Shown here one piece after another: positions 1-64,000 of a stretch of DNA of 64,000 bases (its first letter is position 1; each line of letters starts with the position of its first letter). The stretch spans positions 143,486 to 207,485 of the forward strand of contig JADQBG010000003.1 in assembly GCA_016278725.1 (NCBI GenBank), read 5' to 3'. The position numbers and the translations under genes are program-made. This DNA comes from Actinomycetota bacterium. GTDB lineage: Bacteria; Actinomycetota; Thermoleophilia; RBG-16-64-13. The notes beneath the pieces are model-generated. The model ran no database searches, was not told the origin of the DNA, and saw only the letters and a list, made by a program, of their open reading frames with translations.

Positions 1-2
1 GG

Positions 3-1526
3 CTGATTCCCACCGGGGAAGACGTGGACGTGCTCGCCGAATTGGGCGCCGCCCTGCTCCTCTTCACGATCGGCCTCGAGTTCTCACTGCGGCGACTGCT
101 CCGGTTGGGTTGGGTGCCCTTCGTGGCCGGAGGGGCGCAGATCATGCTCACCGGCGCCGCCGCGTATCTGGTCGGCATCGCCTTGGGGTTGGGCTCCCGT
201 CCCGCCATGGCGGTGGGCGCCGTCGCGGCGCTCTCGAGCACGGCCTTTGTGGTCCGGGTGCTGACCGACCGCGCTCAGACGGACAGCGTCTTCGGCCGCA
301 ACGCGATTGCCATCCTGCTCATCCAGGACGTGGCCGTGGTGCCGTTGGTCTTCTTCGTGTCGGCACTCACGGGTGACGGCGGCCTCGGTCAAACCCTGTT
401 GGATCTTGGGCGCGCGGCCTTGTTGGGGACCGCCGGTCTTGGGGTGCTCTATCTGCTGGTCGGGGTGTTCTTGCCCTGGGTCTTCCACCTGGGCGGGTTG
501 ACGCGCAATCGCGAGCTTCCGATTCTCCTCGCGGTGCTGGTGGCCCTGGGGGCTACCTGGGGAGCCCACTCCATAGAATTCAGTCCCGCCGTCGGCGCCT
601 TTGCCGCCGGGCTCTTACTGGCGGAGTCGCCGTTCGCGGTGCAGATTCGCTCGGACATCGCCGCGCTTCGCACTTTGCTGATCACGCTCTTCTTTTCTTC
701 GGTCGGTATGTTCGGCGATCCCGCCTGGGCCGTGTCTCACCTCGGGATGGTCCTGGCTTTGGTGGCGCTGGTGGTCATCGGAAAGAGCGGGATTGTGGCC
801 GGAGTGCTCCGGCTGCTGGGATATCGGTTTGGCACCGCCCTCGCCACCGGCCTGACCATCGCCCAGGTCGGAGAGTTCTCCTTTGTGTTGGCTCAGGTCG
901 CCCGCGGCGAGGGGCTCTTCGACGACGATCTGTTCCGGCTGGTTCTGTCGGTGACCGTGCTCACCCTGCTGCTCACACCTTATCTGGCCACGGCCGCGGC
1001 TCGGGTGCTTCCCGAAGCAACGTCGGGGAGGCGTGGCCGCGGGGGCAAACGCGAACCGGAGTTGGCGTGCGGCGACGGGCCGGGTCACGTGGTGGTCATC
1101 GGCTATGGACCTGCCGGCCAGCGGGCGGCTGACGTCATTCGCGAGGCGGGAGTCGAGCATCTGACCGCCGTCGACCTCAATCCGCGCAACGCCATCGCCG
1201 CCAGGGAGCGCGGTATCCGGCTGCACCTGGGGGACGCCACGCACGCCGAGGTCCTCGAGCACCTGGAGATCGGCTGCGCCTCCGCGGTTCTCATCACCAC
1301 CCCGGACCCCGCCGCGACCAAACGGATCATCGACCTCGTCCGCTTCCTCGCTCCGCAGGCCTACCTCTTGGTTCGCGCCCGCTACCATATCTATCAGGAG
1401 GATTTCCGCCGAGCCGGGGCGACCACCATCGTGGATGAGGAGGCTCAGGTGGGGCTGCAGTTGGCGAAAGAGGCCAGAGAATTGTTGGGCCTCGACGGTG
1501 CGCAGGACGACGGCCCGTCGGGTTGA
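3..1526 (+). CDS. CPA2 cation:proton antiporter with RCK domain (KefB/RosB-like), 5' partial
   Basis: Membrane antiporter of the monovalent cation:proton antiporter-2 family, expected to exchange K+ or Na+ for H+ across the cytoplasmic membrane. The reading frame is open to the left window edge (L-I-P-T-G-E-D before the GTG that the ORF track uses as start), so the N-terminus lies outside the window. The visible part begins in the conserved 'LLLFTIGLEFS' helix. It continues through many hydrophobic helices and then a cytoplasmic TrkA-N/RCK nucleotide-binding domain with Rossmann motif GYGPAGQ in roughly the last 150 residues. No TrkA-C domain follows the RCK-N domain. The exact ion and ligand cannot be read from the sequence. 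It is followed by about 430 bases with no gene. Confidence 0.88.
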   Translation: MIPTGEDVDVLAELGAALLLFTIGLEFSLRRLLRLGWVPFVAGGAQIMLTGAAAYLVGIALGLGSRPAMAVGAVAALSSTAFVVRVLTDRAQTDSVFGRNAIAILLIQDVAVVPLVFFVSALTGDGGLGQTLLDLGRAALLGTAGLGVLYLLVGVFLPWVFHLGGLTRNRELPILLAVLVALGATWGAHSIEFSPAVGAFAAGLLLAESPFAVQIRSDIAALRTLLITLFFSSVGMFGDPAWAVSHLGMVLALVALVVIGKSGIVAGVLRLLGYRFGTALATGLTIAQVGEFSFVLAQVARGEGLFDDDLFRLVLSVTVLTLLLTPYLATAAARVLPEATSGRRGRGGKREPELACGDGPGHVVVIGYGPAGQRAADVIREAGVEHLTAVDLNPRNAIAARERGIRLHLGDATHAEVLEHLEIGCASAVLITTPDPAATKRIIDLVRFLAPQAYLLVRARYHIYQEDFRRAGATTIVDEEAQVGLQLAKEARELLGLDGAQDDGPSG

Positions 1527-1635
1527 GGGCGGGCCGAGCCCGGGCTGAGGGCGCGTCGAGGGCCGACGGCCCCGCCTCAGGCGCCGCCGTCCTGCGCGTC
1601 CTGCGGCAGGTTTAGAGCGTCGGCGGGCAGGAAAC

Positions 1636-1664
1636 TTGTCATGTACTACGAGCTGTAGTACAAT
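1636..1664 (+). promoter_or_regulatory. sigma70-type promoter overlapped by a perfect 21-bp dyad (operator)
   Basis: TTGTCA and TACAAT hexamers are separated by exactly 17 bases. The spacer and start of the -10 are occupied by a perfect inverted repeat TGTACTAC-GAGCT-GTAGTACA, so a dimeric repressor bound there would block the promoter. TACTAC/GTAGTA half-sites resemble those of BlaI/MecI-family repressors, but that assignment is inference. No protein gene follows for about 700 bases; the likely product is the RNA described next. Confidence 0.7.
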
Positions 1665-1670
1665 GCAGTC

Positions 1671-1790
1671 AACAGCAAACGGGTCGGTCGGCCGTAAGGC
1701 CGACATGGCGACGACACGTTTCAAACAAAACCCATCCTCCCTCCTTCGAACTAGGGCCCCGATGACGTGGCAGCGTCGGGGCCTCAGTTC
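1671..1790 (+). ncRNA. candidate small structured RNA
   Basis: Stretch directly downstream of the dyad-controlled promoter with no convincing ORF. It holds a 7-bp stem GTCGGCC/GGCCGAC closed by a GTAA (GNRA) tetraloop. Next comes a single-stranded-looking pyrimidine run with two CCTCC motifs complementary to Shine-Dalgarno sequences. It ends with an 8-bp stem GGCCCCGA/TCGGGGCC and only a weak T-containing tail. The layout of hairpin, C-rich anti-SD segment and 3' hairpin is typical of Gram-positive regulatory sRNAs. A 33-codon ATG ORF inside it has no ribosome binding site and is not called. The remainder up to the tRNA promoter shows nothing recognisable. Confidence 0.4.
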
Positions 1791-1903
1791 ATTCTGGAGG
1801 CGCTAGGGAGGCTCTGGATGGGGCGCTCGAGGGGGCTCCGGGGGCTCGTCGGCAGCCTCATTCATCAGGGCTTTCAGCCGGTCCCCTGCCGTCCCGTGAT
1901 CGC

Positions 1904-1931
1904 TTGAAAACCCCCCCGCCTCTGGTATCAT
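1904..1931 (+). promoter_or_regulatory. promoter of tRNA/rpmG/secE cluster
   Basis: TTGAAA and TATCAT with a 16-base, C-rich spacer lie about 30 bases before the tRNA-Tyr 5' end. A CGCCTTAAGGCG palindrome sits at the predicted start of transcription. Confidence 0.6.
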
Positions 1932-1960
1932 CCCTCTTCGCCTTAAGGCGGCATTCCCGT

Positions 1961-2042
<82 letters not shown>

Positions 2043-2113
2043 CCTTGGCTGTTGCGCCGGTTCGTGCGGCGCCCGACGGGTGGGTCGGCGGCGATGCCGG
2101 TCTTCCGGGACGG

Positions 2114-2189
<76 letters not shown>

Positions 2190-2194
2190 TACAA

Positions 2195-2268
2195 GGCGGG
2201 GTAGCTCAGTTGGTCAGAGCAGCGGAATCATAATCCGCGAGTCCGGGGTTCGAGTCCCTGCCCCGCTA
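2195..2268 (+). tRNA. tRNA-Met (CAT), elongator type
   Basis: Anticodon arm GCGGA-ATCATAA-TCCGC gives CAT. The anticodon stem lacks the three consecutive G-C pairs of initiator tRNA, so an elongator is more likely; a lysidine-modified Ile2 tRNA also has CAT and cannot be excluded by eye. Acceptor stem GGCGGGG/CCCCGCT has a G-U first pair. CCA is not fully encoded (ACCT). Confidence 0.88.
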
Positions 2269-2370
2269 CCTAGGCTTCATCGTGCAACCCAGGGAGGGTG
2301 CTCCACCTTGGGTTCCCGTTGTGGGCTATGGTAGGATGCCGCATCGTTCAAGACAGGGAATGGTGAAGTA

Positions 2371-2520
2371 ATGCGGGTTAGAGTCACGATGGCCTGCCAA
2401 GAGTGCAAGCGCCGCAATTACACCAGCATGAAGAACAAGCGGAACGATCCGGAGCGGATCGAATTCCGTAAGTACTGCAAGTGGTGTGAGGGTCATACGG
2501 TCCATAAGGAAACCAAGTAG
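2371..2520 (+). CDS. rpmG: 50S ribosomal protein L33, zinc-ribbon type
   Basis: A 49-residue protein, too short for the ORF track. It begins [17 protein letters not shown] and ends HTVHKETK, the standard L33 pattern. Two CxxC pairs (CQEC and CKWC) mark the zinc-binding (C+) form. It sits between tRNA-Met and tRNA-Trp ahead of secE, the conserved arrangement in Firmicutes and Actinomycetota. A possible own promoter (TTGGGT, 18 bases, TAGGAT) lies just upstream, after a small AACCCA/TGGGTT hairpin. The ATG start is fixed by family alignment; the Shine-Dalgarno is weak. Confidence 0.95.
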
Positions 2521-2534
2521 CGCGAGTCATTCGC

Positions 2535-2611
2535 AGGGCAGTAGCTCAGCTGGCTAGAGCAGCGGTCTCCAAAACCGCAGGCCGGGGGTTCGAATCCCTC
2601 CTGCCCTGCCA
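2535..2611 (+). tRNA. tRNA-Trp (CCA)
   Basis: Acceptor AGGGCAG/CTGCCCT, anticodon arm GCGGT-CTCCAAA-ACCGC giving anticodon CCA, and T arm GGGGG-TTCGAAT-CCCTC. The terminal CCA is encoded. It lies between rpmG and secE as in many Gram-positives. Confidence 0.96.
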
Positions 2612-2634
2612 GGTTTCTTCTACATAGGTGTGTG

Positions 2635-2922
2635 ATGGCAAAGACTACGACGAGTAAGCCGACGCCCAAGACCTCTCGGGCGCAGAACCGCGGAAGCGCG
2701 GTCGCCCGCTCCACCCGTACTCAGGCAATGCAGCGGGGCGGCCGTCTCGGTGGCTTCTTTCGCGAAGTGCGCGTGGAGATGGGCAAGGTCACCTGGCCGG
2801 AGCGGGACGAATTGCTCCAGTCGACCATGGTCGTGCTGGTCGCTTGCGTAATCGCCGCGGTCTACATCGGCCTCTGGGACCTCGTCTGGGCCACTCTCGT
2901 CGATCTGGCCAGGTTGGGGTAG
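2635..2922 (+). CDS. secE: preprotein translocase subunit SecE
   Basis: Small essential subunit of the SecYEG translocon. The 95-residue protein has a basic, Thr/Arg-rich N-terminal extension. The conserved amphipathic 'FFREVRVEMGKVTWPERDEL' region follows, then a single transmembrane helix (about residues 63-85), the one-helix SecE architecture of most bacteria. ATG is preferred over the adjacent upstream GTG used in the ORF track (which gives MMAK). It is followed by nusG eight bases later, an almost universal pair. Confidence 0.95.
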   Translation: MAKTTTSKPTPKTSRAQNRGSAVARSTRTQAMQRGGRLGGFFREVRVEMGKVTWPERDELLQSTMVVLVACVIAAVYIGLWDLVWATLVDLARLG

Positions 2923-2930
2923 GGCGCGCG

Positions 2931-3458
2931 GTGTTCGATCCAAAGTGGTACGTGATCAACACGTACTCCGGTCATGAGAACAAGGCGCGGGCCAACCTGG
3001 AGCACCGTATCCAATCGATGAATCAGGTGGATGCCTTCGAGGATATCGTCGTGCCCACCGAGCAGGTCGTCGAGACCAAGGGCGGCGAGAAGGTCCAGGT
3101 GGAGAAGCGGATCTTCCCCGGCTATATCCTGGTGAAGATGATCCTGACGGACGACTCTTGGTCTCTGGTGAAAAACACACCCGGCGTAACCGGTTTCGTG
3201 GGCTCCGGCAGCGCCCCGACTCCCTTGAGCCCGACCGAGGTCGATCGCATCCTGCACACGGCCACCGTCGAGAAGCCCAAGGCCAAGGCGGAATTCTCCG
3301 TCGGGGATCAGGTCAAGGTGATTTCCGGCCCGCTGAGCGACTTTACCGGCGAGGTGTCCGAGGTCAATGCGGAGCAGAGCAAGCTCAAGGTGATGGTTTC
3401 CATCTTCGGTCGCGATACGCCGACTGAACTGGGTTTCGAGCAGGTCAAGAAGATCTAA
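2931..3458 (+). CDS. nusG: transcription termination/antitermination protein NusG
   Basis: Transcription elongation factor that bridges the RNA polymerase clamp and couples to Rho or ribosomal S10. The 175-residue protein starts VFDPKWYVINTYSGHE and contains the NGN domain (about 1-115) with 'FPGYILVKM', followed by a C-terminal KOW domain ('GDQVKVISGPLSDFTGEV'). The ORF-track start inside secE is rejected; the GTG shortly after the secE stop is preceded by GGGGTAGG and matches the family N-terminus. It is cotranscribed with secE and rplK-rplA. Confidence 0.96.
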   Translation: MFDPKWYVINTYSGHENKARANLEHRIQSMNQVDAFEDIVVPTEQVVETKGGEKVQVEKRIFPGYILVKMILTDDSWSLVKNTPGVTGFVGSGSAPTPLSPTEVDRILHTATVEKPKAKAEFSVGDQVKVISGPLSDFTGEVSEVNAEQSKLKVMVSIFGRDTPTELGFEQVKKI

Positions 3459-3486
3459 CAAAGTGTTTCGGTGACGGGAGCGATCG

Positions 3487-3915
3487 GTGGCGAAGAAAGT
3501 TAGGGCGATCATCAAACTGCAGATTCCGGCGGGGCAAGCGAGCCCGGCCCCCCCAGTGGGCCCTGCGCTCGGCCAGCACGGGATCAACATCATGGAGTTC
3601 ACGAAGGCGTACAACGCCCAGACGCAGGACCGCGTCGGGACGATCATCCCGGTGGAGATCACCGTCTTTGAGGACCGCTCCTTCACCTTCATCACGAAGA
3701 CCCCGCCGGCGGCTGTGCTCATCCGGCAGGCCGCCGGGATCGACAAGGGCTCAGGCGTGCCGAACCGGGACAAGGTGGGCAAGATCACCGGCGCTCAACT
3801 GCGGGAGATCGCCGAGACCAAACTCCCCGACCTCAACGCCAACGACATCGAGGGCGCGATGGAGATCATCGCCGGCACCGCCCGCAGCATGGGCGTAACC
3901 GTGGAGGGCCGCTAG
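3487..3915 (+). CDS. rplK: 50S ribosomal protein L11
   Basis: Forms the GTPase-associated region with 23S rRNA and L10. The 142-residue protein has the N-terminal [24 protein letters not shown] signature (proline-rich switch, thiostrepton-contact region) and the C-terminal rRNA-binding domain ending [11 protein letters not shown]. Length and motifs are standard. GTG start with GGGAG upstream. The 135-base gap to rplA is GC-rich and probably holds translational-control structure, but no clear L1-binding mimic could be identified. Confidence 0.97.
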
Positions 3916-4050
3916 GCCCGACGCACCGGGAGCCGAGGCGCAGGCCTCGCTCCCCTATAGGTAACCGGCCGCGGCGGCCAAGCGCGCCGCCGGGGCTCAC
4001 TACGGTGGGAGGGCAAGAAGCCCGCAGGCACCACCAGGAGGTATGTTGAC

Positions 4051-4806
4051 ATGGCCCGTTCCAAGCGCTACCGCGAGGCGCGTCGCTCCGTGGACGTCAC
4101 CCGCGAGTACTCTCCCGTCGAAGCCGTCCGTTTGCTCAAGCAACTGCCCTCGGCCAAATTCGACGAGACCATCGAAGTGCATATGAAACTGGGGGTCAAT
4201 CCCCGGCACGCCGACCAGCAGTTGCGCGGCACGCTAATGCTGCCCAACGGCACCGGCCAGGTGGTGCGCGTTGCCGTCTTCGCCAAAGGCGATAAAGCCA
4301 CCGAGGCCCAGGAGGCCGGTGCGGACCTGGTGGGCGCCGAGGACCTGGCCGCCAAGGTGGAGGCCGGCGAGATCGACTTCGATGCCGCGATCGCCACTCC
4401 CGACATGATGGGCGTGGTCGGCAAGCTCGGACGAGTGCTCGGCCCCCGCGGACTGATGCCCAATCCCAAAGCCGGTACCGTCACCTTCGACGTGGCCAAG
4501 GCGGTGCAGGACACCAAGGGCGGAAAGATCGAGTACCGCACCGACAAGTTCGGCGTGGTGCACGTGATCATCGGCAAGAAGTCATTCAGCGAGAAGGACA
4601 TCGTCGAGAACTACGCCGAGATGCTGGACGAGGTCATCCGCGCCAAACCGGCGGCGGCCAAGGGCAAGTACCTGCGCTCGATCACGCTGACCAGCACCAT
4701 GGGCCCGGGCATTCCGGTCGACACGACAAAGAGCCGGGGCCTGATCGAGGAGCTCGAGGAGGCCGCGGCGGCAGAAGCGGCCGAGGCGGCTGCAGCGGCG
4801 GTCTAA
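4051..4806 (+). CDS. rplA: 50S ribosomal protein L1
   Basis: L1-stalk protein and, in many bacteria, translational repressor of its own operon. The 251-residue protein contains the standard two-domain fold with '[18 protein letters not shown]' and ends in a lineage-specific Glu/Ala tail ([12 protein letters not shown]), making it about 20 residues longer than usual. Strong AGGAGG precedes the ATG. In most genomes rplJ follows directly; here a strong hairpin and the opposite-strand nrf genes intervene. Confidence 0.97.
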
Positions 4807-4859
4807 ATCTGCCGCAACGCGCCCCCGCCGTGGCGGGAGAGGCGCTGACTGCACATCAA

Positions 4860-4896
4860 AGAGCCCGCTCCGGGACGTGATCCCGGAGCGGGCTCT
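4860..4896. terminator. bidirectional hairpin between rplA and nrfA
   Basis: Perfect 16-bp stem AGAGCCCGCTCCGGGA / TCCCGGAGCGGGCTCT with a 5-base loop lies between convergent rplA and nrfA. Flanking CAAA and TTTG give only short T runs on each strand, so it probably acts as a shared terminator or RNA-stabilising end for both transcripts. Confidence 0.8.
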
Positions 4897-4964
4897 CCTT
4901 TGAAGAGGGCCTCGGTGTCGGCCCCCATACCTCGCGGGGGCCCCGTGGCTATCTCCTGGTTCGG

Positions 4965-6452
4965 CTAATAACCGAGAGACTCCGCCGGGGTGAGCAGATC
5001 CTGCACTCCCGTCGGATCTTTGAGCTCCACCTCCGAGTCGAACATCAGACCCTTCTCGCCCCGATTGTTGAGGTACGTGCCCAACTCCAGGTTGATGTCC
5101 GCCGGCACCGATACCCCGGCTTCGGCCAGCGCCTGCCTGAGCAGAGCCTGGCACTGGGTCGCCATGGCGACCGCGTCGCCCGCGATGCGTCCGGCCTCGC
5201 TGGGGTTGTGGAAGCCCAGCGAGTTCTCCGCGCCCAGATAGTTCGTGCGGTAGAAGGCCTGCAGGTAGAGTTCCTTGGCCTGGTCGTAGAGCGCCTGGTC
5301 GATTTTCTCTCCCGACTCCTGCGCCTTGTGCGTGGTCTCGAACAGCTTCGCCGAGACCGCGGTGGCGTAGCCGGCACGGTTGGTCATCGACAGGGTGCGC
5401 TCCTGGATTTGCACCACCTGGTCCTTCAGGTCCTCGATGGAGCTGGGATGGCACTGCCGGCAGGCCTCCAACTCGTTCTTCAAGGGGCTGGTCACATTGT
5501 GGTCGCTGACCTTGGCCGAGCCGACCCGCGTGTAGGGCATGTGGCAGTCGGCGCAGGATAGACCGGCATTGGCGTGCACGCTCCCGGCCGTGAAGAACTC
5601 GTACTCCGGGTGGCGGATGAACGCCAGCTTGAAGCCGGTGACTCCCTGCTTCCACTCGTAGTAGGAGGGTTCGTCCTTGATCACGTCGATGATGTTCTCG
5701 ATGGTGATGGCGCCCTCGCTGCTGCCCTGCCAAGGGTAGATAAGCTCGACCGGCTTCATCTCCTCATCACGCTGGAGCACGTAGGTCACGTGGCACTGGG
5801 CGCAGGCCAGGGTCCGCATCTGCTGACGCGTCGCGCCTTCGTGGTCAAAGCCTATGCTTTCCAAGGCGGTGGTCAAGGCGGGACGGCTGAGCTTGAGCGC
5901 CATGGTCTCGTTGTCATGGCAGTCGATGCACGCCACTCCCAGCTCTCGGTGTTCCTCGGGGATCCGCGAGAGCACTTCCAGATAAGGATCGGCCATGTAG
6001 CTGGCCCCCTGCTCCTCGCGCATGGCGGTCGCGTAAGGGGTCTTGCAGGTAAGGCACGCGCCCCCCGTCTTGACTCGCGACGGGTCTATCTCGATCTGGT
6101 CGGTGAGCATGTGGGCGTGACCGCGCGGCTCGTTGTATTCGACCCCGAAACCCCAGCCGTTGAAAAGCAGGGCCATGAAGGGGTACTCGCTCAGCTTGTC
6201 GTAGACGACCTTGCCCTCGTCGCCTCCCCGCTTATACGGACTCTCGCCGGCGGGCCTGTCCTCAGCCGTCGCCAGCCAGAGGTCGTACTGGACGGGATAG
6301 ACGTCACCCCACACCTTGGGATCGAAGGTGTCTGCCGGAATGGTCCCTGTCTTCACGGTCTCCGGCTCGTCCGGCGCGCAGCCGAGACCGAGCGGGAGAA
6401 TGGCCACGACCAGCGCGGCCAAGATCAGAAAGGCAGGCACTCTTGGTTTCAT
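4965..6452 (-). CDS. nrfA: cytochrome c552 ammonia-forming nitrite reductase NrfA
   Basis: Periplasmic pentaheme enzyme reducing nitrite to ammonium with six electrons delivered by NrfH. The 495-residue protein has an N-terminal hydrophobic segment ending LGLGC, a possible lipoprotein or signal-anchor site. The catalytic heme has a CxxCK site (CLTCK, 133-137). Four CxxCH sites follow: CIDCH 175, CAQCH 217, CADCH 300 and CRQCH 331. Active-site residues are recognisable: Arg in 'NEPRGH' (110), Tyr in 'HVTY' (224), His in 'SVHANA' (293). The calcium-ligand K-x-Q before HPE is replaced (F-I-R-HPE), and the Glu before the catalytic Tyr is Thr, pointing to the calcium-independent Arg-type NrfA. ATG is chosen because GGGAGGGAG precedes it; the longer ORF in the track runs through nrfH. 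Confidence 0.96.
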   Translation of the reverse strand: MKPRVPAFLILAALVVAILPLGLGCAPDEPETVKTGTIPADTFDPKVWGDVYPVQYDLWLATAEDRPAGESPYKRGGDEGKVVYDKLSEYPFMALLFNGWGFGVEYNEPRGHAHMLTDQIEIDPSRVKTGGACLTCKTPYATAMREEQGASYMADPYLEVLSRIPEEHRELGVACIDCHDNETMALKLSRPALTTALESIGFDHEGATRQQMRTLACAQCHVTYVLQRDEEMKPVELIYPWQGSSEGAITIENIIDVIKDEPSYYEWKQGVTGFKLAFIRHPEYEFFTAGSVHANAGLSCADCHMPYTRVGSAKVSDHNVTSPLKNELEACRQCHPSSIEDLKDQVVQIQERTLSMTNRAGYATAVSAKLFETTHKAQESGEKIDQALYDQAKELYLQAFYRTNYLGAENSLGFHNPSEAGRIAGDAVAMATQCQALLRQALAEAGVSVPADINLELGTYLNNRGEKGLMFDSEVELKDPTGVQDLLTPAESLGY

Positions 6453-6475
6453 AACTTGCTCCCTCCCCTGCGAGA

Positions 6476-6946
6476 TCAAGGGTTCTTCGCTTCGACCGAT
6501 CCGCCGAAGCCGTGAGACATGCTGCGGTGGCAGTCCCAGCACGTCCTTTCCTGATCGATGTGCGTGGTCATGTCTCCGTGGCAGAGCAGGCAGTTCTCCT
6601 GGACCACCCCTTGTCCTCGTTCCGAAAGCTCGATCTGATCCGGAACCTGGTCGGTGGAGAACACCCACAGGTCATGCACGCCGTCCAGTCCCTTCTGCCA
6701 CAGGTGCCGGGGAGTGCTGGTGTTGGGCAGGTGGCAATCGACGCACTTCACCTGCCGGTGGGGGCCTTCGTGAAACCAGGATTCGTAGTTGGCTTCCATC
6801 GGATGGCAGGCTCCCCCGCAGAACGCTGGCTCCTCGGATCGGGCGAAGAGTTCGGGAGGGCCAAACGCGAGGAAGACCCCAAGGACAATTAGGCCGAGGA
6901 CCGCTCCCAGGACGACCGTCCTCGTGTTCCAACGCAAAGCAGCCAT
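6476..6946 (-). CDS. nrfH: cytochrome c nitrite reductase small subunit NrfH (NapC/NirT family)
   Basis: Membrane-anchored tetraheme quinol dehydrogenase passing electrons from menaquinol to NrfA. The 156-residue protein has one N-terminal transmembrane helix (about 10-28) and four heme-binding sites: CGGACH (43-48), CVDCH (68-72), CLLCH (119-123) and CWDCH (136-140). The first site is CX3CH rather than CX2CH and is followed by P-M, the Met typical of NrfH heme 1. A His in 'SMSHG' near the C-terminus fits the usual distal ligand. GGGAGGGTG precedes the ATG. It is upstream of nrfA by 23 bases, so nrfH-nrfA form a two-gene operon. Confidence 0.93.
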   Translation of the reverse strand: MAALRWNTRTVVLGAVLGLIVLGVFLAFGPPELFARSEEPAFCGGACHPMEANYESWFHEGPHRQVKCVDCHLPNTSTPRHLWQKGLDGVHDLWVFSTDQVPDQIELSERGQGVVQENCLLCHGDMTTHIDQERTCWDCHRSMSHGFGGSVEAKNP

Positions 6947-6963
6947 GGCATCACCCTCCCGGC

Positions 6964-6993
6964 ATCCCTATCAGGGATAGTGTCCGCGAACAC
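6964..6993 (-). promoter_or_regulatory. clustered dyads upstream of nrfHA (putative operator)
   Basis: Just upstream of nrfH lie two overlapping dyads, ATCCCT-ATC-AGGGAT and CTATC-AGG-GATAG, abutting the near-palindrome GTGTCCGCGAACAC. They occupy the position expected for a regulator of nrfHA. No convincing -35/-10 pair could be assigned on the reverse strand, and the regulator is unknown. Confidence 0.45.
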
Positions 6994-7039
6994 CTATTGG
7001 CTTGTTACCCATTTCTCAAGCGCCACACGCCGCAAGTGG

Positions 7040-7066
7040 TTGCCACTGGGGGAGCCGTGCTATACT
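7040..7066 (+). promoter_or_regulatory. promoter of rplJL
   Basis: Extended -10 TGCTATACT with a TTGCCA-like -35 at a short 15-base spacing (TGGTTG at 18 is the alternative). It lies immediately upstream of the L10 leader. Confidence 0.6.
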
Positions 7067-7073
7067 GCTCGGC

Positions 7074-7235
7074 CAAGCCCGAGACAGCCGGCGCCGCCCC
7101 GCGGGGTGACCGAAATGGTGAAGAGCGCTTCATCGGCCGGCCGAGGCAGACGTTAGACGCGAGAGAGAACGCCGACAGGCAGCCTTCAATCGCCCTCATC
7201 GTCCACTTCCGTCTCGGGGTGGGCGTTTTTTTGTG
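7074..7235 (+). ncRNA. ribosomal protein L10 leader with attenuator
   Basis: Contains the hallmark of the L10 leader: GAGACAGCCGGC paired with GCCGGCCGAGG, a GC stem with the conserved GACAG and CCGAGG edges that bind the L10(L12)4 complex. At its 3' end CGCCC...GGGCG is followed by seven T residues, an attenuator-type terminator just before the rplJ ribosome binding site. Binding of L10 is known in this family to control rplJL; here the T run suggests control by premature termination. Confidence 0.82.
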
Positions 7236-7254
7236 CAACGAAGGAGGGAGGCAG

Positions 7255-7779
7255 ATGCCGAAACCGGAGAAGGTCGCGGCGGTCAACGAGATCGTCGACG
7301 ATCTGAAGACCCATCCTTCGTACTTCCTGGTGGATTATCGCGGGATCACCGTATCCGAGGCGACCGAACTGCGGAGCAAGCTGCGCGAGGCCGGCGCCGA
7401 GCTCAAGGTGGTAAAGAACACCTTGGCGCTGCGGGCGGCCGGTCAGGCGGGCATGGAAGCCGTCGGCCCCATGTTGGAAGGTCCGACCGCCATCGCCTAC
7501 TGTGTCGACGATCCGGTCGGCCCGGCGAAGGCCATCCAGGATTTTACGAAGGCAACGAAGAAGCTGACGGTCAAGGGTGGATTCCTGCGCGATCATCTGA
7601 TCGCGGCATCACAGGTGGAGGAGCTTGCCTCCCTGCCCAGCCGCGACGAGCTGGTGGCCAAGGTCATCGGCGGGATTGCTGCGCCGCTGTACGGTTTTGC
7701 GACCGTGCTGACCGGGCCGATCCGCGGGCTTACCATCGCCCTGGACCAGATTCGAGAGCAGAAGGCGCAGGCGGCCTAG
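7255..7779 (+). CDS. rplJ: 50S ribosomal protein L10
   Basis: Base of the L7/L12 stalk. The 174-residue protein starts MPKPEKVAAVNEIVDDL and contains 'VDYRGITVSEATELRSKLREA' and 'VVKNTLALRA', with a C-terminal helix for L12 dimers. AAGGAGGGAG lies at ideal distance from the ATG; the track ORF starting in antisense nrf sequence is not real. It is regulated by its own leader and is followed by rplL after 75 bases. Confidence 0.97.
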   Translation: MPKPEKVAAVNEIVDDLKTHPSYFLVDYRGITVSEATELRSKLREAGAELKVVKNTLALRAAGQAGMEAVGPMLEGPTAIAYCVDDPVGPAKAIQDFTKATKKLTVKGGFLRDHLIAASQVEELASLPSRDELVAKVIGGIAAPLYGFATVLTGPIRGLTIALDQIREQKAQAA

Positions 7780-7854
7780 CCGCGCGAGCGGCGGCCGCGT
7801 GCCGCCGGAGAAACGATGCGCCCCGATTGTGTGGGGGAGGAGGTGAACAGTAGT

Positions 7855-8223
7855 ATGAACTCTCAAGAGCTTATCGAAGAGATCAAGAAGATGTCCGTGC
7901 TCGAGTTGGCGGAGGTCGTCAAGGCCCTGGAGGAGGAGTTTGGCGTGAGCGCCGCCGCCCCCGTAGCCGCCGCCGCCCCCGCGGGAGCCGCCCCGGCCGA
8001 GGCCGAAGAGCAGACCGAGTTCGACGTCGTCCTTCAAGCGGCCGGCGACAAGAAGATCCAGGTGATCAAGGTCGTCCGGCAGATCACCGGCCTGGGCCTG
8101 AAAGAGGCCAAGGACCTGGTCGACAACGCGCCGAACGCCGTCAAGGAAGCCGTCACCAAAGACGAGGCCGAAGAGGTCAAAGGTCAGCTGGAAGAAGCCG
8201 GCGCGACCGTAGAGGTAAAGTAA
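7855..8223 (+). CDS. rplL: 50S ribosomal protein L7/L12
   Basis: Multicopy stalk protein recruiting translational GTPases. The 122-residue protein has an N-terminal dimerisation domain, an Ala/Pro hinge ([18 protein letters not shown]) and a conserved C-terminal domain ([25 protein letters not shown]). The ATG preceded by GGGGGAGGAGGTGAA is chosen; the upstream ATG in the track lacks a ribosome binding site and adds non-family residues. Confidence 0.98.
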
Positions 8224-8248
8224 AGACCTCCTTGGTCAGCAGTTCCCG

Positions 8249-8288
8249 AGCCCGGTTAGGGGTGCCTAAATTGGTGCCCCTCCGGGCT
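8249..8288 (+). terminator. rplL-rpoB intergenic hairpin (partial terminator or RNase III-like site)
   Basis: Interrupted 16-bp stem: AGCCCGG / CCGGGCT outside, a TT bulge, then AGGGGTGCC / GGTGCCCCT with two G-U pairs and a 6-base loop. There is no long T run. Its position matches the known rplL-rpoB attenuator that lowers rpoBC relative to L12. Confidence 0.65.
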
Positions 8289-8315
8289 TGTGCGCGTTTG
8301 CCGAGCTGTGATAAC
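8288..8315 (+). promoter_or_regulatory. possible rpoBC promoter
   Basis: TTGTGC, 16 bases, GATAAC with a TG two bases ahead (TGTGATAAC, extended -10), directly after the rplL hairpin and about 60 bases before rpoB. Confidence 0.45.
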
Positions 8316-8373
8316 ATCCGAGTTTGCGCGTTCGTTCGCTAACCCTTGCCCGTCTCAACGAGGAGTGACCCGT

Positions 8374-12156
<3,783 letters not shown>

Positions 12157-12186
12157 GACCGAGGACGAAGGTAAGGAGATCATCCT

Positions 12187-16569
<4,383 letters not shown>

Positions 16570-16629
16570 CCGAGGCAGGCAACAACCGCGCAAGAACCGA
16601 GATAGCGGACGCGGGGGGCGGCGCCTTTG

Positions 16630-16658
16630 TTGCAGCCCCCCGAGCCCTTTGTTATACT
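16630..16658 (+). promoter_or_regulatory. str operon promoter
   Basis: TTGCAG, 17 bases, TATACT, about 100 bases before rpsL. The -35 lies in the loop/right arm of a GGGGGGC...GCCCCCC inverted repeat that may also terminate rpoC transcripts. Confidence 0.75.
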
Positions 16659-16759
16659 TCGCCGTCGCGGTTTCGGCCGAGTGCTCCCTGTGAGGAGGAC
16701 GAGGCGGGAGCCGCAAAGGCATAAACGGGCATGCGGAATATCCAGATATAGGAGCATTT

Positions 16760-17131
16760 GTGCCGACGATTAATCAGCTGATCCGCAAAGGGCGGCAGCA
16801 GCAGGAAAAGAAGAACACGACCCCAGCCCTCAGGGGCGCACCGCAAAAGCGGGGCGTTTGCACCCGGGTGTACACGACCACTCCCAAGAAGCCGAACTCG
16901 GCCCTGCGGAAGGTTGCGCGCGTCCGGTTGACCAACGGGATGGAGATCACCGCTTACATTCCTGGAATCGGGCACAATCTCCAGGAGCACTCCGTGGTCT
17001 TGGTGCGCGGCGGCCGGGTCAAGGACCTGCCGGGCGTGCGTTACAAGGTCGTGCGGGCTGCTCTGGACGCGGCCGGCGTCGCCAACCGGAAGCAAAGTCG
17101 TTCCAAGTACGGCGTCAAAGCCGGCAGTTAG
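16760..17131 (+). CDS. rpsL: 30S ribosomal protein S12
   Basis: Decoding-centre protein. The 123-residue protein starts with GTG ([11 protein letters not shown]) and has '[20 protein letters not shown]' with the lysine that is altered in streptomycin-resistant mutants unmutated, and '[29 protein letters not shown]'. First gene of the str operon; spacing and order with rpsG, fusA and tuf are standard. ATAGGAG precedes the start. Confidence 0.98.
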
Positions 17132-17151
17132 GTCAGGGGAGCTAGCACAAG

Positions 17152-17622
17152 ATGGCACGTAGAGCACGCGCATCAAAGCGGGATATAGTTCCCGATCCGG
17201 TCTACCGCAATCGGCTGGTGACTCAGCTCGTCAACCGGCTGATGCTGGACGGCAAGAAGTCTCTGGCCGAGCAGATCGTCTACGACGCGATGGACATTCT
17301 CCGCGAGAGGACCGGGCAGGACCCGGTGACGGTTCTCCGGGACGCGATCGAGAACATCCGTCCCTCTCTCGAGGTCAAGTCCCGCCGGGTGGGCGGCGCC
17401 AACTATCAGGTGCCGGTCGAAGTGGCGACGCGGCGGTCCTATACCCTGGCCGTCCGCTGGCTGGTCAACCACAGCCGGGACCGGCGCGAGAACAGCATGT
17501 CGACCCGCCTGGCCAACGAGCTGCTGGACAGCTTCAACCGCACGGGCACGACCATGAAGAAGAAGGAAGACCTGCTGCGCATGGCCGAGGCCAACAAAGC
17601 CTTTGCCCACTATCGCTGGTAG
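17152..17622 (+). CDS. rpsG: 30S ribosomal protein S7
   Basis: Primary 16S rRNA-binding head protein that nucleates 3'-domain assembly and in some bacteria represses the str operon. The 156-residue, all-helical protein contains '[25 protein letters not shown]' and '[15 protein letters not shown]' and ends [10 protein letters not shown]. Standard length. It lies 20 bases after rpsL. Confidence 0.98.
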
Positions 17623-17701
17623 GCGGACCTTCGTTTTTTGAGCCGAAGTTCAACCGAGGTCTGATACAACCGGGCTTCAGTTGCTAAAGTATATGATTCG
17701 C

Positions 17702-17736
17702 GGCCCTGCCCCGGGAGCGAGCTTTCGGGCGGGGCC
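17702..17736 (+). other. hairpin in the fusA 5' leader
   Basis: 10-bp stem GGCCCTGCCC/GGGCGGGGCC with a 15-base loop, about 55 bases before fusA and shortly after an AT-rich TATGAT segment that may be a secondary promoter without a clear -35. There is no T run. Possible S7-target or RNA-processing structure; function is inference. Confidence 0.45.
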
Positions 17737-17791
17737 GATGTGTGGGACGAAGTAGCGCAACATCACGAACGACGGGATACAGAGAACTAAC

Positions 17792-19903
17792 GTGGCACAG
17801 GTAACGGAGAAAAAGGTAGTTTCTAGCGGCAAGCGGCCGTTCCCGCTCGAGCGGGTGCGTAATATCGGCATCATGGCCCACATCGATGCCGGTAAGACGA
17901 CGACCACCGAGCGGATCCTGTACTACACCGGTCGGACCTACAAGATCGGCGAGGTGCATGACGGCGCCGCCGTCATGGATTGGATGGAACAGGAGCAGGA
18001 GCGCGGGATCACCATCACGGCGGCCGCCACCACCTGCGAATGGAAAGATCATCGAATCAACATTATAGACACGCCCGGGCACGTGGACTTCACTATGGAG
18101 GTCGAGCGATCCCTTCGGGTCCTGGACGGGGCCATCGCCCTTTTCGACTCGGTTGCGGGTGTCGAGCCGCAGTCGGAAACGGTCTGGCGGCAGGCCGACA
18201 AGTATCGGGTTCCCCGTATCGCCTTCATCAACAAGATGGACCGTACCGGCGCGGATTTCCGCCGCGGCGTTCAGACCATGATCGACCGCCTGCATGCCCA
18301 TCCCCTGGTCATCCAGCTTCCCATCGGGGCCGAGGACAACTTCCGCGGGATCGTGGACGTGATCCGGATGAAGGCCTACCTGTATAAGGACGACATGGGC
18401 GTGGAGTGGGACGAGCTCGACATCCCGGCCGAGATGCAGGCCGAGGCCGAGGAAGCCCACGCACAGATGATCGAGATGCTGGCCGACCATAGCGAAAACA
18501 TCATGATGGCCTACCTCGAGGGCGAAGAGGTGGCCGAGGCCGACGTGCGCGAGGCCATCCGAGAAGCGACGCTGAACATCGCGTTGGTGCCGGTGATGTG
18601 TGGATCAGCTTTCAAGAACAAGGGCGTCCAGATGTTGTTGGACGCCGTGCTCGAGTTCCTGCCATCGCCGCTGGATGTTCCTCCGGTAGAGGGTGTCGAT
18701 CCCAAGACCGGCGAAGAGATCATCCGCGAGGCCGGGGACGACCAGCCGTTTTCCGCGCTCGCCTTCAAGATCATGACCGACCCTTACGTCGGCAAGCTGA
18801 CCTTCTTCCGGGTCTATTCCGGTTCGCTCAAGTCGGGCTCTTACGTGTTCAACACGAGCAAGGGCAAGAAGGAGCGGGTGGGCCGCATCCTCCAGATGCA
18901 CGCCAACCACCGGGAAGACCGCGAGGAGATCTTCAGCGGGGACATCGCCGCGGCCGTCGGCCTGAAGGCCACGACCACCGGCGACACCCTGACCGACGCG
19001 GATCATCAGGTGATCCTGGAGTCCATCGAGTTCCCCGAGCCCGTGATTCACGTGGCCATCGAGCCCAAGACCAAGGCGGATCAGGACAAGCTGTCCGAGA
19101 GCCTGGTCAAGCTCTCCGAGGAGGACCCCACCTTCCGGGTCCGCACCGACGAGGAGACCGGCCAGACCATCATCGGCGGCATGGGCGAGCTTCATCTGGA
19201 GATCATCGTCGACCGTCTGCTGCGTGAATTCAAAGTGGACGCCAACGTTGGCCGTCCGCAGGTGGCCTACCGGGAGACCGTGCGCAAGCCGGTCGAGAAG
19301 GTGGAAGGCCGCTTCGTCCGGCAGACCGGCGGCCGCGGACAGTTTGGCCATGTGGTCATCCGCATGGAGCCGGCCGAGCCCGGAGAGGGCCTGGTCTTCA
19401 CCAACAAGATCGTCGGCGGATCAATCCCCCGCGAGTACATTCCGGCGGTCGAGGCCGGCGTGGCCGAAGCCATGGAAACCGGGGTCATCGCCGGGTTCCC
19501 CATGGTGGACATCAAGGTGGAGCTGTTCGACGGCTCCTATCATGAGGTCGACTCCTCGGAGATGGCCTTCAAGATCGCCGGTTCCATGGCCTTCAAGGAA
19601 GCGGCCAAGCGAGGCAAGCCGGTCCTGATGGAGCCGGTGGAAGCGGTCGAGGTCGTCGTTCCCGATGAGTACATGGGCGACGTGATGGGCGATCTCAGCG
19701 GCCGGCGCGGCCACATCCTGGGGATGGAACCGCGGGCGGGCGCACAGGTAATCCGCGCCGAGGTTCCCTTGGCGAGCATGTTCGGATACGCTACCGACCT
19801 TCGCTCGATGTCGCAGGGTCGGGCGGTATACACCATGCAGTTCAGTCACTATTCTGAGGTGCCGAACAGCGTTGCTGAGGAGATCATCGCTCAGCGCGGC
19901 TAA
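17792..19903 (+). CDS. fusA: translation elongation factor G
   Basis: GTPase driving translocation and, with RRF, ribosome recycling. The 703-residue protein has G1 '[15 protein letters not shown]', G3 'DTPGHVDF' and G4 'NKMD', followed by domains II-V with 'GRGQFGHV' in domain IV. The complete canonical length indicates EF-G rather than a tetracycline-resistance paralogue. GTG start with a weak GAGA upstream. Third gene of the str operon. Confidence 0.98.
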
Positions 19904-19987
19904 CCGGCGTTAAACAAGGGCCAAGGGGCCGGCCGGTGTGCGGCGGCCTTTGAAGCAGACTGTCAGGCGACAGGAGGAAAGGAAGAA

Positions 19988-21193
19988 ATGGCGAAGGCGA
20001 AGTTCGAGCGGACGAAGCCGCACGTGAACATCGGGACGATTGGTCACGTCGACCACGGCAAGACCACCCTTACCGCGGCGATCACGTGCTGCCTCGCGTC
20101 CCGCAACCCCAACATTGCCGTACGGAGCTTCGACTCCATCGACAACGCTCCCGAGGAGCGCGAGCGCGGCATCACCATTGCCACCGCTCACGTGGAGTAC
20201 GAGACCGAGAACCGGCACTATGCCCACGTGGACTGCCCGGGGCACGCCGACTACATCAAGAACATGATCACCGGTGCCGCCCAGATGGACGGAGCGATCC
20301 TGGTCGTTTCCGCCGCTGACGGCCCCATGCCCCAGACGCGTGAGCACATCCTGCTCGCCCGCCAGGTCGGCGTCCCCTACATCGTGGTCTTCCTCAACAA
20401 GGCCGACATGGTCGACGACCCCGAGCTCCTCGAGCTGGTCGAGATGGAAGTGCGCGAACTGCTGACCGAGTACGAGTTCCCCGGGGACGACATCCCCATC
20501 GTGACCGGCTCCGCCCTCAAGGCGCTCGAGTGCGGTTGCGGCGGCGACGAGTGCGAAGCCTGCAAGCCGATCCTCGAGCTGATGGACGCGGTGGACAGCT
20601 ACCTGCCCGAGCCGCAGCGCGACACGGACAAGCCCTTCCTGATGCCCATCGAGGACGTCTTCACCATCCAAGGCCGCGGCACCGTGGTGACCGGCCGGGT
20701 GGATCGTGGAATCGTCAAGGTCGGCGAAGAGGTCGAGATCGTCGGTATCCACGACAAGGTCGTGAAGACCGTCGCCACCGGCGTCGAGATGTTCCGTAAG
20801 CTGCTGGACGAAGGCGTTGCCGGCGACAACATCGGCGTGCTGCTCCGCGGCATCAAGCGGGAAGACGTCGAGCGCGGCCAGGTGCTGGCCAAGCCGGGCA
20901 GCATCACGCCCCACACCGACTTCGAGGCCGAAGTGTACGTCCTGTCCCGGGAAGAAGGCGGACGTCACACTCCGTTCTTCCACGGATACCGTCCGCAGTT
21001 TTACTTCCGGACGACCGACGTGACCGGCGACGTCACCCTCGAAGAGGGCGTCGAGATGGTCATGCCTGGTGACAACACGAACCTGAACGTCAGCCTGATC
21101 ACTCCCATCGCCATGGAGGAAGGCCTCCGCTTCGCCATCCGCGAAGGCGGCCGGACCGTGGGCGCGGGCGTGGTCACCAAGATCATCAAGTAA
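19988..21193 (+). CDS. tuf: translation elongation factor Tu
   Basis: GTPase delivering aminoacyl-tRNA to the ribosome. The 401-residue protein has '[15 protein letters not shown]', 'DCPGHADY' and 'NKADM'. Residues 182-192 read [11 protein letters not shown], a four-cysteine insert in the G domain where most EF-Tu proteins have a short acidic stretch (EGDPEW-type). The rest ([23 protein letters not shown] and the domain III end) is canonical. ACAGGAGGAAAGG precedes the ATG. Last gene of the str operon; a GC hairpin separates it from rpsJ. Confidence 0.97.
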
Positions 21194-21209
21194 CAGCTTA
21201 GGCGCATTG

Positions 21210-21237
21210 GAGCGGGGCGGCGGCAGCCGCCCCGCTC
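21210..21237 (+). terminator. tuf-rpsJ intergenic hairpin
   Basis: Perfect 12-bp GC stem GAGCGGGGCGGC/GCCGCCCCGCTC with a GGCA loop, 16 bases after the tuf stop, no T run. Probably a partial terminator or 3'-end protector dividing the abundant tuf message from the S10 operon. Confidence 0.6.
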
Positions 21238-21263
21238 TCGAGCACGATAGAGGCGAGGACACG

Positions 21264-21572
21264 TTGGCACAGCAGAAAATACGGATACGGCTCAAAGCGT
21301 ATGACCACGAGCTCGTGGACAGGAGCGCCCGCAGCATCGTGGAAACGGCCGAGCGTACCGGCGCCACGATTTCGGGACCGGTTCCTCTGCCCACCGAGAA
21401 GAACGTCTACTGCGTGATCCGGAGCCCGTTCAAAGACAAGGATTCGCGGGAGCATTTCGAGATCCGCACACACAAGCGTCTGATCGACATCCACCAACCG
21501 ACTCCCAAGACCGTGGATTCGCTGATGCGGATGGATCTGCCCGCGGGCGTCGACATCGAGATCAAGTTGTGA
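21264..21572 (+). CDS. rpsJ: 30S ribosomal protein S10
   Basis: Head protein of the small subunit and NusE partner of NusB/NusG. The 102-residue protein starts from TTG ([19 protein letters not shown]) with GAGGCGAGGA upstream. It contains '[24 protein letters not shown]' and '[13 protein letters not shown]'. The 19 extra N-terminal residues of the track ORF derive from the intergenic hairpin and are discarded. Its stop overlaps the rplC start. Confidence 0.97.
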
Positions 21573-22180
21573 TGAAGGCAATACTAGGAAAAAAGCTGGG
21601 CATGACCCAGGTCTTCGGCGAGGACGGCACCGTGACCTCGGTGACCGTGCTGCAGGCCGGGCCCTGTGTGGTGACCCAAAAGAAGACGACGCAACGGGAC
21701 GGCTACGAGGCGACTCAACTCGCCTTCCAAGAAGTCAAGGCCAAGAAGCTGAACAAGCCCCTCCTGGGCCATCTGAAAAAGAGTGGGGCCGCTCCGCACC
21801 GGCATCTGGTCGAGGTTCCGGGCAGCGACGAGCTGACCGTGGGCGACACCGTGACCGTCGAGGTGTTCGAGCCCGGCGACAAGATCCGCGTGAGCGGCAT
21901 CGGCAAGGGCAAGGGCTTCCAGGGCGTCATGAAGCGGCACAACTTCAAGGGCGGCCCCGGCGGGCACGGCGCTCGTTTCCATCGGGCCCCGGGCTCGATC
22001 GGCGCCTCCGCGAGCCCTGCGCGCGTCTTCAAAGGCACGCGCCTCCCGGGGCAGATGGGCAACAAGAAAGTCACTCAATCCGGGTTGACGGTGGTAAGCA
22101 CCGACCCCGAACGGAACCTCCTGCTGATCAAGGGCGCGGTGCCCGGCGGCAAGGGTTCCCTCGTGTTCGTCAGAGGATAG
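21572..22180 (+). CDS. rplC: 50S ribosomal protein L3
   Basis: Early-assembly 23S-binding protein near the peptidyl transferase centre. The 202-residue protein starts [19 protein letters not shown] and contains '[31 protein letters not shown]', the loop reaching the active centre. The ATG overlaps the rpsJ TGA by one base, indicating coupled translation; the GTG one codon earlier in the track is less likely. Confidence 0.97.
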
Positions 22181-22185
22181 GATCG

Positions 22186-22809
22186 ATGCCAGCACTACCG
22201 AAGATAGACGACAAGGGAGCGACAATCGGCGAGGCACAGCTCGCGGACGCCCTCGTGGAGTCGGGGTTCAACATGGGCCTCGTGCACGAGGTGGTTCGGG
22301 CCGAGCAGGCCGCCGCTCGGCAGGGGACGCACTCCGCCAAGTCGCGCGGTGAAGTGGCCGCCACCGGCGCCAAGCCGTGGCGGCAAAAAGGCACGGGCCG
22401 CGCCCGCGCCGGCCGCAGCAGCGTGCCGCACTGGACAAAGGGTGGCGTGGCGTTCCCGCCGAAGCCCCGCGACCACGAATTCAAGGTGAACAAGAAGGTT
22501 CGCGCCAAGGCCTATCGACAGGCGCTGGGTAATCTGGTCGAGGCCGGGGCCGTGCGCGTGCTTGGCGGAGCTGAATTCGAACTGCCCTCCACCAGCAAAG
22601 CGGCCGCGATTCTGGCTGAAGCCGCCATCGAAAAGCCGCTGCTCGTGATCGGCCTGCCGGAAGACGTGGAGCTCCTGCTGAGCTTCCGCAATCTCCCGCA
22701 GACCCGGGTGATGCTCTGGAGCGAGGTCGGCGTTCAGGACTACGTGTGGGCGCGCAGCGTGCTCGTCACGGAGTCGGCGTTCACCGCCCTGCAGGGAGGC
22801 GAAGCCTAA
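22186..22809 (+). CDS. rplD: 50S ribosomal protein L4
   Basis: Lines the exit tunnel; in E. coli also represses the S10 operon. The 207-residue protein contains 'GTHSAKSRGEVAATGAKPWRQKGTGRARAG', the extended tunnel loop, followed by the globular domain. It starts five bases after rplC. A slightly acidic, atypical N-terminus (MPALPKIDDKGATIGEA) precedes the conserved part. Confidence 0.96.
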   Translation: MPALPKIDDKGATIGEAQLADALVESGFNMGLVHEVVRAEQAAARQGTHSAKSRGEVAATGAKPWRQKGTGRARAGRSSVPHWTKGGVAFPPKPRDHEFKVNKKVRAKAYRQALGNLVEAGAVRVLGGAEFELPSTSKAAAILAEAAIEKPLLVIGLPEDVELLLSFRNLPQTRVMLWSEVGVQDYVWARSVLVTESAFTALQGGEA

Positions 22810-22810
22810 G

Positions 22811-23095
22811 ATGGATGCCAGGCAGATCATCATGCGTCCGGTCATCTCCGAGAAGAGTTATGACCAGATCGAGCAGAACAAGTACACCTTCGAGGTTCAC
22901 AGCAAGGCGACCAAAGGCCACATCCGCGATGCGGTCGAGGAGATCTTTGGTGTGAGCGTGATCGGGGTCAACACCATCAACATGAAGGCCAAGCCCAAGC
23001 GGCGTGGCATGACCCGGGGCCGCACCCGTCAGTGGAAAAAGGCCGTGGTCGAACTTGCTCCGGGTGACCGGATCGAGTTCTTCGGCGCGACGTAG
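22811..23095 (+). CDS. rplW: 50S ribosomal protein L23
   Basis: Tunnel-exit protein and docking site for trigger factor and SRP. The 94-residue protein has '[25 protein letters not shown]' and '[11 protein letters not shown]'-like helix (here [22 protein letters not shown]), with the basic '[20 protein letters not shown]' loop. One base separates it from the rplD stop. Confidence 0.96.
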
Positions 23096-23121
23096 GACCG
23101 GGAAGGAAGAGTAGGAGGAAC

Positions 23122-23955
23122 ATGGCTGTCAAGAAATACAGGCCGACCTCCCCGGGCCGACGGTTCAGCACCACGCCCGGGTTCGAAGAGGTCACCAAGT
23201 CCGAGCCGGAGAAGTCGCTCACTGTTTCCATCAAGAGGAAGGGTGGGCGGAACAACAACGGCCGGATCACGACGCGTCATCAGGGCGGGGGCCACAAAAG
23301 GCTCTACCGGATCATCGATTTCAAGCGGGACAAGGACGGGGTTCCCGGCCGGGTCGCCTCGATCGAGTACGACCCCAACCGCAGCGCCCGCATCGCCTTG
23401 ATCCATTACTTCGATGGTGAGAAGCGTTACATCCTGGCGCCGAACAAGCTGAAGGTGGGCGATCAGATCGAGTCCGGACCGGAAGCCGACATCAAGGTGG
23501 GTAACGCCCTGCCCATGCGCAGGATCCCCACCGGGACGACGGTGCACAACATCGAGTTGCACATCGGCAAAGGCGGCCAGTTGGCGCGTTCCGCCGGCAC
23601 CGGCTCGCAGATCATGGCGAAAGAAGGCAACTACGCCGTCCTGCGCCTGCCCTCGGGCGAGATGCGCCGGGTTCACCTGGACTGCCGGGCGACCGTCGGT
23701 CAGATCGGCAACGCCGAGCACGAGAACCTCACCGGCGGCAAGGCCGGGCGCAGCCGCTGGCGCGGCGTCCGCCCGACCGTCCGGGGCACGACCATGAACC
23801 CGGTCGATCACCCGCACGGCGGCGGCGAGGGATCCACCCCTCCGGGGCGCCATCCGGTGACCCCCTGGGGCGTACCCACTTTGGGACACAAGACCCGGAA
23901 GGCCAACAAGCCCTCCAGCAAGTACATCATCCGGCGACGCGGCAAGGGACGATAG
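23122..23955 (+). CDS. rplB: 50S ribosomal protein L2
   Basis: Essential for subunit association and peptidyl transferase assembly. The 277-residue protein has N-terminal '[14 protein letters not shown]', a central SH3/OB domain, and the C-terminal '[17 protein letters not shown]' containing the conserved histidine near the active centre. Length is standard. GGAAGAGTAGGAGG precedes ATG. Confidence 0.98.
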
Positions 23956-23964
23956 GAGTAGAAC

Positions 23965-24246
23965 GTGGCACGATCGAGCAAGAAGGCTCCCTTCGTCGAA
24001 GAGAGGTTGATGCAGCGCATCGAGCGCATGAATCAGACGGGCGAGAAGCGCATGCTGAGGACCTGGTCCCGCGCTTCGGTCATCTATCCCGAGATGGTGG
24101 GCCATACGATCGCGGTGCACGACGGGCGCAAGCACGTGCCCATCTACATCAGCGAGAGCATGGTGGGCCATCGCCTGGGCGAGTTTGCCCTGACCCGTAC
24201 CTACCGCGGCCACAGTGGCGGTAAAGAGAAACGGGCGAGGAGATAG
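23965..24246 (+). CDS. rpsS: 30S ribosomal protein S19
   Basis: Head protein that contacts A-site tRNA and L5 of the large subunit. The 93-residue protein contains '[31 protein letters not shown]' and '[16 protein letters not shown]'. GTG start with GATAGGAG upstream, nine bases after rplB. Confidence 0.97.
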
Positions 24247-24248
24247 CC

Positions 24249-24587
24249 ATGGTCGACGCGACAGCGAAATACGTCCGGGTTTCCCCTCGGAAGGCCCGGT
24301 TGGTGGTAGATCTGATTCGGGGCAAGTCGGTGCAGGAGGCGGATTCGATCCTGATGCTGACTCCCCGGGGCGCGTCCCCCGAGGTGCGTAAAGTGCTGAA
24401 GTCCGCGCTGGCGAATGCGGAGAACAACCACGACATGGACGGCGACGAACTGATTGTTGCCCGTGCCTTTGTCAACGAAGGTCCGACGCTGCGGCGCTTC
24501 CGTCCGCGGGCGATGGGCCGGGCGACTCGTATCCGCAAGCGGACCAGTCACATCACCATCTCTCTGGACGAGAGAAAGGAGTCGTAG
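24249..24587 (+). CDS. rplV: 50S ribosomal protein L22
   Basis: Tunnel-wall protein with the long beta-hairpin targeted in macrolide resistance. The 112-residue protein contains '[19 protein letters not shown]' and '[21 protein letters not shown]', all canonical. It starts two bases after rpsS. Confidence 0.97.
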
Positions 24588-24590
24588 CTA

Positions 24591-25304
24591 GTGGGTCAGA
24601 AGGTACATCCGGAGGGACTCCGGCTAGGCATCATCCACGATTGGAAGGCCCACTGGTTCACCGAGCGGAGCTACGCCGACTTCCTCAAAGAAGACCTGGC
24701 GATCCGGCGGCACATCCAGACCAAGATGGGTCATGCCGGTCTTTCCGATATCGTGATCCGCAAGGACACGAACAAGATCGTGATCGACATCTATACCGCC
24801 CGTCCCGGCATCGTGATCGGTAAGTCGGGGTCCGAAGTCGACGCTCTGCGTCGCGAGATCCACGACATGACGGGCAAAGCCGTCCACATCAACATCACCG
24901 AGATCAAACGGCCCGAACTGGACGCCAGCCTGGTGGCTCAGTCCATCGCCGAGCAGCTCGCCAACCGGGTGAGTTTCCGGCGCGCGATGAAGCGGGCGAT
25001 CACTTCGGCCGTGCGCTCCGGCGCGGAAGGCATCAAGGTGCGCTCGGCGGGACGTCTGGGCGGCGCCGAGATGGCCCGGATCGAAGGCTACAGCGAGGGG
25101 CGCGTGCCCCTTCACACTCTGCGGGCCGATATCGATTACGGCTTTGCCGAGGCGAACACCACCTTCGGCAAGATCGGCGTGAAGGTGTGGATCAACAAGG
25201 GCGAGGTAATGCCCGAGGGCTTCGCGGAGGAGGCGGGCGACCGCGACCGCGACAGGCTCGGAATCGTCGACAACCGGCGGCGGAGGGGCGGACCGCAGTC
25301 CTAG
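24591..25304 (+). CDS. rpsC: 30S ribosomal protein S3
   Basis: Part of the mRNA entry tunnel with helicase function. The 237-residue protein has an N-terminal KH domain ('[18 protein letters not shown]') and the S3 C-terminal domain ('[31 protein letters not shown]'). The C-terminal extension is short and charged ([19 protein letters not shown]). GTG start. A 92-base gap follows, where nothing clear is seen. Confidence 0.97.
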
Positions 25305-25396
25305 GCTCAGGGAGCGGCTGTCGGAGGGGTCTCCCTCTCCGGTTGATGGCCACACCCGAGACCGTGTGACGCGGACGCCAGGAGAACGAGGAAACG

Positions 25397-25819
25397 ATGC
25401 TACTACCCAAGAGAATAAAGTACCGCAAGCAGCAGCGCGGCAGACGCGCCGGTAAGGCCAAGGGCCAGACCAGCGTGCAGTTCGGTGAGTATGGTCTGCA
25501 GGCGCTCGAGGCCGGCTGGGTGACCAACCGGCAGATCGAGGCCGCCCGGGTTGCCATGACCCGCAAGATCAAGCGGGGGGGCAAGGTGTGGATCAACATC
25601 TTCCCGCATAAGCCGGTGACGGCGAAGCCGGCCGAGACCCGGATGGGCTCGGGCAAGGGTTCCCCCGATAAATGGGTGGCCGTGATCAAGCCCGGCCGGG
25701 TGATGTTCGAACTGGCCGGCGTGCCCGAGGACCTGGCGAAAGAGGCCATCCGCCTCGCCGCCCAGAAGCTCCCGGTCAAGGCACGTTTCGTGGCGAGGGA
25801 GGACGGCTTTGAAGGTTAA
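25397..25819 (+). CDS. rplP: 50S ribosomal protein L16
   Basis: Organises the A site and the elbow of tRNA. The 140-residue protein contains '[23 protein letters not shown]' and '[39 protein letters not shown]', the conserved loop near the peptidyl transferase centre. The 3' end overlaps rpmC by 11 bases. Confidence 0.97.
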
Positions 25820-26003
25820 CGAGATCAACGAGATGGACGGCCAGGAACTGGAGCAGCTGCTCAAGCAAAACCGCGAGGAGCTTTTCAACCTGCGGTTCCA
25901 GCATGCGACCGGGCAGCTCGAGAACACCGCGCGCCTGAAGCAGGTCCGGCGGGACATCGCCCGGATACTGACCGTGAAGAGCTACAAGGAGAAGGAGCAG
26001 TAG
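25809..26003 (+). CDS. rpmC: 50S ribosomal protein L29
   Basis: Small two-helix protein beside the tunnel exit. The 64-residue protein begins from TTG ([18 protein letters not shown]) and contains '[32 protein letters not shown]', the diagnostic motif. The start lies inside the end of rplP (GGGAGGACGG upstream), implying translational coupling. It is followed at once by rpsQ. Confidence 0.95.
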
Positions 26004-26261
26004 ATGGCCGGTGAAGGCACCCAACGGGAGCGCCAGGGCCTGGTGGTCTCGGATGCGATGGATAAGACCGTCGTCGTCGAGGTGACCGCGGCCAAGCCGC
26101 ACCCTCTCTATAAAAAGGTCATGCGCCGCACCGTGCGGCTGAAGGCCCACGACGAGCAGAACACCGCCCAGGTGGGTGACACCGTGCTGGTGCGTGAGTG
26201 CCGCCCCCTGTCCAAGGACAAGAGCTGGCGGCTGATCGAAGTGCTGCAGCGGGCTGAGTAA
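26004..26261 (+). CDS. rpsQ: 30S ribosomal protein S17
   Basis: OB-fold primary 16S binder. The 85-residue protein has '[17 protein letters not shown]', '[21 protein letters not shown]' and '[21 protein letters not shown]', matching the family throughout. The ATG directly abuts the rpmC stop, with AAGGAG inside rpmC. Confidence 0.97.
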
Positions 26262-26293
26262 GCCGCCCTACCAAGAGACGGGAAACGAGAGCG

Positions 26294-26662
26294 ATGGTAC
26301 AGGTAGAAACGAGACTCAAGGTCGCCGATAACACCGGCGCTCGCGAGCTCCTCTGCATCCGGATCACGGGCGGCTCCCGCCGGCGCTATGCCGGCGTGGG
26401 CGATGTCATCGTGGGCACGGTCAAAGAGGCGACCCCGGGCGGCTCGGTGAAAAAAGGCGAAGTGGTTCAGGCTGTGGTGGTGCGGGTCAAGAAACCCTTC
26501 GGGCGCAAGGACGGCACCTACATCGGCTTCGACGAGAACGCCGCAGTCCTGATCGACCGTCAGAACAACCCGCGGGGCACGCGGATCTTCGGCCCGGTGG
26601 CCCGCGAACTGCGTGACAAGAACTTCACGCGGATCGTGTCCCTGGCTCCGGAGGTGCTGTAG
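26294..26662 (+). CDS. rplN: 50S ribosomal protein L14
   Basis: Interface protein contacting 16S helix 44. The 122-residue protein contains '[20 protein letters not shown]', '[21 protein letters not shown]' and '[21 protein letters not shown]', with the standard length. First gene of the spc-type segment, though no promoter is evident ahead of it. Confidence 0.98.
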
Positions 26663-26665
26663 ACC

Positions 26666-27013
26666 ATGGGCAAGACCAAGACCAAAGACAACTTCACCAA
26701 GAAGATCAGAAGGGGCGACACCGTCCGCGTGATTCAGGGCAAAGAGACCGGCAAGCAGGGCAAGATCCTGCGGGTCATCCCCGAAGACAACCGCGTGGTC
26801 GTCGAGCGCGTGAACTTCATCAAGCGTCACGTCCGCCCCACTCAGCGCAATCCCCAGGGTGGCGTCATCGAGCGCGAAGCGCCGCTTCCGATCTCGAACG
26901 TCATGCTGATATGTCCCGGCTGCGGCGAGGCCGCCCGGGTGGGGATGCGCGAAGAAGGCGATGAGAAGGTTCGCTACTGTAAGAAGTGCGACGTAACCGT
27001 GGATAAAGGCTAG
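26666..27013 (+). CDS. rplX: 50S ribosomal protein L24
   Basis: Assembly initiator at the tunnel exit. The 115-residue protein has a KOW domain ('[22 protein letters not shown]') and '[36 protein letters not shown]'. It ends in a four-cysteine zinc-ribbon-like segment (CPGC...CKKC), as in many bacterial L24 proteins. It starts three bases after rplN. Confidence 0.97.
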
Positions 27014-27017
27014 GCAG

Positions 27018-27563
27018 ATGGCGCCCAGGCTAAAAGAGAGATATCAACAGGAGATTCTGCCCGAACTGCGTGAGGAGTTCGGGTACGACAACGTGATGCA
27101 GGTCCCCCGGGTCACCAAGCTGACCGTGAACATGGGCCTTGGCGAGGCATCGCAGGACGCGAAGCAGTTGGAGGAAGCCGGCGAGCAGTTGGCCGCCATC
27201 ACCGGGCAGAAGGCCCAGGTGCGGCGGGCGCGCAAGTCGATCGCCAACTTCAAGGTCCGTGAGGGCATGCCTGTCGGCCTCCGGGTCACGCTGCGCGGTG
27301 ACCGGATGTGGGAGATGCTCGACCGCTTGATCAGCATAGCGCTCCCCCGGATCCGTGACTTCCGGGGCATCTCCCCGGACGCCTTCGACCGGGACGGCAA
27401 CTACAACCTCGGCCTTCGGGAGCAGATCATCTTCCCGGAGATCGACTACGACAAGATCGACCGGGTGCGGGGGATGGACATCGCCATCACCACCACCGCC
27501 ACGAACCCCGAAGAGGGGCGGGCTCTGCTGCGCAAGCTGGGCATGCCCTTCCGGCAGAGCTAG
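27018..27563 (+). CDS. rplE: 50S ribosomal protein L5
   Basis: Binds 5S rRNA in the central protuberance. The 181-residue protein contains '[16 protein letters not shown]', '[27 protein letters not shown]' and '[29 protein letters not shown]'. Standard length and position between L24 and S14. Confidence 0.98.
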
Positions 27564-27581
27564 GAAGAGGAGCACTAGTTA

Positions 27582-27767
27582 ATGGCCAAGAAGTCGCAAA
27601 TCGCGAAGAACAGGCGCCCGGCCAAGTTCTCCACCCGGGCCTACAACCGATGCAACCGGTGTGGGCGGCCGCGGGGTTATTACCGCAAGTTCGGCCTGTG
27701 CCGAATCTGCCTGCGGGATCTCGCGCACCAGGGCGTAGTTCCCGGCGTCACCAAGTCGAGCTGGTAG
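27582..27767 (+). CDS. rpsN: 30S ribosomal protein S14, zinc-binding type
   Basis: The 61-residue short form (type Z) of S14 in the small-subunit head. It contains CxxC '[22 protein letters not shown]', i.e. two CxxC pairs for one zinc, and ends GVTKSSW. The zinc-free long form is not present in this window. Confidence 0.97.
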
Positions 27768-27776
27768 GGGGTAGAG

Positions 27777-28172
27777 ATGCTGACTGATCCTATCGCCGAT
27801 ATGCTCACTCGGATCCGGAATGGCAACAAAGCCATGATGCAAGAGGTCCGGATGCCGGCCTCCAAGCTCAAGGTCGACATTGCCGGGATCCTCAAGGACG
27901 AAGGCTATATCGCGGACGTCCGGGTCGAGAAAGGCGAGAGCTACGACGAGCTGATCCTCGAGTTGAAATACACCGAGGACCGTCGGCGCGTGATTTCGCA
28001 AATCAAGCGCATCAGCAAGCCGGGCCGCCGGATCTACGCCAAGAAGGACAAGCTCCCCCGCGTGCTGGGAGGCCTGGGGACGGCGATCATGTCGACGTCT
28101 CACGGGGTGATGACCTCGCGGGAAGCGAAGCGCCTGGGTGTTGGCGGCGAAGTCGTCTGCTTCGTGTGGTAA
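27777..28172 (+). CDS. rpsH: 30S ribosomal protein S8
   Basis: Central-domain 16S binder; in E. coli the spc operon repressor. The 131-residue protein has 'DPIADMLTRIRNGNKA', 'RRVISQIKRISKPGRRIYAKKDKLPRVLGGLG' and the C-terminal 'GVMTSREAKRLGVGGEVVCFVW'. Start nine bases after rpsN with GGGGGTAGAG upstream. Confidence 0.98.
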   Translation: MLTDPIADMLTRIRNGNKAMMQEVRMPASKLKVDIAGILKDEGYIADVRVEKGESYDELILELKYTEDRRRVISQIKRISKPGRRIYAKKDKLPRVLGGLGTAIMSTSHGVMTSREAKRLGVGGEVVCFVW

Positions 28173-28178
28173 TGCAAT

Positions 28179-28712
28179 ATGTCTAGAATTGGAAATGCAC
28201 CCATAGCTGTACCTCAGGGCGTCGACGTGGCCATCGACGGCACGGTCGTGAGCGTCAAGGGACCCAAGGGCCAGCTGGAACAGCAAGTACATCCCGATAT
28301 GCTGATCTCTCTCGAAGACGGCACCCTCAAGGTGGCGCGTCCGAGCGAGGCCAAGGAACATCGGGCGCTGCACGGCCTGACGCGGAGCCTGCTGGCCAAC
28401 ATGGTCGCGGGCGTCACCCAGGGTTACGAGAAGCGCCTGGAAATCGTGGGCGTCGGCTACCGCGCCGCCCTGAAAGGCAAGGACCTCGAGGTGCAGGTGG
28501 GTTACTCCCACCCCGTGGTGGTGGATCCGCCCGAAGGCATCGAGTTCGAGGTGCCGGCTCCGACCCAGGTCGTGGTGCGGGGTATCGACAAGCAGAAGGT
28601 CGGCCAGGTGGCCGCTAACATCCGGGCCATCCGCAAGCCCGAGCCCTACAAGGGCAAAGGCATCCGGTACCAGGGCGAGTACGTCCGCCGCAAGGTCGGC
28701 AAGCGCGCTTAG
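28179..28712 (+). CDS. rplF: 50S ribosomal protein L6
   Basis: Two-domain protein near the sarcin-ricin loop. The 177-residue protein begins [17 protein letters not shown], contains 'KGPKGQL' and '[23 protein letters not shown]', and ends '[23 protein letters not shown]', the canonical signature. It starts six bases after rpsH. Confidence 0.98.
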
Positions 28713-28740
28713 CAACCAACGAAAGAACTGACCGAGGACG

Positions 28741-29097
28741 ATGAGCGTACTAAAGAAGAAAAAGTTGGCCGCCCGGCGGCGCGCGGTGCGGGTGCGCAGC
28801 AAGGTGAAGGGCACTCCGCAGCGCCCGCGCCTGAGCGTGTTCCGCTCCAACCGCGGCATATGGGCGCAGGTCATAGACGACACGACTGGGACCACGCTTG
28901 CGAGCGCCGGTCCCGCCGGTGTCGAGGCATCTGCCGAAGACAAGAAGGCGCAGGCCGCCAAGGTGGGCTCACTGCTCGCCGAGCGGGCCAAAGCGGCGGG
29001 GATCGAGCAGGTGGTGTTCGACCGCGGTTCGTATCTGTACCACGGGCGGGTCAAGGCCCTGGCGGACGCGGCACGCGAAGCCGGCCTGAGCTTCTAG
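28741..29097 (+). CDS. rplR: 50S ribosomal protein L18
   Basis: 5S rRNA-binding protein. The 118-residue protein has a basic N-terminus ('[43 protein letters not shown]') and C-terminal '[28 protein letters not shown]', all standard. Confidence 0.97.
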
Positions 29098-29116
29098 AGA
29101 AGGGAAAGGGAACGCA

Positions 29117-29695
29117 GTGTCACAGATCAAGGCGGACGCGCTGAACCTGCAGGAGAACGTGATCGAGATCAACCGCGTCGCCAAGGTCGTAAAAGGCGGT
29201 CGGCGGTTCTCCTTCACGGCTCTCGTGGCTGTGGGTGACGGCGAGGGCGTCGTGGGTGTGGGTTACGGCAAGGCCAAGGAAGTACCGCTTGCCATCCAGA
29301 AAGCCATCGACGACGCCAAGAAGAACCTGTTTGTCGTGCCCAAGCACGGCAGCACGATCACTCACGCCATCGTGGGTCGCTACGGCGCGGGCAAGGTCCT
29401 GCTGAAGCCGGCCTCCCCGGGTACCGGAGTCATCGCCGGAGGCGGCGTGCGTGCGGTGCTGGAACTGGGCGGCGTGCGCGACGTGCTGACCAAGTGCCTC
29501 GGGACCACCAATCCGATCAACATGGTGCGGGCGGCCGAGGAAGGCCTGCGCTCGTTGCGCCGGCCCGAGGACATCGCCCGGCTGAGAGGCAAGACGATCC
29601 GCGAGGTCCTTGGTATGGAGAAGCACTCGACCGAGCAGGGCCCCGAGTCCGCGGACGCCGAAGCGCAAGCGGTTGCGGCGGCGGGCGAGGAGTAG
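29117..29695 (+). CDS. rpsE: 30S ribosomal protein S5
   Basis: Accuracy protein at the mRNA entry site. The 192-residue protein contains the S5 double-stranded RNA-binding domain ('[25 protein letters not shown]') and the C-terminal '[16 protein letters not shown]' domain. About 25 acidic/Ala residues ([14 protein letters not shown]) extend the C-terminus. GTG start ([12 protein letters not shown]). Confidence 0.97.
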
Positions 29696-29701
29696 CGGAC
29701 G

Positions 29702-30160
29702 ATGCTGAAGATTATCCAGGTAAAGAGCGCCATCCGGCGCAAGCAGGATCACAAGGACACCCTGCGGGCCCTGGGCCTTCGGCGCCCGGGGCAGACCGTC
29801 TATCACGAGGACAGCAAGGTGATCCGCGGGATGATCCAAAAGATCTACTACATGCTGGACGTGAGTGAGGTAACCTCCAAGCAGGCGGATGCGGCGCAAG
29901 CCGCGCCGGACGCGGCCCCGGCGGTGACGGTGAAGTCCGCGGGCGAAGTACCGGCCGAGAAGCCGGCTGAGAAGCCTGCCGAGAAACCCGAGCCCGAGGC
30001 GCCCGCGGCCGAACAGGCGGAGCAGCCCGAGGCCGAAGCACCCGCGGAGGAAGGACCTGCGGAGCAGCCTGAGGCCGAAGCGGCGGAGGAAGCCGCGCCC
30101 GAGGCCGCCGAGAAGCCGGGCGAAGACGAAGACGAGACGGAAGCCGAGAACAAGGAATAG
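29702..30160 (+). CDS. rpmD: 50S ribosomal protein L30 with long acidic C-terminal extension
   Basis: Residues 1-58 are a normal L30 ('IIQVKSAIRRKQDHKDTLRALGLRRPGQTVYHED'), which in most bacteria is the whole protein (about 60 residues). A further ~94 residues rich in Glu, Ala and Pro follow, with short repeats such as AEKPAEKPAEKP and EQPEAEAPAEE, ending in a strongly acidic DEDETEAENKE. The tail is almost certainly disordered and lacks any recognisable domain. The frame is continuous and rplO follows four bases later, so the tail is genuine coding sequence. Confidence 0.95.
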   Translation: MLKIIQVKSAIRRKQDHKDTLRALGLRRPGQTVYHEDSKVIRGMIQKIYYMLDVSEVTSKQADAAQAAPDAAPAVTVKSAGEVPAEKPAEKPAEKPEPEAPAAEQAEQPEAEAPAEEGPAEQPEAEAAEEAAPEAAEKPGEDEDETEAENKE

Positions 30161-30163
30161 CCG

Positions 30164-30640
30164 ATGGCTGACGAGATATTTCTACACGAGCTGCGCCCGA
30201 ACGAGGGCTCGCGGACCAAGCGTAAGCGCGTGGGCCGCGGGCACGGTTCGGGCAACGGCAAGACCTCAGGCCGAGGCCACAAGGGCTCGAAGGCCCGCTC
30301 CGGCGGACAGATCTCCTCCCGGTATGAGGGCGGGCAGATGCCGCTGCACATGCGGGTGCCCAAACTCCGCGGTCCGCACAGCAAGGACGCGATGCCCATC
30401 GGCCCCTTCCGGACGTACATGGTGCCGGTCAATCTCAACCGGCTCGAGGCCTTCGAGGCGGGCACCGAGGTGACCCCCGAGGCCCTGCTCGAGAAAGGCA
30501 TCGTGAAGAAGGCCGACGAGCGCGTCAAGATCCTGGGGGAAGGCGAGCTGAACCGGGCCCTGACCGTGAAGGCCCACGGCTTCAGCGCCTCGGCCAAGCG
30601 TAAGATCGAGGAAGCGGGTGGCACCTGCGAGGAGCTTTAG
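30164..30640 (+). CDS. rplO: 50S ribosomal protein L15
   Basis: Late-assembly large-subunit protein. The 158-residue protein has '[35 protein letters not shown]' and a C-terminal globular domain ending [14 protein letters not shown]. Position before secY is the classical spc order. Confidence 0.98.
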
Positions 30641-30694
30641 CTCCCCGCGGACGCCTGTAGCCGGCGGATCCGTACTCGAAGAGTGGAGTAACAG

Positions 30695-31948
30695 ATGCTG
30701 CAATCACTGCTGAACGCCTGGAAGCTGCCGGATCTTCGGACCCGCCTGCTGTTCACGGCGTTCATCATCGCACTTTACCGGTTCGGGTCGTTCGTGCCCG
30801 TTCCCGGGGTCGACCTCGGGGCCATCTCGGACCTCATCCAAGGCGGCGGGGTCTTTGGCTTCTTCAACGTGCTGGCCGGCGGCGCCTTCGAGCGCGTGGC
30901 CGTCTTCGCGCTGGGGATCATGCCGTACATCACGGCGTCGATCATCTTCACCCTGCTGACGACGGTCATCCCGCAGCTGGAGGCCATCGCCAAGGAAGGG
31001 GAATCCGGGGCCAAGAAGATCAATCAGTACACGCGGTACACCACCATCGTGCTGTCCTTGGTCCAGGCGATCGCCTTCGTGTTCCTCTTCCGGACGCAGG
31101 GTGCGTTCCCGCCGGAGAACCCGCTGACGCCCTACAAGTTCTACCTGATCGTCTTCACCCTGACGGTGGGAGCCGGTCTGGTCATGTGGCTGGGCGAGCT
31201 GATCACTCAGCGCGGCATCGGCAACGGCATCTCCCTGATCATTTTCGCCAGCATCATCTCGGCGCTGCCGGGCGGTCTCTACAACATGATCCGGGTCATG
31301 AATCCGCTCGAATGGCTGATCATGGCGCTCATCGCCCTCGGCGTGATCGTGGCGATCATCATGGTGCAGGAAGGCCAGCGGCGCATTCCGATCCAGTACG
31401 CCAAGCGGGTGGTGGGGCGCAAGATGTACGGCGGGCAGAGCACTTATCTGCCCCTCAGGGTCAACATGGCGGGCGTCATCCCGGTCATCTTCGCTTCCGC
31501 GGTGATGCTCTTCCCGGTGACCCTCGCCCAGATGACCCCTTGGGAATGGGCGCAGACCGCCGCCACCACCATCGGCCCCGGCAGTTGGGCATATCTCGCC
31601 GTGGAAGTGCTCCTGATCATCCTGTTCACCTATTTCTACACGGCGGTGCAGTTCAACCCGCTCGACCAGGCCGACAACCTGCGTAAGCACGGGGGCTTCA
31701 TCCCCGGCATTCGCCCGGGGCGGCCCACGGCCCAGTATCTGGACCGCGTCCTCACTCGGATCACCCTGCCCGGAGCCCTTTTCCTGGCGGCCATCGTGGT
31801 GTTGCCCACGCTGCTGATCCGCTTCATGGGCGTGCCCTTCTTCTTCGGCGGCACCTCGCTGCTGATCGTGATCGGGGTGGCCCTCGACACCATGAAGCAG
31901 ATGGAGTCGCAGTTGCTGATGCGGCATTACGAGGGATTCCTCAAGTAG
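30695..31948 (+). CDS. secY: preprotein translocase subunit SecY
   Basis: Channel-forming subunit of the Sec translocon in the cytoplasmic membrane. The 417-residue protein has ten hydrophobic segments. Key parts are the plug region near 'PVPGVDLGAISDLIQGGGVFGFFNVLAGGAFERVAVFALGIMPYI', 'GIGNGISLIIFASI', and the cytoplasmic 'RRIPIQYAKRVVGRKMYGGQSTYLPLRVNMAGVIPVIFASA' loop that contacts SecA and ribosome. GTGGAG lies ahead of ATG. Partner SecE is encoded near the left end of the window. Confidence 0.98.
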   Translation: MLQSLLNAWKLPDLRTRLLFTAFIIALYRFGSFVPVPGVDLGAISDLIQGGGVFGFFNVLAGGAFERVAVFALGIMPYITASIIFTLLTTVIPQLEAIAKEGESGAKKINQYTRYTTIVLSLVQAIAFVFLFRTQGAFPPENPLTPYKFYLIVFTLTVGAGLVMWLGELITQRGIGNGISLIIFASIISALPGGLYNMIRVMNPLEWLIMALIALGVIVAIIMVQEGQRRIPIQYAKRVVGRKMYGGQSTYLPLRVNMAGVIPVIFASAVMLFPVTLAQMTPWEWAQTAATTIGPGSWAYLAVEVLLIILFTYFYTAVQFNPLDQADNLRKHGGFIPGIRPGRPTAQYLDRVLTRITLPGALFLAAIVVLPTLLIRFMGVPFFFGGTSLLIVIGVALDTMKQMESQLLMRHYEGFLK

Positions 31949-31964
31949 GCGACGAGAGGGGGAT

Positions 31965-32633
31965 ATGGGGGAAATGGCACAGTTCAACCTGATACTGCTG
32001 GGACCGCCCGGCGCGGGCAAGGGGACGCAGGCCAGCCGCATAGTCGAGGACTACGGCGTGCCGCACATCTCCACGGGAGACATCCTGCGGTCCGCGGTCA
32101 AGAACCAGACGCACATGGGGCTCGAGGCCAAGCGTTACATGGACGCCGGCGAACTGGTGCCCGACGAGGTCGTGATCGGTATCGTCAAAGACCGCCTGCA
32201 GGAACCGGACACCGCCAACGGGTTCTTGATGGACGGCTTCCCGCGCACGATCCCCCAGGCCCGGGCGCTCGACGCGAGCCTCGCCGACCTGAGCCGGGAC
32301 GTTTCCCGGGTCGTGGCCGTGCTGGTGCCGGATGATGAACTGGTCAAGCGTCTCTCGGGGCGCCGGATCTGCCGCGAGTGCCAAACTCCCTACCACGTAT
32401 ACGCGAACCCCTCCCAACGCGAGGGTGTCTGCGACAAGTGCGGGGGCGAGCTTTTCCAACGCGACGACGACACCGAGGCCACCGTGCGCAATCGGCTGAA
32501 CGTGTACGCCGAGCAGACCGAGCCGCTGATCGACTACTACGACGAGCAGGGCCTGGTGGCGCGTATCGACGGCCAGCAGACGCCGGACAAAGTGTACGAG
32601 GACATCAAGGCCGCGATCGGGCCGCCCGAGTAG
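31965..32633 (+). CDS. adk: adenylate kinase, zinc-LID type
   Basis: Interconverts ATP + AMP and 2 ADP. The 222-residue protein has P-loop 'GPPGAGKGTQA', the AMP-binding 'STGDILR', 'DGFPRT', and a LID with a CxxC...CxxC zinc knuckle ('CRECQTPYHVY...CDKCGG') typical of Gram-positive enzymes. The upstream ATG (MGEMAQFN) is used because GAGAGG precedes it; the second ATG three codons later is possible. Order secY-adk-map-infA is standard. Confidence 0.97.
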   Translation: MGEMAQFNLILLGPPGAGKGTQASRIVEDYGVPHISTGDILRSAVKNQTHMGLEAKRYMDAGELVPDEVVIGIVKDRLQEPDTANGFLMDGFPRTIPQARALDASLADLSRDVSRVVAVLVPDDELVKRLSGRRICRECQTPYHVYANPSQREGVCDKCGGELFQRDDDTEATVRNRLNVYAEQTEPLIDYYDEQGLVARIDGQQTPDKVYEDIKAAIGPPE

Positions 32634-32677
32634 GCAGTCCGAAACCGAGCCTTTCGCAAGATTAGAGACGACACCGA

Positions 32678-33424
32678 TTGATCATCCGCAAGTCTGCCGC
32701 CGAGATCGAGAAGATGACCCGCGCGGGGCGAGTGGTGCATGGCTGTCTGCAGATGCTCGCCGCCGCGGTGCGTCCGGGGGTGAGCACGGCGGAACTCGAC
32801 CGCATGGCCGAGGATTACATCCGCAGCCATGGGGCGGTTCCCACCTTCAAGGGTTACCGCGGTTTTCCGAGTTCGATCTGCGCCTCGCCCAACGACATGA
32901 TCGTGCACGGCATTCCGGGAGAGACCGTCCTGGACGAGGGTGACATCCTGAGCATCGACGTGGGGGTGACGCTCGAGGACTACGTCGGCGACTCGGCGAT
33001 CACGGTGCCGGTGGGGGAGGTTTCCGAGGAGGCCTTCGCCCTGATGGCGGCGACGCGAGAGTCACTCGGCCGGGCCATCGAGCAGTGCCGCGAAGGCAAC
33101 CGGGTGGGGGATATCTCTCACGCGGTGCAGGCCTACGTCGAGGAGCGCGGTTACTCTGTCGTGCGCAGTTTGGTGGGTCACGGAATCGGGCGGGACATGC
33201 ACGAGGACCCGCAGGTGCCCAACTTCGGCGCGCCGGGCAAGGGGCCGCGTCTGGTGGCGGGAATGGTGCTGGCGATCGAGCCGATGGTGAACGCCGGGCG
33301 CTACGAAGTCGAGATGGGTGACGACGGCTGGGCGGTGTACACGCGGGACGGCACGCTGTCCGCGCACTTCGAGCACACGGTTGCTGTGACCAGCAATGGT
33401 CCGCGGGTGCTGACGGAGGCCTGA
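32678..33424 (+). CDS. map: methionine aminopeptidase, type I
   Basis: Removes N-terminal methionine from nascent proteins. The 248-residue protein starts from TTG ([18 protein letters not shown]). Metal ligands are visible in family context: '[16 protein letters not shown]' (two Asp), '[12 protein letters not shown]' (His), 'IEPMVN' (Glu) and 'FEHTVAV' (Glu), with substrate His in 'IVHGIPG'. The Shine-Dalgarno is weak. Confidence 0.97.
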
Positions 33425-33501
33425 AAAGAGGGCTCCGGTTGTGGTAATATGCTCGGTCTGCGATTTGACGGAGTGACGAGAGAACGGGGTACGATCCGAG
33501 G

Positions 33502-33723
33502 GTGTCTCCTAAAGAAGATGCGATAGAGCTAGAAGGAGTGGTGGTCGAAGCCCTCCCGAACACGATGTTTCGGGTGAGGTTGGACAACGATCACGAAATC
33601 CTGGCCCACATTTCGGGCAAGATGCGGATGAACTACATCCGGATTCTGCCGGGAGACCGGGTGAAGGTCGAGCTTTCTCCTTACGACCTCACGCGCGGCC
33701 GGATCACCTACAGGTTCAAGTAA
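33502..33723 (+). CDS. infA: translation initiation factor IF-1
   Basis: OB-fold factor blocking the A site during initiation. The 73-residue protein (GTG start) contains '[66 protein letters not shown]', near-identical to the family. A TAATAT -10-like box with a weak CTGAAA -35 in the preceding gap could give it an own promoter. rpmJ follows. Confidence 0.98.
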
Positions 33724-33816
33724 CAGGCCCGAGATACGTGCGCTCGGCCGGCCCGGCGGAAGTCGGGGCGGTCCGTCTGTGTCGAGGGAATGGATAGAGA
33801 CGAGGGGAACGGAATC

Positions 33817-33930
33817 ATGAAGGTACGGGCGTCGGTCAAGCCGATGTGCGAAAAGTGCAAGGTAATTCGCCGCAAGGGTCAGGTGCTGGTTATCTGCCAG
33901 AACCCGAACCATAAGCAGCGGCAGGGATAA
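33817..33930 (+). CDS. rpmJ: 50S ribosomal protein L36, zinc type
   Basis: A 37-residue protein below the ORF-track cutoff: [21 protein letters not shown] followed by [15 protein letters not shown]. Three Cys and one His form the classical single zinc site. It lies between infA and rpsM as expected. The upstream 93 bases carry GAGGGGAAC near the start and no other gene. Confidence 0.97.
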
Positions 33931-33944
33931 CCAGGAGCGGATAG

Positions 33945-34322
33945 ATGGCTCGGATAGCAGGCGTCACCCTTCCCCGCGATAAGCGGGTGGAGATCGGACT
34001 CACCTATGTGTACGGAGTGGGACAGAGCTTGGCCCAAAGGGCTCTTGCCGCCACGCAGATCAATCCGGACACCAAGGTCAAAGATCTGACCGAGGACGAG
34101 GAGATTCGCCTCCGCAACTACGTGGAGGATACCTTCCTGGTCGAGGGTGATCTTCGCCGTGAGCGAAGCCAGAACATCAAGCGGCTCATGGAGATCGGCT
34201 GTTATCGGGGGATCCGCCACCGGCGCGGTCTGCCCGTACGTGGCCAACGGACCAAGACCAACGCTCGTGTCCGCAAAGGGCACAAGCCGACGGTCGGTGT
34301 GAAGAAAAAGGTGCGGGTCTAG
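33945..34322 (+). CDS. rpsM: 30S ribosomal protein S13
   Basis: Head protein contacting P-site tRNA and L5. The 125-residue protein has '[24 protein letters not shown]' and '[29 protein letters not shown]' with a basic C-terminal tail. First gene of the alpha-type segment S13-S11-S4-rpoA-L17. Confidence 0.98.
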
Positions 34323-34379
34323 GCCGGTCCGCCCAGACTCGACTGACTGACTCAACCGGAACGAAGCGGAGAGAGGTTC

Positions 34380-34781
34380 ATGGCAAAACCGGTAAAACGG
34401 GGCACACGGACGCGGCGGCGCAAGGTGCGCAAGAACATCGCCGTCGGCAACGCCTACGTCAAGACGTCCTTTAACAACACCGTTGTCACCCTGACGGACA
34501 AGGAAGGCAACGTGATCGCCTGGGCGACGGCCGGAGCGGCCGGGTTCAAAGGCTCGCGTAAGTCCACGCCTTTCGCCGCGCAGGTGACCGCCGAGCGGGC
34601 CGCCCGCGCCGGCATGGAGCACGGTCTCCAGAAGATCGATGTGTTCGTCAAGGGACCGGGAAGCGGCCGGGAGACCGCGATCCGCTCTCTGCAGGCCACC
34701 GGCCTGGAAGTCAACAGCGTCAAGGACATCACCCCCATCCCGCACAACGGCTGCCGCCCCAAGAAGCGGCGCCGGGTGTAG
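34380..34781 (+). CDS. rpsK: 30S ribosomal protein S11
   Basis: Platform protein next to the Shine-Dalgarno helix. The 133-residue protein contains '[46 protein letters not shown]' and ends [11 protein letters not shown], both diagnostic. GGAGAGAGG precedes the ATG. Confidence 0.98.
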
Positions 34782-34807
34782 GGCCGGCAGTAACGGAGTC
34801 AGAACGA

Positions 34808-35434
34808 ATGGCTAGAGATACTGGACCACAGTGCAAGCAGTGCCGGCGGGAGGGCCTCAAGCTCTTTCTCAAAGGCGAGCGGTGCCTCACCGACAAGTGC
34901 GCGATCGATCGGCGGGGCTATCCCCCCGGTCAGCACGGCCGGGGCCGGCGGCGCAAGCAATCCGAGTACCTGCAGCAACTCAGGGAGAAGCAGAAGGCTC
35001 GGCGCTATTACGGACTGCTCGAAGCGCAGTTCCACAACTATTACGAGAAGGCCGCGCGCCAACCCGGGATCACAGGTGAGAATCTGTTGCGCCTGATCGA
35101 GACGCGGCTTGACAACGTGGTGTACCGCCTTGGCTTCGGAGCCTCTCGACGGCAGGCCCGCCAACTGGTGATGCACGGCCATTTCGAGGTCAACGGCCGT
35201 CGGGTGGACATTCCCTCGTACCGCGTGCGCCCCGAGGACGTGATCGTCTTCAAGCAGGGCGATCAGACTCTGCGCGACGTGATCGAGGAAGCCACGGACC
35301 TGACCGCGTCGGTCCCGCCCTGGCTGCAGGCGGACCACGACACTCTCGCCGGCAAGGTGCTGCGCCTTCCCGACCGGGAGGACATCGACGTGCCGGTGCA
35401 GGAGCAGCTCATTATCGAGCTCTACTCCAAGTAG
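34808..35434 (+). CDS. rpsD: 30S ribosomal protein S4, zinc-binding form
   Basis: 16S 5'-domain assembly initiator, alpha-operon repressor in E. coli. The 208-residue protein has an N-terminal CxxC ('CKQC') with later Cys residues at 'ERCLTDKC', the zinc finger of the C+ form, and the S4 RNA-binding domain '[43 protein letters not shown]'. Confidence 0.98.
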
Positions 35435-35496
35435 ACCGGGCGCTTGCGCAGCGGTCGCAGCTGGATACCTGGATACGTTAGGAAACTGGAGGACGG

Positions 35497-36663
35497 TTGC
35501 TAGATTTCTATTCCCCCAAGATCACCTCTGAGCAGGTCGAAGACAACCACGGGACGTTCGTGGTCGAGCCGCTCGATCGGGGGTTCGGCTACACCTTCGG
35601 CAACTCCCTTCGCCGGGTTCTCCTGTCGTCCCTCGAGGGGGCCGCGATTTCCGCGGTCAAGATCGACGGAGTCGCGCATGAGTTCTCGTCGGTGCGGGGG
35701 GTCAAGGAGGATGTCACCGACATCATTCTGAACCTCAAGCGGGTGGTCTTCGTCATGCACGGCGAGGACAACGAGGTGCAGGTGGATCTCGTGCGTGAGG
35801 GGCCGGGAGCCATCACCGCCGGTGATATCGACACCCCCTCGAACCTCGAAGTCGTCAATCCCGACGCCCACATCGCCACGCTCGAAGAAGGGGCGCGGCT
35901 GGAGCTCGTGCTGACGGTCCGCCGCGGCCGGGGGTACGCCTCCGCGAACGAAAACAAGAGCGACGAGTCGGTGCTGGGAGTCATCCCCATCGACTCCATC
36001 TTCTCGCCGGTTTCCCGGGTCTCCTATCAGGTGGAACCTGCCCGTGTCGGCCAACGGACCGACTTCGACAAGCTCACCCTCGAGATCGAGACCAACGGCG
36101 CGCTGGATCCCTGGGAGGCGCTGCGCGGCGCCGCCGGCATCCTGCAGGAACATTTGAGGATGTTCGGTGAGGTCGACGAGCCCGAGCGCGAAAGCTTCCC
36201 GGACAACTTGATGGTTTCCGAGGCGGTGAAGAGCGCTCTGCGCGAGTCCGGCGTTGAATCCGAAGATGAGCTGCTGCGCCTGTGGGAGCACGGACGTCTG
36301 ACGAGTATAGCTTTGCTGACCCAGGCCCAGGTCGGGGAACTTGAGGACTACCTCAAGGCCAAGTACACCGGCGATTCGGGCCGCTCCGAACAGGACGACA
36401 TGCTGATCGAGGAGCTGGAGCTCGGCGTGCGGTCGTACAACTGCCTGAAGCGTGAAGGCGTGGAGACGGTCGGCGACCTGATGTCCAAGAGCGAAGCGGA
36501 ACTCCTCAACATCCCCAACTTCGGCAAGAAGAGTATCGAAGAGGTCCGTGAGCGCCTGACCGAGCGGGGACTGCACCTGCGGGGCGAGGATCTGGCTGCT
36601 GGTAATGAATCCGGTTTGTCCTCGGCGGACACCGACGAGAGTGAGGACGGAGAAGCGTCGTGA
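35497..36663 (+). CDS. rpoA: DNA-directed RNA polymerase subunit alpha, extended linker
   Basis: Assembly platform and promoter/activator-contact subunit. The 388-residue protein is about 50-60 longer than typical. NTD about 1-229 ('GFGYTFGNSLRRVLLSSLEGAAIS'). CTD residues 304-362 ('ELGVRSYNCLKREGVETVG', 'NIPNFGKKSIEEV') with Arg312, Asn315, Cys316 and Lys318 conserved for DNA contact. Between them, residues 240-290 ('SALRESGVESEDELLRLWEH...') form an additional helical module resembling a degenerate CTD. A short acidic tail follows the CTD. TTG start with ACTGGAGGAC upstream. The stop overlaps rplQ. Confidence 0.97.
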   Translation: MLDFYSPKITSEQVEDNHGTFVVEPLDRGFGYTFGNSLRRVLLSSLEGAAISAVKIDGVAHEFSSVRGVKEDVTDIILNLKRVVFVMHGEDNEVQVDLVREGPGAITAGDIDTPSNLEVVNPDAHIATLEEGARLELVLTVRRGRGYASANENKSDESVLGVIPIDSIFSPVSRVSYQVEPARVGQRTDFDKLTLEIETNGALDPWEALRGAAGILQEHLRMFGEVDEPERESFPDNLMVSEAVKSALRESGVESEDELLRLWEHGRLTSIALLTQAQVGELEDYLKAKYTGDSGRSEQDDMLIEELELGVRSYNCLKREGVETVGDLMSKSEAELLNIPNFGKKSIEEVRERLTERGLHLRGEDLAAGNESGLSSADTDESEDGEAS

Positions 36664-37010
36664 GGCATAAGAAGAAGGGGCGAAAGTTCGGAATGCAGCC
36701 GGACCACCGGCGTCAGCTGCTGGCCAACCTGGCCTGTTCCGTGCTCGAGCACGGGCGGGTGAAGACCACTGAGGCCAAGGCCAAAGAGGTCAAGCCGCTG
36801 GTGGAGAAGATGATCACCCTCGGCAAATCGGGCGGCTTGCATCATCGCCGCGTCGCTATCAGCACGCTTCGGAACAAGAAGGTCACCTACGACCTTTTCA
36901 ACGAGATCGGCCCGCGCTACGCGGACCGGCCCGGGGGCTACACCCGCATCCTCAAGCTGGGCCCCCGTCAGGGAGACGCCGCCGAGATGGTATATCTCGA
37001 GCTCGTATAG
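36660..37010 (+). CDS. rplQ: 50S ribosomal protein L17
   Basis: Tunnel-exit protein. The 116-residue protein (GTG start) has 'GRKFGMQPDHRRQLLANLACSVLEHGRVKTTEAKAKEVKPLVEKMITL' and C-terminal 'RPGGYTRILKLGPRQGDAAEMVYLELV', the short bacterial form. GTGA overlap with the rpoA stop implies translational coupling. Confidence 0.98.
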   Translation: MRHKKKGRKFGMQPDHRRQLLANLACSVLEHGRVKTTEAKAKEVKPLVEKMITLGKSGGLHHRRVAISTLRNKKVTYDLFNEIGPRYADRPGGYTRILKLGPRQGDAAEMVYLELV

Positions 37011-37044
37011 GCGGTCCTAGACTCAGCCGAGCTACGCTGCAGAG

Positions 37045-39087
37045 ATGACCGGCCGCATTGGAACCACCGAGCGGCTCGTGACAAATAGCGCCGGGAGCGG
37101 GAACGCCCCGGCGCTTCGCTTTGCCGGCGCGGGCTACAGCTACCCTGGCGAGAAGCGGCCGGCGCTCCGCGCAGTCGACCTGCGCGTCCATCCCGGAGAG
37201 ATCGTGGCGGTCATGGGGGGTAACGGCTCGGGAAAGACCACCCTTGCCCGCCTGGCCAATGGGCTGTTGCTGCCGGACGAGGGGTTGGTCGAGGTCGGCG
37301 GCATGCGGACCGACGATCCCGCGGTGCGCCCCGGTATCTGCGCGCGCGTCGGGCTCGTCTTCCAGAATCCCGACGACCAGATCGTGGGCGCCACCGTGGC
37401 CGACGACGTGGCTTTCGGCCTGGAGAATCTGGCCGTCCCCCGCCCGGAGATGCAGGATCGGGTGGCCGCCGCTCTGGCCGACCTCGACCTGACGGCCGAA
37501 GCCGGTACGGAGCCGCACCTGCTTTCCGGCGGCCAGCGCCAGCGGCTGGCGCTGGCCGCGGTCCTGGTGCTCGAGCCCTCCGTCCTCATCCTGGACGAGC
37601 CCACTTCCATGCTGGACCATCGCGGGAGGCGGGAGGTGATCCGGCTGGTGCGGCGGATGGCCGACCGCGGCATCGGGGTGATCTTGGTCACCCAACTGGC
37701 CGAGGAGACTCTGTTGGCGGACCGGCTCTACGTGCTTCGCGACGGCCGGGTGGGCTGGGAAGGGTTGCCGGATCGGTTCTTTCGCTCGGAGGAGGTGAAG
37801 CGTTATCCGCTGGGACTTCCGCCGGTGATGACCTTTTCCCTGGAGTTGGCGCGCGCTCTGAAGCTCGGCGCGGCCGCGCCGTCCGGCCCGGCCGGGCCGG
37901 GAATGCCGGGCGGGCTGGGTCTCTGGCCGGCCCCTCTGGTCGCCCGATTGGGGAGGAAGACAACGGCTCCTTTGGATGAGGCGGCGCTGACTCGGGTGTT
38001 GCTCGAACTTGGCCCGGTGCCGGGATTCGCGCTCAGCGGGCCCCCGCGCGGGGGGCCGCCGAGCGGGGGCGGGGCGCCCGACGCTCACGCGGCGGCGGAA
38101 CCCGAGCCAGGCCCGGCGGCGGAGCCCGAGGCCGATCCCTACCCGGGGGTATCGACGTCGCGGCCGGCAAAATCCATGGCCTCCTCCCTGGTTTCTCTGC
38201 GTCGCGCCGGAGTGGTTTACAACCCGGGCATGCCCGTGGCCCGCGAGGCCCTTGAGGACATCAGCCTCGACCTTCGGCCGCGGGCCATCACCGCGGTGAT
38301 CGGGGGAACGGCGGCGGGGAAGAGCACGCTGCTTCAACTCATTGCCGGCCTGCTGCCGCCCACCTCGGGGACCGTGTCCACCCTGCGGCGGGGGGACATC
38401 GGCATGGTCTTTCAGCGTCCCGAGTTCCAGTTGTTCGCCGCCACGGTCGGGGCGGACATCGCCGTGGCGCCCCGGATGGCCGGTCTCAGCGACGCTCGGG
38501 TGGAGCAGCGGGTGGTGGCCGCGATGGAGGCGGTGGGTCTCGACCCTTCTTATCGGGGCCGTTCTCCCCATGCCCTTTCGCTGGGCGAGCAGAGGCGGGT
38601 GGCGCTGGCCGGAGTGCTCTCCCTCGACCCCCTGCTGCTGATCCTGGATGAGCCGGGTGCCGGCCTGGATCCCCAGGGCCGCAGCCGGCTGATGCGGCAT
38701 CTGCTGGGCTGGCGTAAGGGGGAGCGCGCTCTGCTCTTCACCTCGCACGACCTGGAAGAGGTCGCCCGCGTGGCCGACCGGGTGGTCCTGCTCAGAGAAG
38801 GGAGAGTTGCAGCCGAAGGACCCACCGCCGAAGTGCTGGCAAAGGTTGAACTCCTGGAGCGCTCGGATCTCCAGCCTCCACTCGCCGCGCGCTTGGCCGC
38901 GGGTTGGGCGGCGGGTTGGGAAGGGACGGACCTCTCCGGCGGCCCCCGCCCCCTGGACTCTCCCGGACCGGTGACCGCGGCGGGCCTGGGCGATCTGTTG
39001 ATCGCTCGAGGGGCCGGCCGCGCCCCCGGCATGGCGGAGGGAAGCGGCCCGGATGACGATCCACGAGTGGGCGGTTCGAGCCGATGA
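37045..39087 (+). CDS. fused energy-coupling factor transporter ATPase (EcfA-EcfA')
   Basis: Two ABC ATPase domains of an ECF vitamin/metal transporter fused in one 680-residue chain, where most bacteria encode EcfA1 and EcfA2 separately. Domain 1: Walker A GGNGSGKTT (58-66), LSGGQ (160-164), Walker B LILDEP (181-186), but the H-loop histidine is Gln217 (VTQ). Domain 2: Walker A GGTAAGKST (420-428), LSLGE (511-515) in place of LSGGQ, Walker B LLILDEP and His568 intact. A Pro/Gly/Ala-rich linker of about 100 residues (near 275-375) joins them. Walker A of domain 1 would face the altered LSLGE, so one of two ATP sites looks degenerate. It overlaps ecfT by four bases (ATGA). Confidence 0.92.
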   Translation: MTGRIGTTERLVTNSAGSGNAPALRFAGAGYSYPGEKRPALRAVDLRVHPGEIVAVMGGNGSGKTTLARLANGLLLPDEGLVEVGGMRTDDPAVRPGICARVGLVFQNPDDQIVGATVADDVAFGLENLAVPRPEMQDRVAAALADLDLTAEAGTEPHLLSGGQRQRLALAAVLVLEPSVLILDEPTSMLDHRGRREVIRLVRRMADRGIGVILVTQLAEETLLADRLYVLRDGRVGWEGLPDRFFRSEEVKRYPLGLPPVMTFSLELARALKLGAAAPSGPAGPGMPGGLGLWPAPLVARLGRKTTAPLDEAALTRVLLELGPVPGFALSGPPRGGPPSGGGAPDAHAAAEPEPGPAAEPEADPYPGVSTSRPAKSMASSLVSLRRAGVVYNPGMPVAREALEDISLDLRPRAITAVIGGTAAGKSTLLQLIAGLLPPTSGTVSTLRRGDIGMVFQRPEFQLFAATVGADIAVAPRMAGLSDARVEQRVVAAMEAVGLDPSYRGRSPHALSLGEQRRVALAGVLSLDPLLLILDEPGAGLDPQGRSRLMRHLLGWRKGERALLFTSHDLEEVARVADRVVLLREGRVAAEGPTAEVLAKVELLERSDLQPPLAARLAAGWAAGWEGTDLSGGPRPLDSPGPVTAAGLGDLLIARGAGRAPGMAEGSGPDDDPRVGGSSR

Positions 39088-39896
39088 GCGCGCCCGCAAG
39101 GCTCCACCTGCCCATCGGGCGCTTTCTGCCGGTGGCCTCGCCGGTGCATGCCCGCGATCCCCGGCTCAAGCTGCTGGTTCTGCTCGCATACGTGGCCGCC
39201 CTATTCGCGATCTCGGGGTGGAACGGGATCGCTCTGCTCGCGGCCGGACTGGCTGCGGTGACGGCACTTTCGCGCATCCCCTTCTCCTACCTTTGGCGGG
39301 GCCTGCGGCCGCTGCTCTTCCTGATCCTCCTGACCTTCGTCTTTCAGGCGGTCTCGTATCCCGGCGAGGGGCTCCTGTGGGAGTGGGGCCCGTTCGTGGT
39401 CAGCAAGGAAGGCCTGCAGGAAGGGGCTTTTCTCTCTCTGCGGCTGGTTCTTCTTCTCGCAGCGGGCACCGTGCTCACCCTGTCGACCGCCCCCATGTCG
39501 CTGACGGACGGCGTGGAGTGGCTGCTGCGGCCGCTCCGCCTGGTCAGGTTGAGCAGTCAGGAAATGGCTCTGATGATGGTCATAGCCCTGCGCTTCATTC
39601 CCACGGTGGTTCAGGAGTTCGGGGATCTGATGGTCGCCCAGCAGGCGCGGGGTATCCGCCTGAACGCGCGCAATCCGCGGAAGCTGGCGCAGGCACTCTT
39701 GCCGCTGGTCGTCCCCCTATTCGCCCGCAGCTTCCGGCGCGCCGACGAACTGGCGGTGGCGATGGCCGGACGCTGCTACCGCGGCGGAGAGGGCCGGACG
39801 CGCTTTCGGGCTCTCGAATTCGGGCGGTGGGACGCGGTGGCCGCGGCGGGCGTCCTCCTCTGGCTGGGCGGCGCCGTCCTCTGGGATCGCTGGTAG
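39084..39896 (+). CDS. ecfT: energy-coupling factor transporter transmembrane protein EcfT
   Basis: Transmembrane scaffold linking the ATPases to substrate-binding S components. The 270-residue protein has several hydrophobic segments and the coupling-helix region 'QQARGIRLNARNPRKLAQALLPLVVPLFARSFRRADELAVAMAGRCY' with the two Ala-Arg-Gly-type motifs (QARG and MAGR). No S component is encoded here, consistent with a shared (group II) ECF module in the usual rplQ-ecfA-ecfT-truA position. Translation is coupled to the ATPase gene. Confidence 0.93.
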   Translation: MSAPARLHLPIGRFLPVASPVHARDPRLKLLVLLAYVAALFAISGWNGIALLAAGLAAVTALSRIPFSYLWRGLRPLLFLILLTFVFQAVSYPGEGLLWEWGPFVVSKEGLQEGAFLSLRLVLLLAAGTVLTLSTAPMSLTDGVEWLLRPLRLVRLSSQEMALMMVIALRFIPTVVQEFGDLMVAQQARGIRLNARNPRKLAQALLPLVVPLFARSFRRADELAVAMAGRCYRGGEGRTRFRALEFGRWDAVAAAGVLLWLGGAVLWDRW

Positions 39897-39899
39897 CCG

Positions 39900-40718
39900 G
39901 TGGACCGATATCGCATGGACCTTCGGTACGACGGCGCCGGCCTCTACGGATGGGCGAAGCAGCCGGGCTTGGCCACCGTCGAGCGCGCCTTGGAGGAAGC
40001 CTTGCTCCGGGTCATAGGCGAAGCTCCCTCCCTGACGGTCGCAGGGAGAACCGACGCGGGGGTGCATGCCTACCGCCAGGTGGTGAGTCTCGACCTTCCC
40101 CCCGAGGTCGACCCCTCCGGGCTGCTGTACTCGCTCAACGCGCTGACCCCCGCCCAGATTTCCATCTTTGGCCTGAAGCGGGCGGAGCCGGGATTCGACG
40201 CGCGCCGGCAGGCGTTGAGCCGCAGCTATCGCTTTCTCGTCTGGCTTTCTCCTTCTCAGAATCCCTTCCTCCGGAACCACACCTGGTGGTTGCGCGGTCC
40301 GCTGGATCGGGGAGCGATGGCCGATGCGGCCGAGGCGCTCGTGGGCCGGCACGACCTGACCGCCTTCACCCCCACCGAAACGGAGCACAGGCATTTCACG
40401 CGCAGCATCCTGCGCTGTCGCTGGCGGAGCCGGGGACAACTGCTGTGGCTGGAGGTCGAAGCCCCGGCTTTTCTGCGTCACATGGTCCGGACTCTGGTGG
40501 GTACCATGGTCGAGATCGGCCGCGGCCGCCGCACTCTCGCCGACTTTCTCGAGTTGCTGGAGGGGGCTCCGCGGGACGTTGCCGGGGTCACCGCTCCCGC
40601 GCATGGCCTTTTCCTCTGGCGAATCCGGTATGCTGGTGGAGAACTTGCGCCGGATCAGGTATCCGGCGGCACCTCGATCGATGCTACGGGCGCCTTTCCG
40701 GGCGGGACCTCGCCTTGA
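39900..40718 (+). CDS. truA: tRNA pseudouridine(38-40) synthase TruA
   Basis: Isomerises U38-U40 of tRNA anticodon arms. The 272-residue protein contains '[18 protein letters not shown]', catalytic Asp in '[15 protein letters not shown]', and C-terminal '[19 protein letters not shown]'. GTG start three bases after ecfT. The rplM promoter overlaps its stop codon. Confidence 0.96.
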
Positions 40719-40743
40719 CACCCTCCGGCTGCTCGACTATCAT
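40715..40743 (+). promoter_or_regulatory. rplM-rpsI promoter
   Basis: Consensus TTGACA, 17 bases, TATCAT, beginning at the truA stop codon and about 30 bases before rplM. One of the best promoter matches in the window. Confidence 0.85.
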
Positions 40744-40770
40744 CACCGGTCGCGTCTTCAAGGAGGAAGT

Positions 40771-41205
40771 GTGAAAACCTACTCGGCAAAGCCGGGCGAA
40801 GTCGAACGAAAGTGGTACGTGGTGGACGCCGAGGGCAAGACGCTCGGCCGGCTGGCCACGCAGATAGCGGGCAAGCTCCGGGGCAAGGACAAGCCCAGCT
40901 ACACCCCCCACGTCGATACCGGTGATTTCGTCATCGTTGTAAATGCTAAAAAGATCGCCGTAACCGGCAAGAAGCTCTCGCAGAAGCGCTACTACCGGCA
41001 CTCGGGCTATCCCGGCGGCCTGCGCTCCCGCACCCTCGAGCAGATGATCGCCCAGAAGCCGACGGACGTCATTCGCGGCGCGGTCAAAGGCATGCTGCCG
41101 AAGAATCGCCTGGCGTCCAAACAGCTCACCAAGCTCAAGGTGTACGCCGGCCCGACCCACCCCCATACGGCTCAGCAGCCGGAGGAACTCGAATGGCAGC
41201 AGTAA
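40771..41205 (+). CDS. rplM: 50S ribosomal protein L13
   Basis: Early large-subunit assembly protein. The 144-residue protein starts [33 protein letters not shown] and has 'HSGYPGGLR' and '[26 protein letters not shown]'. The GTG preceded by AAGGAGGAA is chosen; the track start lies far upstream inside truA. It overlaps rpsI by 13 bases. Confidence 0.97.
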
Positions 41206-41585
41206 CTTACCTGGGCACCGGCAAGCGCAAGACCTCGGTCGCGCGCGTGCGCCTGCTTCCCGGTGGAGGCAGCATCACCGTAAACGGCATGAACGTGGAC
41301 GATTACTTCGGGCGGGAAACCCTGTCGGTGCTGGTGCGGGAACCGCTCCTCACCACCGGGACCCAGAGCCGTTACGACGTGGTCGCCAAGCTGCACGGCG
41401 GGGGCAAGTCCGGCCAGGCAGGCGCGCTCAAGCACGGGATCGCCCGGGCCCTGGTCAGCGCCGATCCCAATCTGAAGACGGATTTGAAGCGTGCCGGTCA
41501 CCTTACCCGCGACGCGCGGATGGTCGAGCGGAAGAAGGCCGGACTGAAGAAGGCGCGTAAGCGTCCGCAGTTCTCCAAGCGCTAG
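41193..41585 (+). CDS. rpsI: 30S ribosomal protein S9
   Basis: Head protein whose C-terminal tail reaches the P-site tRNA. The 130-residue protein has '[27 protein letters not shown]', '[19 protein letters not shown]' and the terminal '[18 protein letters not shown]'. It starts within the end of rplM, GGAGGAACTCG upstream, and is followed by a strong terminator. Confidence 0.98.
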
Positions 41586-41610
41586 CCGCCGGGAGATAGT
41601 CAGCAATACT

Positions 41611-41649
41611 CGAGGCGGGGGAGCCAGCTCCCCCGCCTCGTCTTTTTTT
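41611..41649 (+). terminator. Rho-independent terminator after rpsI
   Basis: Perfect 14-bp stem CGAGGCGGGGGAGC/GCTCCCCCGCCTCG with a CA apical dinucleotide (loop opens to at least four bases), followed by TCTTTTTTT. It closes the rplM-rpsI unit. Confidence 0.95.
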
Positions 41650-41686
41650 GTCCTTGGGTCACTCATCGCAGGCCCGGCGGAGGAGT

Positions 41687-42703
41687 ATGTTGCCCGAACT
41701 GGTGATCAGGCCGGATGCGATCCGGGAGAATGCCGAGGCGGTCTGCGCTCTGCTCGCCCGTCCCAGGCTGCGGGGCGAGCAGAGCGCGGCTCCCCGTTTG
41801 ATCGGCGTGACCAAAGCCTGTCTGGGCGACCCCACGGTGGCCAGGGCGATGCTCGAAGGGGGCGCGGCCGCGCTGGCCGATACCCGGGAGCCCAGCCTAG
41901 CCCGCCTGCGGGCGGCGCTGCCCGAGGTCGAACTGCACCGCATTCATCTCACCGCCGGCGGCGCGCACCGGGAGTGGGCAGACGTACTTTACGTTTCCTC
42001 GCCCGCCGGGCTTCGTGGGCCCGAGGGCCGGGGCGGTCGGGCCGAGGTGATGATCCTGGTCGAAACCGGGGATCAGCGCGAAGGCGCGCCTCTCGAACAG
42101 CTCCACGGCCTCGCCCGGGAGGTGGCCACCGGGCCGGGTACCCGCCTTCGCGGCATCGCCACCAACTTTGCCTGTTTTGCCGGGAGACCGGAAAGTGTGC
42201 GGGAATCGGTGGAGATGCTGGCCGCGGCGGCTCGGGGCCTGGAGCGGGACGGCGTGGCCGTGCCCGAAGTCTCGGGCGGCAACTCCAGCCTTCTCGGATT
42301 GCTGATGGACGGAGTCGGTCTGCCCCCGGAGGTGACGGAGATCCGTTGCGGGGAGGCGCTTTTGCTTGGACAGGAGACCCTGGGCTTTCGCGCCCTTCCC
42401 GGGGGGCGGCAGGACGGATGCCGGCTGCGGGCCGAGGTGCTCGAGCGCTATACTAAAGCGTTCTCCGAGCCGGACCGCCCACGGCTGGTGCTGGGTTTGG
42501 GGAGTCAGGACCTGGGCAATGCCCCGGTCCGTTTCTTGAACCCGGAAGTCAGCGAGGTCGGACGTTCGAGCGATTATCTCGTTGCGGAGGTGGCCGGGGG
42601 AGCTCAGGCTCCCGAGATCGGAGCGACGGTGGAGATGATTCCCTCCTACCACGCGCTGGTTGCGGCGTGGACCTCACCTTTTGTGGACGTGCGCTTTGAG
42701 TAG
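41687..42703 (+). CDS. PLP-dependent amino acid racemase-like protein (alanine racemase N-terminal fold, COG3457/ornithine racemase type)
   Basis: 338-residue protein resembling the PLP-barrel of fold-type III racemases. The likely PLP lysine is in 'GVTKACLGDP'. Further family marks are 'VSGGNSSLLGLLMDG' and 'EIRCGEALLLGQETLG', characteristic of the predicted amino acid racemase/ornithine racemase group. It lacks the C-terminal domain of true alanine racemase, so Alr function is unlikely; the substrate is unknown. GGCGGAGGAG precedes ATG closely; a TTG one codon later has better spacing. First gene after the rpsI terminator, overlapping glmM by eight bases. Confidence 0.75.
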   Translation: MLPELVIRPDAIRENAEAVCALLARPRLRGEQSAAPRLIGVTKACLGDPTVARAMLEGGAAALADTREPSLARLRAALPEVELHRIHLTAGGAHREWADVLYVSSPAGLRGPEGRGGRAEVMILVETGDQREGAPLEQLHGLAREVATGPGTRLRGIATNFACFAGRPESVRESVEMLAAAARGLERDGVAVPEVSGGNSSLLGLLMDGVGLPPEVTEIRCGEALLLGQETLGFRALPGGRQDGCRLRAEVLERYTKAFSEPDRPRLVLGLGSQDLGNAPVRFLNPEVSEVGRSSDYLVAEVAGGAQAPEIGATVEMIPSYHALVAAWTSPFVDVRFE

Positions 42704-43637
42704 GCGCTGGTTTGGGACAGACGGGATCCGTGGGGTCGCGAACGTGACCCTGACCCCCGAGTTGGCCATGAGGCTGGCCCGGGCTGCCTCTCGGGTGCTG
42801 AAAGAGGCCGGTGGCGCGCGCATCCTCATCGGGCGAGACCCCCGGGCTTCGGGGCTCATGTTGGAAGCCGCGGTCGCCGCGGGCATCGCCGCGGAGGGAG
42901 GGACCGCCTATCTGGCGGGGATCATCCCCACCCCGGGGGTTTCCCGGCTGGCGGCGGCAGGCGGGTACGACGGGGGAATCGCCATCTCGGCCTCACACAA
43001 TCCCTATAAGGACAACGGGCTGAAGGTGTTCGGTCCGGACGGCAAGAGCCTGAGCGAGCCCCAGGAGGCGCGGATCGAGGCGGTCATGGCCGAGCTGGAG
43101 GAAGCGGCGGCTGCGCCCGCGGGTGCCACCGCCGGCCCCGACCCCGACCCTGCCGCCGGCCTCGGCGATCCCCCCATCGGCGAAATCGTCCACGTCGAGG
43201 AGTCCTCCGCCCGTTACGTCGACGGCCTGCTGGAGCAGGTCCAGGCGGACCTGAGGGGTCTACGCATCCTTCTCGACTGTGCGAACGGAGCCACCTACCG
43301 CGTGGCTCCGGTGGCCTTTCGGGCGGCCGGGGCCTACGTCGAAGTCCTCTGCGACCGGCCCGACGGCCGCAATATCAACGAAGGCTGTGGCTCCACCCAT
43401 CTCGAGCTGCTGAGCGGCCGCATGGAACAGGGAACTTTCGACCTGGGCCTCGCCTTCGACGGCGACGGGGGCCGAGTACTGGCGGTGGATACCCGGGGCC
43501 GCGAGGTCAGCGGGGAACGCATCTATCGGGAAGCGGGACTGACGGGCGACGGGATGCAGAACGGCCTGCTCCTGGCGGAGATGCTCAAGCGGTCCCCCTC
43601 CGCTCTGGCCGAACCGGTCGGCGGGATGGAGGAGTAA
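42696..43637 (+). pseudogene. glmM: phosphoglucosamine mutase GlmM, internally deleted and C-terminally truncated
   Basis: Starts from TTG (LSRRWFGTDGIRGVANVTL) and has the catalytic phosphoserine loop 'AISASHNPYKDNGLKVF' (Ser100), so it is clearly GlmM, which converts GlcN-6-P to GlcN-1-P. It is only 313 residues against about 445. The metal-binding loop reads DGDGGR instead of DGDADR. Just after 'VLAVDTRGREV' the sequence jumps to what aligns with a much later part of the family ('SGERIYREAGLTGDGMQNGLLLAEMLKRS', equivalent to SGHIIF...TTGDG). It stops before the C-terminal phosphate-binding domain 4. No remnant of the missing part is seen before glmS. Either a real deletion or an assembly error; as written the enzyme should be inactive. 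Confidence 0.8.
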
Positions 43638-43701
43638 GGAATCGGTGGTTCGAGTAATGGTAGAAGCTAGAAGCACCCACGCGCGAGCGCTGTGGGGAAG
43701 T

Positions 43702-43717
43702 GGCCAATCGGTTGGCC
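43702..43717 (+). other. hairpin in glmM-glmS gap
   Basis: GGCCAA-TCGG-TTGGCC stem-loop inside the 120-base gap before glmS, enclosed by complementary GCGCT and AGCGC segments about 30 bases apart on either side. It does not match the glmS ribozyme core. Possible leader structure of glmS. Confidence 0.35.
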
Positions 43718-43757
43718 GATACGGCAAAGAGCGCGCTGGTCTAGGGAAGGAAGCGGA

Positions 43758-45590
43758 ATGTGCGGCATAGTCGGCTACGCGGGGGATCGTCCCTGTAGAG
43801 ATATCCTGTTCAGAGGGCTGCGGAAGCTCGAGTACCGCGGTTACGATTCGGCGGGCATATCCGTGATCACCGAGGGGCAGTTCGACCTGCTCCACTCGGT
43901 GGGGAATCTGGACCGGCTCGAAGAGATCCTCAACCAGATGCCCAATCAGAGCCACCTGGGCATCGCCCACACCCGCTGGGCGACCCATGGCAGGCCCTCC
44001 AACGAAAACGCCCATCCTCATCTCGACTGCACGGGCCGTTTCGCCATCGTCTTGAACGGGATCGTGGAGAATTACCTGGCGCTGCGCGAGCAATTGCAGG
44101 GGGAAGGACACGAATTCACCTCCGAGACGGACGCGGAGGTGGTGGCGCATCTGATCGAGCGCGCCTTCCGGGGGGATCTGCGCGAAGCCGCGGCGGAGGC
44201 CTTCCGGCAGATGGAGGGGCACTTCACCTACGTGGCGATCACCACCGAGGACCCCGAAACCATGGTGGCGGTGCGCAAGGAGACCCCGTTGGTCATAGGC
44301 CTGGGCGAGAAGGAGAACTTTCTGGCCTCGGCCGTGACCGCCTTCCTCTCCGAGACGCGCACGGTGATCTTCCCCGACGACGCCGAGTTGGTCACGGTCA
44401 CCCGGGACTCGGTCGTCATCACGGATCTCGATGGCAATGTGATCGAGCGCCAAGCGGAGGAGGTCGACTGGGACGAGGACGCCGCCGAGAAGGGCGGCTA
44501 CGAAACCTTCATGCTCAAAGAGATCAACGAGCAGCCGACCGCGCTCGCCGACACGCTGGCCGAACGGGTGACCCACGAAGGCCGGGTGGAGCTCGAGGGG
44601 CTCGGCCTGGAGGACGGCGACATCCGACGTCTGCGCCAGGTGATCATCGTCGCCTGCGGCACCTCCCACCACGCCGGCCTGGTGGGCAAGTACGCGCTCG
44701 AGAAGTGGGCCCGCCTGCCGGTGGAAATCGACGTGGCCTCCGAGTTCCGCTACCGTGATCCGGTGATCGGCCCGGATACCCTGACGATTGCCATCACGCA
44801 ATCGGGTGAGACCGCCGATACCCTGGCCGCCATGCGCTTGGCTCGGCAGGCCGGGTCCAAGGTGCTCGCCATCACCAACATCGTCGGCTCCCAGGCGACC
44901 CGCGAGGCCGACGGGGTGCTTTTCACCCGGGCCGGCCTGGAGATCGGGGTGGCCGCCACCAAGACCTTCGAGGCGCAGGTGCTCGCCGTGATCCTGCTTG
45001 CACTCTACCTCGCTGAGGTCCGCGGCCACCTGGCCGACGAGTACGTCAAGCAGCTGACCGAGGAGATCCGGCGGGTGCCCACCATGCTGAACGGTTACCT
45101 GGAGGATGGCCGGCTGGCCCAGATCGAGGCGGTGGCCACGCGCTATGCCAAAGAGCGCTTCTTCCTCTATCTGGGCCGGAATATCGGCCTCCCGGTTTGC
45201 ATGGAGGGCGCGCTCAAACTGAAAGAGATCTCGTACATCCCCTCCGAGTCCTACGCCGCGGGAGAGATGAAGCACGGGCCCATCGCCCTGCTCGACGAGG
45301 GTTCGCCGGTGGTGGTGGTCGCCACCGACGGGCACACCTACGAGAAGCTGATCTCCAACATCCAGGAAGTGAAAGCGCGGGGGGCCCATGTCATCGCCGT
45401 GGCTTCCGAGGGCAATAAGGCGATCGCCGACATGGCCGACGAGGTCTTCTACGTGCCCAAGACCGACGAGGTGCTGTCGCCCCTGCTGGCCACCGTCCCG
45501 CTGCAGCTCTTCGCCTACTACGTGGCAACGGCCAACGGGGAGAGCGTCGATCAGCCGCGTAATCTGGCCAAAACGGTCACCGTGGAGTGA
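43758..45590 (+). CDS. glmS: glutamine--fructose-6-phosphate aminotransferase (isomerizing)
   Basis: Makes glucosamine-6-phosphate, the first step of UDP-GlcNAc synthesis. The 610-residue protein begins MCGIVGYAGDR, so Cys2 becomes the N-terminal nucleophile of the glutaminase domain; the longer track start would bury it and is rejected. Two SIS domains follow ('CGTSHHAGLVGKYALEKWARLPVEIDVASEFRY', 'SQSGETADT'-like ITQSGETADTLAAM) and the C-terminal 'QPRNLAKTVTVE' is canonical. GGGAAGGAAG precedes the ATG. The stop overlaps acpS by four bases. Confidence 0.97.
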   Translation: MCGIVGYAGDRPCRDILFRGLRKLEYRGYDSAGISVITEGQFDLLHSVGNLDRLEEILNQMPNQSHLGIAHTRWATHGRPSNENAHPHLDCTGRFAIVLNGIVENYLALREQLQGEGHEFTSETDAEVVAHLIERAFRGDLREAAAEAFRQMEGHFTYVAITTEDPETMVAVRKETPLVIGLGEKENFLASAVTAFLSETRTVIFPDDAELVTVTRDSVVITDLDGNVIERQAEEVDWDEDAAEKGGYETFMLKEINEQPTALADTLAERVTHEGRVELEGLGLEDGDIRRLRQVIIVACGTSHHAGLVGKYALEKWARLPVEIDVASEFRYRDPVIGPDTLTIAITQSGETADTLAAMRLARQAGSKVLAITNIVGSQATREADGVLFTRAGLEIGVAATKTFEAQVLAVILLALYLAEVRGHLADEYVKQLTEEIRRVPTMLNGYLEDGRLAQIEAVATRYAKERFFLYLGRNIGLPVCMEGALKLKEISYIPSESYAAGEMKHGPIALLDEGSPVVVVATDGHTYEKLISNIQEVKARGAHVIAVASEGNKAIADMADEVFYVPKTDEVLSPLLATVPLQLFAYYVATANGESVDQPRNLAKTVTVE

Positions 45591-46003
45591 CCCTCCGCGT
45601 GGGTCTCGATCTGGTCGAACTGCCCCGCTTCTCGGAGGCGCTGGCCCGGCGCCCGCGGCTCCGGGAGCGGGTCTTCACCGAGGCCGAGTTGCGCCTGTGC
45701 GGGGCGCGGAAGGATCCGGCTCCCTGCCTGGCGGTCCGCTTCGCGGCCAAGGAGGCGGTGGGCAAGCTCCTGGGAACGGGAGTGCTCTCCTGGCGGGAGA
45801 TCGAGGTGATTGGGCACGCTCCACCCGTGGTCAGGCTCCACGGGCGGACGCACGAGGCCGCGAGGGCGCGGGGTATCGGAGAGATCGCCCTCTCGCTCAG
45901 CCATTCCCGGGGGATGGCTGGGGCGGTGGCGGTATCGGGCGGGGCCGCGCAGGCAAGCGGGGGTATCGGCGGACGCTCCGCCGACCTCGGCCAAGGAGAG
46001 TGA
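45587..46003 (+). CDS. acpS: holo-[acyl-carrier-protein] synthase
   Basis: Transfers 4'-phosphopantetheine from CoA to acyl carrier protein. The 138-residue protein has the two Mg2+-site motifs: 'RVGLDLVEL' (Asp) and 'FAAKEAVGKLLGTG' (Glu and Lys), plus 'LSLSHSRGMAGAVAV'. A Gly/Ala-rich tail of about 15 residues lies beyond the usual end. Start GTG overlaps the glmS stop (GTGA). The order acpS-nnr is widely conserved. Confidence 0.94.
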   Translation: MTLRVGLDLVELPRFSEALARRPRLRERVFTEAELRLCGARKDPAPCLAVRFAAKEAVGKLLGTGVLSWREIEVIGHAPPVVRLHGRTHEAARARGIGEIALSLSHSRGMAGAVAVSGGAAQASGGIGGRSADLGQGE

Positions 46004-46010
46004 GGCAGCC

Positions 46011-47600
46011 ATGAGTCACGAGGCCGAAGACATCCTCAGCCTGCGCCGCCCGGCGGAGCGGCCGGTGGCCTTCTCGCCGGAGCAAATGCGGGGGCTCGAC
46101 GCCGCCACCATCGAGGAGGTGGGCCTCCCGGGCCCGGTCCTCATGGAGCGCGCCGCCCTCGGGGTGAGCCGGCTGATCCTCGAGCGCTTTCCCGGCCGGC
46201 ACACCCTCATCGTCTGCGGCCGGGGGAACAACGGCGGGGACGGCCTGGCCGCGGGACGGCAGCTGCATCTGGCCGGGCATCCGGTGGCCGTGGTCGTGGT
46301 CGCCGATGCGGTCGAGGAGCTTTCCGCCGACGCCGCCCTTCAGTTTCGGGCGGCCGAGCGCTCCCGGGTCAATCTGAGGCTGGGGGCCTCGGCGCCGGAT
46401 TACCTCTGGGAAGAGGCCGAACTCATCGTCGACTGCCTGCTGGGGACGGGAGCCACCGGAGAGCTCCGGGATCCGCTGCCCGAGTGGACGGCGCGGATCA
46501 ACCGCGCGGGCGCCGGGGGCATACCGGTTTTGGCCGTGGACGTGCCCACGGGCGTCGACGCCGGGAGCGGCGCGATCGCCCGGGGGACCGTGGCCGCCGA
46601 CCTCACCATCACCTTTCACGCGGCCAAGACCGGCATTCTGTGCCCTCCGGGAGCGGAGGCGGCGGGAGAGGTCTTGATCTGGGACATTGGCATACCCCGC
46701 TTTCTGGAGCCCACTCCGGAGTTGCGCGTCGTCACCGCGGAGGCCGCGCGGATTCCGGGCCCCCGCCCGGACGATCACAAATACAGCGCGGGTTACCTGC
46801 TGGTGGTGGCCGGTTCGGCCGCCTATCCCGGGGCCGCGCTGCTGACCACCCGGGCGGCCACGCGAGGCGGCGCCGGCTACGTCAAGCTGTTGACCACGCA
46901 GTCGGTGATGCCGCTCGTGGTCGGCTTCTCGCCGGAGGTGGTGGTGCAGCCGGTGGCGGACGCTGAGGCCGTCACCGATATCGAGGCGCTGCTCGCGGCC
47001 GCCGCGGATGACCGCGTGGGCGCGCTGGCTGTGGGGCCCGGGCTGGGCCGCAGCGAGGGGACCGTCAACGCGGTCAGGCGTCTCGTTCACGAGACCCGGT
47101 CTCCTGGTATCCTGGACGCCGACGCTCTTCACGCCTTCAACGGCCGGCTCGAGGAACTCAGCAGCCGGCCGGGTCTGGTGCTCACTCCCCATGCGGGGGA
47201 GCTGGCCTCGCTTCTGCAGGCACCGATGGACGAGGTGGCCGCTTCGCACCTGGCGGCTGTTCGTCGGGCCTCCGAGATCTCGGGACAGGTCGTGCTGCTC
47301 AAAGGCTCGTCGACGCTGATCGCAGATCCCGGAGGGGACGTGTGGGTGGTGGATCAGGCTCCGCCGGAGTTGGCCACGGCCGGGACGGGAGACGTCCTCA
47401 CCGGGTTGGTGGGGGCCCTGCTCGCACGCGGCCTGGAGCCGGCTCCCGCGGCGCGGATTGGCGCCTGGGTCCACGCAGAGGCCGGGCAAAGGATCGCCGC
47501 CTCGCGGGGAGCGGGCCTGGTGGCGGAGGACGTGGCCGATGAACTCGCGGCGGTGGCCGCGGAGCAAATGTATGGCAGGAGGCCAAAGTGGACCAACTGA
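46011..47600 (+). CDS. nnr: bifunctional NAD(P)H-hydrate epimerase / ADP-dependent NAD(P)H-hydrate dehydratase
   Basis: Repairs hydrated NAD(P)H. The 529-residue protein has an N-terminal YjeF/NnrE epimerase domain ('CGRGNNGGDGLAAGRQLHLAGH', 'VDCLLGTGATG', 'VDVPTGVDAGSG') and a C-terminal ribokinase-like NnrD dehydratase domain ('HKYSAGYLLVVAGSAAYPGAALL', 'LTPHAGELA', 'ATAGTGDVLTGLVGALLARG'). ATG is placed after the acpS stop; the track start inside acpS is not supported. It overlaps the CBS gene by 13 bases. Confidence 0.96.
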   Translation: MSHEAEDILSLRRPAERPVAFSPEQMRGLDAATIEEVGLPGPVLMERAALGVSRLILERFPGRHTLIVCGRGNNGGDGLAAGRQLHLAGHPVAVVVVADAVEELSADAALQFRAAERSRVNLRLGASAPDYLWEEAELIVDCLLGTGATGELRDPLPEWTARINRAGAGGIPVLAVDVPTGVDAGSGAIARGTVAADLTITFHAAKTGILCPPGAEAAGEVLIWDIGIPRFLEPTPELRVVTAEAARIPGPRPDDHKYSAGYLLVVAGSAAYPGAALLTTRAATRGGAGYVKLLTTQSVMPLVVGFSPEVVVQPVADAEAVTDIEALLAAAADDRVGALAVGPGLGRSEGTVNAVRRLVHETRSPGILDADALHAFNGRLEELSSRPGLVLTPHAGELASLLQAPMDEVAASHLAAVRRASEISGQVVLLKGSSTLIADPGGDVWVVDQAPPELATAGTGDVLTGLVGALLARGLEPAPAARIGAWVHAEAGQRIAASRGAGLVAEDVADELAAVAAEQMYGRRPKWTN

Positions 47601-48055
47601 CGGCACGGGACATAATGCGCAAGGACGTCGTGACCATCGGGGCCGACGCCAGCGTGCGCGAACTCGCAGAGCTTCTGTCGCAGCACAAGGTGAGCGGCGT
47701 GCCGGTGGTGGATTCCGAGGGGCGCGTGGTCGGCGTGGCGACCGAGGGCGATGTCATATACCAGGACGCGGAACTCCACTTTCCCCATTACGTGCAGTTT
47801 CTGGACAGCGTGATCTACGTGGACAGCATCCGCCGTTTCGAAGAGCGGTTCCGCAAGGCCTACGGCACCAAGGTGGCGGACATCATGAGCGATGAGGTGA
47901 TCTCCGTCGAGCCGGACACCTCGATCCACGACATCGCCACCGAAATGGTCGAGAGAGACATCAACCGCGTGCCCGTCGTCGAGGACGGCAAGCTGGTGGG
48001 CATCATCACCCGCGGAGACGTGGTCAAAGCAATGGCGCGCGAGCGCGGGGAGTAG
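47588..48055 (+). CDS. CBS-domain-pair protein
   Basis: 155-residue cytoplasmic protein made of two CBS motifs. The first is near 8-62 ('RDIMRKDVVTIGADASVRELAELLSQHKVSGVPVVDSEGRVVGVATEGDV'). The second is near 96-150 ('DIMSDEVISVEPDTSIHDIATEMVERDINRVPVVEDGKLVGIITRGDVV'). Such stand-alone Bateman modules bind adenylates; the regulated partner is unknown. GTG start with GGCAGGAGG upstream, inside the end of nnr, implying co-translation. Confidence 0.9.
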   Translation: MDQLTARDIMRKDVVTIGADASVRELAELLSQHKVSGVPVVDSEGRVVGVATEGDVIYQDAELHFPHYVQFLDSVIYVDSIRRFEERFRKAYGTKVADIMSDEVISVEPDTSIHDIATEMVERDINRVPVVEDGKLVGIITRGDVVKAMARERGE

Positions 48056-48058
48056 CGG

Positions 48059-48340
48059 ATGGCCAAGAAGGAAAGGCGCCGGGCACACCGGCAGACCCAA
48101 CGCAAGCGCGAGGCCGCGAAGCAAGGGAAGCCCACCCTGCGGCGCTCCGTCATCATGGGGGCCGTCCTGGGCCTCGCCTACTTTCTCCTGATGGAGTACG
48201 TGGTGGGGGACGAGGATCGGTCCGTCTGGGTCAACGCCCTGTGGAGCGGGATCTTCTTCGTCTTCTACAGCGTCTTCATCTACTACTGGGAGTCCTTCCT
48301 GCACCGGCGCCGCCTGCGCAAGAAAGAGCGGGAGGGCTAG
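48059..48340 (+). CDS. small membrane protein, unknown function
   Basis: 93 residues not recognised as a known family. The N-terminal 30 residues are extremely basic (KKERRRAHRQTQRKREAAKQGK). Two hydrophobic segments follow (about 33-50 and 62-82, the second aromatic-rich: FFVFYSVFIYYW), and the C-terminus is basic (RRRLRKKEREG). Both tails are predicted cytoplasmic with a short acidic external loop. It lies three bases after the CBS gene and 19 before the nucleotidyltransferase, so it is probably cotranscribed. Confidence 0.75.
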   Translation: MAKKERRRAHRQTQRKREAAKQGKPTLRRSVIMGAVLGLAYFLLMEYVVGDEDRSVWVNALWSGIFFVFYSVFIYYWESFLHRRRLRKKEREG

Positions 48341-48359
48341 CCCTCTCACCGGTCCTCAA

Positions 48360-49745
48360 ATGGCTGAACCTCTCCTAGATCGTCTCACTCCCCTGCTCTT
48401 CGAGCGGCGTGCCCGTGGGTGGCTGGTCGGCGGCAGTGTGCGCGACCGGCTCCTGGGGCGGCCCTCTCCGGACCTGGACGTGGTCGTCACGGAGGATCCC
48501 GCGCTGGTTGCGCGGGTGCTGGCCGATCGCTTGGGCGTCCCTTTCTTCGCGCTCTCGCACGATTTCGCCGCCTATCGGGTCGTGATGCCCGAGGGCCACT
48601 TGGACATTGCGGCGCTGCGGGGAGGAAGTCTCGAAGGCGACCTGGCGTTGCGAGATTTCACCGTCAACGCGATCGCCCTTCCCCTCGAGGGCGGGGACAT
48701 CATCGACCCTCACGGGGGCGTGGCGGACCTGGAGCGGCGGCTGCTGGTCCCGGTGGGGCCGGACGCGTTTCGGGATGACCCCTTACGCCTGCTGCGCGCC
48801 GCCCGTTTTATCCACGTGCTCGGGCTGAAGCCCGGGCTGGGCGTGGACGAGGAGGTTCGCCGGCAGGCGTTCTTGCTGCCCGAAGCAGCCGGAGAGCGCA
48901 TCCTTTCGGAACTCGTGCTCACCTTGAACGCCGGGCGCTCGCCGGGGGCCTTCCGGGTGTGGCACGAACTCGGGCTGTTGCCGTTCTTCCTGCCGGAACT
49001 CGCCGCACCGGCCTCCCTGCGCCGTCCCCACCCGGGCACCACTCTGCTCGGGCACACCGCCGCCGCCCTGGAACGGCTTGAGGACATTCTCGAGCGGCCG
49101 GGGAAATGGTTCCCCGGGGCCTGGGAGGCTTTGGAGCAGCGTTTTGCGGTCGAGGTGGACGGCCTGGTCCCGCGTCCGGTGGCACTCAGGCTTGCCGCGC
49201 TGCTGCACGCCCTGGGATGGGCGGCGGTCCCCAGCGAGAACGGTGAGGAGATAACCGCCGCCGCGGAGGGGGCAAAGCAGGTTGGCGATATCTGCCGACG
49301 GCTGCGCTGTTCGGTTGCGCTCACCAGGCTGCTCCAGCGGGCGGTCAGGGAATTACCGGCCCTGCATCTTCTCTCGGAGGGTTCCGACGGCGGGCGCCGG
49401 CCCGCCCGCTATCTCAGGGAGGCCTCCCCCTTCGTGCCCGAGTGCGTCCTCACGAGCGCGGCCCACCTGCTTGCCCTTTCGCCGGCAGCTGCCTGGCGCA
49501 AGGCCGCGGACGAACTGCTGGCCGAGTGGGCGCGCCGCGAGTCCGGTCAGACGGAGCCCTTCCCGCTCGACGGGCGCCTGCTGATGGGTGAGCTAGGGCT
49601 GGAACCCGGACCCTTCTTGGGCGAAGTGTTGCGGGAGGCGGGGCTCGCGTGGGAGGCCGGCGAGGCCACTGACCGGGAGGCTCTGCTCGAGCATGTCCGC
49701 GGCTACGTGGCTTCCCGCCGGGGCCCCGGCCGCGTGGTATCATAA
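48360..49745 (+). CDS. CCA tRNA nucleotidyltransferase / poly(A) polymerase family protein
   Basis: Class II nucleotidyltransferase of 461 residues. The head domain has 'LVGGSVRDRLLGRPSPDLDVVV' (GGSVRD and DxD metal site) and 'LRDFTVNAIAL', then 'DPLRLLRAARFIHVLGL'. The C-terminal half resembles an HD-type domain ('LLGHTAAALERLEDIL', 'LAALLHALGWA'), but the HD dyad reads His-Ala, so phosphohydrolase activity looks lost. CCA adding is the likely role: tRNA-Tyr and tRNA-Met in this window lack an encoded CCA. A poly(A) polymerase or A-adding role cannot be excluded by eye. Confidence 0.87.
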   Translation: MAEPLLDRLTPLLFERRARGWLVGGSVRDRLLGRPSPDLDVVVTEDPALVARVLADRLGVPFFALSHDFAAYRVVMPEGHLDIAALRGGSLEGDLALRDFTVNAIALPLEGGDIIDPHGGVADLERRLLVPVGPDAFRDDPLRLLRAARFIHVLGLKPGLGVDEEVRRQAFLLPEAAGERILSELVLTLNAGRSPGAFRVWHELGLLPFFLPELAAPASLRRPHPGTTLLGHTAAALERLEDILERPGKWFPGAWEALEQRFAVEVDGLVPRPVALRLAALLHALGWAAVPSENGEEITAAAEGAKQVGDICRRLRCSVALTRLLQRAVRELPALHLLSEGSDGGRRPARYLREASPFVPECVLTSAAHLLALSPAAAWRKAADELLAEWARRESGQTEPFPLDGRLLMGELGLEPGPFLGEVLREAGLAWEAGEATDREALLEHVRGYVASRRGPGRVVS

Positions 49746-49808
49746 ACGGCCCGAATTTGAACTAGAACGGAACGCCTGCGCGTTCCGGGGTACCCTGCGG
49801 AGGATCCT

Positions 49809-50042
49809 GTGAAGTCGGATATTCACCCCGAGTACGTCGAGAGTAAGGTAACGTGCTCCTGCGGCAACACCTTCACCACGCGCTCCACCCTACCGGAGAT
49901 AAAGGTGGAGATCTGCTCTGTCTGCCACCCTTTCTACACCGGTAAGCAAAAGCTGATCGACAGCGGCGGCCGGGTCGAGCGTTTCAACCGGAAGTACCGG
50001 CGCCCGACCGACGACAAGAGCTCGACTGAAGAGAAGAAATAG
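49809..50042 (+). CDS. rpmE: 50S ribosomal protein L31, zinc type
   Basis: The 77-residue protein has '[20 protein letters not shown]' and '[30 protein letters not shown]'. C-S-C and CxxC give the zinc-binding C+ form. GTG start preceded by CTGCGGAGG. The upstream 63 bases hold a GGAACGC-CTGC-GCGTTCC hairpin and a TATCAT box lacking a good -35; an L31-type autoregulatory leader is possible. Confidence 0.97.
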
Positions 50043-50072
50043 GAGGAGGGCTTTCGGCCCTTTCCTCGAGTC

Positions 50073-50100
50073 CCGAGCCCGCCCGGGCTCGGTTTCTCCT
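50073..50100 (+). terminator. terminator after rpmE
   Basis: 8-bp stem CCGAGCCC/GGGCTCGG with a GCCC loop, followed by TTTCTCCTGTT. A smaller GGGC-TTTC-GGCCC hairpin precedes it. It separates rpmE from tdk. Confidence 0.65.
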
Positions 50101-50144
50101 GTTCGGGCAGACGGCTTTCGCCCGGCGTATCTCTGGAGTAGTCG

Positions 50145-50759
50145 GTGGTAGATCGCAGAGTTCCCAGCCGCGACGGCTGGATCGAAGTCATCTGTGGCAG
50201 CATGTTCAGCGGCAAGAGCGAGGAGCTCTTGCGCAGGCTGCGGCGGGCCGAGATTGCCCGGCAGCGAATCCTCGTGGTCAAGCCCGCGCTCGATACCCGC
50301 TTCGAGGGTTGCGACGTGCGCTCGCACGACGGGGGAGGCCGTCAGGCCCACACGGTCCAACGGGCCGAAGAGATCCTTTTACTACAGGGCGTTGAAGTTT
50401 CGGATATCATCGCCGTCGACGAAGCCCAGTTTCTCGATCAAGAGTTGGTTCATGTGGCTCAGTTCTTGGCCGACCGGGGAAAGCGGGTCATCGTCGCGGG
50501 ACTCGACCAGGACTTCAGGGGAAGGCCTTTCGGGCCGATGCCGATGTTATTGGCGGTGGCTGAGTTCGTGGACAAGTTGCAGGCTATCTGCTCCGAGTGC
50601 GGTGCTCCGGCGTCGCGCACTCAGCGGCTGGTCGCCGGTCAGCCGGCGGGGGAGCACGATGCCCTGGTAAAGGTCGGCGCCCTCGAGACCTATCAAGCGC
50701 GATGCCGGCGGTGCCATCAACTTCGGCGCGTAGACAATCTGACAATGTGGGAAAGTTGA
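50145..50759 (+). CDS. tdk: thymidine kinase, type II
   Basis: Phosphorylates thymidine for salvage. The 204-residue protein has P-loop 'GSMFSGKSEELLRRLRRAEIA' (18-25), DEAQ-type Walker B 'AVDEAQFLDQ', lasso region 'AGLDQDFRGRPFGPMP' and a zinc site 'CSECG...CRRC'. This is the tetrameric bacterial/human TK1-like type. GTG start with CTGGAG upstream. Position between rpmE and prfA matches Gram-positive order. Confidence 0.96.
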   Translation: MVDRRVPSRDGWIEVICGSMFSGKSEELLRRLRRAEIARQRILVVKPALDTRFEGCDVRSHDGGGRQAHTVQRAEEILLLQGVEVSDIIAVDEAQFLDQELVHVAQFLADRGKRVIVAGLDQDFRGRPFGPMPMLLAVAEFVDKLQAICSECGAPASRTQRLVAGQPAGEHDALVKVGALETYQARCRRCHQLRRVDNLTMWES

Positions 50760-50763
50760 GACA

Positions 50764-51885
50764 ATGAAGCGAATTCTCTCCGATCTCCGGTATCTACAGC
50801 CTCTGCTGATTTTGACCTGGGCTCTCTTCCAGAGCCGGGCCCTCGAGGAAGAGGAGTGCTCGACCGGGGAGTGCGGGCACAGTCACTCCGTGGGCGGCCA
50901 GGCGGTGCTCGAAGGGGTGATGATGCGGGGCAAGCGCTCCTGGGGAATCGCGGTGCGGCGGCCCTCCCAAGCGATCGGACTCCACTCTTTCCTGCTCAAC
51001 GATCTGGGCAAGCGCTACCCGTTGCTCAAGCTGCCCATCCTGCGCGGCGTGGTGGCCCTTGGGGAGTCTCTTACCCTGGGCATCCGGGCGCTCGGAATCT
51101 CGGCCAATCTCAGCACGGGCGAAGAGATCTACGGCGAAGCGTGCGTGCCCGCCGAGGACGAAGCCAAGCTCACCAAGAAAGAAATCCGCCAGAAGAAGCG
51201 CCAGCAGCAGACGCTGGGTTGGAAGGACATGGGTCTCTCCCTGGTGATTGCCATCTTCTTCTCCATCGGGCTTTTCGTCGCGCTTCCGCTGTTCATCGCC
51301 AAGGAACTCGAATTCATGCTGGAGAACGCGTTCCTGTTCAACCTGGTGGAGGGCGTCATCCGGGTGGTCATCTTCCTGGCCTACGTCGTGATCATCTCCC
51401 GCATTCCCGATCTGCGCCGGGTCTTCCAGTACCACGGCGCCGAGCACAAGACCATTCATGCGTTCGAAGCGGGCGAGGAACTGATCCCGGAGCGGATCAA
51501 CAAGAAGTTCAGCACTCTCCATCCGCGTTGCGGCACGGCCTTCCTTCTGATCGTCATGGTGCTCGCCATCCTGGTGTTTGCCGTGGTGGGCAAGCCCGAC
51601 CTTTGGATCCTGGTGGCCTCACGGATCGTCGGTATCCCGCTGGTCGCCGGTCTGAGTTATGAGGTGATCAAGTACGCCGGCCGTCACAAAGACGGTTTTC
51701 TCGCGAGCGTGGTGCTGTGGCCGGGACTGGGCCTCCAGCGCCTGACCACCCGCGAGCCGAGCGACGATCAGGTGGAGGTCGCAATCTCCTCTTTGAGCGA
51801 GGTGCTCCGGGTCGACGGCGGGCAGGAACCCCTGCCCTGCAAGATGCATGAAGCGGGAAGAGTGCCGGCTCCCGCGGGAGCGTGA
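50764..51885 (+). CDS. DUF1385 family membrane protein (YqhQ-like)
   Basis: 373-residue conserved membrane protein of unknown biochemical function. It contains the DUF1385 marks '[25 protein letters not shown]', '[26 protein letters not shown]' and '[21 protein letters not shown]'. About four or five transmembrane segments surround these. A charged insert near residues 125-155 ([20 protein letters not shown]) and a Cys-containing N-terminus ([10 protein letters not shown]) are extra features; the latter could bind metal but that is speculative. It is almost always next to prfA in Gram-positives and Chloroflexi. Confidence 0.92.
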
Positions 51886-51892
51886 CCGACCG

Positions 51893-52969
51893 TTGATCGA
51901 CCGCCTCGTCAACGAGATCATCGAAAAGCAGCGGGCGCTCGCCGAGGAGCTGTCGGATCCGTCGATCTACGAGGACCAGCCGCGCTACGCGGAGGTTTCC
52001 AAGGCCCACTCCGACCTGACCGAAGCCCATGCCCTGGCGCTGGAGTATCTGACCGCCCGGCAGGCGGAGGAGGATACCCGGGCGATGTTGGATGAGGGTG
52101 GGATCGACCCGGAGATGAAGGATTTCCTGAACGAGGAGCGCATCAAGGCCCGGGAGCAGATCGAGCGGCTCGAGGACGAAATCCGGGCGGCGATGATCGA
52201 GAAGGATCCCCGCGACGAGAAAAACGCCCTCGTCGAGATCCGGGCGGCCGCCGGCGGCGACGAAGCCTCCCTCTTCGCGGCCGAACTCCTGCGCATGATC
52301 ACGCGCTATGCCGAGCGGCACCGCCTCAAGTGGGAAGTGCTTTCGACCAATGAGTCGCCGGTGGGGGGCATCAAGGAGATCGTCTTCGCGGTCAAGGGCA
52401 AGAATGCCTACGGCACACTGAAATACGAGTCCGGGGTGCACCGGGTGCAACGCGTCCCGCAGACGGAGTCCACCGGCCGCATCCACACCTCGACGGCCAC
52501 GGTGGCCGTGCTGCCCGAGGCGGACGAGGTCGAGGTCAACATCGATGCCAACGATTTGCGCATCGATGTCTACCGCTCGAGCGGGCCGGGGGGACAGTCG
52601 GTGAACACCACGGACTCGGCGGTGCGCATCACCCACGTGCCCACGGGACTGGTGGTTTCTTGCCAGGACGAAAAGTCCCAACTGCAGAACAAGGAGCGCG
52701 CTCTGAGAATCCTGCGGGCCCGCCTGCAGGCGGTGGCCGAAGCGGAGCAGAATGCGGAACTGTCCGCCGACCGCCGCACTCAGCTGGGCTCGGGAGAGCG
52801 TTCCGAGAAGATCCGCACCTACAATTTCCCCCAGGGCCGCGTCACCGACCATCGTGTCGGACTGACCTCTCACCGCCTCGAGGCCATCCTCGAGGGTGAG
52901 CTCGACGAGTTCACCGAGGCCCTGAACGCTCAGGAGCGGGCGGAGCAGCTGGCGACCGCCGAGATCTAG
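51893..52969 (+). CDS. prfA: peptide chain release factor 1
   Basis: Recognises UAA/UAG and triggers peptide release. The 358-residue protein has the codon-recognition P-x-T tripeptide in '[14 protein letters not shown]' and the catalytic GGQ in '[20 protein letters not shown]', followed by the conserved '[18 protein letters not shown]'. The TTG giving [12 protein letters not shown] is preferred; the track ATG lies inside the DUF1385 gene and adds 15 unrelated residues. The methyltransferase acting on this GGQ is encoded next. Confidence 0.96.
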
Positions 52970-52991
52970 CGGCCCCCGAAGGCCGGCCCTG

Positions 52992-54617
52992 ATGGCTTCC
53001 GCACCCGCCTCCTCCTGGACCGTCGCCTCGCTGCTGCGCATTTCGGCCGAATACCTGGCCGAAAAAGGCTCCTCATCTCCCCGCCTTGACGCCGAACTGC
53101 TTTTGGCCGAGGCGCTCCAACTCGAGCGGATCCAGCTGATCATCCAGGCGGAGCGGCCCCTTACCGAGGAGGAGGTCACCCGCTACCGGGAGCTCGTCGC
53201 CCGCCGCGCCCGCCGGGAGCCCATCGCCTACATCCTGGGCCGCGCGGCTTTCCGCTACCTGGAACTCGAGGTTGCTCCGGGAGTGTTGATTCCCCGTCCG
53301 GAAACCGAGGAGTTGGTGCAGGCCGCTCTGGAAGAGCTCCGGGTGAGGCCGCCCCTGGCACCGGTTGCGGGCACGGGGGGTTGGGCGGCGCCCGTGGTGG
53401 CCGACCTGGGCACCGGCAGCGGCGCCATCGCCCTCAGTCTGGCCGCCGAAGGCGGCGTGCGTGTCCTGGCCACCGAGAGCAGCGGGGAGGCTCTTGGGAT
53501 AGCCCGGCGCAACCGCGAGCGGCTGGGTCTGACCGGTGCCGTCGAATTGGTCTCCGCCGACCTGCTTGGGGAGTTCGCCTCCGGAACCCTGCGCCTGCTG
53601 GTCAGCAATCCCCCCTACATCCCCACAGCCGAATACGAGGGGCTCGAACCCGACGTGCGCGACTACGAGCCCCGGGCCGCCCTCGAGGCGGGCGCGGACG
53701 GGCTCGAGGTATACCGCCGGCTGGCTCCCGCAGCGGTGGCCGCGCTGGGCCCGGGTGGGGTTCTGCTGGTCGAGGTGGGCCATGACCAGGCCGAGCGGGT
53801 GGGCGAGGTACTGCGCGCCGCGGGCCTAGCCCAGGTGACTTCGCAGAAGGACCTATCGGGCCGGGAGCGCATCGTCCGGGCGCTGCGTCCGGGCGCGGCC
53901 GTGCGGGACCCGCGAGAGCTCGGCCCTTGGGAGGCGGCTGCCGTCGCGAGTGCCCTCAGGCAGGGAGCCGTCGTGGGCGTGCCCACGGATACGGTCTACG
54001 GGCTGGCCGCGGCCTGGGATTCGAGCCCCGGGATCGAGCGCCTGTTCGCGGCCAAGGGGCGCCCTCCCGAGAGTCCCGTGGCCGCGCTCTTCGCCTCGGT
54101 GACTCAGATCGAGGCGCTGCTGCCCGACCTCTCCGGGCCGGCGAGGCTGGTGCTCCGGCGGCTGCTGCCGGGTCCTTATACCTTCGTGGTCGCCACGCGC
54201 ACCCTCCGGCCCGAACGGGTGGGCACACCCGATTCGCTCGGGGTCCGGGTGCCCGACAACCCGGTGCTCATGGAACTGCTTCGCCGGACGGGGGTGCCGC
54301 TCGCGGCCACGAGCGCCAACCGCAGCGGGCTTCCCGCTCCCGCCACTCTGAGCGAGGCCGAGCCTGACCTGCTGACCCGATGTTCATTGGCCTTCGAGAA
54401 TTTGCGCGATGCCCCCCGGACGGCCGGCGTGGCGTCCACGGTGGTGGACCTTCGTCCGCTCGACGAGGGCGGAATGGCCCAGGTGCTGCGCGAGGGAGCG
54501 GTTCCTGCGGAACCGGCGTTGGAAGCCGTGGCCGACGCCCTGCGCGCCGGGCAGCAGGAGCCGGACGCCGCTGCCGGGCGGGACGCGCCGGAGTCTGACC
54601 TTTCTCAGGCGGACTAG
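52992..54617 (+). CDS. fused PrmC (release-factor glutamine methyltransferase) - TsaC/Sua5 (threonylcarbamoyl-AMP synthase)
   Basis: 541-residue bifunctional protein. The N-terminal half (about 1-300) is PrmC/HemK: helical substrate domain with 'AYILGRAAF', SAM motif 'DLGTGSGAIALSL' (138-150) and catalytic 'SNPPYIP' (NPPY 206-209). It methylates the Gln of the RF1/RF2 GGQ. The C-terminal half (about 310-505) is a YrdC domain: 'GVPTDTVYGLAAAW' and 'FAAKGRPPESP', with 'ATSANRSG' later. It supplies the TC-AMP intermediate for t6A37 in tRNA. Separate adjacent genes are usual in Gram-positives. A 35-residue polar tail closes the protein. Confidence 0.94.
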   Translation: MASAPASSWTVASLLRISAEYLAEKGSSSPRLDAELLLAEALQLERIQLIIQAERPLTEEEVTRYRELVARRARREPIAYILGRAAFRYLELEVAPGVLIPRPETEELVQAALEELRVRPPLAPVAGTGGWAAPVVADLGTGSGAIALSLAAEGGVRVLATESSGEALGIARRNRERLGLTGAVELVSADLLGEFASGTLRLLVSNPPYIPTAEYEGLEPDVRDYEPRAALEAGADGLEVYRRLAPAAVAALGPGGVLLVEVGHDQAERVGEVLRAAGLAQVTSQKDLSGRERIVRALRPGAAVRDPRELGPWEAAAVASALRQGAVVGVPTDTVYGLAAAWDSSPGIERLFAAKGRPPESPVAALFASVTQIEALLPDLSGPARLVLRRLLPGPYTFVVATRTLRPERVGTPDSLGVRVPDNPVLMELLRRTGVPLAATSANRSGLPAPATLSEAEPDLLTRCSLAFENLRDAPRTAGVASTVVDLRPLDEGGMAQVLREGAVPAEPALEAVADALRAGQQEPDAAAGRDAPESDLSQAD

Positions 54618-54621
54618 CCGA

Positions 54622-55260
54622 GTGCAGACCAAGGGCGCACCGCTCCTCCCGCGCATGGTTCTCGGAACAGCCCTGGGCCGGGGGAGTGTGCGCACTCTAG
54701 GCTGGGGCCGGGCAGAGGCGGTGGCCCGGCTCTGCCTTCCCTTTCTGCGCCCCAGCGATCGAGTGCTCGACATCGGCTCCGGGACCGGCCAGGTCGCGCG
54801 GAGAATGCGGCACCGGGTTTCTTCTGTCCGGACCTGCGACGTGGCCGACCTCGGCTGCTACCCCGACACCCCTCCCCTGCTTTTCGACGGGCGCCGTCTG
54901 CCCTATGCCGACGCTTCGTTCGACGTGGCTCTCTTGCTCTTCGTGCTGCATCACGCCGTCGATCCACGCTCATTACTCGCCGAGGCTTCGCGGCTCGCCG
55001 CGCGGGTGGTGGTCTTCGAGGACCTGCATATCTCGCCGGGCAACGATCGGCGGCGCGGCCTGATAGATGCCGTGCTCAATGGTGCCCGGGGTTCGGCGTC
55101 CCCGGGGCCGCGCCGCGAGGCGGAGTGGTTGCCTCTGTTCGCGCACCGGGGCCTCACCCTGCTCTGCGCGCGGGGCACCTCGCTCTTTCCCTGCTTTCAC
55201 CAGGCGATTTACCTTCTGGACGCGGACTTCGGCCGCTCCGTCGATTTGCGGCCGCATTGA
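54622..55260 (+). CDS. class I SAM-dependent methyltransferase
   Basis: 212-residue methyltransferase of unknown substrate. It has the SAM glycine motif 'DRVLDIGSGTGQVARRM' and 'LLFDGRRLPYADASFDVALLLFVLHHAVDPRSLLAEASRL', the post-I/motif pattern of the Methyltransf_11 group. A Ser/Pro/Arg-rich region follows. Start GTG five bases after the prmC-tsaC stop; the ATG 33 bases later is an alternative. The 82-base gap to rpiB has no clear promoter. Confidence 0.8.
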   Translation: MQTKGAPLLPRMVLGTALGRGSVRTLGWGRAEAVARLCLPFLRPSDRVLDIGSGTGQVARRMRHRVSSVRTCDVADLGCYPDTPPLLFDGRRLPYADASFDVALLLFVLHHAVDPRSLLAEASRLAARVVVFEDLHISPGNDRRRGLIDAVLNGARGSASPGPRREAEWLPLFAHRGLTLLCARGTSLFPCFHQAIYLLDADFGRSVDLRPH

Positions 55261-55342
55261 CCGGAAAAGCCGCCCGGGAAGGTCGGGACCTTCTGGTATC
55301 CTTGCCGCCGCAGGTAACCACCTCCATCCGAGCGGGAGCACC

Positions 55343-55813
55343 ATGCGCTACGCGATTGCGGCCGACCACGCCGGCCTGCCCCTCAAGCGCCCTTTGAGCG
55401 AAGCCCTCGATCGTCTGGGCCACGAGGTCACCGACCTCGGCACTTGTACCGAAGAACGCGTGGATTATCCGGTTTACGCTGAACTGGTGGCTCGAGCCGT
55501 GACCTACGGAGAGGCCGATTTCGGGATTCTCGTTTGCGGCTCGGGCTTGGGAATGTCCATCGCAGCGAACCGCTTTCCCGCGGTGCGGGCGGTCACCCCC
55601 GCCGACTCCTACGGCGCCCAGTTGGCCCGCCGCCACAACGATGCCAACGTGCTCTGTCTGGGCGCTCGGCTCTTGGGTATCGATGCCGCCCTGGCCATGC
55701 TGGAGGCGTGGGACGCCGCCGCCTTTGAGGGAGGGCGTCACCAGAAGCGGGTGGACATGATGAGCGAACCGCCTACAGAGGCGGACCACCAAGGCGCTCA
55801 GGGGACAAGGTGA
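55343..55813 (+). CDS. rpiB: ribose-5-phosphate isomerase B (RpiB/LacAB family)
   Basis: Interconverts ribose-5-P and ribulose-5-P. The 156-residue protein has 'MRYAIAADHAGLPLK', catalytic Cys in 'GILVCGSGLGMSIAANRFPAVRAV', 'RRHNDANVLCLGARLLG' and C-terminal 'FEGGRHQKRVDMM'. The track ORF is extended into the preceding gene; the ATG preceded by CGGGAGCA fits the family N-terminus. Next to glyA and upp as in many Gram-positives. Confidence 0.95.
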   Translation: MRYAIAADHAGLPLKRPLSEALDRLGHEVTDLGTCTEERVDYPVYAELVARAVTYGEADFGILVCGSGLGMSIAANRFPAVRAVTPADSYGAQLARRHNDANVLCLGARLLGIDAALAMLEAWDAAAFEGGRHQKRVDMMSEPPTEADHQGAQGTR

Positions 55814-55820
55814 ATATAAG

Positions 55821-57101
55821 GTGAAGACCAGCGAGACCATGCTAGACAGCCGTGAGAGCGCTTTGCGCCAGATGGACCCCGCCGTGGCCGATCTGGTGCA
55901 GGCCGAACTCAGGCGGCAGCAGGACAACCTCGAACTGATCGCTTCGGAGAACTTCACTCCCCGGGCGGTGCTCGAGGCGGTGGGCAGCGTGCTTACCAAC
56001 AAGTACGCGGAAGGCTATCCCAACGCCCGCTACTACGGCGGCTGCGAAGTGGTGGACGAGGTCGAAAGCCTGGCCATCGACCGGGCGCGCGCGCTGTTTG
56101 GGGCGGAACACGTGAACGTCCAACCTCACGCCGGTTCGCAGGCCAATCACGCGGCCTACTTCGCCGCTCTGGAGCATGGCGATACCGTGCTCGCGATGAA
56201 GCTCGAGCATGGGGGCCATCTCACCCACGGACTCAAATCGAACTTCTCCGGGCGGGAGTACACCTTTCACCACTACGGCCTGGACGAAAAGACCGGCCGT
56301 ATCGATTACGACCGGGTGAGAGAACTGGCGCGCCAGGTCCGTCCGCGGATGATCGTGGCCGGCGCCAGCGCGTACCCGCGCGAGATAGACTTCGCCACCT
56401 TCCACGAGATCTGCCGCGAGGTGGATGCCGTGCTGATGGTCGACATGGCGCACATTGCCGGTCTGGTCGCGGCGGGCGTGCATCAGTCACCCTTCCCCTT
56501 CACCGAGTGGGTGACCAGCACCACGCACAAGACGCTCGGCGGTCCCCGCGGCGGCGTGGTCTTCTGCCGCGAGCGCGACGCCGCCGCCTTGGACAAAGCC
56601 ATTTTCCCCGGCCTGCAGGGCGGGCCGCTCATGCACGTCATCGCCGGCAAGGCGGTGTGCTTTCACTTGGCCACCCGCGAGGAGTTTCGCGAGCGCCAGC
56701 GCCGGACCGTGGCCAATGCGGCGGCCATGGCCGCCGCCTTGCTCGAAGGAGGCATGCAGCTGGTGTCCGGCGGCACCGACAACCATCTCATGCTCGTCGA
56801 CCTCAAAGAGAGCGAGCTGACCGGCAAGGACGCGGAGGATCTGCTGGCCAAAGCCGGCATCACCGCGAACAAGAACCCGGTGCCGGGCGATCATCGCCCT
56901 CCCGCCGTGGCTTCCGGTATCCGGCTGGGAACGCCCGCCATCACCACCCGGGGCTTCCAGCCCTCCGAAGCGGCCGAAGTGGGCCGCATCGTGGCCGAGG
57001 TGTTGCGCGGCGGCGCCTCCGAGGAGCGTTTGGGGGAATTGCGCGCCCGCACCTGCGAGCTGGCCGAGGCCCACCCCATCTACGAGCGGCTGGGCGAATG
57101 A
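55821..57101 (+). CDS. glyA: serine hydroxymethyltransferase
   Basis: PLP enzyme making glycine and 5,10-methylene-THF from serine. The 426-residue protein contains '[38 protein letters not shown]', '[17 protein letters not shown]' and the PLP lysine in '[17 protein letters not shown]'. GTG start seven bases after rpiB. The ATGA overlap with upp suggests a coupled pair. Confidence 0.98.
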
Positions 57102-57742
57102 GCGCAGACACCACCCACAACGTAGTGGTGGTGGACCACCCGCTGGTGCTGCACAAGCTGGCTCATCTGCGGGACGTCGATACCGACACCAAGCGCTTCC
57201 GCGAACTGGTCTCGGAGTTGGCCATGCTGCTCTGCTACGAGGCGACCAAGGATCTGGAATTGGAAGAGGTCACGGTCACCACGCCGCTGGAAGAGGCCAA
57301 GGGCTTCACCATCAAGGGCAAGAAGATCGCCGTGGTGCCCATCCTGCGGGCGGGTCTGGGCATGGTCGGCGGGATCACCGATATGCTGCCGACGGCCCGG
57401 GTGGGCTTCGTCGGCATCTACCGGGATCACGACAGCCTCGAACCCATCCAGTATTACGTCAAGCTTCCCCAGAAACTGGAGGAACGCATGGTCCTCGTGC
57501 TCGATCCCATGCTGGCCACGGGCGGCAGCGCGGCCCACGCCTTGGGTCTGCTCAAGGAGCGGGGAGCGCGGAACCTCAAGCTGCTCTCGCTGGTGGCGGC
57601 TCCCGAAGGGTTGAATGCGGTCCACCAGCGGCACCCGGACGTACCGGTCTACACCGCCTCCATCGACCGCGGGCTGAACGAACTGGGCTACATCCTTCCG
57701 GGCCTGGGCGACGCCGGCGACCGCCTGTTCGGCACCCGCTAG
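57098..57742 (+). CDS. upp: uracil phosphoribosyltransferase
   Basis: Salvages uracil to UMP with PRPP. The 214-residue protein has '[40 protein letters not shown]', '[13 protein letters not shown]', the PRPP loop '[16 protein letters not shown]' and uracil-binding '[29 protein letters not shown]'. The real start is the ATG overlapping the glyA stop; the track ORF extends upstream through glyA out of frame. Confidence 0.97.
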
Positions 57743-57767
57743 CCCGATCTGCGAGGGAGGAATGACG

Positions 57768-58217
57768 ATGGAACGCCCCAGCTGGGAGGAGTACTTCATG
57801 GAGATCGCGCGGGTGGTTGCCACCCGCTCGACCTGTCTGCGCCGGAACGTGGGGGCGGTGATCGTGCGCAACCGCCAGATCCTGGCCACGGGCTACAACG
57901 GGGTGCCGCGCGATCTGGCCCACTGCGACGTGCGCGGCTGCCTGCGGGAGGAATTGGGCATTCCCTCGGGAGAGAGGCACGAGCTCTGCCGGGGGCTCCA
58001 CGCCGAACAGAACGCCATCATTCAGGCGGCCTACCAGGGGACCGAGATTCGCGATGCCGAACTCTACTGCACCCACCAGCCCTGCGTGGTCTGCGCCAAG
58101 ATGATCGTCAACGCCGGCATCGAAACCGTATACTTTGCCGGAGCTTATCCCGACCGCTTGGCCACGGAGGTCTTCGCCGAATCGGGCATCCGGCTCGTGC
58201 CGGTTAGCGAGCAGTGA
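57768..58217 (+). CDS. dCMP deaminase-family cytidylate deaminase (ComEB-like)
   Basis: Zinc deaminase probably converting dCMP to dUMP. The 149-residue protein has zinc/proton-transfer motif 'HAEQNAI' and '[13 protein letters not shown]', with '[25 protein letters not shown]' in the N-terminal half. An insert '[23 protein letters not shown]' adds an extra Cys/His set often seen in this family as a second zinc site. The second of two nearby ATGs is preferred, giving seven bases from GGGAGG. With tdk, upp and glyA it forms a pyrimidine/one-carbon cluster. Confidence 0.92.
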
Positions 58218-59350
58218 GCGACATCCAGAATTTTCTCGCCGACACCTATCGCGCTTTCCTGGGGTTCGGCCTCGCTATGGCCATCGTTTGGATCCTGACC
58301 CCGATGGTGGGCGAGTTCGCCCGGCGGATGGGGATCATCGACCTTCCCGCCGCCCGCAAGATTCACGCGGTGCCCACGCCCCGGCTGGGCGGGATCGCCA
58401 TCTTCTTCGGCATCATCATCCCCTCGCTGATGTTTCTGTCCGGGGATCCGGTAACTCGGGGGATTTTGGCGGGGGCTTCCCTGGCCGCGCTCTTGGGGCT
58501 GGTGGACGACGTCCGCGACGTTCCCCCCAAGGTGAAACTTCTGGGGCAGGTGGCGATCGCGCTCATGATCGTGCTCTACGGAGTGAGGGTCGAGACCCTG
58601 ACCGTGCCTTTTCTGGGGATCGTCACCCTGGGTTGGGTGGGCGTGGTCTTCAGCGTGATCTGGGTGGTCGCGATCATGAACATCGTCAACTTCATCGACG
58701 GCATGGACGGCCTGGCCGCGGGCATCTGCACCATCGCTTCGGCCACCTTCGCGATCATCGCCATATCCCTGGGGCGCTACGACATGGGCATCCTCGCCGC
58801 AATTCTGGCGGGCTCCACCATCGGTTTTCTCTGGCACAACTTTCACCCGGCCAGCATCTTCATGGGCGATTCCGGTTCGCTGCTGCTGGGCTTCTTGCTG
58901 GCGGCCATCAGCCTCCAGGGTTTCCTCAAGGGAGTCGCCACCGTGGCCCTGCTGATTCCCCTCGCGGTCTTGGGGCTGCCAATCTTCGACACCAGCTTCG
59001 CCATCCTGCGCCGGGTTAAGAACCGCCGCCCGATATACGTCGCCGATCGGGGGCATTTCCACCACCGTTTCTCGAATCTGGGCTACAGTCAGCGGCAGAC
59101 CGTGGTGATTCTCTACTCCTGGTCGGCTTCTCTCAGCGTGGTGGCCCTCGCCATGCGCTTCGCGCCGGTGTGGCTCACTCTGCTACTCTCGGCGGCGGTG
59201 GGCGCCTATTCCGCCTTTCTGGCCTATGAGTTGGAGATCCTGCGCTGGAGCAAACTGGTTCGGCGGCCGGCGCGGACGCTGGCCCCGTCCGAACTGGGCG
59301 AGGAGGATCACGAACTGATCGACGAAGTCACGGAGCCCGAAACTCGATGA
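58214..59350 (+). CDS. undecaprenyl-phosphate GlcNAc-1-phosphate transferase (WecA/TagO family)
   Basis: Polyprenyl-phosphate glycosyl-1-phosphate transferase starting cell-surface glycopolymer synthesis. The 378-residue protein has about eleven membrane segments and the family motifs '[18 protein letters not shown]' (DDxxD region), '[15 protein letters not shown]', '[12 protein letters not shown]' and 'DRGHFHHR', the last marking WecA/TagO rather than MraY. The GTGA overlap with the deaminase stop suggests coupling. The cytoplasmic C-terminus is acidic. Position before the atp operon is typical of Gram-positives. Confidence 0.93.
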
Positions 59351-59442
59351 GCGTGCAGCTGCAAAACCGGCGCCTCCCCGGGCTCGCCGCAGGGCGATTC
59401 AGTGCGCTTAAGTCCTCGGTGATAGGACGCTTAACCTGCAAC

Positions 59443-59471
59443 TTGCATCGGTCTGAACTGACCCCTATAAT
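59443..59471 (+). promoter_or_regulatory. atp operon promoter
   Basis: TTGCAT, 17 bases, perfect TATAAT, followed by the atpZ ATG only 15 bases after the -10, which predicts a 5' leader of about nine bases. Just upstream is an inverted repeat TTAAGTCCT-cggtgat-AGGA(CG)CTTAA, in which CGCTTAA also occurs as a direct repeat; it could be an operator or the wecA-side terminator. Confidence 0.8.
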
Positions 59472-59486
59472 ACGGGCGGCTTTGGG

Positions 59487-59729
59487 ATGAGCGACAACCG
59501 CATGCGCGACCTGGGACAGATCGGCAGCGTGGGGTTCACGCTCGTCGCGTACGTCCTGGTATTCACCGGCATCGGCTATCTGCTGGACCGCTGGCTCGGC
59601 ACGGGCCCGTGGCTGATGGTGGGGGGTGTGTTTCTGGGTGCGGCGGTGGGTTTCTACACCATGGTGCGCACGCTGCTGGCAAGCACTTCCCGGAAGCAGA
59701 GGGAAGACGAGCCGCCATGCCCGCAGTAG
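59487..59729 (+). CDS. atpZ: AtpZ/AtpI-family F0F1-ATPase accessory protein
   Basis: 80-residue membrane protein with two transmembrane helices (about 14-33 and 41-63). The pattern 'GFTLVAYVLVFTGIGYLLDRWLGTGPWLMVGGVFLGAAVGFYTMVR' matches the AtpZ family, which aids c-ring assembly or cation supply for ATP synthase. First gene of the operon; no Shine-Dalgarno is visible, consistent with the near-leaderless start. Confidence 0.88.
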   Translation: MSDNRMRDLGQIGSVGFTLVAYVLVFTGIGYLLDRWLGTGPWLMVGGVFLGAAVGFYTMVRTLLASTSRKQREDEPPCPQ

Positions 59730-59743
59730 GGGGAGGAAGTAGT

Positions 59744-60052
59744 TTGCAGATAATAGCTTCGGTCGCGGTTGGCCTGACCTTGGCCACTATCTACCATCTC
59801 TTCATGACCCGCTCGCAGCTTTGGCTTTCGCGCTCCGCCGACCGGGCCCTCCCGGCCCTCTCGGTGGCCACGCTCTTTCTCCGGCTCAGTCTTCTGGGGT
59901 TGATCGCCCTGGTCCTGGTTCTCTTCACACCGATCCACATTGTTGTTACCCTCGCCACCTTTGTCGCTCTGTTCACGGTGCTCACCGGCTGGTCGCTCTA
60001 CCGGTACGTGACAGGACGGGGAGCGTTAGGCGCCGCGCGGGACAGCGCGTAA
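59744..60052 (+). CDS. atpI: ATP synthase subunit I (AtpI/AtpR-like)
   Basis: 102-residue membrane protein with three predicted helices (about 2-20, 40-62, 66-88), including an intramembrane 'FLRLSLLG' with an Arg. It is placed where atpI normally stands, before atpB. The best start is TTG (LQIIASVAVGLTLATIYHLF), eight bases after GGGGGAGGAAG; an ATG nine codons earlier is also possible. Family assignment rests on position and architecture, since this family is poorly conserved. Confidence 0.75.
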   Translation: MQIIASVAVGLTLATIYHLFMTRSQLWLSRSADRALPALSVATLFLRLSLLGLIALVLVLFTPIHIVVTLATFVALFTVLTGWSLYRYVTGRGALGAARDSA

Positions 60053-60073
60053 CCGGGAAGGAGAGACGAGCGA

Positions 60074-60868
60074 GTGGCGCACGAAGCGGAAACCAGCAAG
60101 ATCACCGAGGCTCTTCACGAGCTAGAGGTGCAGACCATTTGGGACCTGCCCAAGATCGGGCCTTTCGATTTTTCGATCTCCAACGCCGTGATCTACATGT
60201 GGGTTTCGGCGCTGGTGGTATTCGTCTTCTTCTTCGTCATCGCCCGCCGCCTGCGAAAGCAACCCGACGCCCTCCAGACAGCGGGAGAAGTGCTGCTCAA
60301 CCTGGGTACCGGCCACCTTACCGGGCAGATAGGCGAGAAGGGCAAGAAGTACTACTACCTGGTCCTCACCATCTTCGTCTACATCCTCTTCACGAATCTG
60401 ATCGGGCTCATTCCCAAGCCCGTCGAGCTTCGCCCGTACACCCCCACCACCAATATCAACGTCACCTTCGGCATGGCCTTCGTGGTATTCGTGGTCGTCC
60501 AGTACCAGGGGTTCAAGCGGCACGGGGTTAGAGGTTACGTCGGCTCCTGGCTTTCGCCTCCGGGCGTGCCCAAGGCGATGGCGCTGCCTCTGAACCTCAT
60601 TTTCTTCGTAGTTCACCTGATGGGAGAGTTCTTCAAGCCCCTCTCGCTCGCCATCCGGTTGTTCGGGAACACGATCGCCGGCCACCTCATCATCCTGGTG
60701 ATGCTTGGCCTGGTGCTCGAGTACCAGAACTACCTGATCGCAATCCCCCCCCTCGCGTTTGTGGTGGCGATGAACGGGTTTGAGATCTTTGTAGCCCTGC
60801 TTCAGGCCTACATTTTCTCTCTCCTCGCGGTGATCTATATCGAGTCCGCGATCTACGCGGGCCACTAG
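60074..60868 (+). CDS. atpB: F0F1 ATP synthase subunit a
   Basis: Stator subunit of the proton channel. The 264-residue protein has five or six membrane helices and the essential Arg in 'PLSLAIRLFGNTIAGHLI', with 'FEIFVALLQAYIFSLLAVIYIESAI' at the C-terminus. GTG start with AAGGAGAG upstream. Confidence 0.97.
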   Translation: MAHEAETSKITEALHELEVQTIWDLPKIGPFDFSISNAVIYMWVSALVVFVFFFVIARRLRKQPDALQTAGEVLLNLGTGHLTGQIGEKGKKYYYLVLTIFVYILFTNLIGLIPKPVELRPYTPTTNINVTFGMAFVVFVVVQYQGFKRHGVRGYVGSWLSPPGVPKAMALPLNLIFFVVHLMGEFFKPLSLAIRLFGNTIAGHLIILVMLGLVLEYQNYLIAIPPLAFVVAMNGFEIFVALLQAYIFSLLAVIYIESAIYAGH

Positions 60869-61123
<255 letters not shown>

Positions 61124-61140
61124 GACACGAGAAGCTGTAC

Positions 61141-61168
61141 GCCCGGGGGCGGAGCGCCGCCCCCGGGC
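61141..61168 (+). other. 12-bp perfect hairpin between atpE and atpF
   Basis: GCCCGGGGGCGG/CCGCCCCCGGGC with an AGCG loop, 17 bases after the atpE stop, without a T run. Likely a 3'-end stabiliser or partial terminator raising atpE message over downstream subunits. Confidence 0.65.
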
Positions 61169-61202
61169 CGCACAATTCAATCGAGGAGCGCTGGAATAGC
61201 AA

Positions 61203-61712
61203 ATGGAGATTTTCGAGATCGAACCGGGCCTGTTTCTCTGGTCCGTATTCACCTTTCTTCTTCTCGTCTTCCTTCTTTATAAGTTTGCCTACGGTCCGTT
61301 GATCGAACTGCAACGCCAGCGCCAGGAAGAGATCCACGAGTCCATTCGCGAGGCGGAGCGGCTGCGCGAGGAGGCACGGGCGCTGATCGAGGACTACCGC
61401 GCTCAGATGGCCGAAGCTCGCGGGGACGCCGAGGAGATCTTGGAGCAGGCGCGCAAAGTGGGTGAGAGCACCCGTAACGAGATCCTCACCGAGGCGCGGG
61501 TGCAGGCCGAGCGCAACGTGGAGAAGGCGCGCGAGCAGATCGAGCGGGAAACCCGGCAGGCGCTGCGCCAGATCAAGCGCGAGGTCGCCGACCTGACCGT
61601 GGCGGCCACCGAGAAGGTCACCCGCAGAACCCTCTCCGATCAGGACCACATGCGCATGATCAAAGAAGCCATCGACGAGATCGACGTGGAGCGGTTGGGC
61701 GACAAGAACTAG
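61203..61712 (+). CDS. atpF: F0F1 ATP synthase subunit b
   Basis: Peripheral stalk subunit. The 169-residue protein has an N-terminal membrane helix ('PGLFLWSVFTFLLLVFLLYKFAYGPL') followed by a long charged coiled coil (RQEEIHESIREAERLREEARALIEDYRAQM...). The C-terminal segment contacts delta. ATG start; GAGGAGCG lies upstream. Confidence 0.96.
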   Translation: MEIFEIEPGLFLWSVFTFLLLVFLLYKFAYGPLIELQRQRQEEIHESIREAERLREEARALIEDYRAQMAEARGDAEEILEQARKVGESTRNEILTEARVQAERNVEKAREQIERETRQALRQIKREVADLTVAATEKVTRRTLSDQDHMRMIKEAIDEIDVERLGDKN

Positions 61713-61764
61713 TTGCGCCGTTCCGGACCGGGCCGGGAAATACGACCACGGGGAAGCGAAGAAG

Positions 61765-62340
61765 TTGAGCGACGAGACCAAGATAGCGCGGGTATACGCC
61801 GAGGCGCTCTTCCAGGCGGCGTCCGAAGAGAACCGGTTGGGGCCGGTTCGGCGCGACCTGGACGAGTTTTTCAAGGCGTTGGAGGAGTCCCCGCAGCTAC
61901 GGACCTTCCTGCAGAACGAGGACCTGCCGGCGCCAAAGAAGACCGAAATTCTGATGCAGCTGACCGAAGGGGGCGAACCGCTGGTTCGCAACTTTCTCCG
62001 GCTGATCGTGGACAAAGACAGAGAGTTCGTGCTGGAGGAGGCCTATCGGTTGCTCCTCGACCTGATCGAAGAGGCCGAGGGGATCGTGCACGTCGAGATG
62101 ACCACCGCGGTTCCCGTGCCCGCCAAGATGGCCGAGGAGCTGCGCGGCCAGATCGAGCGCGCCCTGAAGAAGAAGGTCGAACTCGCCCTGACCGTCGATG
62201 AATCCATCCTCGGGGGAGTGAGGCTGCGCGTGGGCGACCGGATCGCCGAAGCCACCGTCCGCCACTACCTCGATCAACTCCGTTCCCGACTGCTCAAGCC
62301 GACCGCATCCATGGAGGTTTCCGTTGAATCTGCGTCCTGA
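61765..62340 (+). CDS. atpH: F0F1 ATP synthase subunit delta
   Basis: Connects the peripheral stalk to F1. The 191-residue protein has N-terminal '[20 protein letters not shown]' and '[22 protein letters not shown]', and the C-terminal '[35 protein letters not shown]' signature. TTG start with GGGGAAGCGAAG upstream. It overlaps atpA by 17 bases. Confidence 0.96.
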
Positions 62341-63883
62341 GGAAATTACCAGCATCCTCAAGTCCGCCATCAAGGACTATGAGGCCGAGGTCGAGATGCA
62401 GGAGGTGGGAACCGTCGTCATGGTCGGCGACGGGATCGCCCGGATCCACGGACTGGAGAGCGCCGTTTCTTCCGAGATGGTCGAGCTGCCCCATGAGGTG
62501 ATGGGGCTGGTGCTCAACCTGGAAGAGGACAGCGTGGGCGTGGTCCTCCTGGGCGAGGACACGCTGATCAAGGAAGGCGATCTGGTCAGACGCACCGGGC
62601 GGGTCATTCAGGTGCCGGTGGGTGACGCCCTGGTCGGCCGCGTGATCGACCCGTTGGGGAACCCCCTGGACGACAAGGGCCCGATAGAGGCCGACGAGTA
62701 CCGGGCGGTCGAAGTGAAGGCGCCCGGTGTCATCCAGCGTCAGCCGGTGAAGGAGCCCCTGCAGACGGGGATCAAGGCCATCGACTCCATGATTCCCATC
62801 GGCCGGGGGCAGCGCGAGCTGATCATTGGCGACCGGGGGACCGGAAAGACGGCCATCGCCGTGGATACCATCCTGAATCAGAAGGGCCAGGGCGTGATCT
62901 GCGTCTACGTGGCCATCGGCCAGAAGGCTTCGACCGTGCGCCAGGTGGTTGCCCGGCTCGAGGACAGCGGGGCCATGGACTACACCATCGTGGTCATGGC
63001 CTCGGCTTCCGCCTCGGCCCCGCTGCGTTACATCGCGCCCTACGCGGGCGCTTCCATGGCCGAGTTCTTCACCTACAAGGGGGGCCACACCCTCTGCATC
63101 TACGACGACCTGACCAAGCAGGCGGACGCCTACCGGCAGATGTCTCTGCTGCTGCGCCGCCCGCCGGGCCGCGAAGCCTATCCCGGCGACGTCTTCTACC
63201 TGCACAGCCGTCTCTTGGAGCGCGCCTGCAAGCTCTCCGACGCCATGGGCGGCGGCTCGCTGACCGCGCTCCCCGTCATCGAGACCAAAGCGGGCGACGT
63301 CTCGGCGTACATCCCCACGAACGTGATCTCGATCACCGACGGCCAGATCTTCCTGGAGGGCAACCTCTTCTACTCCGGCGTGCGCCCCGCCATCAACGTG
63401 GGCATCTCGGTCAGCCGGGTGGGCGGCAGCGCCCAGATCAAGGCCATGCGCAAGGTGGCCGGCTCGCTGCGGCTGGACCTCTCCCAGTACCGGGAACTGG
63501 AGGCTTTCGCCAAGTTCGGCTCCGAACTCGACCCCGAGACTCAGCGCACCCTGGCCCGCGGCGAGCGGCTGGTGGAATCGCTCAACCAGCCTCAATACCA
63601 ACCTCTGCCCGTCGAGGAGCAGGTGATGGTGATCTTTGCCGCCACCAACGGCTACCTGGACGACATCGACGTGGAAGCGGTGACGGAGTTCAACGAGGGA
63701 CTGCGGGACTATCTGCGGTCCGAACACCCCGAGGTTGGGCGGGAGATCCGCGAGAGCAAGGAGCTTTCCGACGAGGTCACGGAGAAGCTGAAGGCGGCGA
63801 TTCACGACTTCAAGAGCTCCTTCGTGGGCGAGGAAGAGGAAGGCATCGCGGAGCCCGCCGCCGGCATGGCGGCGACGGTCTAG
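62324..63883 (+). CDS. atpA: F0F1 ATP synthase subunit alpha
   Basis: Non-catalytic nucleotide-binding subunit of F1. The 519-residue protein begins [20 protein letters not shown] from a TTG within atpH, with ATGGAGG upstream. The P-loop is GDRGTGKT, where GDRQTGKT is usual. '[28 protein letters not shown]' and '[21 protein letters not shown]' (here GISVSRVGG) are canonical. A short acidic/Ala tail ends the protein. Confidence 0.97.
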
Positions 63884-63899
63884 GCTGCGTTAGGAATTC

Positions 63900-64000
63900 A
63901 TGGCGACCACAAGGGACATCAAGCGGCGGATCACCTCCGTCCAGAATACGCGCAAGATCACCAAGGCCATGGAAATGGTGGCGGCGGCGCGGCTGCGCCG
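63900..64000 (+). CDS. atpG: F0F1 ATP synthase subunit gamma, 3' partial
   Basis: The first 33 codons are visible: MATTRDIKRRITSVQNTRKITKAMEMVAAARLR, the conserved N-terminal helix of the gamma rotor shaft. The gene is cut by the window end. It starts 16 bases after atpA, as expected. Confidence 0.95.
   Translation, partial: MATTRDIKRRITSVQNTRKITKAMEMVAAARLR

Follow-up and report, generated by a model that had tools for sequence, protein, structure and literature searches.

Displacement of the native glmM gene and persistence of a truncated copy beside glmS in an Actinomycetota genus

The glmM gene is essential for the cell wall (peptidoglycan). The copy present in the window (the whole stretch of 64,000 nucleotides of DNA analyzed here) encodes little more than the front half of the protein, raising the questions of how GlmM is provided in this organism and of why the remaining half of the gene persists. 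This copy, referred to below as the stump, is located in an rplM-rpsI-racemase-glmM-glmS-acpS-nnrD cluster. The features of the locus are listed below, G000 designating the genome of the window (2.73 Mb, 99.65% complete) and G001 one further genome of the same genus (contig JAGXFV010000025.1, isolate LH_M23).

41648..42703, + strand: alanine/ornithine-racemase-like gene, the stop of which overlaps the start of the stump
42696..43637, + strand: native glmM stump, 313 aa, with domains 1 and 2 complete, the Ser loop ISASHNP, and a domain-3 leftover
43455..43475, + strand: metal-binding loop, DGDGGR versus DGDGDR (third Asp replaced by Gly); G001 has DGDGDR
43500..43530, + strand: junction of an in-frame domain-3 deletion, minus 70 codons versus full-length homologues and minus 147 bp versus G001
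43639..43744, + strand: out-of-frame relic of the end of domain 4, with ~48 codons deleted 5' of the relic
43758..45590, + strand: glmS, intact

Structure of the stump and its surroundings

The original prediction of an internally deleted glmM devoid of domain 4 was confirmed. The match of the stump to the TIGR01455 glmM profile is confined to profile positions 1-259 of 442, and its score of 273.6 bits is below the cut-off of 447.55 for a full-length GlmM. A Pfam search of the stump revealed domains I and II only, with a sub-threshold 15.7-bit piece of domain III and no domain IV in the frame. As described from the sequence, the start, the Ser loop, and domain 2 are retained, the sequence goes from RGREVSGER straight to IYREAGLTGDGM..., and the C-terminal end is GGMEE. 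The start codon is TTG and overlaps the stop of the upstream racemase gene. The active-site serine loop (SASHNP) is present, S100 and H101 being invariant across the alignment. The metal loop, predicted to be lacking, is altered rather than absent, since it is still present as DGDGGR in place of the DGDxDR motif. Neither the domain-3 sugar loop GGEQSGH nor the domain-4 phosphate-binding loop RPSGTEP was found in the stump, the latter being taken out by the domain-4 deletion. Downstream from the stop, the relic of domain 4 reads ESVVRVMVEA...APTRERCGEVANRLADTAKSALV, with 7 bp more than in G001. It gave no match to Pfam domain IV, and a domain IV search of the window's genome revealed no separate gene for this domain.

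AlphaFold2 modeled domains 1 and 2 of the stump with confidence (mean pLDDT of 83), the deletion junction scoring <50. The model matches solved GlmM structures, residues 4-277 (domains 1 and 2) aligning with PDB entries 7ojr, 3pdk, and 6gyz. The stump therefore resembles members of the GlmM family (TIGR01455) by its alignable domains 1 and 2 and its Ser loop but differs from them by the loss of domain 4, of most of domain 3, and of the third Asp of the metal loop, with a score far under the family cut-off. Judging from its sequence, the stump should be catalytically dead, as the phosphate-binding domain 4 and the sugar loop of domain 3 are missing and the metal loop is broken.

As predicted, glmS is intact downstream from the stump; a search for an RNA element 5' of this gene gave no Rfam match. 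Among the NCBIfam models, the racemase-like gene is closer to that of ornithine racemase (Orr), with a score of 112 bits far below the cut-off of 480, than to that of alanine racemase, and it is missing at the corresponding place in two other genomes (G009 and G087). The interval between rpsI and the racemase-like gene contains a strong intrinsic-terminator-like hairpin (41611-41640) with a 13-pair stem and a T-rich tail, which suggests that the racemase-glmM-glmS part forms a transcription unit of its own. In one other member of the family (G006), glmS appears as two overlapping frames (L160 4216-6044) split near residue 540, probably as a result of a sequencing frameshift.

A second GlmM and displacement of the native gene in the family

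The organism does not lack GlmM, since a full-length GlmM is encoded by another contig (C7) of the window's genome. This 448-aa protein scored 581.2 bits against TIGR01455 (cut-off of 447.55) over profile positions 1-441, and it contains the four Pfam domains I-IV and the DGDGDR loop. Immediately upstream of its gene is another that resembles the C-terminal half of GlmU. This complete second GlmM fits the suggestion that the deletion is compensated by another phosphohexomutase; ManB or Pgm is unnecessary as a compensating enzyme, since a true full-length GlmM exists. In the window's genome, domain IV of the superfamily was detected only in the C7 GlmM and in a ManB-like enzyme. Further proteins of the phosphohexomutase type in this genome include the ManB-like protein (C19) and a nucleotidyltransferase-PGM fusion of ~860 aa (C24). 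The latter (L004 520-3102, minus strand) combines a nucleotidyltransferase containing left-handed-helix repeats with a phosphohexomutase-like part in which the serine and metal loops seem to be missing, and similar frames are present in most genomes of the family.

The distribution of the two GlmM types was surveyed in 18 genomes of the family, one of which (G014) was too incomplete for a call. Four genomes (G004, G013, G012, and G006) have only the native glmM, intact between the racemase gene and glmS. Eight genomes (G002, G005, G007, G008, G010, G011, G015, and G016) have only the new type, and there the racemase gene abuts glmS with a gap of 22-85 bp and nothing between. Both types were found in G000 and G001, the old copy being crippled. 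The new type is also present in G003 and G017, the glmS locus of which was not found, and the glmS locus of G009 contains neither the racemase gene nor the native glmM. Among the matches listed for 249 genomes of the class, those sharing 51% identity or more with the new type came only from this family and from G019, a member of another family in which the new GlmM is present and the native gene is missing next to glmS. Its genus-mate G087 keeps the native gene there, and this pair (L246 and L247) represents a second apparent glmM displacement, within a single genus of that other family.

In a maximum-likelihood tree, the two stumps grouped with the native GlmM of the family (support of 100/100). 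The new type formed a separate clade (99/88), apart from the GlmM of the class and joined to a Thermodesulfobacteriota sequence (100/96), in a tree that sampled few phyla and in which the donor clade is poorly represented. The new GlmM was probably acquired horizontally, because it does not group with the GlmM of the class itself. In a species tree based on operon proteins, the genomes with only the native gene fell into one clade (98/95). Together, gene content, synteny, and phylogeny establish the displacement of the native glmM. The new copy has a foreign position in the tree, and the old copy is lost alongside it or inactivated, as judged for the latter from the sequence of the stump. This is a case of xenologous (non-orthologous) displacement of an essential gene, a known kind of event, in which a foreign homologue is present and the resident gene is lost in relatives and crippled here. 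It differs from the usual picture in that it was caught midway with an unusually clear intermediate, a truncated old copy preserved in the operon with domains 1 and 2 under purifying selection.

Order of the losses and selection on the stump

G001 has the same gene cluster, and its glmM ends at the corresponding place and is followed by the same out-of-frame domain-4 relic. The breakpoint of the domain-4 deletion is identical in the two genomes, indicating that this loss predates the split of the genus. A recent exchange of the deletion between G000 and G001 is not supported, since the flanking DNA (~91% identity) is no more similar than other non-coding DNA here. The G001 stump is longer (354 aa), retains the DGDGDR metal loop, and is short of only 21 residues in domain 3; this 21-residue loss may be common to both genomes or a separate event. 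Two changes, the 147-bp deletion in domain 3 and the D259G substitution, were found in the window's genome only and are known from one assembly. The deletion had been proposed to be recent, which applies to these two genome-specific changes and not to the older loss of domain 4. The three indels within the stump frame (24, 63, and 147 bp) are all multiples of three.

All of the divergence between the G000 and G001 stumps postdates their common domain-4 loss. The pairwise codon model, which is biased (omega of ~0.5-0.7 under neutrality) so that its raw p-values were not accepted as they stand, gave an omega of 0.137 for domains 1 and 2 (p = 3e-17) and of 0.08 for domain 2. The same model gave an omega of 0.66 for the domain-3 leftover, which is not distinguishable from 1 and looks neutral. 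Neutral simulations that took the real sequence as their starting point and used four mutation schemes led to mean omega values of 0.49-0.68 and never to values <0.29, all 400 simulations being above the observed 0.137. The third-position share was 0.59 versus never >0.50 in the neutral simulations. Limiting the analysis to G and C sites, as a control, reduced the selection signal without abolishing it (p = 0.001). Neither frame contains a stop (~10% per lineage in simulation). The NG86 value of the stump was 0.318, those of glmS and the new GlmM being 0.095 and 0.085, respectively, indicating that the constraint on the stump is relaxed but real.

The protein encoded by the window copy has evolved ~3-fold faster according to tree branch lengths, with 23 derived residues on its branch versus 7 on that of G001, and the decay of this copy may be more advanced. 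In a branch model, an omega of 1 was not rejected for G000 alone because synonymous sites of the outgroups are saturated, and selection is not securely assignable to the window's lineage because the comparison involves only two genomes of the genus. Purifying selection on domains 1 and 2 after the loss of domain 4 thus indicates that the stump was still made and kept in at least one lineage, and the safest reading is that this was probably so in both.

Origin and possible roles of the stump

We consider it very likely that the native glmM was displaced by a horizontally acquired GlmM and that a truncated, dead remnant persists, probably as a non-catalytic protein. The process would have begun with the horizontal arrival of a second full-length GlmM in a Thermoleophilia-like lineage, where it displaced the native glmM. 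Once the native gene was freed of its essential role, a frameshifting deletion would have removed the core of its domain 4 ahead of the divergence of the genus. Parts of domain 3 would have been lost next, while the remnant would have been translated, with domains 1 and 2 conserved, for much of the subsequent time. Since its function can be supplied by a complete foreign copy, the old glmM was able to shrink to its front half.

The selection data bear on whether the stump might instead be a plain pseudogene, i.e., a displaced and functionless glmM that is decaying and whose open frame has survived by chance. Two successive truncations, the loss of the metal loop, the near-neutral domain-3 leftover, the faster protein evolution of the window copy, and the complete loss of the native gene elsewhere in the family are consistent with decay, but the omega of domains 1 and 2 is under that of all neutral simulations, both frames are free of stops, and every in-frame indel is a multiple of three; we regard this explanation as rather unlikely. 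It is more doubtful still that the stump is kept as a translated spacer avoiding polarity between the racemase gene and glmS, domains 1 and 2 being conserved for harmless folding. The overlap of its start with the upstream stop, the proximity of glmS, and a constraint that affects the two domains predicted to fold and spares the leftover tail would suit a spacer, whereas the racemase gene abuts glmS in other members of the family, so that no spacer is needed, and the omega of domain 2 is low if only the fold had to be maintained.

The retention of domains 1 and 2 also recalls Bacillus subtilis, in which GlmM remains able to bind and inhibit the cyclase CdaA via domain 2 after removal of domain 4 (PMC8573169). 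A non-catalytic role is thus shown to be possible for a GlmM devoid of this domain. The window offers a natural case of the domain-4 loss engineered in GlmM-F369 (PMC8573169), with domains 1 and 2 kept, except that the stump has also lost most of domain 3 and that the organism appears to have DisA rather than CdaA. Regulation of a c-di-AMP cyclase by the stump, as by the GlmM of B. subtilis and Staphylococcus aureus, is highly improbable here, since each genome of the family has one DAC protein above the cut-off, mostly of 361-380 aa, and that of the window's genome follows a radA-like frame, has a DisA-like tail, and looks like DisA, the second DAC match in this genome being sub-threshold. 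The CdaA precedent is therefore without its partner in this organism, and the partner of the stump, if any, is another protein. Finally, an assembly or binning artefact, as envisaged in the original prediction, is scarcely credible. The 147-bp deletion and D259G do come from a single assembly, but the deletion is in frame and inside a long contig, and an independent assembly from the same genus has the same domain-4 deletion and gene order. For the domain-4 loss, the shared breakpoint in the alignment with G001 refutes an artefact.

Returning to displacement with a retained remnant, we cautiously favor the view that the stump probably persists as a non-catalytic dimerization or binding protein. 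Purifying selection on domains 1 and 2 provides indirect support for the moonlighting remnant that had been proposed, for which no partner was identified. The B. subtilis GlmM dimer forms through domain 1 (PMC8573169). Pairing of the stump with the new GlmM via domain 1 is possible, but most genomes that have the new GlmM do without a stump, and any role of the stump would be specific to the genus for this reason. More tentatively, the stump could be a natural pseudoenzyme, in which domains 1 and 2 of GlmM became a dedicated non-catalytic protein after catalysis moved to the foreign GlmM. A literature search on truncated GlmM found nothing relevant.

The replacement of an essential peptidoglycan gene can be followed here in its before, during, and after states within one bacterial family. 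For annotation, the locus serves as a warning that the glmM found in the canonical operon is not necessarily the one that works. The persisting constraint on domains 1 and 2 is the part worth following. If the pseudoenzyme reading is true, a regulatory or scaffolding role of GlmM would have been separated from its enzymatic role, and a functional stump would offer a natural tool to find the non-catalytic job of GlmM outside the Firmicutes.
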